37,452 nt of DNA from positions 1 to 37,452 of IMG/VR virus record IMGVR_UViG_3300017773_000041. One strand, 5' to 3'. The stretch comes from a virus. The notes under the pieces are model-generated. The model made no database searches. It was given only the letters and a program-made list of their open reading frames with translations, and was not told the DNA's origin. Positions 1 through 37,452 of this stretch are shown piece by piece; within the stretch, counting starts at the first letter, position 1; every line of letters begins with the position of its first letter. The position numbers were made by a program, and so were the translations under genes.

Positions 1-464
1 CCATAAACTCCTGCTGGAGATTTGTCTGATATTTCGTAATCTTCTATGTATGTTTTAAATTTAGAATGTGTTTTAAGTGCTGCTGCTTTTGCTGCTGCTT
101 TGGAACGATCAATTTGGTCTACCGTTTCTTTCCCAAACATTGCTCCTCTACCTTGAGGACCATTAAAATGTGGAAATTTAATAATTGTTCCACCTGTTCT
201 TTTGTCTAAATATGAAGAAACTTCATCGTATCCTCCAACAAGTTCATTATGGTGTACATCTGCCATAGATAATATATCTCTAACTAATCTAATAGTGTCT
301 GGATCAAATGATTTTGGTTGTTCAAATTCCATTACGCCTGGCATACCACTTATGCTACTTCTCCCACCAACATTATTACCATAATAATCATGCTGGCCAT
401 AGAATTTTTTTCTTCTTTTAGCTACAGTTTCTTTAACTAATTTTATAATATCCTTTTTTTTCAT
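1..464 (-). CDS. Partial hypothetical phage protein, C-terminus cut by window
   Basis: The reading frame opens with ATG at 464 and stays open to base 1, giving 154 residues with no stop, so the C-terminus lies outside the window. I do not recognise a family. It starts with a short amphipathic basic helix, MKKKDIIKLVKETVAKR, of the same style as the leaders of two other small proteins here. A Gly/Tyr/Asn-rich stretch (YYGNNVGGR, about residues 27-35) follows, then an acidic and His-containing middle and an Ala/Lys helix (SKAAAKAAALK) near residues 120-130. There is no signal peptide or membrane segment. The start is one base past the stop of the 86-residue gene upstream, with the A-rich leader GAAAAAAAGTAAAATG, so the two are probably co-transcribed. 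Its position at the end of a virion-gene run hints at a minor virion or assembly role, but that is only inference. Confidence 0.75.
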   Translation of the reverse strand, partial: MKKKDIIKLVKETVAKRRKKFYGQHDYYGNNVGGRSSISGMPGVMEFEQPKSFDPDTIRLVRDILSMADVHHNELVGGYDEVSSYLDKRTGGTIIKFPHFNGPQGRGAMFGKETVDQIDRSKAAAKAAALKTHSKFKTYIEDYEISDKSPAGVY

Positions 465-465
465 T

Positions 466-726
466 TTACTTTTTTTCAAACATCCCCCCTCTTGGGTCTC
501 TATTTGGGTAAACTCTATTTGCTGGTTCTTTTCTATAATGATTACCTTCGGCACCCCCATAAGGAGCTCCTTTTTTATTATAATTTTCTATTTCATCTTC
601 TTCATCAACAAAAGGTCTAGGAGAAGGAATACTATTTCCATCACCTGCATTTCCTCCACTACTACCTGTACCTGTATATTCTTGGATAGTAGATCTAATT
701 AATTCTCTAAGCTCCCTCTTTGTCAT
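466..726 (-). CDS. Small hypothetical phage protein with helical leader
   Basis: This is an 86-residue protein of unknown function. The first 17 residues, MTKRELRELIRSTIQEY, form a predicted charged amphipathic helix. The rest is low in hydrophobic residues and rich in Gly, Ser, Pro, Asn and charged residues (GSSGGNAGDGNS, VDEEDEIENYNKK), so it is probably disordered. Its start overlaps the end of the upstream zinc-ribbon gene by 20 bases, which argues for translational coupling. AAGGA lies six bases before the ATG, one of only two clear Shine-Dalgarno-like sites I saw. From memory, short proteins with this kind of LRxLIRxxI leader are common in marine phage genomes near structural genes. A role as a scaffold, capsid or tail accessory protein is possible but unproven. 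Confidence 0.75.
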   Translation of the reverse strand: MTKRELRELIRSTIQEYTGTGSSGGNAGDGNSIPSPRPFVDEEDEIENYNKKGAPYGGAEGNHYRKEPANRVYPNRDPRGGMFEKK

Positions 727-1294
727 TTAATTCCTTTTTTAAATGTGTACGGCGTGTTTTTGCTGCTTCTTTAACTTGTTCAGTTAGTTCTTTTTTATTA
801 ACACCCCCTACCCATCTTTCAACAACACCATCTTCTGAAACATATCCAGAATTTGATGTGTTTATCGCATCTAATAAATATGACTCCATTTCATTTACTA
901 TATCAAGAGAATTTTTTGCTTTTAATTTCTTTATATAATCATCATATTCCCCTCTAATTTTTAATTTATGTTCAAATTTTACAACACAATCATGGCATTT
1001 TTTATGAATTCTATAATTTGGTTTATCCAATTGTCCTTTCATTATTTTACCACATTTAGGACAACATAAAGGCATAAATACCTCCTTTTTAATTGTGTCT
1101 AATTTAGATATTGTTTGTTTTATACCATTTTTTATAGTCCAAGTTTTTTTATTTTCAGTCCAAACATCTCCTTCTTTATAATCTATTTGTTCTTTATTAT
1201 AACCAATTTGTGTACCTGTAGATGCTCCTGTTTTACCTGTTATTAGGTTACGCATTCTACTTACATCTTTTCTTTTAAATTCTTTTTTTAACAT
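707..1294 (-). CDS. Zinc-ribbon-like conserved phage protein
   Basis: This is a 195-residue soluble protein. The middle has two Cys pairs, C78-x2-C81 (CPKCG) and C100-x2-C103 (CHDC), the spacing of a zinc ribbon. Before it lies a segment containing RNLITGKTG and GDVWTENKKTWTIKNGIKQT (residues about 16-60), which I recall as a conserved block in marine phage hypotheticals. The C-terminal part is a charged helix (KELTEQVKEAAKTRRTHLKK). The zinc ribbon suggests binding to nucleic acid or another protein, but no catalytic motif is visible. The gene ends with TAG, overlaps the next gene by 20 bases and is preceded by an A-rich leader without a Shine-Dalgarno site. The family assignment as a conserved hypothetical is from memory; the zinc site is read directly from the sequence. 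Confidence 0.8.
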   Translation of the reverse strand: MLKKEFKRKDVSRMRNLITGKTGASTGTQIGYNKEQIDYKEGDVWTENKKTWTIKNGIKQTISKLDTIKKEVFMPLCCPKCGKIMKGQLDKPNYRIHKKCHDCVVKFEHKLKIRGEYDDYIKKLKAKNSLDIVNEMESYLLDAINTSNSGYVSEDGVVERWVGGVNKKELTEQVKEAAKTRRTHLKKELNDKEGA

Positions 1295-1304
1295 AACTTT
1301 TATT

Positions 1305-1865
1305 TTAGCTTACATCCATGTAATCCCCATGGCTAGCTTCTATTCCTAATTCTTCTAATCTTTTTACTATTAAATCTAAATCTTCTAAACCTGAATTGTA
1401 TCTTTTTGGTATTAAATCATCTTCATGAATATACGCTAATGTATCTTTTAACCATTCATTAGCTTCATCATATCCTAATTTATCTGAACGTTGAGGTTGG
1501 TCTTTACTTACATAAACATCTAATCCATAAAAAAGACCTCCTTGTTCAGTATATACAAATGTTACTTTTTCATATGATACTGCGTTGAGATCTATTTCAT
1601 TTAAATATCCTAATTCAGTAGATAATTCTCTTAAACTGTCTGGAATATCATCTAAAGCTAAATTTCTGTCATTTTCTTCATCTTCTTCGTCTCTAGTTTC
1701 TCCCATTGGTTCTGAGAATTTTGAACTTGCTGGTTTATCCATCATACTTTGAACATAAGCTGCTTTAGGATCTTCAGGTAATGTATCTATCATACCTTTT
1801 TGAAGTAAAGCCATATAGTACAATTTGGCTTTTTGGTCTAATGATAAGTTTTTTATTCTGTCCAT
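1305..1865 (-). CDS. Hypothetical acidic phage protein
   Basis: This 186-residue protein is of unknown function. The first 30 residues form a helix (LSLDQKAKLYYMALLQKGMI). An acidic, probably flexible segment follows (ETRDEEDEENDRN, about residues 56-68), then a folded-looking C-terminal half with alternating strands and helices (YEKVTFVYTEQGGLFYGLDV, then LDLIVKRLEELGIEASHG). I see no catalytic motif, Cys pair, signal peptide or membrane segment. The start follows the stop of the 73-residue gene by only three bases, and the leader is almost pure A and T. It sits in a run of small genes downstream of the large fusion gene and is probably expressed with it. Confidence 0.75.
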   Translation of the reverse strand: MDRIKNLSLDQKAKLYYMALLQKGMIDTLPEDPKAAYVQSMMDKPASSKFSEPMGETRDEEDEENDRNLALDDIPDSLRELSTELGYLNEIDLNAVSYEKVTFVYTEQGGLFYGLDVYVSKDQPQRSDKLGYDEANEWLKDTLAYIHEDDLIPKRYNSGLEDLDLIVKRLEELGIEASHGDYMDVS

Positions 1866-1868
1866 TTT

Positions 1869-2090
1869 TTATTTTTTATAAGGAAATGCTTTATTTAATT
1901 TGTCTTTACGTCCTTTACATCCACAATCTTTACCCATTGCTTTAGAAACTGTATCTACAACTTTTTTTATACCTGTAGCTTTAGTAAATTTTTCAACTGT
2001 ATCTCCTAATCCTTTACTTTGATGGCTAGGTAATCCTGTTGCATTTGAGTAACCTAATGGTTTTCCGAATTTATCATAAATTTTTGCCAT
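1869..2090 (-). CDS. Small conserved phage protein with CGC motif
   Basis: This is a 73-residue basic protein. The core reads GLGDTVEKFTKATGIKKVVD (residues 27-46), an amphipathic helix, followed by GKDCGCKGRKDKLNKAFPY (residues 54-72), with two Cys in a C-x-C pair (C56, C58). I recall small phage proteins ending in a DCGCxxRKxKLNxxFPY-type motif as common in phages of Bacteroidetes and in marine phages, with no assigned function. A single C-x-C pair could bind metal in a dimer or with a partner, but that is speculation. The gene begins six bases after the end of the 1,392-residue fusion gene and uses an A-rich leader (AAAAAAATAAAATATTATG). Confidence 0.8.
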   Translation of the reverse strand: MAKIYDKFGKPLGYSNATGLPSHQSKGLGDTVEKFTKATGIKKVVDTVSKAMGKDCGCKGRKDKLNKAFPYKK

Positions 2091-2096
2091 AATATT

Positions 2097-5000
2097 TTAT
2101 TTTTTTGCTCCTGGTTTTCCTGCGTTAAAATTATTTCTACTAAATTCTAATCTATCAACTAATTTAATACCATTTTCAGTGTGATCAACTGCTACGAATC
2201 CTTCTGCTTTAGTTACACTTAAAGTACCATCACCATTATCAATAAAGTGTTTAGTTGCTACAGCTTTATCATATTTGGTTATAAATATAGCCTTTGCTTC
2301 AGAGAGTAATTTACTTACTTTAAATATATTAAGTATATCTTGTTTTTGAGATTCAAATTCTTTAAGTTTTTCTTCACCAGCTATTTTTTTCTTTTCTTTA
2401 GTTTCTGGTCGTTTAACTTTTGCTATTCCTTTATCAACTGCTTGTTGATACCAGTTTTTAAATCTTTCAAAAGATTTTGAAGGATCATTTAAAAATTCAC
2501 CTTGTTTTATTTCACTATTAATGTAAATATTTAAACTTTTTAAAGGTAAATTTGTATAATCTACATTAATTGAATCCGCTTCATTTATTCTATCTAATAC
2601 AAATTGCTCTTCTTTATCACTTAATAAAATACCTGTGTTATCCTTAAAATAAGCATCATCGAACCAAACACTAGTTGATTCACTTAATCCACTTATATCC
2701 GCTCCAAATGATGCTCCTCCTCCACTTAAATCATTATAAGTTGTATGAAATATAATTCCTATTCTTGCTGCTATTACTTTTTTGCCTAATTCAGAATTTG
2801 CTTCAACTGCATATCTGATTGTATTAGGTCTAAAGGTGTAATGTGGGGTTCCTTCTATATCATTTGTTTCTACTTCATCATTATCAAACATAAAATCACC
2901 TTGTAATATACCTTTTATTCCTAAAGCAGGTAAATATTGTAATGCTAATTTTAATTTTTTAGCTAAACCAGGTGCATGTCCATGATTTTCATCTATATCT
3001 TTAGGAGTATAATTAATTTTAGGGTTTATATTAAATACTGACTTAGTACCTACAAAAAATTGTCCGTTATCTGGATTAATTCCTGTAAATATAGCAGGCG
3101 CACCATCCCATTTTACAGAAACATTTTTAATTGTATTGTCTTGTCCTTTTAAATTTTTAATTAATTCATATAAGAAATTTTTAGCCTGATTAAAACCATC
3201 TTGTCCTTGAGTTAATACTAATTCTTCAAGGTGGGTTAAATGTGTATTTGCTTTTGTTTCTGTTAGTATTTCATTTATTTGTTGTTTCCACCAATTTTTA
3301 GAAAATACGCTTTCTTTTTTCATTCGTTGTGTTTTTTTCTTTGATGCTTCTTTACGTTTTTTAATATACTCAAAAGCAGGTTTTAAACGTTTTTTAACAG
3401 CTGGATCTTTTGCTCTACTTAAAGCTGCTCTAACTCTTTGGTGAATTAAATTTATAATTTGAGACTGACGTTTGTGTGGTTTACTTTTAAATGAAGCTTT
3501 ATTTAAAGTGTCTACTATGTCTTGTCTTGTAGAAAATTTTACTTTAACTGTGTCTGATGGATTTTCATCAGTGTATAATCTACGTCCTGATCCTTTAGGT
3601 TTTTTACCTGTTCCTTTTTTAGGATCTTTTTCTTGTAAATAACCTAATTTTTTAGATTTTTGAACATCCCTAGTAAATACATCACTTGCTTTATATCTTG
3701 TTTGTTGTACTTGATTTGCCTTGTAAGGAGGAAAATTTTCATTTTTAGCCATTTTAATAGGTATTTCTCTTACTTTTGTAGCTCCTGGAACTATTATAAT
3801 GCCTGAATTATTATTAGCTATTATTTCTACTCCATTATCTCCAATTAATTTAAGTTGATCATATGCAAGATTATCCATATCTATCTTATTACTGTTTATA
3901 TCAATAAAAGGTCTATCTTTATAAGGTGAATTTATTTTATAGCCCATTTGTTGGATTGATTCTTTTTTAGCCATTTTAGTAGCAGTAGCTATTTTAACTG
4001 ATTTCCAATTTTTACCATAACGTTTTTTAAATTCTTTATCAGGTAAACTTTGAGCTATTCTTTCTTCTTTGTCTGAAAGATCTCTTTCTAATGATAATTG
4101 TGGATTAGATGTTTGAAAGTTAGATTTTCTCATTATTGTTTTTGCAATTGCTTTATTAGCTTGATTTACAAAAGGTATATTAAGATTAGTTCTACTATCT
4201 GTTGCTACAATTTGTTCATATTGGTTTAAAAATTCAATAAATGATTTTTTATTTTTAGATAAACGTTTAAAAAACCCAATTAATTCAGCATTTGATATTT
4301 CTTTATCATTACGAGGATCATTTACTCTGTCAAAAAAATGATTAGTAAATTCAATATCTACAGGATTTAATTTATTATCTGCATATGTTTCTATAGAATC
4401 TAAATCTGACGCTGACATTTTTTCGTACATTTTTCTTGTAAGTGTGCCTTGTGCTGACTTAGGGACTTTAACATATTGGTTTCCTTTATTTATTTTTTTA
4501 AGATCTTTACTTAAACGTTTCATAGCCTTATTATGTTTCTTTTTTTCAGGCTCTGTCATCATACCCATCATCATTTCTCTTACGGATGCAGGGTCTTCAA
4601 CTTTTAATTTTATGTCTGGATATTTATCTTTTAAACCTGCTACTGCTACTCTGTTTTCCTCTGAATCATCAATAAAATAAATTGTTTTATATCCTTTATT
4701 TATATGTTTTTCAATCCAGTTAGCTTTATCTTGACCCGTTACTTTACCATCTACTTGTAATCCTAAAGGTACAACATAAGCAGCTAATCCTAATTCTTCT
4801 CTCATATATCGAGTAACTGGATGTCCTATAGAACGAGCTGTTAATATGGTTGTTTTTATGTCTGGTCTACTTAATGAATTTTTTAGTTTATTTACAACTT
4901 TACTATTTACAATAGCATCATCTATTTGTTTTTCAAATTCAGAAAAATCGTATTCTATTTCTAAGCTACCTAATCTTGTTTCTAATTCTTTACTTTCTTC

Positions 5001-6275
5001 TGGGAAATTAGCAGCTGGGATTAATATTACTTTATTGTAATCTCCACTTGGACTAGTTATAGTTGTTTTAATATTAGCATTTACTTGGGCTATTGTGTCA
5101 TCAAAATCATAAACATGTAGAACTTTACCAGTTTCAAATTGAGCATCTTCTTTTACTGATTCTTCCCAACTAACAGGAGCTGTTTGTCTATTATGTATTT
5201 GGGTTTTTGTTCTAGGTATATCTTTTTTTCCTCTATATCCAGCTTTATATTCACTACTTCTCATATAATCTAAAACTTTATCTTCTGGATTATAAAAATC
5301 TTCATTTAACACAAGGGATGTAAATGTTGCGAATAAATTTAAGTTTTTTCCAGCTGAGGCAGGATCTGGTTCTATAAAAAATTTTCTTCCTACAACATTA
5401 TTTCTATCTTCTAATCCATTAATTTTTATAGTTTTATTTTTAGAAGATTTTAAATCATTATCATCTGTTGAGATTAAAACTCCCTCAAAAATATCTCCCG
5501 TAACATCTTTAAGAAAATCTGGAATATTTTTAGCATTATCAGGGTTTGCAAAAGGTTTATTTTTACCACTTGTTTTTGGGTCTTCTTTTTCTGTGTCTTT
5601 ATCTACTATTTTTATATCTGAAGCTTGAACATAATCTCCTTTACGTTTTACGTCTTTTAATTTTAAAAATTTTTCGCTTTTTGATAATGCATTTTCTCTT
5701 TTATATTTAATAGTAATATATTTTGAATCTGTGATATTTTCATTTACATTAGCTAAATATCCTGCTGTTACTATACTCCAAGCTTGTTCTTTTTGTTCGT
5801 CTGATAAATGTTCAGGTAAAGAATATTGAAATAAAGCTTTATCATTCATTTTAATAAAACCCCTCATTTCTGTTCCTGATACGCCTCCTGCTTGTGGGGG
5901 CACTAATGTAGTTTCAAAGGTTATACCTCTTGGTTCAGCAAATTTACCTATATTTGCATAACGTTTATCACTAATGTCTTTTTCACCCATTCCTAAAAAT
6001 ACTGTGGATCCTTCAGGTGCTTCTTGTTCAATAAAATCATAAACATCTCTTACTGGAGATACTCCTGCTGGTCTAACTTCTAATCCTGAATCATTTTGTG
6101 TGTAAAGTTTCCATAATTGAAGAGACATTTCTTGTGTAATACCATCTCTTTCTTTTGGACCTACAAAAATTATAGTAGTGTCTGCATCTGTATTAGCTGA
6201 TAACCATTTTGCCATATTATAATGGCCTGCATGTGGTGGTTTAAACCCACCAGGTAAAAGTGCGATTTTTGACAT
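2097..6275 (-). CDS. Nucleotidyltransferase-HAD phosphatase-ligase-like fusion protein
   Basis: This 1,392-residue protein joins at least three enzyme-like domains. Residues 1-170 are a cytidylyltransferase-like nucleotidyltransferase with GGFKPPHAGH (HxGH at 15-18) and a late VSGTEMR (132-138), as in NMN or pantetheine-phosphate adenylyltransferases. Residues 383-560 are a HAD phosphatase: DFDDT (D390 nucleophile, D392 acid/base), LTAR (T479), K517 and FIDDS (D536, D537). Residues 640-775 hold conserved phage segments (FTNHFFDRVNDPRND; FKKRYGKNWKSVKIATATKM). A basic segment at 890-990 contains KVKFSTRQDIVDTLNKASF. Residues about 1010-1392 resemble DUF6267-type ligase-like proteins, with KWDG (K1055), LQGDFMF (1124-1130), EGFVAV (1358-1363) and KLVDRLEF (1371-1378), which match motifs I, III, IV and V of covalent nucleotidyltransferases. 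Domain calls rest on motifs. The substrate and any joint function (nucleic-acid end repair or virion role) are inferred. It starts 10 bases after a conserved 17-base motif. Confidence 0.85.
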   Translation of the reverse strand: MSKIALLPGGFKPPHAGHYNMAKWLSANTDADTTIIFVGPKERDGITQEMSLQLWKLYTQNDSGLEVRPAGVSPVRDVYDFIEQEAPEGSTVFLGMGEKDISDKRYANIGKFAEPRGITFETTLVPPQAGGVSGTEMRGFIKMNDKALFQYSLPEHLSDEQKEQAWSIVTAGYLANVNENITDSKYITIKYKRENALSKSEKFLKLKDVKRKGDYVQASDIKIVDKDTEKEDPKTSGKNKPFANPDNAKNIPDFLKDVTGDIFEGVLISTDDNDLKSSKNKTIKINGLEDRNNVVGRKFFIEPDPASAGKNLNLFATFTSLVLNEDFYNPEDKVLDYMRSSEYKAGYRGKKDIPRTKTQIHNRQTAPVSWEESVKEDAQFETGKVLHVYDFDDTIAQVNANIKTTITSPSGDYNKVILIPAANFPEESKELETRLGSLEIEYDFSEFEKQIDDAIVNSKVVNKLKNSLSRPDIKTTILTARSIGHPVTRYMREELGLAAYVVPLGLQVDGKVTGQDKANWIEKHINKGYKTIYFIDDSEENRVAVAGLKDKYPDIKLKVEDPASVREMMMGMMTEPEKKKHNKAMKRLSKDLKKINKGNQYVKVPKSAQGTLTRKMYEKMSASDLDSIETYADNKLNPVDIEFTNHFFDRVNDPRNDKEISNAELIGFFKRLSKNKKSFIEFLNQYEQIVATDSRTNLNIPFVNQANKAIAKTIMRKSNFQTSNPQLSLERDLSDKEERIAQSLPDKEFKKRYGKNWKSVKIATATKMAKKESIQQMGYKINSPYKDRPFIDINSNKIDMDNLAYDQLKLIGDNGVEIIANNNSGIIIVPGATKVREIPIKMAKNENFPPYKANQVQQTRYKASDVFTRDVQKSKKLGYLQEKDPKKGTGKKPKGSGRRLYTDENPSDTVKVKFSTRQDIVDTLNKASFKSKPHKRQSQIINLIHQRVRAALSRAKDPAVKKRLKPAFEYIKKRKEASKKKTQRMKKESVFSKNWWKQQINEILTETKANTHLTHLEELVLTQGQDGFNQAKNFLYELIKNLKGQDNTIKNVSVKWDGAPAIFTGINPDNGQFFVGTKSVFNINPKINYTPKDIDENHGHAPGLAKKLKLALQYLPALGIKGILQGDFMFDNDEVETNDIEGTPHYTFRPNTIRYAVEANSELGKKVIAARIGIIFHTTYNDLSGGGASFGADISGLSESTSVWFDDAYFKDNTGILLSDKEEQFVLDRINEADSINVDYTNLPLKSLNIYINSEIKQGEFLNDPSKSFERFKNWYQQAVDKGIAKVKRPETKEKKKIAGEEKLKEFESQKQDILNIFKVSKLLSEAKAIFITKYDKAVATKHFIDNGDGTLSVTKAEGFVAVDHTENGIKLVDRLEFSRNNFNAGKPGAKK

Positions 6276-6285
6276 TAATTGTACA

Positions 6286-6303
6286 GTTTATTATAAATAT
6301 AAA
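6286..6303 (-). promoter_or_regulatory. Candidate promoter motif upstream of the fusion gene
   Basis: Read in the gene direction, the bases TTATATTTATAATAAAC lie here, ending 10 bases before the ATG of the 1,392-residue gene. The same 17 bases occur upstream of the 230-residue gene (12710-12727), and with one change (C for T) upstream of the 143-residue gene (33822-33839). It contains TATAAT. The opposite strand reads TATAAATA, the T4 late-promoter core. If it is a minus-strand promoter, the leader would be very short. Repetition in three short intergenic gaps is what supports it. Confidence 0.45.
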
Positions 6304-6306
6304 CCT

Positions 6307-7230
6307 TTACGACAAGGCTAGCCTCTTTTTCATTAATGTAGAGGTAGTAAGTTTTATTGCGTTGTGAAGCAATTTTGTAAAGTTTTTAAAACCAAGTTCA
6401 GATGGATCTTTATCACCCATTTCTATAAGATAGACTTTTTTCCCATAAGACATAAAAGTTTCAGCATGGTTAAAAGCATCCTTTAAAGCATCTTCATCTA
6501 AAGCAAGATATATTTTTTTTACGTTAGATTTAATAATTTTTTTCATTAAAGTTGTAGATAATTTTTTTCCAAATAAAGGAATCGCATTACGTTTTATAGC
6601 CATAGCATCGAACGCACCTTCACATAAAATCACGGGTAAATCCCAGTTTATATACATTTCAAACCCAATTATGTCCTTGGTACTGGAAGCCAACTTATGC
6701 TTAATATACGCGTTTTTATCAAACGAACGACCTACATAATAATTTAAGAAACCATCTTTATCATATGAAGGTATTACAACCATATTTCTTAAAGGACCTT
6801 CCTCACAATAATGTAAATCATATTTTACTACGTCTTGTTGAGTAATTCCTCTTTGGTTTAAATAATGTAATGCATGTCTTGATAAAACTGCAGAACTAGA
6901 CATTATGGGGGTTACTCCTTGGGGAAATTGTAAAGTATTAGTGTCAACTTTTTGTTTAATTTGTTTTTTAAAATTGTATTGTTGATCTATTTCTTTTAAA
7001 GCTCCAAATGCAGCTCCAGGTGCGTTGGATTTTTTAAGTAATTGAAAGGCTCTATGACCTTTATAACCACAAACCCAACATTGAAATTTTTGTGATAATA
7101 AATTAAACGTTAATTTTTTCTTATGGTGGTTACAAGAAGGACAAGTAAAAACAGCTTCGTCTCCTCCACGAGCAGATTTACTTCTACCTAAAATTGATTC
7201 TAATAATTTTTTTAATAGATCTTCTTTCAT
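6307..7230 (-). CDS. DNA primase, DnaG/T4 gp61 type
   Basis: This 307-residue protein has the layout of a small phage primase, which makes RNA primers for lagging-strand synthesis with the replicative helicase. An N-terminal zinc-binding domain has C30-x2-C33 and C51-x2-C54 (TCPSC; CWVCG). The Toprim domain follows, with EGAFDAM (E204, D208), ALDED (D245, D247) and GDKDPSELG (D273, D275), the acidic metal-binding residues of the family. At 307 residues it is close to T4 gp61 (about 340) and shorter than bacterial DnaG, with no C-terminal helicase-binding domain evident. Its ATG overlaps the stop of the upstream gene (ATGA), so translation is probably coupled. A replication gene is unusual amid tail genes. 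I am confident of the family; a helicase partner is not in the window. Confidence 0.9.
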   Translation of the reverse strand: MKEDLLKKLLESILGRSKSARGGDEAVFTCPSCNHHKKKLTFNLLSQKFQCWVCGYKGHRAFQLLKKSNAPGAAFGALKEIDQQYNFKKQIKQKVDTNTLQFPQGVTPIMSSSAVLSRHALHYLNQRGITQQDVVKYDLHYCEEGPLRNMVVIPSYDKDGFLNYYVGRSFDKNAYIKHKLASSTKDIIGFEMYINWDLPVILCEGAFDAMAIKRNAIPLFGKKLSTTLMKKIIKSNVKKIYLALDEDALKDAFNHAETFMSYGKKVYLIEMGDKDPSELGFKNFTKLLHNAIKLTTSTLMKKRLALS

Positions 7231-7856
7231 TCCCAGGTAACATCTTCAAATATAGGAGATTTCATTTCTGTTTCTATTTTTTCTATTTTTTTAAAAAAAT
7301 TAGGTAAATCCTCATCACTTATTTTTTTATATTCTATAAACATTTTAACTCTTATATCTCCCCTTTGAACCCTAAATAAGTCTTCTTCATTTGTTTTTTC
7401 TTTTTTATCACCAAAATAAATATAAGTAAAGCCCCCATATTCTTTAAGTTTAAAATTTATGTCATTAAAAATAAATCCATTTTGAATAAGTTCATTATAT
7501 AAAATTGTTTGACCTTGAGAAAGGGGTTTATATACTATACAAGTATATTGAGGGTATTGTTTGAAAAAATTAAAAGAAATATCTCTTAATTTTGCTAAAA
7601 ATTCTAATGTTTCTGTTCTGTTGTTTTTTAGTTTATTATTAAATCTTATAGATTCATTATTATTCATTTCAAAATTTCCCCATATATAATTTTTATTTTC
7701 TGCTCTTATAGGTCCAAAATTTCCTATTACTCCTATATCATCATAAAGTCCTTCAGTTTCTAAAAATGAAATTCCCAATTTAGTACTATCATGTAAATCA
7801 AATTCACACGCAAATCTTCTTTTATTTTCTATTCTACTTATTTCTTTTATTTCCAT
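7227..7856 (-). CDS. Hypothetical phage protein in primase cassette
   Basis: This is a 209-residue protein that I do not recognise. It is rich in Asn, Lys, Glu and Phe. The first half looks like beta strands (RRFACEFDLHDSTKLGISFL, residues 14-33), followed by a helix with LEFLAKLRDISFNFFKQY (about 84-101), then a mixed segment with an acidic/basic C-terminal end. The middle (YNELIQNGFIFND, about 119-131) resembles the end of an acetyltransferase-like fold in style, but there is no convincing acetyl-CoA motif, so I do not call it. It overlaps the upstream GIY-YIG-like gene by 10 bases and the downstream primase by 4, so the three are tightly coupled. A link to DNA metabolism is inferred from position only. 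Confidence 0.75.
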   Translation of the reverse strand: MEIKEISRIENKRRFACEFDLHDSTKLGISFLETEGLYDDIGVIGNFGPIRAENKNYIWGNFEMNNNESIRFNNKLKNNRTETLEFLAKLRDISFNFFKQYPQYTCIVYKPLSQGQTILYNELIQNGFIFNDINFKLKEYGGFTYIYFGDKKEKTNEEDLFRVQRGDIRVKMFIEYKKISDEDLPNFFKKIEKIETEMKSPIFEDVTWE

Positions 7857-8281
7857 GTTTTAAAATCTTTATCATAAAACTTACCTAATATATTATCATT
7901 AAGAAATTTAGGTGTTTCTAAAACTTCTAATATAAATTGATATTTACATTCTAAATATGTAAGTTGTTTTTTATTAAAAGCCACTTGTAAGATGTTTCTT
8001 TCTAGATCTTCTTTATTTGCGTCTTTTATAAAACTATGAGAACCATAGTAAGTTTTCCAATCGCTTTCCTTTTGTACCTGTTTGTACATGGGAGGACGGC
8101 CTTTTCCTTCCCAAAGTGCTTTTTCTTTTTTACCTAATTTTTTCTTTAAATTATAAATAAAAGATTTTTTACCAATGTACTTCTTTCCTGTTGGGACATG
8201 AGTTGTTTGGTAAATAAAACCGAATGCTCCTTCTGGGAGGTCAGTTATTTCATTAATTTGTTTTCCTATATAATACCACAT
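7847..8281 (-). CDS. GIY-YIG-like endonuclease
   Basis: This is a 144-residue protein. The N-terminal half has GFIY (21-24) and, ten residues on, KYIGKK (34-39), which match the paired GIY and YIG strands of the nuclease superfamily. After a basic loop come WKTYYGSHSF (about 75-84) and a helix with YLECKYQF (109-116), where E111 sits where the family's catalytic Glu is expected. R95 and the lysines around it may bind DNA. Such proteins occur in phages as homing or free-standing endonucleases (T4 Seg family) and as repair-type nucleases. Here it has no extra DNA-binding domain and is in a coupled cassette ahead of the primase, so it could be homing or a working replication/repair nuclease. The motifs are direct reading; the activity is inferred. 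The first position of GIY is retained but the I is F. Confidence 0.65.
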   Translation of the reverse strand: MWYYIGKQINEITDLPEGAFGFIYQTTHVPTGKKYIGKKSFIYNLKKKLGKKEKALWEGKGRPPMYKQVQKESDWKTYYGSHSFIKDANKEDLERNILQVAFNKKQLTYLECKYQFILEVLETPKFLNDNILGKFYDKDFKTWK

Positions 8282-8305
8282 AACAATTAATGTATGAAAG
8301 AGATT

Positions 8306-10909
8306 TTAGGTATCCCAGCGAAGTATGAAAGTTGTGTCAGTTTCATCTGACATTCTAACAGGTTGTCCTAATTTACCAACCACTAATAATTCATAATTAT
8401 CATCATATAAACCAATAGTAGTTACGTAAGGATTCCAAATAGAACCTGTAGCAAAATTTGCTATATTTTCGTGCTCTTCATTTGTTATACATCTAGCCGA
8501 AACATTATTTGTAAAATTATATTCTTGTTCGTCTGCAGTACATTGGTATTCATTTTCAACTAAAGGTAGAGTGTTTTTAAAAGAAATAGATGAAGTTATA
8601 TTATGATGTTTAAAATGATGGAAATAATGGGGATTTGTAATAGTAATTAATCCCATACTATAAAATATATTACCTACTATAGGAGTACCTATATATTTTG
8701 ATTCATAATAATTTTCTTCTATTTCACTATTTTTTAAAGCTCTAGGATAAATTGCAATGTTTTGTAAGGATCCTGTGTAGAAGTTTTGTATTCCTCCTTG
8801 ACATCCTATATACATGTTAGATTTATTTTGAGTTATTCCTAATTCTTTACCACATATAGATCCCGATTTAATAGATTCTAATTCTGATACTTGTAATACT
8901 CCATCCACATATATACTCATTACTGATTGTGAATATTGGCATACTACATTATAAATAGAACCCGTTCCCACTGTTAAAGGTCCTGTTGAAACAGTAACTG
9001 GATCTAATCCATTACTTCTTCTAAAACATAAAGAATTATATGTTGAATTATTTTGTGTTACTGTTCTGCTTTGACCAGATGCTATTAAACTTGATACACT
9101 TGTGCAATTATTGGATATACTATCTATAAACTGTTGTGCTGTTAAATAATCTACACCATGATAATTTTTAACTGGATCTGAATTCCACCCGGGGATTGTT
9201 GATGTTGATGGGATACTAGGATGACTAGAATTATCTAAAAATCCTAATAAAATATCTCCTGTAGTTGGTGGTGTTCCTATATTAGTGGGGTATAAAGTAG
9301 AAACAGGTCCATTTAAAACCCCATTATTATCCGTGAATGTATTTCCGGGTATTCCTAAAGTAGATAATGGTGGTGTTGTAGAAGTATCTGAGGTGAAATA
9401 ATCAAATAGATCTTGATTTGATATTGATTGTAATGTAATTGATCCTGGAGTACTATTAGTATACTGACCTAAAGTATTATTCCAAACCCACCCAGAAGGT
9501 GCTTGTGTTTCTCTATTAAATTGATTTCCATATCCTGATAACCATGGACTAGGAGGTGAAGCAATAGCTACTGCTATTCCCCCCGTACAAGATATACTTG
9601 ATGTTGTAATAGGAGAAGTTGCTACTTGTTGGGTAGTACATCCTTCATTAGATCCTGATAAAAATATTTCAAAAGGATATTGAGGTTCAGATTCTATTTC
9701 TACTTCTTGATTTGCTCCTGATACATTTAAATTTAATGCTTTTATTGCTTTAGCTTCTAAAGAAGATGCATTTACTGTTTTTGTTTTGCTTTTTCCTATT
9801 ATATGAAATTCAGAACTTGAAACATTTCCATCACATTTAAAAGGAGCAGGTTTTAAATTAAATGTAATAGTAAAATCATCTCCTGGATTAAAATCAAACT
9901 TTTCATTATGAGGAGATCTTAAATAACTTCCTCCTTTTTTTCCATGACCTGCTACTATTCCTGGGTCGTTTCTTTTTAATACATTTAAAGAATGAGGAGT
10001 TTGACAATGAAAATCCATAAATGTATGATGAGTATAATCTGTTTGGTTTCCTAATATTATTTCACTAATTGAGTGAGAATGAGGGATAAGTCTATAATTA
10101 GGAAAATAGGGATATTTAGTAAATCTAATATTATTATAATCTACTAATCCATGATAGTAACTATCTTCATATACATCTTCCATACTGTATGCTGGTACTT
10201 TACATCCTGCACTATCAAATTCTGGTAAAGTAGAAAATAATCCTAAACCTTTAGGATCATAATGTATTGAATGTGTAGTATAATCTGGTATATGCTCACC
10301 ATGTTTTGTTTTAGTTAAATCTAAAAATCTATATGAATTTATAGGGTTAAGATAAAAAATTCTATCATCTTTGAAATATTCTGGATAGTTATAAGTTAAA
10401 GAATTAGGAAAAGATTCTGTAGTAAATGCTTGTGATCCAGATCCTAAATTTGTTTCTAAATGAATTATATTACCTAAACCATCATCTATAAATCTACCTG
10501 TTAGTTGTATTTTATTTCCTAAACTAGCTGTTGCTCTAAAATCTTTTACTTTAGTTATTGTTTCTAATTGTAGAGATTTTTGTTTAATTTGAACTCCATA
10601 CATGTTTTGGGGTATAGAATAAACATAAACTTCTTCATCTAATTGTCTATGTTGTTTTAAATAGTGAACATTACCAAATTTATTAGCTACATCTATGGGA
10701 TAATCCCCATAATATAAATGTTCTAGTTGTTTATGAGCACAAGTTGAAGCTCCATATTCTTCTTTTGCACTTTGGCTCCATGAAGCTGTTACAAAATAAG
10801 TGTGTTTTATAGAGTCAGATTTACCTTTTAAGGTATAAGTGTACTGTTTATGTGCATTAAAGGGTACAACCGCTATATCTGATGCCTTTAATTTCTTGTA
10901 TACAAACAT
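8306..10909 (-). CDS. Tail protein with interrupted LamG-like domain
   Basis: This is an 867-residue virion protein, probably a tail fibre or baseplate-attached adhesin. Residues 1-340 are a conserved-looking N-terminal region. From about 343 (DDFTITFNLKPAPF) a laminin-G/concanavalin-like fold begins. It resumes at about 635-735 with SIYVDGVLQVSELE and YTGSLQNIAIYPRALKNSEI, typical strands of the fold. Between them about 190 residues (424-615) look inserted. They carry Cys residues, GNQFNRETQAPSGWVW (461-476), also found in the 1,076-residue protein, and PPTTGDILLGFLDNSS (547-562), resembling part of the giant protein. The C-terminal 85 residues (ECTAD-type start, then NPYVTTIGLYDDNYELLVVG) match the end of the 357-residue neighbour. 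Specific receptor and exact place in the tail are unknown. Confidence 0.8.
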   Translation of the reverse strand: MFVYKKLKASDIAVVPFNAHKQYTYTLKGKSDSIKHTYFVTASWSQSAKEEYGASTCAHKQLEHLYYGDYPIDVANKFGNVHYLKQHRQLDEEVYVYSIPQNMYGVQIKQKSLQLETITKVKDFRATASLGNKIQLTGRFIDDGLGNIIHLETNLGSGSQAFTTESFPNSLTYNYPEYFKDDRIFYLNPINSYRFLDLTKTKHGEHIPDYTTHSIHYDPKGLGLFSTLPEFDSAGCKVPAYSMEDVYEDSYYHGLVDYNNIRFTKYPYFPNYRLIPHSHSISEIILGNQTDYTHHTFMDFHCQTPHSLNVLKRNDPGIVAGHGKKGGSYLRSPHNEKFDFNPGDDFTITFNLKPAPFKCDGNVSSSEFHIIGKSKTKTVNASSLEAKAIKALNLNVSGANQEVEIESEPQYPFEIFLSGSNEGCTTQQVATSPITTSSISCTGGIAVAIASPPSPWLSGYGNQFNRETQAPSGWVWNNTLGQYTNSTPGSITLQSISNQDLFDYFTSDTSTTPPLSTLGIPGNTFTDNNGVLNGPVSTLYPTNIGTPPTTGDILLGFLDNSSHPSIPSTSTIPGWNSDPVKNYHGVDYLTAQQFIDSISNNCTSVSSLIASGQSRTVTQNNSTYNSLCFRRSNGLDPVTVSTGPLTVGTGSIYNVVCQYSQSVMSIYVDGVLQVSELESIKSGSICGKELGITQNKSNMYIGCQGGIQNFYTGSLQNIAIYPRALKNSEIEENYYESKYIGTPIVGNIFYSMGLITITNPHYFHHFKHHNITSSISFKNTLPLVENEYQCTADEQEYNFTNNVSARCITNEEHENIANFATGSIWNPYVTTIGLYDDNYELLVVGKLGQPVRMSDETDTTFILRWDT
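8309..8560 (-). repeat. C-terminal tail module, copy 1
   Basis: The last 84 residues of the 867-residue protein (Cys and EYNFTNNVS, then NPYVTTIGLYDDNYELLVVG, then a strand ending LRWDT) align by eye with the last 89 of the 357-residue protein. This C-terminal block recurs, from memory, in many marine phage tail proteins; its function is not known to me. Confidence 0.65.
9065..9640 (-). repeat. Module inserted in LamG-like domain, shared with other tail genes
   Basis: Residues about 424-615 of the 867-residue protein break a LamG-like domain. They hold an NRExxxPxGWxW motif like the start of the 1,076-residue protein, DLFDYFTSD resembling DFVDYFTDF in the giant, and PTTGDILLGFLDNSS resembling PPTGDVLAICFIDESD in the giant. 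The boundaries are estimates from where the flanking strands of the fold stop and resume. Confidence 0.5.
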
Positions 10910-10921
10910 CGGATATCATTT

Positions 10922-11995
10922 TTAGTAGTCAATTTTTACTTTTATTAAGCTTTCTTTTGTAAAATCTTTTGCTAGTGGTTTACTTAATTTAGCTACAGCT
11001 AATAAATCCCCATTTTCATTATATAAACCAACTGTTGTAATATATACTGTTGGTTGGTCTGCCATAGATTGGAATCTTAGATTTCCTTGAGTATCTATAA
11101 AAGAGGGATTTGTTGTATAATTAAATTCGCTGTTTTTAACTCTTGTAAAATAATATTGAGAGGTAACTTTTTCTTCACTATCACAAATAAAGTTAGATCC
11201 ATATTGGATAGCATTTAATAGCTTATGAATATTAAAACCAGGTGAATTTATAGTATGGTTGGGGGTTAAATTTGTTGTGAAATTTGCATTTGTACTTCCT
11301 CCTAAATTAGCTGATAAAGCTGAAGGATTTAAAACAATAAAACCAGCATCAGGATAAAAGAAACCATAAGATCCTAATTGTTCATTTCCTATTCCTGCTG
11401 ATAGGTTACTTTTTTGTGGGGATATTGCTTGGCCACTTGAACCCGAAACTATATCATATTGTCTTCCACACATAGTCATTTTTGCTGAACCTGTAGTTGT
11501 AACACTATTATCAGTTAATTGAATTAATGCTCCTGTGTCTGATTCTCCTAAAAATAAATTAAGTGTTCCTGGTTTTAAATTTTGTTTATAATTTTTTCTT
11601 TCAATATTAATTACCCAAACATCTTGTGGTGTAAAACCATTGAAATTAAATTCTTGTAATTCATCTCCAAAAACTAATTGTCTATAATGGCTGTAATTCC
11701 ATTTAGTAGCACTATAACCAAATGATCCTGTGTCATTTGTAAAATCTAAAGATCCTGAACCATCTCTGTGACCATATGCTATTGAGTATTCTTTTGAACT
11801 AGAAATAGATCCTGTATGCATGTTATAAACATCCATGAAAAAATTACCTTGGGATGAAGGTAATGTTTGGTCTGATTGCATAGAGGATGTAAAAGCTGTT
11901 CCTAAATTATTTGTGTTATCAGCCCATGTTGAGGTTGATATTCTTTTAGTATCAATTACTATATCTTCTGAATTAAATCTTATTAATGTTGACAT
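10922..11995 (-). CDS. Tail protein sharing C-terminal module with neighbour
   Basis: This 357-residue protein is beta-rich, with many Ser, Thr, Asn and Gly residues, no membrane segment and no signal peptide, as expected of a virion structural protein. The N-terminal part includes FFMDVYNMHTGSISSSKEY (52-70) and WVINIERKNYKQNLKPGTLN (about 127-146). The last 89 residues (269-357: ICDSEEK, then EFNYTTNPS, then VYITTVGLYNENGDLLAVAK and a final VKIDY) are homologous to the end of the 867-residue protein just downstream. It starts 11 bases after the stop of the 230-residue gene with an AATAAAGAATG-type leader. Most likely a baseplate or fibre component. The specific T4 counterpart is not clear to me. 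Confidence 0.8.
   Translation of the reverse strand: MSTLIRFNSEDIVIDTKRISTSTWADNTNNLGTAFTSSMQSDQTLPSSQGNFFMDVYNMHTGSISSSKEYSIAYGHRDGSGSLDFTNDTGSFGYSATKWNYSHYRQLVFGDELQEFNFNGFTPQDVWVINIERKNYKQNLKPGTLNLFLGESDTGALIQLTDNSVTTTGSAKMTMCGRQYDIVSGSSGQAISPQKSNLSAGIGNEQLGSYGFFYPDAGFIVLNPSALSANLGGSTNANFTTNLTPNHTINSPGFNIHKLLNAIQYGSNFICDSEEKVTSQYYFTRVKNSEFNYTTNPSFIDTQGNLRFQSMADQPTVYITTVGLYNENGDLLAVAKLSKPLAKDFTKESLIKVKIDY
10925..11191 (-). repeat. C-terminal tail module, copy 2
   Basis: Residues 269-357 of the 357-residue protein. The strongest match to the copy at 8309-8560 is VYITTVGLYNENGDLLAVAK against PYVTTIGLYDDNYELLVVGK, preceded by ExNYT/EYNFT-type motifs in both. Confidence 0.65.
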
Positions 11996-12006
11996 TCTTT
12001 ATTATT

Positions 12007-12699
12007 TTATTTAAGGAATATTCCTGTTTCTCCTTGACTTCCTTTGGTTGCTATTACTTCTTTTGAAATTTCAACTGGAATTGTTGTTCTAGCTCCAGAA
12101 TCAATACCTTCTATAGTAATAGTAGTAGATAATTTTGTATTAGATCCAAACAATGATGTACTATTAATAGCACTTAAAGTAAAAGACATACCTTTCATAG
12201 TTTCACTTAAAGCAGAATCACTAAATGGTCTTCTTCTTGTTACTTTTCCTTTTTGTCCTACTCCTACAAATGATTGCATTAATCTTCTATCTGCAATTGT
12301 AGCCATATACCCTGAAGGTTCTTTTAGATTAGCTACACCTCCAAAATTAAGAGTAGTTGGATTCACATTTGTTGTTGAACCAAGAGATAATTGAATTTTA
12401 GACACATTAGCTGTTACAATAGGTAATTTAGTTGTTCCTCTTGGTAAAGTAACTAATTTATGAACCATAATGTTGTTTTCATCTGGAAATGCTTCTAATA
12501 ATGTTCCATTTTCAATAGCTTCTCCCGCAAATTGTGATCCGTTAGGATGAAATTCATTAAATAATGAATAATCTATTTCATCATCTGCTAATGCAAATTG
12601 TGTTACTCTGAAAGAACCATCATTTCTAGCTAATAATTCGCGTCCTCTTTTAGTTAAGACTGCGTCTACTATAACTTGTGTGTTGTCTAAATATCCCAT
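12007..12699 (-). CDS. Conserved phage virion protein (MGYLDNT family)
   Basis: This is a 230-residue protein. It opens with MGYLDNTQVIVDAVLTKRGR and continues FALADDEIDY (35-44), then an EAFPDENNIM block and a KLVTLPRGT block (to about residue 90). I recognise this as a family conserved across many marine phages, including T4-like ones, always near tail genes. I do not know its structural role. The rest is beta-rich with a Ser/Thr-rich segment, and it ends KGSQGETGIFLK. No enzymatic motif is visible. The start is preceded by AACAATAAAAACAATG, with no Shine-Dalgarno site, and by the conserved 17-base motif 10 bases upstream, so it may head its own late transcript. High confidence as a gene and family; low on function. 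Confidence 0.85.
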   Translation of the reverse strand: MGYLDNTQVIVDAVLTKRGRELLARNDGSFRVTQFALADDEIDYSLFNEFHPNGSQFAGEAIENGTLLEAFPDENNIMVHKLVTLPRGTTKLPIVTANVSKIQLSLGSTTNVNPTTLNFGGVANLKEPSGYMATIADRRLMQSFVGVGQKGKVTRRRPFSDSALSETMKGMSFTLSAINSTSLFGSNTKLSTTITIEGIDSGARTTIPVEISKEVIATKGSQGETGIFLK

Positions 12700-12709
12700 T
12701 GTTTTTATT

Positions 12710-12727
12710 GTTTATTATAAATATAAT
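12710..12727 (-). promoter_or_regulatory. Candidate promoter motif upstream of MGYLDNT-family gene
   Basis: TTATATTTATAATAAAC in the gene direction, identical over 17 bases to the copy at 6286-6303 and one base different from the copy at 33822-33839. It ends 10 bases before the ATG, in a 41-base gap with no hairpin that I can see. This gap is one of the longer ones in the window. Confidence 0.45.
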
Positions 12728-12740
12728 GTTTTTTTGTTTC

Positions 12741-15700
12741 TTAATAATCTTTACCCTTTATTCTTCTTTTTAATTTGTAAAACCATCCTCTTCTTTTTCT
12801 TTTCTTTAATTTTACTCTAGGGGGTAAATAAGTTCCTTTTTTAATTGATCTATCTTTATATTTTGGTGCTTTTTCTTTTTCAATTAAACCTGCTTTACTT
12901 AAATAGTAATCTAAATTTGCTTTAATTCTAGGATTTAAAGTATCGGGTATAAGTATAAATCCTTTTTGGCCTACGCCCTGTGGTAGGTCTACTCCCTTAT
13001 TTATGTCTGTTAATATAAAATTTGGTTTTTCTTCTGATTTAGAAATAGTCCATTTATTTAAACCTGGCCATCCTTTTCTTTCTCTAAAGTCTATATATTT
13101 AGTTCCTGTGTAAAAATGTCTATAATTATTTCCATACATGTAAGCTGTCCAAACAGCTGCACTATTATATACCCAACTTCCATTTGTACCTCCTGTCCCA
13201 TTAGGATCGTTTTGTCCCCCATTTCCATCATTTATAAATTGTATTCCACTAGTATCTCCTACTTCTACAAAAGGAGATCCATTCATAAATCTAGGAGCAT
13301 TAATACCCCCTGCATATAATCCACCTATGGGACCATATCCACTCATTATTCCCTGATAATCTGGTCTATTTGTGTCTTGTTTAGTCCAAGGATTACCTGT
13401 ATCAGGATTAATTGGATTAGCTAAAGACCAAGACACTGCTGGTTCAGAATAATCATACCATCCCATTCCTATTTCTGCTGCATCCCCCATTCCGGCTAAT
13501 AAATTATGTGCGTTTCTTACTCCTACTTTTTCGGGTGTATTAGAATACATCATGCTTCCAAAAGTAACTAAAGGTCTAACATAATTTAAATAATAACTAT
13601 AACTCCCTACGTTAGATGGATCTCCTGAAGTTGCATCTGCATAATTTAAAGAAGGAGTTCCAGGATATCCTGGTACGTTTCCATCTCTACGCTCTAAGTA
13701 AGGGTGGTCTTCTCTATGAAAACTTTGATTAAATGATTTATCAACAAATTTAGCTTCATTAAGTGTTAAAATATATAAATCATCTTGTTTATGGCATTCA
13801 TCCATAAATATTTTCATACTTGATGTAACATCTCCAGCACAACTTTCAGATACCCACTTTATATTTTTTTCTCCTCCTTTACCAAACCACCAATCTGCTG
13901 ATGGGTTTTTGTCATTTATTTCAAATGTTCCTGATAATACTCTTCCTAACATTTTAGTATTAGAACTATCTGCAGACATACCTCCTACTGGTCTATGTAC
14001 TGGAAGAAATTTAAAAGTATAATATCTCATACCTCCTGGTAATGGATCTAATCCAAAAAAGTTACTTACTCCTGGACCTGAATTCCAACTACCCTCAATT
14101 CCTTTTTCTTGGTGTTTAGGAAAATCTAATTCATTTCTTCCAAAATCCATACCTGCTCTTTTAAAACCTCCAGAAAAGAAACCACCTTCTCCTCCTCCAA
14201 TATCACTAGCTAAATAATAATAACCACCATCATTAGCATCAACTGGAGCTTTTCTAAATTGAGCTCCCTCATTTATTTTTTCAGAACTTCCATGAGGGAA
14301 TAAAGCTGGATTAGAGGTACCAACATGACCATGTCCAGTACTTGATAGATAACTTCCTCCGTTTAATTCAAAGTTTCTTCCTGTTCCTGGATAATGTCCT
14401 GAGGATGTATGATGAGCTGATTCTGTTGTGTAAGATGCTATTTCTGAAAAGTATCCTCTATTCCAATGTACACCATAACTTGATCTTAAATTATTTTCTT
14501 GATCATAATCTAATAATTTCATTCTAAAATCTGTAGACCAAGGAAAAGTAGACTGCATTAAATTTTGGAATGTTCTGTCTTCTCCTTCTGATTTTATTTC
14601 TTGTACAAAGAAGGAATCATCAGTAGAATTAAATATATAAGCTTTTTCTAATTTAAGGTATGAAAAATCAGGACCTGGTCCTGGGAATACATCACTTTGT
14701 TGATAACCATACACTGTATTTCCAAAGAATACTGCATTTGAATAATTTTCAATTACTGGTGTTTTGCCATAAGTTAAATCTCCATCTGATTCTCTTTCAG
14801 GAATAATTGCTGATCTAGAAACAAAAGTTTGATTATAACCCCATGTTGAATCAATATTAAGTTGAGCAACACCATTTACTGGAGTTCCATCTATGTCTAC
14901 ATAACTAAAAGGACCTTGATGAACATATTCTCTTTCTTCATATCTAATTTGATATTCTGAAGATAATCTATTATTTCCTGTTACCTGTTCATTTTGTCCT
15001 GGATCTATTCCTAAAAAGAAAGGACCCCCATTTAATCCTTTAGGATCTATTGGGTTTAATTTTATATGAGTAGGAATTAAGTCAAAAGTAGATTGTTTTC
15101 TTTCTATTTTTTCTGGTTCTTGAGTATATGAGTTTATTTTGTAAAAAGAAGTTGGTACTAAAGGTACATCATATATTTTAGGTCCAAAAGGTGGATAAGG
15201 TAAAGATTTATTTGCTTTTTGATAAGTTTGATCTGTTCCTGCAGCAGTAGTTGCTCCTCCGGGTCCACAAGATTTTGGTGGGTATTGTTCTCTACCTGCA
15301 TAATCTTTAAATTCTGATTGCCATTGACAAGATCTTTGAGTTATTCCAAATAATGTTGTTGCAATACCATTATCTATTCTTTTTTCAAAAGGATTACCTA
15401 CTTTATATGTGTTATTTAAAGTTACATTAAAAGAAGAAGTTAATATAAATTGTAATCCATCTATACTGGTATCTAAATTAGGATTTTGAATAGGACCTAT
15501 TTCTTTTCCTTCATCCATTTCATCTGTATATTCATTGTAATATAAAGATCTTAATTTGGATCCTTCCCATCTTGCTCTAGTCCAACCTTTTTGATTTAAA
15601 AGACCATCATTAAAACATACATTATAAAATTTACCAAATGTAGGTACAGGTTGTACACTAGGATTAGCTGGTGGTGCTGGGGGTGTAGGTGTAGTTTTTC

Positions 15701-15971
15701 CTGGAGAAGTACCTGGTATATGAACAGGATCTCCTGTTGGAGGGTTGACTGGATCTCCTGTTGTATTAACAATTACATCAGGGAAGCAATCTATAGAAGA
15801 TGTTTGATATATTGTTGTATTTGTAGGTGTAGTAGGAGTAGGAGGGATTACACCTGTGTATTCCCAATAATTTTTACCAAAATCCCAACTCCACCCCGCA
15901 GGAGGTGTTGATTCTCTATTAGTTTGGCTTCCCCAACTATTATTCCATACGTTTTGTGGTACCTGTGCCAT
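12741..15971 (-). CDS. Large tail fibre-like protein, 1,076 residues
   Basis: The first 40 residues contain WGSQTNRESTPPAGWSWDFG (13-32), matching a module inside the 867-residue protein. A Pro/Thr-rich linker follows (about 41-110). The remaining body is rich in Gly, Tyr, Asn and Trp, with glycine clusters (GGGEGGFFSGGF, GNGGQNDPNGTGGTNG), as in adhesive virion proteins. The last 45 residues are strikingly basic (KKRKRRGWFYKLKRRIKGK), which I cannot explain. I see no catalytic site, signal peptide or membrane helix. It lies right after the giant gene with a 32-base gap. A receptor-binding fibre, adhesin or baseplate periphery protein is the most plausible reading; no family name can be given. 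Confidence 0.75.
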   Translation of the reverse strand: MAQVPQNVWNNSWGSQTNRESTPPAGWSWDFGKNYWEYTGVIPPTPTTPTNTTIYQTSSIDCFPDVIVNTTGDPVNPPTGDPVHIPGTSPGKTTPTPPAPPANPSVQPVPTFGKFYNVCFNDGLLNQKGWTRARWEGSKLRSLYYNEYTDEMDEGKEIGPIQNPNLDTSIDGLQFILTSSFNVTLNNTYKVGNPFEKRIDNGIATTLFGITQRSCQWQSEFKDYAGREQYPPKSCGPGGATTAAGTDQTYQKANKSLPYPPFGPKIYDVPLVPTSFYKINSYTQEPEKIERKQSTFDLIPTHIKLNPIDPKGLNGGPFFLGIDPGQNEQVTGNNRLSSEYQIRYEEREYVHQGPFSYVDIDGTPVNGVAQLNIDSTWGYNQTFVSRSAIIPERESDGDLTYGKTPVIENYSNAVFFGNTVYGYQQSDVFPGPGPDFSYLKLEKAYIFNSTDDSFFVQEIKSEGEDRTFQNLMQSTFPWSTDFRMKLLDYDQENNLRSSYGVHWNRGYFSEIASYTTESAHHTSSGHYPGTGRNFELNGGSYLSSTGHGHVGTSNPALFPHGSSEKINEGAQFRKAPVDANDGGYYYLASDIGGGEGGFFSGGFKRAGMDFGRNELDFPKHQEKGIEGSWNSGPGVSNFFGLDPLPGGMRYYTFKFLPVHRPVGGMSADSSNTKMLGRVLSGTFEINDKNPSADWWFGKGGEKNIKWVSESCAGDVTSSMKIFMDECHKQDDLYILTLNEAKFVDKSFNQSFHREDHPYLERRDGNVPGYPGTPSLNYADATSGDPSNVGSYSYYLNYVRPLVTFGSMMYSNTPEKVGVRNAHNLLAGMGDAAEIGMGWYDYSEPAVSWSLANPINPDTGNPWTKQDTNRPDYQGIMSGYGPIGGLYAGGINAPRFMNGSPFVEVGDTSGIQFINDGNGGQNDPNGTGGTNGSWVYNSAAVWTAYMYGNNYRHFYTGTKYIDFRERKGWPGLNKWTISKSEEKPNFILTDINKGVDLPQGVGQKGFILIPDTLNPRIKANLDYYLSKAGLIEKEKAPKYKDRSIKKGTYLPPRVKLKKRKRRGWFYKLKRRIKGKDY
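15642..15851 (-). repeat. Pro/Thr-rich low-complexity linker
   Basis: Residues about 41-110 of the 1,076-residue protein run through PPTPTTPTNTT and PTPPAPPANPSV-type sequence, interrupted by one Cys. This kind of linker usually separates an attachment end from an exposed domain. It follows the GW-rich N-terminal module. Confidence 0.6.
15852..15950 (-). repeat. Shared NRExxxPxGWxW module, copy in 1,076-residue protein
   Basis: Residues 8-40, with the core GSQTNRESTPPAGWSWDFG. Compare GNQFNRETQAPSGWVWNNT in the 867-residue protein (9482-9535). The shared pattern is G-[SN]-Q-x-N-R-E-[ST]-x-x-P-x-G-W-x-W, followed in both by an aromatic Y-[TW] strand. Confidence 0.6.
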
Positions 15972-15979
15972 TTATTATT

Positions 15980-15998
15980 GTTTTATATACATATATAT
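15980..15998 (-). promoter_or_regulatory. Degenerate candidate promoter motif upstream of the fibre-like gene
   Basis: In the gene direction the gap reads ATATATATGTATATAAAAC, ending nine bases before the ATG at 15971. It resembles the TTATATTTATAATAAAC motif seen at 6286, 12710 and 33822 in spacing and in the final AAAC, but with several changes. AT richness alone could give this, so it is weak. Confidence 0.25.
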
Positions 15999-16003
15999 TT
16001 TTA

Positions 16004-19000
16004 TTAACTACTATAACTACTTCCTCCACTTCCCCCACTAGTTGTTGTTGTTGATGATTTTTGAACGCTAACAGTTTGAGTACCTTTTATTGATACACCA
16101 AGTCCTGATCCTTTTGAGGGATTAACTGGATTTATTCCTACCGTAGGATTTATACCTGGGTTTGTAGGATCATTACCAAAATTAAATTGTGGTGGTTTAG
16201 ATACATAATAGTATTCTTTACTAACTATACAATCTACATAATTACCATATAATGGATCAAAATTGTCATATAAAGTAATATAAGGATTACATTCATCTGA
16301 AGTATATTTGCTTTGACTCATGTATAAATTATCACTTGCTGTTAGAGCTCCCATCCAAGGGAAATAATTTTCATTTACTTTATCTGATATATTAATACAT
16401 GCTTCGTAGTGTTTAACTTCTCCTTCTAAATCTAAATAAGGTAAAAGATGAGCTTCTTTTTCTAATCTTTCAAATGTTGGTATTTGTCTTGCAAATTTTT
16501 GTCTTTCTAAATAATGTGGTTCAATTAATAAACCAGTTTTTAAATTAGCTTTTGCTGGAACAAATTGTTCTACCATTTTAAATAAAGTATGATCTATATA
16601 TTGAATTAATTTTATATAATCAAAGAAATTTTGTCTATAGCTATTTAAATATTTTTTAAAGTATTTTAACTTTAGTTCTTCTAAATCTGGGTATTCTGCT
16701 AAACTTTGGTGTGTTGGATCTCCTATATAATCATCCATTCTAAATGCTCCTAAAGTATAAACAATATCTTCATTTATTTCTGCTTGTGGTGAGAAAAATA
16801 CTCCTAAATCATTATAATCTAAAGGTTGTCTGTCTAATGTAGATGTTTCTGTTTTTATATCAAAAGATAATATACTTCTATCTATAGATCCCGAATCTAT
16901 TCTGACTTTTTCACTTGTAGTAGAAATACCTACAGTGTCTGGTGTTAAATGTCTATGAGTTTCATATACTTCACTAAATGATTGACTTGTAATAGAACTA
17001 GATATACTTGAAGATTCATATAAACTAAATGATGGGTGTGGATTGAAATTTTGAATTATTCCTAACCCATTATTATTATAAGAAGCAGAATCTACTTTAT
17101 TATTACTTCCTAAAGGTAATCTTAAATGAACATTTTCCCAAGATGAACTAACAGTATTACCTGCATATTGAAAAGGATCTAAAGCATGTTTAGTAAGAGT
17201 ATCATGTGTTAAGAAATCTTTAACATGGTATTTAATTTCTTGTAAAGATCCTGAGTATGTAAAACTATTTACACTACCACTTGTATTACTATTAGTAGGA
17301 ACCCCACAAAAATATGCTGTTGATGCTGGAAGTGTATTATTAGCTAAATTATAAGCGGTATCTCCAAAAGATGCTGCTCTTTCATATTCACTAAAAGTAG
17401 CTGAAGCTGTTAAATGGGTAACATGACCTAAGAAATTAGATTGATATGCTCCAAAATATACTTCACTATTACTTCCTGATTCTCCTTTTGTTCCTATAAA
17501 TATATTCCAAAAGGCTCCATTATAAACAGGGAATATATCTGTACTTCCTACTACTGATCCATTTTTATATAAATCTAATGAACCAAAGTTTCTAAAATCA
17601 TCCGAAGAAGAAACATCACTACCTGTGTATGGTCTTAATATTAAGTGAGGAGTTGTTTGTGGTTGTGATTCATTATATAAACTAAATAAATGTGAAGCTG
17701 TTGGTATTGTTATAACAGGATCACAACATGCTTCTAAAGATGAATATTCTGGTTTGTCTAATCTGTGGGGTTTAATTCTAAATTCTACCATTTTAGCAGA
17801 ACTTGAAGGAATTATATCGAAAGTACTAGCGGAAACAAAATTAATAATTGTTTCATAAGTATCTGCTGAACATTCACATCTACTACTAGATACTTCTCCT
17901 GCTACTAAACATCCTACTTCTATAGACGATGATTCAGGACAACAAATGCATGATTCAAATTCTATGTCTCCATCTAATGATTCTCCCCCCGTTGTTTCAG
18001 GAATACAAACACAAGCTCCTCCGTCTATTTGTCCATATAATGGTATATTTCCTGCTGTACTTTGTGTTTCTTCCGTTACTATAGGATCTCCAGGTATATC
18101 TTCACAATTAGCTGCTTGGTAATTAACTATAATATTAGCGCTATAAGTTATTTCTAAAGTAGAATTAAAATAATTTAATATATCTGTTATGTCATCTTGA
18201 TAAGTAAATATATCTACTTGTTGTTGTGTTGATCCTGTTGTTGTTTCATTACAAGGACAAGTTTCTACTTTTGTTTTAATTGAATATCTAACTATTGTTC
18301 CCTCATATCTTGGATGGTTACTTTCTAAAGTATTAATTGTATTTAATACTTGGGCTAAAGTCATTGTATTATCAAACTGATTTGCATCGCCTTCAGCATT
18401 ACAAGCTGCATTTAAATGACCTAGGAAACCATCCCAATCTTGAGCTGTTGGTGATGCTTGATTAGGAGTTCCATTTTGGGGTTGAGTCATTATAGTTCCA
18501 AAATACCCATTTTGAGCAAACTGGGTTGTTCCTGTGTCTAAAAAAGATTGACAAACTAATTGGAATTCTTTAATATATCTTTGTGCATTTGTAGCACATG
18601 AATGTCCTGCAATAGGTGATGTTGTATCTTCAAAGAAATAATTTGCTGCTGTCTGACTAGGAGCATTATCAATTAACCATTGAGTATGAGAAGCAACTGT
18701 TCCTGCAGGAGAGGTAGTAGATTCAAATATTTCATAAAACATTGATTGTGTTTCATTTGTATTGCCTGTTATATTTGACCACGTTCCTGAATTACAAGGT
18801 TCAGTATAATTTTGAACTGTTGTACCTGGGATAGTTGTGAAACTTAAACTGTTTAAAGTATCAATAAATGTATGCCAATTAGTATAAGTACCTCCTGCAC
18901 TTGAGAAGGTTAAAGAAGGTAATGATGTGAAAGTAAAATCAGTTACAAAACAATATACTCCTCCTCCTACTGGTAAATTTGTACCTGTACAATTATTATA

Positions 19001-22000
19001 AGGTGCTAGTGTTTCATCTAAAGTATCATTTGTAAAATAATATCCATTTAAATTTTGTCCATGTCCATTATCTATTAACCAATTTAATTGTTGTGTTGCG
19101 TTTCCTATTACATTTGATCCAGCAGCACTATTATTAAATATTTGAGATTGTGCGTCAAATATATTAATAGGTGTACCAGGAGTTGTTGTGGTTATTACTC
19201 CAGGTGTGCTTAATGTTGCTACTGAGCTTGATAATTGATTCCATGTAGTATATGTACTTATGCTAGCTCCATTATTATTTAAAAAATCAATACCTGTTAA
19301 TCCATCTTCTTGGATTTTTTGATTTAAAAAAGTACTCCAACTTCCATAAAAAGTAGAATCGGATGAATATTGATTAGTTGTTGATGAAGGATCTATTAAA
19401 GCATTTTGATAAAATCCTTCAACTGTATATAAACCATATTGGTTTATTTCTGTTGAAGTAGAACCTGTACATAATATATTTACTTCTACTTCTGTTATTG
19501 TTTCTGTTATGCATAAATCTGAAGTAGATACAAATTCATCAAGATCTACAGCTAATTGTGTTGAAGACATATTTGGGAAAGATACATTAATTCCCCAACC
19601 ATATTTATCTAATTCCCCAAATCCTTGATCAAAATAAGGGTTTGTAGTTTTTAATGCGTTGTAAGTAACTGTCCCACCCCATGGAGCTACAAGTCCTGCA
19701 TAAATACCACCATTAAGTGTATCTACAGTTCCAGGAACACCAAAACTCATAATTGTAGATGGGGGATTAGCTAATCTTCCATCATTATTATCTCCACTAG
19801 TTATTGATGCTAGTGCTGATAATATTGTTTGTGAATATAAAGAAGTAAAATTCTTAGGGGCACTTTCATTAGGAGTTGGATACATGAAACATGCTACATT
19901 TCCTGTTGTATAATTGTTGTAAAGAGTTGTATATTCAGTCCAATCATCTTGGAAAGAATCAAAACTTGTACTTTTAGGTTCATCATCACCAAATAGAGGA
20001 TCCAAATAATCAATAGTATTAACATTAGGATTAGTAGTTAAATTTCCTATAGGTCCCTCTGTCCAATCATTAACATATCTATTATCAGATTCATCTATAA
20101 AACAAATAGCTAAAACGTCTCCTGTTGGAGGTCCTAATGTTGATAAAGTATTAGAAGATGCCCATGTACCACTATATACATTTACAGTTGGATCTGCCTC
20201 CATTAAAGCTAATGTTGGTTCGATTTTATAATGGGCATTACTAAGATTTCCACCACCATTATAATACTTAGTAGTATCTCCAAAACCTTCTAACATTCCA
20301 GTTCCCCATTTTAACCATCTTTCTCTTGTTGCAAATATATGATAAACAGTTTTATTATATCCTTGGTTTTGTTGTAAATCTAAAACCCAATCATTTACAG
20401 CATTAAATGCTGTTACTTTAGCAGCATTCCCCATTGAAGTATTATCATAAAACACATATAAATCTGCATTAACAGAACAGTCTTCTTCTTCCGTTGTTAT
20501 TTCTTGGAATGATTGATCTACTAATTGAAATTTTAAAGTATTTAAATTTGATGCTGCAAAACCATTTGCAGAATCAGAAATAAATTGCATGTATTCATTA
20601 TAATTTGAAAATACTCCTTGTGGTTGAGGGATGGTAAATTCACCTGTAGTTGAATCAGGAAAATATTGAATTCCCGTAGTTGTTGATATTAAAGGATCTG
20701 TAAAGTTTAAAATTCCATTAGTTACTTCTACTATTATAGAATTAGAAGTATAATCTATTGAAGTTACAGTTAAAGTACACCCAGAATTATTTGATTGTAT
20801 AAGAGAATCTCCTACAATAAAAGGTTCATTACCTTGGTCAAAACTAGATCCAGTTATAGATATAATTGTATTATTATTAAGTACTAAATTATTAGGACAA
20901 ACATCTGCACATATACATTCATCTACTGCTATAGGACCTTCTATTTGAGATTCTAATCTTGTATCTCCTAAAGTTAAAGCATATCCTAAATTTTGACCTT
21001 CTGTTATATAATCTGTGTATTTTGAAAAAGAAGTTGAACTAATTGAAGGATTCATAAAAAACTCATCAACAGTAAATAACATGTTTCCATTTTCATCTAA
21101 ACATATATTTGGATCAGTATATTGTGTTACTGAATAATCTGCACATAAAGTTTCACTTAAAACTTTTCCTAAAGCATTTTCAAATTCAATACCAGTAAAT
21201 GCATTTTCTTGGACTGCTTCAGAAGTTACAACCCACCCATAATTTTGTAAACCACCATACCCATATTGTGGATCATATCCTGTAGGAGGTGAGAAACTTG
21301 TTTCATTTTGCCAACTTGAAATAGCATAAGGGTTTGTGTTAGACCCACCACTACTATCTAATGCATTAAGATATATAGCATTATTAGCAGGTGGAGTAGT
21401 TGATAAGTACTCATGGCCTGTTTCTAACATACCTGGGTTAGCTGCACTACCCGTTAGTATAGAACTCCATACATGTAAAGGAAAAGCTAATTGTGTAGTT
21501 TGAAAAACAGTTGTGCCATCTACTCCTAAATATCTATTAGATGAGGGATCTGAAAGGCTTAAACCTTCAGGAGCAGAAGGATACATAAAATTAATTAAAT
21601 CTCCTTGATTTTCATATTCATTTGCTGTTCTGTCTATGTTTTCAAAATAGGTTTTAATAAATAATTCATAATCTACTCTCCAATCTTTTTGACCTTGACT
21701 AGTACCATCTTGTATTTTAGCTTGTGTTAAACCTACATTACCAAATGTTGGATTTGTTGAAGTAGATGATTGGTGGTATTGTCTTTTTCCACTATTAGAT
21801 GTTTCTGAAGATTCATCATAAAAATTAAATACTAAAGCTTTATCTGTTGCATTTTGTAATGATGGAGCAGGTCCTCTCCAAGTCCATGACGTTCCTCCAA
21901 GTGATCCTGCTGAATTAGGTACTTCATCATCATACATTCCATTACCATCATTAATAACTGATTTTACAGGAACTACTTGTCCCTGAATTACTATTGTTCC

Positions 22001-25000
22001 AGTTTCAACAAATTGATATATTTCTTTAGATCTAGTATTACCTGTTCCATTTTTGACAAGTTTATGCCATATATGACTCCCCCCAAAGGCTTTTTCACCT
22101 CCTGTAATGTTACTTTGATTAGAATTCCAATAACCTGATACACCTGCTTGTTTTGATATATTATCATTATCACTATGAATAGTAGTAATAGAACCAAAAC
22201 CACCATTTTGTAAGTGATCTCCAATATTTGTAAAAGGTAATCTAGCACAATCTAACCATCTTTCATAAGAATTAACCATATGATAAACAGTACCTGTAAA
22301 ATTAGCTCCTTGTTCTGCTACCCAATTTTCCACAGTTTCTACTACATTTTGGAATACTGTTGCTGTCATTGAAGTACCATCATAAAAACAGTATATTGTT
22401 GCATCTAAAGGGCAAGTTTCTTGGAATGTTTGGGTTAAACTATCTGGGTCAACAGGAAATTTAAATCCATCTACTGCTATATTTTGTATATTATTTGTTT
22501 GTTCAGAATAATATTCTAAGAAATCAACCATACCTGTATTTCCGGATCCAGGAGTAGGAAAACTACCATCAGATGTTAATGGATTTGTTATTAAAGTTTT
22601 ATGTTGGCAAGATCCTTCAAAAGATCCTGTAATTAATGCTGCTGTTAAATTTGAAAAATTAGTAGGAGGTGTTTCAATACCATGCCCATCTACATTTAAT
22701 TGATTTACAAATGTTTGATAATTAGTATATAAAACAGTGTCTAAAGGTAATATAGATTGGTCTTTTCTAAAACCAACAACTCTTCTAATAGGTAAACCAT
22801 TAGATCCTATACATTGATCTTCTACAAAAGTTCCCCAAGGTAAAGGTTCGTCTGATTCAAAATAGTAATCATCTATATTTTGACCATAAAAACCATTATC
22901 AAAATCAGTAAAATAATCTACAAAATCTGCTGATGTTTCAAATGATCCATTTCCTTCTGGATTAATAACCATTCCATCACAAGAGCCTGTTGTAGTTGTT
23001 ATTTCTGTTTTTTCACAAAGTCCAGTACACTCATTAAATAAATAACCTTCTGGACATTCATTTGTTTGTGTATTAAATTCTCCTCCCCCACATGTTGTGC
23101 TTGTAATAGAATTAATAGTAATTGTTACGTCAGCTTGGTCAAATTGTTCTGTTCCTAGAGTGCTATAAAAATGCACTCCTCCTTGATCTACTACACCTGG
23201 TGTATGTAAGTCAGTTGCTGTAAAAGTAACATTAAATGTATCATTGTTGCAATTAGTTCCTCCATTAAACATCTCCTCAATATAACAGCTACCTAGAGTA
23301 GTAGTAGTTCCTCCCCAATTGTTATTTGGATTTCTATCAAAAAGTAAAAGTCCTTTACTAGAATTTGAACCATCATTACTAATTGTATAATTTATAGTAT
23401 ATTCACATCCAATAACTAAATTATGAAAAGAATTTATCCATCTTCTCCAATTAGGATAAGCAGGATCGTTAGTGTTTGTACTAGTTGGATAATTATTTTT
23501 AATGGTCATTTGGTTTGGACCATCTACTTGCCAATAATCTGTGTCTCCACTACCTATAGTAAAATCAACATAAGGTGTAAGTTGATTAGGACCTGGATCA
23601 CTAGTAAATATGATATTGTTTTTATAAGCGTCTTCTAAATCAGTGTATGTTATGCCATTTAATGTAATACCATTATTATCTATGTTTTGAAAATCAGCAT
23701 CTGAATTAAAAGTACCTATTGGGAAAGGTCCTACTATATCACATCCAAAGGATGCTACATTTTCATCATTTTTTCCTTCTAAAACTATTGTGTTATCTCC
23801 TGCTATTAAATTTACTTTATAAACCCACCAATAATTAAAATTACTAGTTGAACTTGTATCTTTTTCAATTAACATTTCACCATTTACAGCAAATCTTATT
23901 CTATTATCTCCTGCTAGACCTATTAAATATTCTCCATCAGCAGGTACATTTATACATTTTGAAAATCCTATCCATTGGTTTGTAGGATTCATTAAAGTGT
24001 TATTTCCTAACCATGGATTAGTTCCATCCCAAACTCCTATATTATTTAACCTTCCATCATTTTGACTAGTACCCCCAAAATAAGTGTTTGACTGATCAAT
24101 ATTATATGTAGTAGTTGTTGTAGTATCTGAATAAAATTTTACTCCAAACTTTCCATAATTAGAATTTTGTGCTCCTTGTCCTAAAGGTATACTAGAATTA
24201 ACTGTTGGTAATTGAGTTAAAACATTTGATGTAGTAATAGTACCTGTTGTAAATTCATTACACCCACAAGATGAAGATGCAGGAAAATGAGTTATAATAT
24301 CTGATGCTTTTAATTCAGACCATTTTGTATCTACATTTATTCCTGGTATGTTTGAATTTATTATACCATCAGCATTTAACGCGTTAATAAACGTGGTATA
24401 ATTGGTATAACACGCGTCACTTGTGCTTGACACATCACTACAATTAGAACTACAATAATTTAAAATTTCGCTTGGATCTAAATAACCTTGTTTATTTGAT
24501 GCCTGAATAGTTGTACTAGTTACAAAAATTTGGTTATTAGGATGTGAAAAAACATAATCACTATTAGTAGGACCATAGTTGTAGGCATTACCATCGGAAG
24601 TTACGTAAGCACTTCCATCATAAATGTGTGTGCCTGCTGCATAAGGAATTGCTTGGGCTAAATAATTATCATAAGTAGAATCTCCAGTAGATCCTTGAAC
24701 TATATAATCTGTAAATTGTGTAGTAGTAACACTAAAAGATAAATTAGCACCATCTACATAGAAGTCTAAAACTGCACTACAAGAATTATTAGATGTTGTT
24801 ACTATTTCTCCTCCTGTTGAGTCTGTACCCCCTATAAGCCCACTTGCTGTTATAGACATAAATGCGGCATCTCCCCCCATATTAAGGGCAGAACCTTGTA
24901 TAGGATTGTTAGTATTAGATCCTGTTACTACTGTTGTTATTTCTAATGCATATCCATCTCTTTGAGGGACTGAGTCTAAATTTATAGCATTAAAATTGGG

Positions 25001-27979
25001 GTTGGCATTTATTGCATTTGTAAGATCTTGACCTATTGAATTTACTGAACCTCCTCCTGTTAAAGTAAAAGTATGAGCAGTACCATCTGCTGATGTTAAT
25101 ATTACTGTTTCTCCATTATATAAACTATTATTTCCCCCAACTGTATTAGGAATAGTTATTGTACCTACTGCTGTTGTTCCTGGAGAAACTGTTGTTGGAG
25201 TTACTATTGTTTTTATATTTACACAATCATCTGCTTTAAAACATTCTATAACAAATAAACCATAATCATTTATTCCTTTACATTGAAATTCCCCTAAATA
25301 TAAAGGAATAGCTGACGGAGTTAGTGATTCAAAACTATATAAAGAGATATCTATATCAGTATATCCATTTGTTACGTCTGTAACAAAATCCATAAATTCT
25401 GCTTCATCCTGAAATAATCCATTATTTATTAGATTACCTGATCCATCTGCTGCTATTCCGTTTTCTATTAATGTTTTACTTGAACATGTATTAATACCAG
25501 GTATAACTGTTGTAATTGATGTTGAATTGTTTATTCCTCCTCCTGCATTAAAATCTACTTTTGTTAAAAATTCAACTTCAGGAAATTGTTGTGGGTTACC
25601 ACAAGCTGGAGTTAATGTATCTTCAAATAATGTACCTTTTATTTCTGTATTACCATCTATACCTTGTAGATGTTGGGTTATCATTATTTCAATATCTAAA
25701 TTGTATTTTTCATGAGCAGGATCATATAAATCTTCTCTTACAAAAACAGAAGCTGAAAATAATGTATGTGCGTCTATAGCTCCTGCTAGACTTTGAGCTG
25801 TTTCTAAACCACTTTCTCCATGTAATATAAAATCATAATTAGAAGTAAAAGTATGAACAGATAAATCTGTGGCTGTTAATTCTACTGTTTTAGGAAAAGG
25901 TGCATTAAATAAATCTTTTACAGCTCCTATAGAAAATATTATTTTACCCTCTGATCTATTTGGTTTACTTTCTACTGTTCCTGTGAATAAAGAAGAAGAA
26001 GATGCCCATGGTGCTTTTATGAAATATCCTTCTAAATCTGAACTTCCCGCTAGGGCTCTTGAGAATTTTTCATAATTAAATGTTTTATAAGTAGTTTCAT
26101 CTGTTGTAGGTCCTCCATATTCTTTTATATTTAATATGGTTTCAGGAACCCCATAACAATTCATAAGAGCTTTTATTCCTCTTTCTGTTCCTTTTGTTTT
26201 TAAAAGATAAGGTAAATTATGATATAATCTTTTCCAAACTTCTTTTGTAATATCTCCTTTAGGCATTGAACTACCTCCATTATCACATGTTACTAAAGAA
26301 GAAGTTATCATAGTTTGTCCTTCAGGGGCTTGATATGTCCCAAAAGAACCAGCCTTATTTGCAGAAGTTCCTATTATATATTCAAATAATTCTTCATTTT
26401 CAAATTGATCAAAAGCTTTTATTCCTAAACTGCTTAAAGCAGTAAATACTAAATCTTTTGAAATACCTTTTTTAAGAGAACTATTAGCATTTCTAATTTC
26501 TGTAATGTGATCTATATATAACCATATTTGGTCAAAATAATGACCAACCATATTTGTAAAGGTTACATAATTTTCATTTTCTTCTCTTTCAGCAATATGT
26601 TCAGGTATTGTTCTAATTAAACTATGTTTATTAGCTCCATCAAATCTAGAAGCAGATAATATTTGTCCTCCATAATCTATATTTAATTCATTTGTACTTC
26701 CAAACCATTCAACTGCTTCTGAGGAAGTAGTAGGTCTTAAATTATAAGGTTTAAGAAATACTTCACAGTCAGATAATCCTACTTGAAGCCAATAAGAATC
26801 TGGTTGTAAAGTAGAACCTGTTACTTGTAGAGTTCCTATACCAAAATCAGGTACTTTAGGCCATGCATATGGATGAAATTCATAATATAAAAATCTTTCA
26901 TAATTATCAAAATTACTTTTTATTTTTGATATTTTAGATTCAATTAAATTTTTATTACCTGTAACTGTAGCAGAACCTGATATACTACCTTGGATTGTAT
27001 TTATTTCATCTATTTGTCTTTGGTATAATTCTAATAGTTCTAACTTATATTTAAAGTTTTTTAATCTTTCTTCAGCACTACCAAAATGTGTAAAATTTTC
27101 AAAATGGAATCCTGTTTCTAAAGATCCTGTAGATGTATTTGTATAATCTATAGATAATTCTATACTCCCACTTAAATGGTTTAATACTGTGTATAAAGAA
27201 GATGAATTTGTATTAGAAACAAAATCATTAAAATTTTTATATTTAGAAGGTATAGAATCATTTAAACGTGTATCTATTCTAAAATTAGGTCCTTTTATAT
27301 CAATACCAAACTCTGGTAAATCAGGTTCCCCTAAATCTATAGAAAATTCTATTGGTTCTACTATATCTTCTACTATTCTAAACTTTTCACCTACTTCTAA
27401 ATCTAAAGGTAAAGGTTCATATAATTTAATACCTATTTCTCCCTCTTGGTATATAATATTTGTTGCTAAAACATTATTATTTTCTCCAAAATTTAAAGTA
27501 AAATCTCTAAAAAAATTAGTTGATGCTAATCCTCTTGTAAAATCACCAATATGTTTTTCTATATTAGCATTACCTATTTGGTCTGATATAAATTCACATT
27601 TTAATTCTAATTTAGAAGGAGATAGTTCTTTTATTATAAATACTTTATTTAAAGTATCTATTATTTTTGCTCTTTGTAATCTATAAACAACTATATATTG
27701 ACCTGTTGTGTAACCTAAGTCTCCTACTTTTTTATAAGGATCTACAAATATTGTATTAGTTAAAGTAGAAGCATCGCTTCCATCATCTTCTATATTTTCA
27801 GGAACAGTATATTCTAAATAATTTTCTATAGAAGTTATATGACGACCCCCCATATCAAACATATGGAATTCAACATAATCATTTTCTCTTCCAAATTTTC
27901 TACCTACATTAAGAGGATTTAAAGATTCTGCATCTATTTGAGATATTTTTGGAATTATATTTTTATTATCTATACTCAT
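16004..27979 (-). CDS. Giant baseplate/tail fibre protein with modular insert
   Basis: This 3,991-residue protein takes up a third of the window. Residues 1-655 and about 3,375-3,990 look like the two halves of a conserved marine-phage baseplate or fibre protein: VWKRLYHNLPYLLKTKGTER (581-600) and GVPETILNIKEYGGP (610-624) in the first, a LamG-like region with FTYSGSLQEIKYHVKDF (about 3,573-3,589) and then helices in the second. Its place after gp25 and gp6 would suit a gp7-like wedge protein. Between these halves lie about 2,700 residues of repeated modules: two I recognise as phage repeat-like (about 690-790, 920-1,055), a PA14-like domain (1,338-1,425), six Cys-ended 40-residue modules, two vWA-like domains (1,857-2,285; 2,502-2,823) and Cys-rich stretches. 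It ends in a Ser/Gly tail. The parts suggest host binding at the tail tip. The insert boundary and gp7 link are inferred. Confidence 0.85.
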   Translation of the reverse strand: MSIDNKNIIPKISQIDAESLNPLNVGRKFGRENDYVEFHMFDMGGRHITSIENYLEYTVPENIEDDGSDASTLTNTIFVDPYKKVGDLGYTTGQYIVVYRLQRAKIIDTLNKVFIIKELSPSKLELKCEFISDQIGNANIEKHIGDFTRGLASTNFFRDFTLNFGENNNVLATNIIYQEGEIGIKLYEPLPLDLEVGEKFRIVEDIVEPIEFSIDLGEPDLPEFGIDIKGPNFRIDTRLNDSIPSKYKNFNDFVSNTNSSSLYTVLNHLSGSIELSIDYTNTSTGSLETGFHFENFTHFGSAEERLKNFKYKLELLELYQRQIDEINTIQGSISGSATVTGNKNLIESKISKIKSNFDNYERFLYYEFHPYAWPKVPDFGIGTLQVTGSTLQPDSYWLQVGLSDCEVFLKPYNLRPTTSSEAVEWFGSTNELNIDYGGQILSASRFDGANKHSLIRTIPEHIAEREENENYVTFTNMVGHYFDQIWLYIDHITEIRNANSSLKKGISKDLVFTALSSLGIKAFDQFENEELFEYIIGTSANKAGSFGTYQAPEGQTMITSSLVTCDNGGSSMPKGDITKEVWKRLYHNLPYLLKTKGTERGIKALMNCYGVPETILNIKEYGGPTTDETTYKTFNYEKFSRALAGSSDLEGYFIKAPWASSSSLFTGTVESKPNRSEGKIIFSIGAVKDLFNAPFPKTVELTATDLSVHTFTSNYDFILHGESGLETAQSLAGAIDAHTLFSASVFVREDLYDPAHEKYNLDIEIMITQHLQGIDGNTEIKGTLFEDTLTPACGNPQQFPEVEFLTKVDFNAGGGINNSTSITTVIPGINTCSSKTLIENGIAADGSGNLINNGLFQDEAEFMDFVTDVTNGYTDIDISLYSFESLTPSAIPLYLGEFQCKGINDYGLFVIECFKADDCVNIKTIVTPTTVSPGTTAVGTITIPNTVGGNNSLYNGETVILTSADGTAHTFTLTGGGSVNSIGQDLTNAINANPNFNAINLDSVPQRDGYALEITTVVTGSNTNNPIQGSALNMGGDAAFMSITASGLIGGTDSTGGEIVTTSNNSCSAVLDFYVDGANLSFSVTTTQFTDYIVQGSTGDSTYDNYLAQAIPYAAGTHIYDGSAYVTSDGNAYNYGPTNSDYVFSHPNNQIFVTSTTIQASNKQGYLDPSEILNYCSSNCSDVSSTSDACYTNYTTFINALNADGIINSNIPGINVDTKWSELKASDIITHFPASSSCGCNEFTTGTITTSNVLTQLPTVNSSIPLGQGAQNSNYGKFGVKFYSDTTTTTTYNIDQSNTYFGGTSQNDGRLNNIGVWDGTNPWLGNNTLMNPTNQWIGFSKCINVPADGEYLIGLAGDNRIRFAVNGEMLIEKDTSSTSNFNYWWVYKVNLIAGDNTIVLEGKNDENVASFGCDIVGPFPIGTFNSDADFQNIDNNGITLNGITYTDLEDAYKNNIIFTSDPGPNQLTPYVDFTIGSGDTDYWQVDGPNQMTIKNNYPTSTNTNDPAYPNWRRWINSFHNLVIGCEYTINYTISNDGSNSSKGLLLFDRNPNNNWGGTTTTLGSCYIEEMFNGGTNCNNDTFNVTFTATDLHTPGVVDQGGVHFYSTLGTEQFDQADVTITINSITSTTCGGGEFNTQTNECPEGYLFNECTGLCEKTEITTTTGSCDGMVINPEGNGSFETSADFVDYFTDFDNGFYGQNIDDYYFESDEPLPWGTFVEDQCIGSNGLPIRRVVGFRKDQSILPLDTVLYTNYQTFVNQLNVDGHGIETPPTNFSNLTAALITGSFEGSCQHKTLITNPLTSDGSFPTPGSGNTGMVDFLEYYSEQTNNIQNIAVDGFKFPVDPDSLTQTFQETCPLDATIYCFYDGTSMTATVFQNVVETVENWVAEQGANFTGTVYHMVNSYERWLDCARLPFTNIGDHLQNGGFGSITTIHSDNDNISKQAGVSGYWNSNQSNITGGEKAFGGSHIWHKLVKNGTGNTRSKEIYQFVETGTIVIQGQVVPVKSVINDGNGMYDDEVPNSAGSLGGTSWTWRGPAPSLQNATDKALVFNFYDESSETSNSGKRQYHQSSTSTNPTFGNVGLTQAKIQDGTSQGQKDWRVDYELFIKTYFENIDRTANEYENQGDLINFMYPSAPEGLSLSDPSSNRYLGVDGTTVFQTTQLAFPLHVWSSILTGSAANPGMLETGHEYLSTTPPANNAIYLNALDSSGGSNTNPYAISSWQNETSFSPPTGYDPQYGYGGLQNYGWVVTSEAVQENAFTGIEFENALGKVLSETLCADYSVTQYTDPNICLDENGNMLFTVDEFFMNPSISSTSFSKYTDYITEGQNLGYALTLGDTRLESQIEGPIAVDECICADVCPNNLVLNNNTIISITGSSFDQGNEPFIVGDSLIQSNNSGCTLTVTSIDYTSNSIIVEVTNGILNFTDPLISTTTGIQYFPDSTTGEFTIPQPQGVFSNYNEYMQFISDSANGFAASNLNTLKFQLVDQSFQEITTEEEDCSVNADLYVFYDNTSMGNAAKVTAFNAVNDWVLDLQQNQGYNKTVYHIFATRERWLKWGTGMLEGFGDTTKYYNGGGNLSNAHYKIEPTLALMEADPTVNVYSGTWASSNTLSTLGPPTGDVLAICFIDESDNRYVNDWTEGPIGNLTTNPNVNTIDYLDPLFGDDEPKSTSFDSFQDDWTEYTTLYNNYTTGNVACFMYPTPNESAPKNFTSLYSQTILSALASITSGDNNDGRLANPPSTIMSFGVPGTVDTLNGGIYAGLVAPWGGTVTYNALKTTNPYFDQGFGELDKYGWGINVSFPNMSSTQLAVDLDEFVSTSDLCITETITEVEVNILCTGSTSTEINQYGLYTVEGFYQNALIDPSSTTNQYSSDSTFYGSWSTFLNQKIQEDGLTGIDFLNNNGASISTYTTWNQLSSSVATLSTPGVITTTTPGTPINIFDAQSQIFNNSAAGSNVIGNATQQLNWLIDNGHGQNLNGYYFTNDTLDETLAPYNNCTGTNLPVGGGVYCFVTDFTFTSLPSLTFSSAGGTYTNWHTFIDTLNSLSFTTIPGTTVQNYTEPCNSGTWSNITGNTNETQSMFYEIFESTTSPAGTVASHTQWLIDNAPSQTAANYFFEDTTSPIAGHSCATNAQRYIKEFQLVCQSFLDTGTTQFAQNGYFGTIMTQPQNGTPNQASPTAQDWDGFLGHLNAACNAEGDANQFDNTMTLAQVLNTINTLESNHPRYEGTIVRYSIKTKVETCPCNETTTGSTQQQVDIFTYQDDITDILNYFNSTLEITYSANIIVNYQAANCEDIPGDPIVTEETQSTAGNIPLYGQIDGGACVCIPETTGGESLDGDIEFESCICCPESSSIEVGCLVAGEVSSSRCECSADTYETIINFVSASTFDIIPSSSAKMVEFRIKPHRLDKPEYSSLEACCDPVITIPTASHLFSLYNESQPQTTPHLILRPYTGSDVSSSDDFRNFGSLDLYKNGSVVGSTDIFPVYNGAFWNIFIGTKGESGSNSEVYFGAYQSNFLGHVTHLTASATFSEYERAASFGDTAYNLANNTLPASTAYFCGVPTNSNTSGSVNSFTYSGSLQEIKYHVKDFLTHDTLTKHALDPFQYAGNTVSSSWENVHLRLPLGSNNKVDSASYNNNGLGIIQNFNPHPSFSLYESSSISSSITSQSFSEVYETHRHLTPDTVGISTTSEKVRIDSGSIDRSILSFDIKTETSTLDRQPLDYNDLGVFFSPQAEINEDIVYTLGAFRMDDYIGDPTHQSLAEYPDLEELKLKYFKKYLNSYRQNFFDYIKLIQYIDHTLFKMVEQFVPAKANLKTGLLIEPHYLERQKFARQIPTFERLEKEAHLLPYLDLEGEVKHYEACINISDKVNENYFPWMGALTASDNLYMSQSKYTSDECNPYITLYDNFDPLYGNYVDCIVSKEYYYVSKPPQFNFGNDPTNPGINPTVGINPVNPSKGSGLGVSIKGTQTVSVQKSSTTTTSGGSGGSSYSS
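19511..20476 (-). repeat. vWA-like domain, copy 2
   Basis: Residues 2,502-2,823. It shares with copy 1 the strand YVFYDNTSM (copy 1: YCFYDGTSM), TVYHIFATRERWL (copy 1: TVYHMVNSYERWL), an FxDES strand (ICFIDESD; copy 1: FNFYDESS), an F-M-Y-P turn, and a final G-W strand before a Cys. The metal site of a vWA domain would be D-x-S-x-S; here it is D-[GN]-T-S-M, so the last position is changed. Confidence 0.55.
21125..22411 (-). repeat. vWA-like domain, copy 1
   Basis: Residues 1,857-2,285. It shares five ordered motifs with copy 2 and is about 107 residues longer, mainly in the loop between residues 1,925 and 2,045, which holds an extra IVIQGQVVPVKSVI segment. Both copies directly follow a Cys-ended 40-residue module. 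A vWA fold is a proposal from the strand-DxTS pattern, not a profile match. Confidence 0.55.
23705..23968 (-). other. PA14-like carbohydrate-binding domain within the giant protein
   Basis: Residues 1,338-1,425 read as a beta sandwich: C-x-x-V-P-A-D-G-E-Y-L-I-G then GDNRIRFAVNGEML, a W-W pair, NLIAGDNTIVLEGKNDE and SFGCDIVGPF. The order of DGxYxIG, GDNxxRFxVNG and AGxNTIxxExxN is typical of PA14-like and related ligand-binding modules. Ligand unknown. Confidence 0.5.
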
Positions 27980-27981
27980 AT

Positions 27982-29895
27982 TTATGTTAACGGTTTCAAT
28001 TTATGTATTGATTTTCCTTCCCAAATTCTACTTTTTACTCCTGGATATTTACCTGGCATAGGAGCCCATTCAAACTCTTTAAGTTTCCAATTAAATCTAG
28101 AATTTGGTTTAAAAGCTCCACCCATAAGTATAGGATTACTTAATCTTTGTTCATATAATCTCCATTGACCTGTTTCTTTTCCTTTAACTACTTTATTTGC
28201 ATTGTTTACTTTAAAGGTCCAATACCAATTACCACCTGAAGACTTAAATCCTAACATCATTGCATCTATTGCTTCTTTATGGGTGTGGTTTTTAATTAAT
28301 CCTGTTGGATTATTTACATACCTTCCTGGAGGGCTTTTTGGTTGTTCTTCAGCTCCATAACCTGCTGCTTCTCCCATACCAGAAGCTGCTAAATAAGCCG
28401 CTGTATTATTACCTAAACCTGTTCCTGTATTATTAGTACTATTATCTACCTGTGTTTTTATTATTTCATTATTTGTTGATGCTTTATTTTCATCTAAAAA
28501 CCTTGCAATTGTATTTTGTTTAGGACCAAGTTGAGCCATTTCGTCTTTAGTAAATGTACTTCTAGCACTTTCTACACCTACTATTTCTTTTAATTTTTCA
28601 GTAGATATTTCTAAATTTTGTAAGTTTCCATCAGGATCTACTGATTCTAATATAGATGTATATCTTAATATTTGTTTTCTTAATCTAGTTAATCTTCCCC
28701 CATATGCTCTTCTTTGTATTCTAGCTTCTTCTCTTTCACCTGTATCTGATAAGTTAGTAGAATCAAATTTATATCTAAAGAATAATTCTTGTAAATATTC
28801 TTCCTTAGCTAATAATTGTCTGGTTTCTCTATCTAATGCTACCAGATAATCTTCTACAGTCGCATAATTAGAAGGATCTGCTTTAAAGTCATCTGGATCT
28901 AATTCTATTAATTTTTTCTCCTCTTCTTCTTTTCTTTTTTCTTCATCTCCATATAAATCTTCAGATCTAAATTTAGGTCCTGTTTCTAAACCTTTAATAA
29001 CATCTTCTGTTACTAGAATAATAACTTCTTCGTTTGGTTCTTCAACAGAATGACCATTAACCCTTTTAAGTATATTAAATACTTCCATATTGTCAATAGC
29101 TCTTTTCTGACCTTTATCCATATAATAGACTGTAGCATTATCTGGGTGTTTAAGGAAAGAACCATTTTGAAATATTGGGTGTTCTTTATCTGAAATATCC
29201 TTTTCTGCTAGTTCTTTTTCTAATTCTACTATTCTATTTGTTAAATCTATAACTTCTTGTTGAGAGGGATCTACATAATTAGTTAAGTATCCTGAGCTTT
29301 GTGCAATCAACATTGTATGTGAATTTTCTCCTTCTTTAGGTATATCATAAAATAAACTTTGATAATTTTGAAAAAATTTAGGAACTGTTATTTGGTTTGC
29401 AGCTGTACTTTGAAAAAATTCTTCAAAATGGGTACTTACCATTTTTTTAAAATCAGAAGTTTTATACATAGGTTGTATAAGTTGGATTTTTTCTGGTACT
29501 CCTAATATTTTATGTTTATGTGAAAGACCACGTATATTATTTTCTACAACAACACCATTAGGCCAAAATCCTACATAGTCATGAGTATGAGATATACCCC
29601 CATGACTATTATTTGCCCCTGAACCATCAAGATTCATTTGGGATTTTTGTAATTCATCTGTTAATTCTGTGTCATTGTAAAAATCAGCTCCTATTAAATG
29701 AGGTAGTATTTCAACAGTATCATCTTCATATACTATAAATTCGTGTCTATGGGTTAATTGTTCAAGATTTGAACCTAATGCGACTATTGAATTTAGTGTT
29801 TGAAGATTAGCAAAAGAAGTGTATCCCCTATGTTTTATTTTTTTCATAGTGGAAGTTTCACCTTGTTGTATTAATTTAGGATCAAATCTAGCCAT
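27982..29895 (-). CDS. Tail/baseplate protein with His-x-His pairs
   Basis: This is a 637-residue protein, probably part of the tail. The N-terminal 130 residues hold three His-x-His pairs, LTHRHEF (H49, H51), SHTHDYVGF (H103, H105) and LSHKHKI (H126, H128), and a fourth is at NHTHK (H537, H539). Such pairs bind a metal ion in the trimer axis of T4 short tail fibres and other spikes. Residues 245-281 contain SFLKHPDNATVYYMDKGQKR, a block I recall from marine phage tail proteins. A coiled coil (about 215-235) and a charged helical region (300-420) follow, then a Gly/Asn linker and a C-terminal domain with GNWYWTFKVNNANK. The gene overlaps the preceding one by one base. The T4 equivalent is uncertain. 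Confidence 0.8.
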   Translation of the reverse strand: MARFDPKLIQQGETSTMKKIKHRGYTSFANLQTLNSIVALGSNLEQLTHRHEFIVYEDDTVEILPHLIGADFYNDTELTDELQKSQMNLDGSGANNSHGGISHTHDYVGFWPNGVVVENNIRGLSHKHKILGVPEKIQLIQPMYKTSDFKKMVSTHFEEFFQSTAANQITVPKFFQNYQSLFYDIPKEGENSHTMLIAQSSGYLTNYVDPSQQEVIDLTNRIVELEKELAEKDISDKEHPIFQNGSFLKHPDNATVYYMDKGQKRAIDNMEVFNILKRVNGHSVEEPNEEVIILVTEDVIKGLETGPKFRSEDLYGDEEKRKEEEEKKLIELDPDDFKADPSNYATVEDYLVALDRETRQLLAKEEYLQELFFRYKFDSTNLSDTGEREEARIQRRAYGGRLTRLRKQILRYTSILESVDPDGNLQNLEISTEKLKEIVGVESARSTFTKDEMAQLGPKQNTIARFLDENKASTNNEIIKTQVDNSTNNTGTGLGNNTAAYLAASGMGEAAGYGAEEQPKSPPGRYVNNPTGLIKNHTHKEAIDAMMLGFKSSGGNWYWTFKVNNANKVVKGKETGQWRLYEQRLSNPILMGGAFKPNSRFNWKLKEFEWAPMPGKYPGVKSRIWEGKSIHKLKPLT

Positions 29896-31037
29896 TATCT
29901 AACAACTTTAAAATAATAATCTTCATCGTAAATATTAATACCATCATTATTATCTACTCTAAACATTAGTTTATAATAACGTTCTGGTTGTAATCCTTCC
30001 ATAAATAAATCAAAATACATACCATCACTATCAGCACTTAATTTTGTATAATTTGTATCAAAAGGGATTATTATTTCATCAGTTGTTGCATCACGTAAAC
30101 CATAATAGCTAGTAGTAGGTAAATATTGTATATTTAAAAAATTTGAACTTGTTACAAAAGCTCTATCTGGATATCTTTTTCTTGTAGTTAATCTAAAACG
30201 TTGTTTTGATTTTCTTTGAAATTCTTCCTTATTATTATATAATGATAAAAATATATCTCCACTAGTTAAAGTAGTACCACTATGAGAATAAGATGAATCA
30301 TCCCATTTAAATGTTAATTTTGGTGGATAAATCGTATGTGTATCTACAGAAAAATATTGTAATTCACCAAAACTAGCCGATGCATCACATTCTGTAGCGT
30401 CTGGTTTTTTTAATAAAAAACCTTCATTTTCTATTCCTGTTGGGTAAGTAGCACCTTGATAATAACTTGCAGAAAAGAATTTTACTAAATTGGTTACATT
30501 TATGTCTATATCTAAATTATCTGCGTTTGAAAAAGAAGTTTCTGCTATAAAATTAGCTCCTGTCCACCAAGTTCCTCCTCCTGATGTCATAAATTCACAA
30601 GAAGAACCAGTAGAATTAGATGCGAAACTTGAAGTTGTCCATTTTGCTCTAGCGCTTGAACCTGTGTCTGTTCTCATTTCCCAAGTTACACCATTAGATG
30701 ATGAGGGATTATTTTTAAATCTACCTGTACCCTCATCCCATGATTGAGAAACGGCATAAACTTGTATTATATGGTTTGTATGTAATGATTTATGTTCCGC
30801 GGCGAATACTTCTAAATGTGTTTTAAAATCGTTTCCATTTAGTTTAGTTTCTATAACATCTTTAATTTCTGTGTTTTTAAATTTAATTAAAAATCTAGAA
30901 GGGTAATATACTTCTTTAGATGAATCTTTTTCTTCTAATAATTCTAATATTTCATCTTTACCAGTATTTAGTCCTAATCGGTCTGGATGACTATATATTG
31001 TTGCGTCTTTTTCGGGAAATATAGAGTAATATGCCAT
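29895..31037 (-). CDS. Baseplate-region protein with DNRLRE-like N-terminus
   Basis: This is a 380-residue protein lying between gp6 and the 637-residue protein. The N-terminus reads SIFPEKDATIYS (5-16), then LNTGKDEILEL and YYPSRFLIKFKNTEI (44-58). This ordering of a DATIYS strand and an xRxLIKF strand is typical of DNRLRE-like carbohydrate-binding folds. After it come Ser/Thr-rich strands (GVTWEMRTDTGSSARAKW; FMTSGGGTWWTGANF) and a C-terminal fibronectin-like run (FDLFMEGLQPERYYKLMFRV). The adjacent gp6 gene suggests a wedge or tail-fibre connector, but this is not a T4 family I can name. It starts one base after the gp6 stop and its own stop overlaps the next gene by one base. Confidence 0.75.
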   Translation of the reverse strand: MAYYSIFPEKDATIYSHPDRLGLNTGKDEILELLEEKDSSKEVYYPSRFLIKFKNTEIKDVIETKLNGNDFKTHLEVFAAEHKSLHTNHIIQVYAVSQSWDEGTGRFKNNPSSSNGVTWEMRTDTGSSARAKWTTSSFASNSTGSSCEFMTSGGGTWWTGANFIAETSFSNADNLDIDINVTNLVKFFSASYYQGATYPTGIENEGFLLKKPDATECDASASFGELQYFSVDTHTIYPPKLTFKWDDSSYSHSGTTLTSGDIFLSLYNNKEEFQRKSKQRFRLTTRKRYPDRAFVTSSNFLNIQYLPTTSYYGLRDATTDEIIIPFDTNYTKLSADSDGMYFDLFMEGLQPERYYKLMFRVDNNDGINIYDEDYYFKVVR

Positions 31038-31038
31038 T

Positions 31039-32934
31039 TTAGTATTGTGTTATTCTTCCTTTAATGTCTTCACTAGGAAATCTTATTTCAAATATACTTG
31101 GATCTAGTGAAGGATAAATAATTCCTTTTAAGGTAGCATCGTCAAGATCATATTTGTAAGGAGAATAACCTTGTATTTCATTTGCTATGTTATTTAATCT
31201 TACATCTACTACTGATTGTACTCCTTTTACTGCTCCTATGTTATTAAATATTTCAGATTTTATTATAGGTTGGTTTACTTGCCATTTATCTATTTTAAAA
31301 TAATCTTTTAATTCTTCTATACAATTAAATAAAACTTCTTGATTATTGAAATTTTTAAAAGTTACTATTTCAAATTCTAATTGTATGTTAATATGATAAG
31401 CATCTTTTATATTAATAGCATCAGTTAGCATTCTATGTTGTTCTAAGTAGGTTGCTAAATTAGTCTTAGTAGCTTCATTTAAAGTTGTTAGTTGTTTATT
31501 TTTATTATAACCTAAAACATATAAATTTAAAGCCATAGGATTAGGTATTCTACCAGGACTTGAAACTAAAGGAGAAATTTGATCATCTTGTGTTATATAT
31601 GCTTTAGCTACTCTACCAAATTTAGGAGGCATAGATAAAGTTCTAATTAAATAATCTTCTTTAGTTACTGTTCTGTTTTGTGCTGCAAAAGATGCCATTG
31701 CATTTTGTCTTATATCTTCAATAGTATCTCCAGATCCTGCTCCAGTTGCTGCTTCTTCATTATTTACTGTTAAAGAATTTTTTACATATTCTAATACACT
31801 TGCATTTAAATTAGTATTATGTTTTATGTCTATTTTTCCAAATTGATTAATAGTTCCCGCAGTTACATTAGCTCTTATTCCTTCTTTATTACATTTATAA
31901 TTTACTGTTAATGATGTATTTACGGGGACTATTCCATAGGTACCTGTGTATAAAAAATTAGAAGGATCATATGCAAAATCTAATTTTGATCTTCCATCTT
32001 TAATCATTAAACCTATATTATCAGGATTAGGTATTATTTCTTCATCTACTACACTATTTTCTCCTGCCCCAAATTGTATTTGAAGAGAATTATCAGACAA
32101 TAATCTAGTAACATATCTTCTTGGTACTTTTTTTACTTTTAATAAATAAGGGGTTTGAGCATTAAATCCATGCAATTCAGGATCATTACTAGCAATATTT
32201 TCTACAGCATCAAATGTTATATCTTGTGCTAAGTAAGGAACTTCTGTCCAATTATTACCATCTGAATCTACTATTGAGTCAATTCCTATTATACCTGAAT
32301 CTGTTATGTCTAATGTTAAAAATTTTTCAAATGAATTTATATCAAAAGTTTCTGTTTTAATAGTACCTGAAGATGCTTTTGTTTTCTTTTTTAATAAATA
32401 ATATTCGGGTTTATTTGTGACAGTATCTATTTGATATACAGAAATTTCAGTAGGTTCAAATTCACTATCTATTTTAAAATTAACATCTTTATCACTAGTA
32501 AAAGTTGCTCCTTCACTAGATATAAATTCAGTCCCCGCTTTTATTTCTAAAGCATAATCCATATCAGGTTGATGATCATTGGATACCTTAGCAGGAACTA
32601 ATTGAAATAGTTCTATTTCTACATTAGCTGTATTTGTTGCTTTGGGTCTATATCCTAAAGAATAAGCTAAATTAAATAGATTTTCTTTTTCTTTAGCTAA
32701 AGCAAGAAAATTTTCTTGTAATTGTGTATTTTGATAAAAAGATAAAACATCTCCCACATAAGCTGCCATTTCCATAAACATCATTCCAGGAGAAGCGTCT
32801 GAAAAATCGTTATATGTTTCAGGAAAATAGTTTTGAGAATATTCTATTAATTGAGATTTAAAATCACTAAAATCTTTATTTAGATATTTAATATCTTTTT
32901 CTTGAGTTTTATTTGATGTTTTTGAATATGCCAT
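31039..32934 (-). CDS. Baseplate wedge subunit gp6
   Basis: This 631-residue protein is the gp6/baseplate J family protein. In T4, gp6 forms the ring holding the baseplate wedges together. The strongest evidence is DASPGMMFMEMAAYVGDVL (46-64), preceded by NDFS, and the following SFYQNTQLQENFL, which is typical of the gp6 N-terminal region. Length matches T4 gp6 (660). The C-terminal half contains GSGDTIEDIRQNA and TVTKEDYLIRTLSMPPKFG, characteristic of the baseplate J-like core. It lies directly after gp25 with a two-base gap and starts ATGGCATATTC with an A-rich leader. The name is by T4 homology; no symbol is given because the gene is not T4's own. Confidence 0.92.
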   Translation of the reverse strand: MAYSKTSNKTQEKDIKYLNKDFSDFKSQLIEYSQNYFPETYNDFSDASPGMMFMEMAAYVGDVLSFYQNTQLQENFLALAKEKENLFNLAYSLGYRPKATNTANVEIELFQLVPAKVSNDHQPDMDYALEIKAGTEFISSEGATFTSDKDVNFKIDSEFEPTEISVYQIDTVTNKPEYYLLKKKTKASSGTIKTETFDINSFEKFLTLDITDSGIIGIDSIVDSDGNNWTEVPYLAQDITFDAVENIASNDPELHGFNAQTPYLLKVKKVPRRYVTRLLSDNSLQIQFGAGENSVVDEEIIPNPDNIGLMIKDGRSKLDFAYDPSNFLYTGTYGIVPVNTSLTVNYKCNKEGIRANVTAGTINQFGKIDIKHNTNLNASVLEYVKNSLTVNNEEAATGAGSGDTIEDIRQNAMASFAAQNRTVTKEDYLIRTLSMPPKFGRVAKAYITQDDQISPLVSSPGRIPNPMALNLYVLGYNKNKQLTTLNEATKTNLATYLEQHRMLTDAINIKDAYHINIQLEFEIVTFKNFNNQEVLFNCIEELKDYFKIDKWQVNQPIIKSEIFNNIGAVKGVQSVVDVRLNNIANEIQGYSPYKYDLDDATLKGIIYPSLDPSIFEIRFPSEDIKGRITQY

Positions 32935-32936
32935 TT

Positions 32937-33374
32937 TTAATAAAAGTTAAGTTGTATTGCATCTTGTTGGTCGTTTGCTACTAAGGCATATCCTATTGAT
33001 AATCTTAATTGATGTATTTCAGGAGAAGTATTTTCATTTACTCTTTGTATATTAACATTTAATATTTCTACTTCAGGGATATATTGTAAAGTACTATCTA
33101 TTATTCTATTTTGTAAAGATTCTTGATCTATTACGTTTTCAAATATTAAATCTCTAACTCCTATTCCAAAATCAGGATTCATAAGTCTTTCCCCAGGAGA
33201 AGTTAACATTAAATTAATTAAATTACTTTTTACTTGTTCTTTAGTAGTAAAAGATTGATTAAAAACAGCATACCCATCAAAAGGAAGAGTAACTCCTATT
33301 GCTACTTTATCATTTTCTTTTAGATCTAATGGATCTATATTTATAATTCTTCTATTTCTTGGAACTATTGCCAT
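32937..33374 (-). CDS. Baseplate wedge protein gp25 (lysozyme-like fold)
   Basis: This 145-residue protein is a gp25 homologue (T4 gp25 is 132 residues). In T4 it joins the wedge complex with gp6 and gp53. It is related to lysozyme-like folds, but no enzymatic role is expected. Evidence is the TSPGERLMNPDFGIGV block (58-73), which holds the EPR-type motif of the family, and the helix-strand pattern around it. The two end segments, INIDPLDLKENDKV and ATLPF-like strands, match the family's N-terminus. AAGGA occurs nine bases before the ATG, one of only two Shine-Dalgarno-like sites. The gene is three bases after the 143-residue gene and two before gp6. Confidence 0.92.
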   Translation of the reverse strand: MAIVPRNRRIINIDPLDLKENDKVAIGVTLPFDGYAVFNQSFTTKEQVKSNLINLMLTSPGERLMNPDFGIGVRDLIFENVIDQESLQNRIIDSTLQYIPEVEILNVNIQRVNENTSPEIHQLRLSIGYALVANDQQDAIQLNFY

Positions 33375-33377
33375 TTA

Positions 33378-33809
33378 TTATTTTCCTTTCTTTTTATCTA
33401 TTGCTTTCATTAAACCACTATAATCTCTTGTAACTGCATCTGCTACTTCTGTAGGCATACCTGCTGTGTCCGCTGGTAAAGGAGCACCTGTTGAAAAAGG
33501 TCTTGCTAAACTTGCAGGAGATGATTCTTCTGTTCTTGTATCTCCCCTTGCTGTTTCATTTAATAAATCGTTTAATGCTGAATTCTTTGTAAAGTTTTGT
33601 GGTTTAAATTGTTTACCCATAATCTTTTCTTTTAAAGAATTTTTTGTTTTTGGTGAAACTTCAACCATTTTTTCTTTATGTTCTATGATAGTTGGTTTTA
33701 ATTCATCACGTAAATCCTCCTTTAGTGATTTGATTTCTCTACGTAACGCATAATCAATTTCTTCCCTAACTACTTTTCTAATTAAGTTTTCAAATGTTTT
33801 TGCTTTCAT
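33378..33809 (-). CDS. Small helical phage protein with leader motif
   Basis: This 143-residue protein of unknown function opens with MKAKTFENLIRKVVREEI, followed by a long charged helix (residues to about 65). A probably disordered, Ser/Pro/Thr/Gly-rich middle follows (ARGDTRTEESSPASLARP), then a short C-terminal helix (DYSGLMKAIDKKKGK). It has no Cys, no membrane segment and no catalytic motif. The helical leader style recurs in the 86-residue and partial genes at the left edge. It sits just before gp25 and may be a chaperone, scaffold or tail-assembly protein. The candidate promoter motif is 12 bases upstream of its start. Confidence 0.75.
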   Translation of the reverse strand: MKAKTFENLIRKVVREEIDYALRREIKSLKEDLRDELKPTIIEHKEKMVEVSPKTKNSLKEKIMGKQFKPQNFTKNSALNDLLNETARGDTRTEESSPASLARPFSTGAPLPADTAGMPTEVADAVTRDYSGLMKAIDKKKGK

Positions 33810-33821
33810 GTTTTAATTGTT

Positions 33822-33839
33822 GTTTGTTATAAATATAAA
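33822..33839 (-). promoter_or_regulatory. Candidate promoter motif upstream of 143-residue gene
   Basis: In the gene direction it reads TTATATTTATAACAAAC, differing by one base from the copies at 6286-6303 and 12710-12727, and ends 12 bases before the ATG. It lies in the 56-base gap between two structural genes, the longest gap in the window. Upstream is a poly-A/T stretch; I see no hairpin. Confidence 0.45.
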
Positions 33840-33865
33840 TTAAGTTTATTTTTTATTAATAATTA

Positions 33866-34900
33866 CTAATGGTTATATTCTAAATTAGGTCCTCTCATTT
33901 CCCCATAATGTCTTACTAAACTATTAAATTCATCATCATCTATTCCAAAATCAAAATTATCTGATTCTGTTTGTAGAGATGAAGGATCTATATCTAGTAA
34001 ATCTACTGCTTCATTAAATCTATCATATCCTATTGTTTGAAAATCAGCATTATAAGTATATTCAATAAATTCAGTATTACCGGTATTTGCTAAAGTTCCT
34101 AATATGTCTTCTGGGGTTTTTCCATCATCTAACATAGCTGCTATACTAGCATAATTATTATTTACACCTGTACCCTGACCTAGCCCATTTTCTCCTGTTT
34201 CTTCATCATTATTGATATTATCATTAGATAACATACTATTTTCTTGAGATAAGGCACATTGTGATATAATAAACATATAAACCATTTCTAATATAGCTAT
34301 TATTCCTGCTATTATTCCAGCTAATACTGCTAGTGCTGCTGCTATTTTTGCTAATATTTTTGCTATTGGGTTTATAAATTTTTTTAACATTTTTTTTATA
34401 AAATCTTTAGCATTATTTATAGCTTTTTTCCATTTATTTATTTGATATTCTGCTTTAGATATTAATCGAGAAATTACATCTATAGCACCTCCAGTACCTG
34501 TTCCTCCTAAAAATTTAACTACTATTTTTACAATTTTTACAACTATATTTAATATTTTAATTATTACATTTAATATAGTAATAATTACATCTAATATGGA
34601 TATTAGGGCTCTTAAAGCAGCTAAAGCTGCTGCTAATCCTGCTATTAATGCCGCTGCTTTTAATGCTATATTTTGTAATTTTTTTAAATTATTTTTTATT
34701 TTATTATATTTAGCTTCTAATCTTTTTTTATTAGCAGGATCACAAGCTTTATTTTTCATTTGTTCCATTATTTGGTCTTTAGTTGGTACTTTTTCTTTAA
34801 CTTTTTGTACTTTTCTTTGACCTTCAGCCTTAACCTTACTTTTTAGTCCTCCTAATTGGCCTTTAACTAATGTTTGTATTTTTCCTAATACTGCTTCCAT
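33866..34900 (-). CDS. Very hydrophobic, Lys/Ala-rich baseplate-region protein
   Basis: This 344-residue protein is not a family I recognise. It starts with a basic segment (residues 1-75). Two long hydrophobic runs follow, about 78-130 (including ALIAGLAAALAALRALIS and IVVKIVKIVVKFLG) and about 176-214 (AKIAAALAVLAGIIAGIIAI). A soluble, acidic, Asn/Gly-rich C-terminal domain (about 216-344) ends the protein. The hydrophobic runs are far more non-polar than neighbouring structural proteins and could be membrane-inserting or very buried helices. The start codon overlaps the preceding stop by one base (TAATG), so it is coupled to the spike-like gene. A role in tail-tip membrane contact is an inference only. 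Confidence 0.75.
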   Translation of the reverse strand: MEAVLGKIQTLVKGQLGGLKSKVKAEGQRKVQKVKEKVPTKDQIMEQMKNKACDPANKKRLEAKYNKIKNNLKKLQNIALKAAALIAGLAAALAALRALISILDVIITILNVIIKILNIVVKIVKIVVKFLGGTGTGGAIDVISRLISKAEYQINKWKKAINNAKDFIKKMLKKFINPIAKILAKIAAALAVLAGIIAGIIAILEMVYMFIISQCALSQENSMLSNDNINNDEETGENGLGQGTGVNNNYASIAAMLDDGKTPEDILGTLANTGNTEFIEYTYNADFQTIGYDRFNEAVDLLDIDPSSLQTESDNFDFGIDDDEFNSLVRHYGEMRGPNLEYNH

Positions 34901-35424
34901 TATACTGTAAATACTCTTTTACTAGATATTTCACTAGTGTCTACTTGAAATTTAAATTGTTCATCCCCATTATAACTATAACCTATTCTACTTGCTAGTG
35001 GTTTTATGTAATTCTTTTTGAATTTAGTAATAGCACCTTTAAGTACAGGTGAAGGAACATCTCCAGCTGAATCTTGATTTTCATTTCCTTCTAATATGTC
35101 TGTTAATTCATCTAAAGCTTCTAAAAGATCTTTTAACCATCTTTCAGTTGTTTCTCCTAATAAAACAGGTTCCGTTGGTAGTTTATCATTTTCTTTTAAC
35201 CCTAATACTATTTTAGGTGTATTAACAATAAAATAACCTGTATTTCCTGTGTCAAAATGGATACTTTTATTGCAACTAAAAGATATACTATCGTTAGCAA
35301 ATACTAACACGCTATCTTTTTTAGACTGCAATACTACTCTGTCTGTATTTATTATTACCTGTTTACCTTGATAAGCAAAAGGTCTGTCTGGTATTTTTCC
35401 TATTTCTATATTTTGATTTGCCAT
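34900..35424 (-). CDS. Beta-rich spike-like structural protein
   Basis: This is a 174-residue protein. Residues 20-80 alternate short strands: KQVIINTDRVVLQSKKDSVL then FANDSISFSCNKSIHFD and FIVNTPKIVLG. The V-I-N-S/T-D-x-V-x-L and S-x-x-x-S pattern resembles the beta prism of gp5/gpV-type central spikes. It is followed by an amphipathic helix (WLKDLLEALDELTDIL, about 95-110) and a C-terminal segment that ends EISSKRVFTV. It has no catalytic site. It is between the amidase and the hydrophobic protein and would be a fit for a spike or spike-attached protein near the puncturing device. This is by pattern, not by a known homologue. Confidence 0.6.
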   Translation of the reverse strand: MANQNIEIGKIPDRPFAYQGKQVIINTDRVVLQSKKDSVLVFANDSISFSCNKSIHFDTGNTGYFIVNTPKIVLGLKENDKLPTEPVLLGETTERWLKDLLEALDELTDILEGNENQDSAGDVPSPVLKGAITKFKKNYIKPLASRIGYSYNGDEQFKFQVDTSEISSKRVFTV

Positions 35425-35427
35425 TTT

Positions 35428-37452
35428 CTAATAATTACTTTTGGTTTTCTTTCCTATATTAGCAGCAGTTAATCCGTGTTTTTTCCATCCTGTAGTTTTT
35501 TCTATTCCTTTTTTTCCTGTTGCTCTTAATCCTGCGTCTTTAGCATTTTCTAAATAGAATCCTGTGCTTGTATTTTTTCTACCTCCTTTTACTATGTAAT
35601 AATCTCTATCATGAAAATCATCTGGATGTGAATGTAAAGGATTATTAGGATCAGGAGCATCTAAAACATATTCTAAAAACGTAGGAGTCCACCACCAAGG
35701 ACATGCTTTTGCAGCTACTTGATTATGTCCAAAAAATTTAATGTCTGGATATCTTTTAATGTAAATGTAAATTAATTCTTTTATTGCAATTAATTGTTTA
35801 TCTGTAACTGTACCATATCCTACTGTGTGACTAAACCTTCCAGATCCTAAACTTTTCCAATTCTCTTCATTGGCTATAATTCCCATTCCTTTACTTACAT
35901 CATGAACTCCATATACATATTCTTTATATTCATCATCCTTTCCTTTATTTACTATATCTGTAGCATCATTACCAGAATAACGTTCTGCACCTCCTGACCA
36001 ATTTATTTGAATGGTATTGTTATTATTAGCATGAGTAGTTTCTCCCCACGCACTTAAAGCTTTAGGATCATAACCAGGATTAGTAGGATTTGACCAGTCC
36101 CCCCCATAGTATCTTTTTCCATCTTTAGCGATAAATGAACCTATGCCTTTAGAACCAGCACCAATACCAACTCCCATAACATAATCAGGCATAGTTTGAA
36201 CAACATCTCCTCTAATACCAATTAACCAATTATATCCATAAGCAGGCCAACAACTACTATAAAGATGAAAATTACATCCATCTAAACCATCTATAACTGG
36301 TTCTCCTGCTGTTGTATGAATACATAAATATTTTATTGAAACTGTTTGAGGATCTCCTTTATAAAGTGATGCTCTTTTTTTAAGATTTTTTCCATCAACT
36401 ACTGTTCTTTTATCATTCCATTTTACTGTTTTTGTACTTCCTAAATCACATCTCCATTTTTGTATGGCTATTGAAAGAGGGGCGGGTTTAGGAATAAGAA
36501 ATTTAGCTCCTCTGTAATTGTAAGCAACTCTCCAACCAGTATTATTTGGATCTGCTTCTGGTTTTCTTCCAGCCCAATTTTTTCCTCCATAATTTTCTTT
36601 TTTAAATTGTGCCTGTCTATTTCCATTCGCGTTTTTCACCCAACTCTTTGTACCCTTTAAATTAGGTGTTACTAAATTATCAAAATAATTATCAGGAACA
36701 TCTGTGTCTGAAGAATAATATGAATCTTTTATAGCTTCTGGAGTTGGACTATTAGCTAATAATCCTGAACCTGTTACATTTACAGCTATAGATTCTGAAG
36801 TTTGTGTGTTGTCTTCACTTCCTGAAACATCAGTATCATTATCTGCATCAGGATCAGTATCATCTACATCTATATCTGTGTCGTTTTCGTTGTCGTCTTC
36901 ACTATCATCTCCTTCCTCTTCTTCCTGTGTATTTATTGGATCTACATTTTCTGATTCTACTTCTTCTTTACTGTAGAGATCATTTTCTTTTTCAGGATCA
37001 GCGTTAGCTGACCATTCATCTGCTACACTCCATGAAAAATCTGACTCACTAAAATTGTCTTGTTCTAATAATAAATCATATATTGATCCCTCTTCTTCAA
37101 GTATTTCTTCTTCTCTACCTTCTAAATTATTAATGTCTTCTGATTGACTTTGAGCAGCTTCATATGCTGCTTTAGTTCTATAAGAAACATCTTTTTCTGC
37201 TTCTTTTTCAGGATCAAAATAATAACCTCCTGTGTCTGTTTCTGTGGCTATTTCTGCGTTGATATAATTTATTTCTCCATTCCACATTGAAACGTGTTTT
37301 ACCCATTTTGGTTCTTCTTCTTTATCGTTATCATCTTCTAAATCTTCTCCTGCGTATTCTATTTCTTCTTCTTCGGGAATTTCTATTTTTTCAGGAGCTG
37401 AACCTAAAGTTATATTATCAAAATCATCATTAGCTTCATTTACATCTAAAAA
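35428..37452 (-). CDS. N-acetylmuramoyl-L-alanine amidase, N-terminus cut by window
   Basis: This peptidoglycan amidase cleaves the bond between MurNAc and L-Ala. The visible frame is 674 codons and open to the window edge; the first Met at 37287 is not a reliable start because the 55 codons before it (acidic: PEEEEIEYAGED) contain no stop. Counting from that Met, the catalytic domain is about 315-540: IHTTAG (H324), a YGYNWLI strand (350-356), HNQVAAKACP (H521, K527, C529). These three zinc ligands match H17, H122 and C130 of T7 lysozyme, including the H-to-C spacing of eight. A Tyr-His pair of the family reads Tyr-Asn here. An acidic tract of Asp/Glu fills 121-160, and a C-terminal tail of about 80 residues follows. 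Likely a baseplate-associated puncturing or hub enzyme, by position. Confidence 0.85.
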   Translation of the reverse strand, partial: FLDVNEANDDFDNITLGSAPEKIEIPEEEEIEYAGEDLEDDNDKEEEPKWVKHVSMWNGEINYINAEIATETDTGGYYFDPEKEAEKDVSYRTKAAYEAAQSQSEDINNLEGREEEILEEEGSIYDLLLEQDNFSESDFSWSVADEWSANADPEKENDLYSKEEVESENVDPINTQEEEEGDDSEDDNENDTDIDVDDTDPDADNDTDVSGSEDNTQTSESIAVNVTGSGLLANSPTPEAIKDSYYSSDTDVPDNYFDNLVTPNLKGTKSWVKNANGNRQAQFKKENYGGKNWAGRKPEADPNNTGWRVAYNYRGAKFLIPKPAPLSIAIQKWRCDLGSTKTVKWNDKRTVVDGKNLKKRASLYKGDPQTVSIKYLCIHTTAGEPVIDGLDGCNFHLYSSCWPAYGYNWLIGIRGDVVQTMPDYVMGVGIGAGSKGIGSFIAKDGKRYYGGDWSNPTNPGYDPKALSAWGETTHANNNNTIQINWSGGAERYSGNDATDIVNKGKDDEYKEYVYGVHDVSKGMGIIANEENWKSLGSGRFSHTVGYGTVTDKQLIAIKELIYIYIKRYPDIKFFGHNQVAAKACPWWWTPTFLEYVLDAPDPNNPLHSHPDDFHDRDYYIVKGGRKNTSTGFYLENAKDAGLRATGKKGIEKTTGWKKHGLTAANIGKKTKSNY
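36808..36927 (-). repeat. Acidic low-complexity tract in the amidase
   Basis: Residues about 121-160, counting from the Met at 37287, are mostly Asp, Glu, Ser, Asn and Thr (QEEEEGDDSEDDNENDTDID then DVDDTDPDADNDTDV). The strand reads as GATxGAC-type repeats. It separates an acidic N-terminal region from the catalytic part and is probably disordered. Confidence 0.7.

Follow-up and report, generated by a model that had tools for sequence, protein, structure and literature searches.

The window, a stretch of 37,452 nucleotides, carries on its minus strand an open reading frame that begins with an ATG at position 6275, stops at position 2097 and encodes a chain of 1,392 residues. From the N to the C terminus, the chain comprises an HxGH nucleotidyltransferase (NT) domain, a HAD phosphatase domain and the Pfam domain DUF6267, which carries the label "unknown function" (Table 1). 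The preliminary description had read three enzyme domains with their signature motifs in this one chain, and every motif that it quoted is present. The NT-HAD-DUF6267 order is kept in 13 complete homologous ORFs from other contigs; therefore, the fusion is real, as had been claimed, and is no assembly artefact. The frame is under purifying selection, with dN/dS of about 0.13-0.6 by domain and pair over the comparisons for which a value was calculable. Pfam returned only DUF6267 and CTP_transf_like (residues 7-97), the latter at E=5e-4, which falls slightly short of the curated cut-off. The conservation of the signature residues, judged in 60, 27 and 101 sequences for NT, HAD and DUF6267, respectively, is beyond chance, and H18, D390 and K1055, the residues singled out beforehand, are each present in every sequence of their own set. 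The PADLOC models of defence systems gave no match.

Table 1. Features of the fusion gene and its upstream neighbour in the window.
Feature	Residues	Position	Strand	Evidence
DnaG-type DNA primase gene, directly upstream of the fusion		6307..7230	-	phrog_47 E=1e-44; Toprim (Pfam)
Complete ORF, NT-HAD-middle-DUF6267 fusion		2097..6275	-	Purifying selection; architecture shared by 13 further complete ORFs
HxGH nucleotidyltransferase domain	1-170	5766..6275	-	Profile matches; Pfam CTP_transf_like E=5e-4; H18 60/60
HAGH motif (H15-A-G-H18)	15-18	6222..6233	-	G17 and H18 60/60
VSGTEMR motif (V132-R138)	132-138	5862..5882	-	S133 56/60, R138 59/60
HAD phosphatase domain, optional module	383-560	4596..5129	-	T4 PseT profile match; catalytic residues 27/27
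HAD motif I, DFDDT (D390-T394)	390-394	5094..5108	-	D390, D392, T394 invariant
HAD motif IV, FIDDS (F534-S538)	534-538	4662..4676	-	D536, D537 invariant
Variable middle region	576-1005	3261..4550	-	phrog_23027 match at residues 620-726
DUF6267, covalent nucleotidyltransferase (ligase)-like	1010-1387	2115..3248	-	Pfam E=8e-97; AF2 pLDDT 88.6; Foldseek
Motif I, KWDG, with predicted nucleotide-accepting Lys1055	1055-1058	3102..3113	-	K, D, G 101/101
Motif III-like, QGD	1125-1127	2895..2903	-	Q1125, G1126, D1127 101/101
Motif IIIa-like, HTTY	1177-1180	2736..2747	-	H, T 101/101; Y 100/101
Motif IV, EGFVAV	1358-1363	2187..2204	-	E1358, G1359 101/101
Motif V-like, KLVDRLEF	1371-1378	2142..2165	-	K1371 101/101, R1375 100/101; without the KxK of known ligases

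The NT domain has the (H/T)xGH and SGTxxR-type motifs of the HxGH nucleotidyltransferases, and its sequence profile matches solved adenylyltransferases, with E=4e-8 for the PPAT 3nd5 and E=7e-6 for the archaeal NMNAT 1f9a. Position 15 is H or T across the 60 sequences, so H15 is not invariant. CoaD, NadM and NadD, the phosphopantetheine and NMN adenylyltransferases, share both motifs, but the match to them is distant and at the profile level, from which a substrate is not assignable; since PPAT and NMNAT are both matched, neither specificity is singled out.

The HAD domain shows the DxDxT, T/S, K and DD motifs of its superfamily, with D390, D392, T394, T479, K517, D536 and D537 each found in all 27 sequences. 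Its profile aligns by hhalign to the T4 PseT family with a probability of 86.7 and E=4.4e-6, all unrelated controls scoring below 2%. Pfam detected no HAD domain in this chain and a sequence search of the PDB found no relatives of it; in one relative, the HAD region matches PF11019 (DUF2608) at E=2e-4. The domain resembles the phosphatase domain of T4 PseT (Pnkp) in catalytic residues and profile, but the analysis recognised no kinase domain alongside it, and the HAD is a module that many relatives are missing.

DUF6267 contains a KxDG motif with a nucleophilic-type lysine, followed in order by motifs III, IV and V of the covalent nucleotidyltransferases. These four motifs are unchanged in 101 sequences, down to 30% identity, and in the compact forms of the family the K, D, G, E, G and K are invariant in 68 sequences. 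Motif III ends in D, and motif V is K-x-x-x-R rather than KxK, that is, there is no second lysine at +2. The long form, to which this chain belongs, has a helical insert that separates motif IIIa from motif IV.

AF2 models of the long form and of the compact subfamily (pLDDT 92.9 for the latter) were compared with known structures by Foldseek. The 20 best PDB matches of the compact model are all DNA or RNA ligases, a tRNA ligase or a capping enzyme, with the RNA and DNA ligases placed above the capping enzymes and more numerous, and no single match is significant (the best has E=0.016 and probability 0.60). The long form gave diffuse PDB matches, probably because of its helical insert, and neither model had a PDB match at E<1e-3; the nearest viral match of the long model outside the family is an RNA ligase (E=8e-4, probability 0.94). 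Sequence searches of the PDB with both forms found no relatives. With hhalign, the best alignments of DUF6267 to the Rnl1, Rnl2, Rnl2-like and DNA ligase families land on the corresponding motifs I or IV, the one with T4 Rnl1 falling on its EGYVAV motif. The scores are not significant, so the register of the motifs is suggestive only, and with the compact family one unrelated control scores as high as the ligases.

DUF6267 does not fall within any of the ligase families compared. For T4 Rnl1 and Rnl2, the hhalign probability is about 2% or lower and there is no Pfam RNA_ligase match. RnlA (Rnl1) and RnlB (Rnl2) share with DUF6267 a KxDG motif I or its equivalent, an EGYV motif IV and the motif V lysine, and RNA ligases are among the nearest fold matches; in contrast, the sequence similarity is not significant, and DUF6267 differs in its K-x-x-x-R motif V, in the insert of the long form and in having an HxGH NT domain as its fused or linked partner. 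Nor is there a Pfam match to PF01068, the ATP-dependent DNA ligases, and the profile score against the DNA ligase family compared is not significant. The domain ends after motif V with no recognisable OB-fold domain, whereas T4 gp30 has one in that place. DUF6267 and gp30 are alike in superfamily (here by predicted fold), in replication-gene context and in a largely complementary occurrence. Given the motifs and the predicted structures, we strongly infer a fold assignment that is new: DUF6267 most likely adopts the covalent (lysyl-NMP) nucleotidyltransferase fold of DNA and RNA ligases and capping enzymes, and is likely a new, divergent family of that superfamily.

The NT and the ligase-like domain form a constant unit. 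They are fused in both orders, DUF-NT in S-PM2, and also occur as adjacent overlapping genes, namely T4-GC_71 (DUF6267, phrog_455) and T4-GC_190 ("cytidyltransferase") of cyanophages, as against the NT-HAD-middle-DUF6267 chain behind a primase in the window. An NT lies near DUF6267 in 92 of 195 loci fetched through DUF6267, compared with none in 776 kb of other phage DNA. Of the three-part unit first proposed, the NT and ligase-like parts are constant, but the HAD is an optional insert and the parts are often separate neighbouring genes. In 14 complete sister fusions, a different domain with the motif order KxDG…E…EG…K occupies the same C-terminal slot. A pattern search for this order had no hit among 720 background ORFs and only 1-3 among 10,000 shuffles; searches with the substitute domain in Pfam, PHROGs, the PDB and phage records gave nothing convincing. 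The assignment of three domains holds, the NT by profile, the HAD by the PseT profile and the ligase-like domain by motifs, fold and this same-slot substitute.

The preliminary description had noted that the gene lies beside tail genes and that the protein is perhaps packaged; nothing in the present analysis speaks for its packaging in virions. The informative neighbours are instead the DnaG-type primase, directly upstream of all 42 NT-first fusion genes of the window's lineage, and, in relatives, a gp43-uvsX-gp41 cluster upstream of the NT/DUF6267 genes. A single conserved nuclease family upstream of DUF6267 was also considered; a common family accounts for only 11 of the 98 slots, and the nuclease is therefore left out of our proposal.

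DUF6267 is near-universal in cyanomyoviruses, being present in 369 Synechococcus-named and 61 Cyanophage-named records (gp43 in 376 and 61), and belongs to the core gene set of hundreds of sequenced marine phages, with no assigned function so far; our literature search found no paper naming it. Cyanomyoviruses are without the T4 gp30 ligase. A 2010 review raised the question of whether they encode a distant gp30 ligase that has escaped recognition or no such enzyme; the host ligase may suffice for them (PMC2984593). To that question a definite candidate can now be put, down to the lysine that could be mutated: the DUF6267 gene of the gp43/uvsX/gp41 cluster is a putative supplier of the missing activity. 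It does not replace gp30 everywhere. A PF01068 ligase is present in 1 of 12 named DUF6267 phages, and because two DUF6267 phages carry such a normal DNA ligase, DUF6267 is not always the sole ligase candidate.

We propose, with somewhat better than even confidence, that the chain is a replication-linked enzyme for healing and sealing nucleic-acid ends in T4-related marine phages. Lys1055 would take a nucleotide, most likely AMP, and hand it on to an end that bears a 5'-phosphate, which would then be joined. The optional HAD domain would strip end phosphates, and the HxGH domain, the constant partner, probably serves to make or restore the nucleotide donor or to ready the substrate. AMP as the nucleotide, the joining itself, DNA over RNA as the substrate and the NT and HAD roles are steps that we infer. 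The interpretation in the preliminary description is partly supported: end healing and sealing remains the most plausible reading, given the motifs, the fold, the same-slot substitute, the NT linkage, the primase and replisome context and the PseT-like HAD, but the analysis shows no role specific to RNA. If true, a nucleotidyltransferase, phosphatase and ligase in a single chain would represent a new way of building a nucleic-acid sealing enzyme, and might be of use as a tool for enzymology.

A role in RNA repair would have a DUF6267 RNA ligase and a HAD 3'-phosphatase reseal tRNAs that host defence nucleases have cleaved, in the manner of T4 PseT and Rnl1. The nearest viral fold match and many of the PDB matches are RNA ligases, motifs IV and V are most like those of T4 Rnl1, the HAD resembles PseT, and jumbo phages offer a precedent in RNA ligases with HAD phosphatases (PMC7824862). 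We nevertheless consider it unlikely, since the gene sits with the primase and replisome and is near-universal in cyanomyoviruses, unlike patchy repair systems, the HAD is mostly missing, and no kinase domain was recognised in the chain.

A doubtful alternative is transfer without ligation, the NT and DUF6267 attaching a nucleotide or cofactor cap to RNA, DNA or protein. The capping-enzyme fold belongs to the same superfamily and is among the fold matches, motif V departs from that of ligases, and an NT is the constant partner, but among the fold matches capping enzymes rank below the RNA and DNA ligases and are fewer, and neither an RNA triphosphatase nor a methyltransferase was seen as a partner.

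It is tempting, though decidedly speculative, to extend the sealing proposal to a self-recycling, primase-coupled machine, in which DUF6267 would be the cyanomyovirus replicative ligase with NAD+ as AMP donor and the HxGH domain an NMN adenylyltransferase that regenerates NAD+ in place from the NMN set free. Equally improbable is a loose, polyvalent-type chain of cargo domains with no joint reaction, its fusions being neutral joins of neighbouring genes: the middle region of relatives does swap domains (DUF192, cupredoxin, GNAT, HAD) and elsewhere these domains are encoded by genes of their own, but the NT and ligase-like domains stay linked, whether fused in either order or encoded apart, and a different KxDG domain can take over the ligase slot.

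The fusion ORF on the minus strand is real. A full-length relative at locus L001 covers the entire chain, its best segment being 94% identical to the window; dN/dS is about 0.13–0.6 per domain in the only pairs allowing calculation; and all the motifs quoted in the preliminary description are present at the residues assigned to them. The DNA for residues 998–1384 of L001 is near-identical to that of DUF6267 in the window (pS 0.000), whereas pS is 0.17–0.27 for the nucleotidyltransferase (NT) and middle regions, suggesting recent recombination at domain borders.

Features of the fusion ORF and of related loci (L handles)
Feature	Location	Remarks
Fusion ORF, 1392 aa	6275 to 2097	minus
HxGH nucleotidyltransferase (NT)	aa 1-170	profile match to solved adenylyltransferases
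HAD	aa 383-560	profile-profile match to T4 PseT family
DUF6267	aa 1010-1387	Pfam DUF6267; phrog_455, unknown function
ALT family, ~350 aa KxDG...EG...K, unannotated	L072 7624-8676	also L011, L046, L055, L056, L058, L059
ALT family, further loci	L066, L067, L074, L078, L080	in DUF6267 slot
Middle-region insertion examples	L078 1099-4938, L067 2944-6981, L072 6001-8679	

Two of the enzyme domains claimed for the chain are borne out by profile comparison. A 60-sequence NT profile matched structures of phosphopantetheine adenylyltransferase (E = 4e-8) and archaeal NMN adenylyltransferase (E = 7e-6), and G17 and H18 do not vary among the 60. The HAD phosphatase domain matched nothing in the PDB by sequence; compared profile to profile, it matched the T4 PseT family (86.7%, E = 4.4e-6; unrelated controls <2%), and every catalytic residue is invariant (n = 27).

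The third, ligase-like domain is DUF6267. Across 101 sequences, down to 30% identity, K1055, D1057, G1058, Q1125, G1126, D1127, H1177, T1178, E1358, G1359, and K1371 never change, and they are ordered as ligase motifs I, III, IIIa, IV, and V. Profile alignments with four ligase families are weak, the best segments placing motif I or IV onto a ligase motif. The AF2 model of the long form, which carries a helical insert (pLDDT 88.6), has no significant PDB match; its top 14 include a capping enzyme, two RNA/tRNA ligases, and an NAD+ ligase, and an RNA ligase is its first non-family match in a viral library (E = 8e-4, prob 0.94). A compact subfamily of ~300 aa lacks most of the insert (pLDDT 92.9). 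The top 20 PDB positions for its model are all ligases or capping enzymes; none is individually significant (best E = 0.016), so that support for the fold comes from the uniformity of the list. A ligase-superfamily fold is likely for DUF6267, and nucleic-acid joining is a reasonably likely predicted activity.

Where NT comes first but DUF6267 is missing (16 relatives, of which 14 are complete ORFs and three almost identical to one another), a different domain, ALT, occupies the same C-terminal position, with motifs VKIDGVNSSIR, FNMEYVSG, NHEGVVIRD, and PFKITGK. It matched no Pfam family, PDB chain, or phage record, and no PHROG convincingly. Since its best alignments fall on motif III of T4 Rnl1 and on motif I plus the upstream HxxH of DUF6267, ALT may be a very distant DUF6267 relative rather than an independent family. 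A motif-order pattern matched 161/177 DUF6267 ORFs, 15/17 ALT ORFs, and 0/720 others; it was composed after viewing both families, which leaves the background count as its one independent figure. An HxxH ~40 residues before motif I is common to DUF6267 (HLTHLE, window aa 1012–1017) and ALT (GHMAHP).

Complete ORFs are arranged as NT-HAD-DUF6267 (13), NT-DUF6267 (11), NT-HAD-ALT (8), NT-ALT (6), and DUF6267-NT (4), and in many further cases the domains are separate genes. NT occurs in 92 and HAD in 13 of 195 loci fetched by DUF6267 only; a further 776 kb of phage DNA contains neither. In cyanophages, the DUF6267 cluster T4-GC_71 is followed by the NT cluster T4-GC_190, mostly overlapping end to start. 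HAD is one optional insert, because the middle region of relatives also houses DUF192, cupredoxin, and GNAT domains. That region, between NT and the C-terminal end, is an insertion hotspot for DUF192, plastocyanin/cupredoxin, and GNAT-like domains.

For packaging of the chain in virions, raised in the preliminary description, no evidence was found. Genomic context moderately favours a role in DNA replication over one in RNA repair. A DnaG-type primase gene precedes the fusion in 42/42 cases of the window's lineage, these being relatives and not independent events; in other lineages, gp43, uvsX, and gp41 precede the DUF6267 gene. DUF6267 records number 369 Synechococcus-named and 61 Cyanophage-named, against 376 and 61 for gp43 under different E-value limits. 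Of 12 complete, named phages carrying DUF6267, DLP6 alone encodes a PF01068 ligase and none has PF09414; PF01653 is absent from the six tested. A T4 gp30 search gave 2271 records, whose ten commonest names include neither Synechococcus nor Cyanophage. Cyanomyoviruses have been described as lacking gp30, an unrecognised distant homologue being left possible (PMC2984593).

DUF6267 is immediately preceded by a variable gene (L081 4953–6011, L082 4836–5921, and ~10 other loci); one such family has TPKTD...SLKxG, like a PD-(D/E)XK nuclease motif, and SLKxG patterns differ elsewhere. Upstream of the window's primase, 7847–8281 is a SegE-type GIY-YIG homing endonuclease gene, whose PHROG label, 'NAD synthetase', looks mistaken. 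Amid the tail genes, 16004–27979 is one 3,991-aa ORF with a weak PA14 match alone, probably a giant tail fibre or adhesin.
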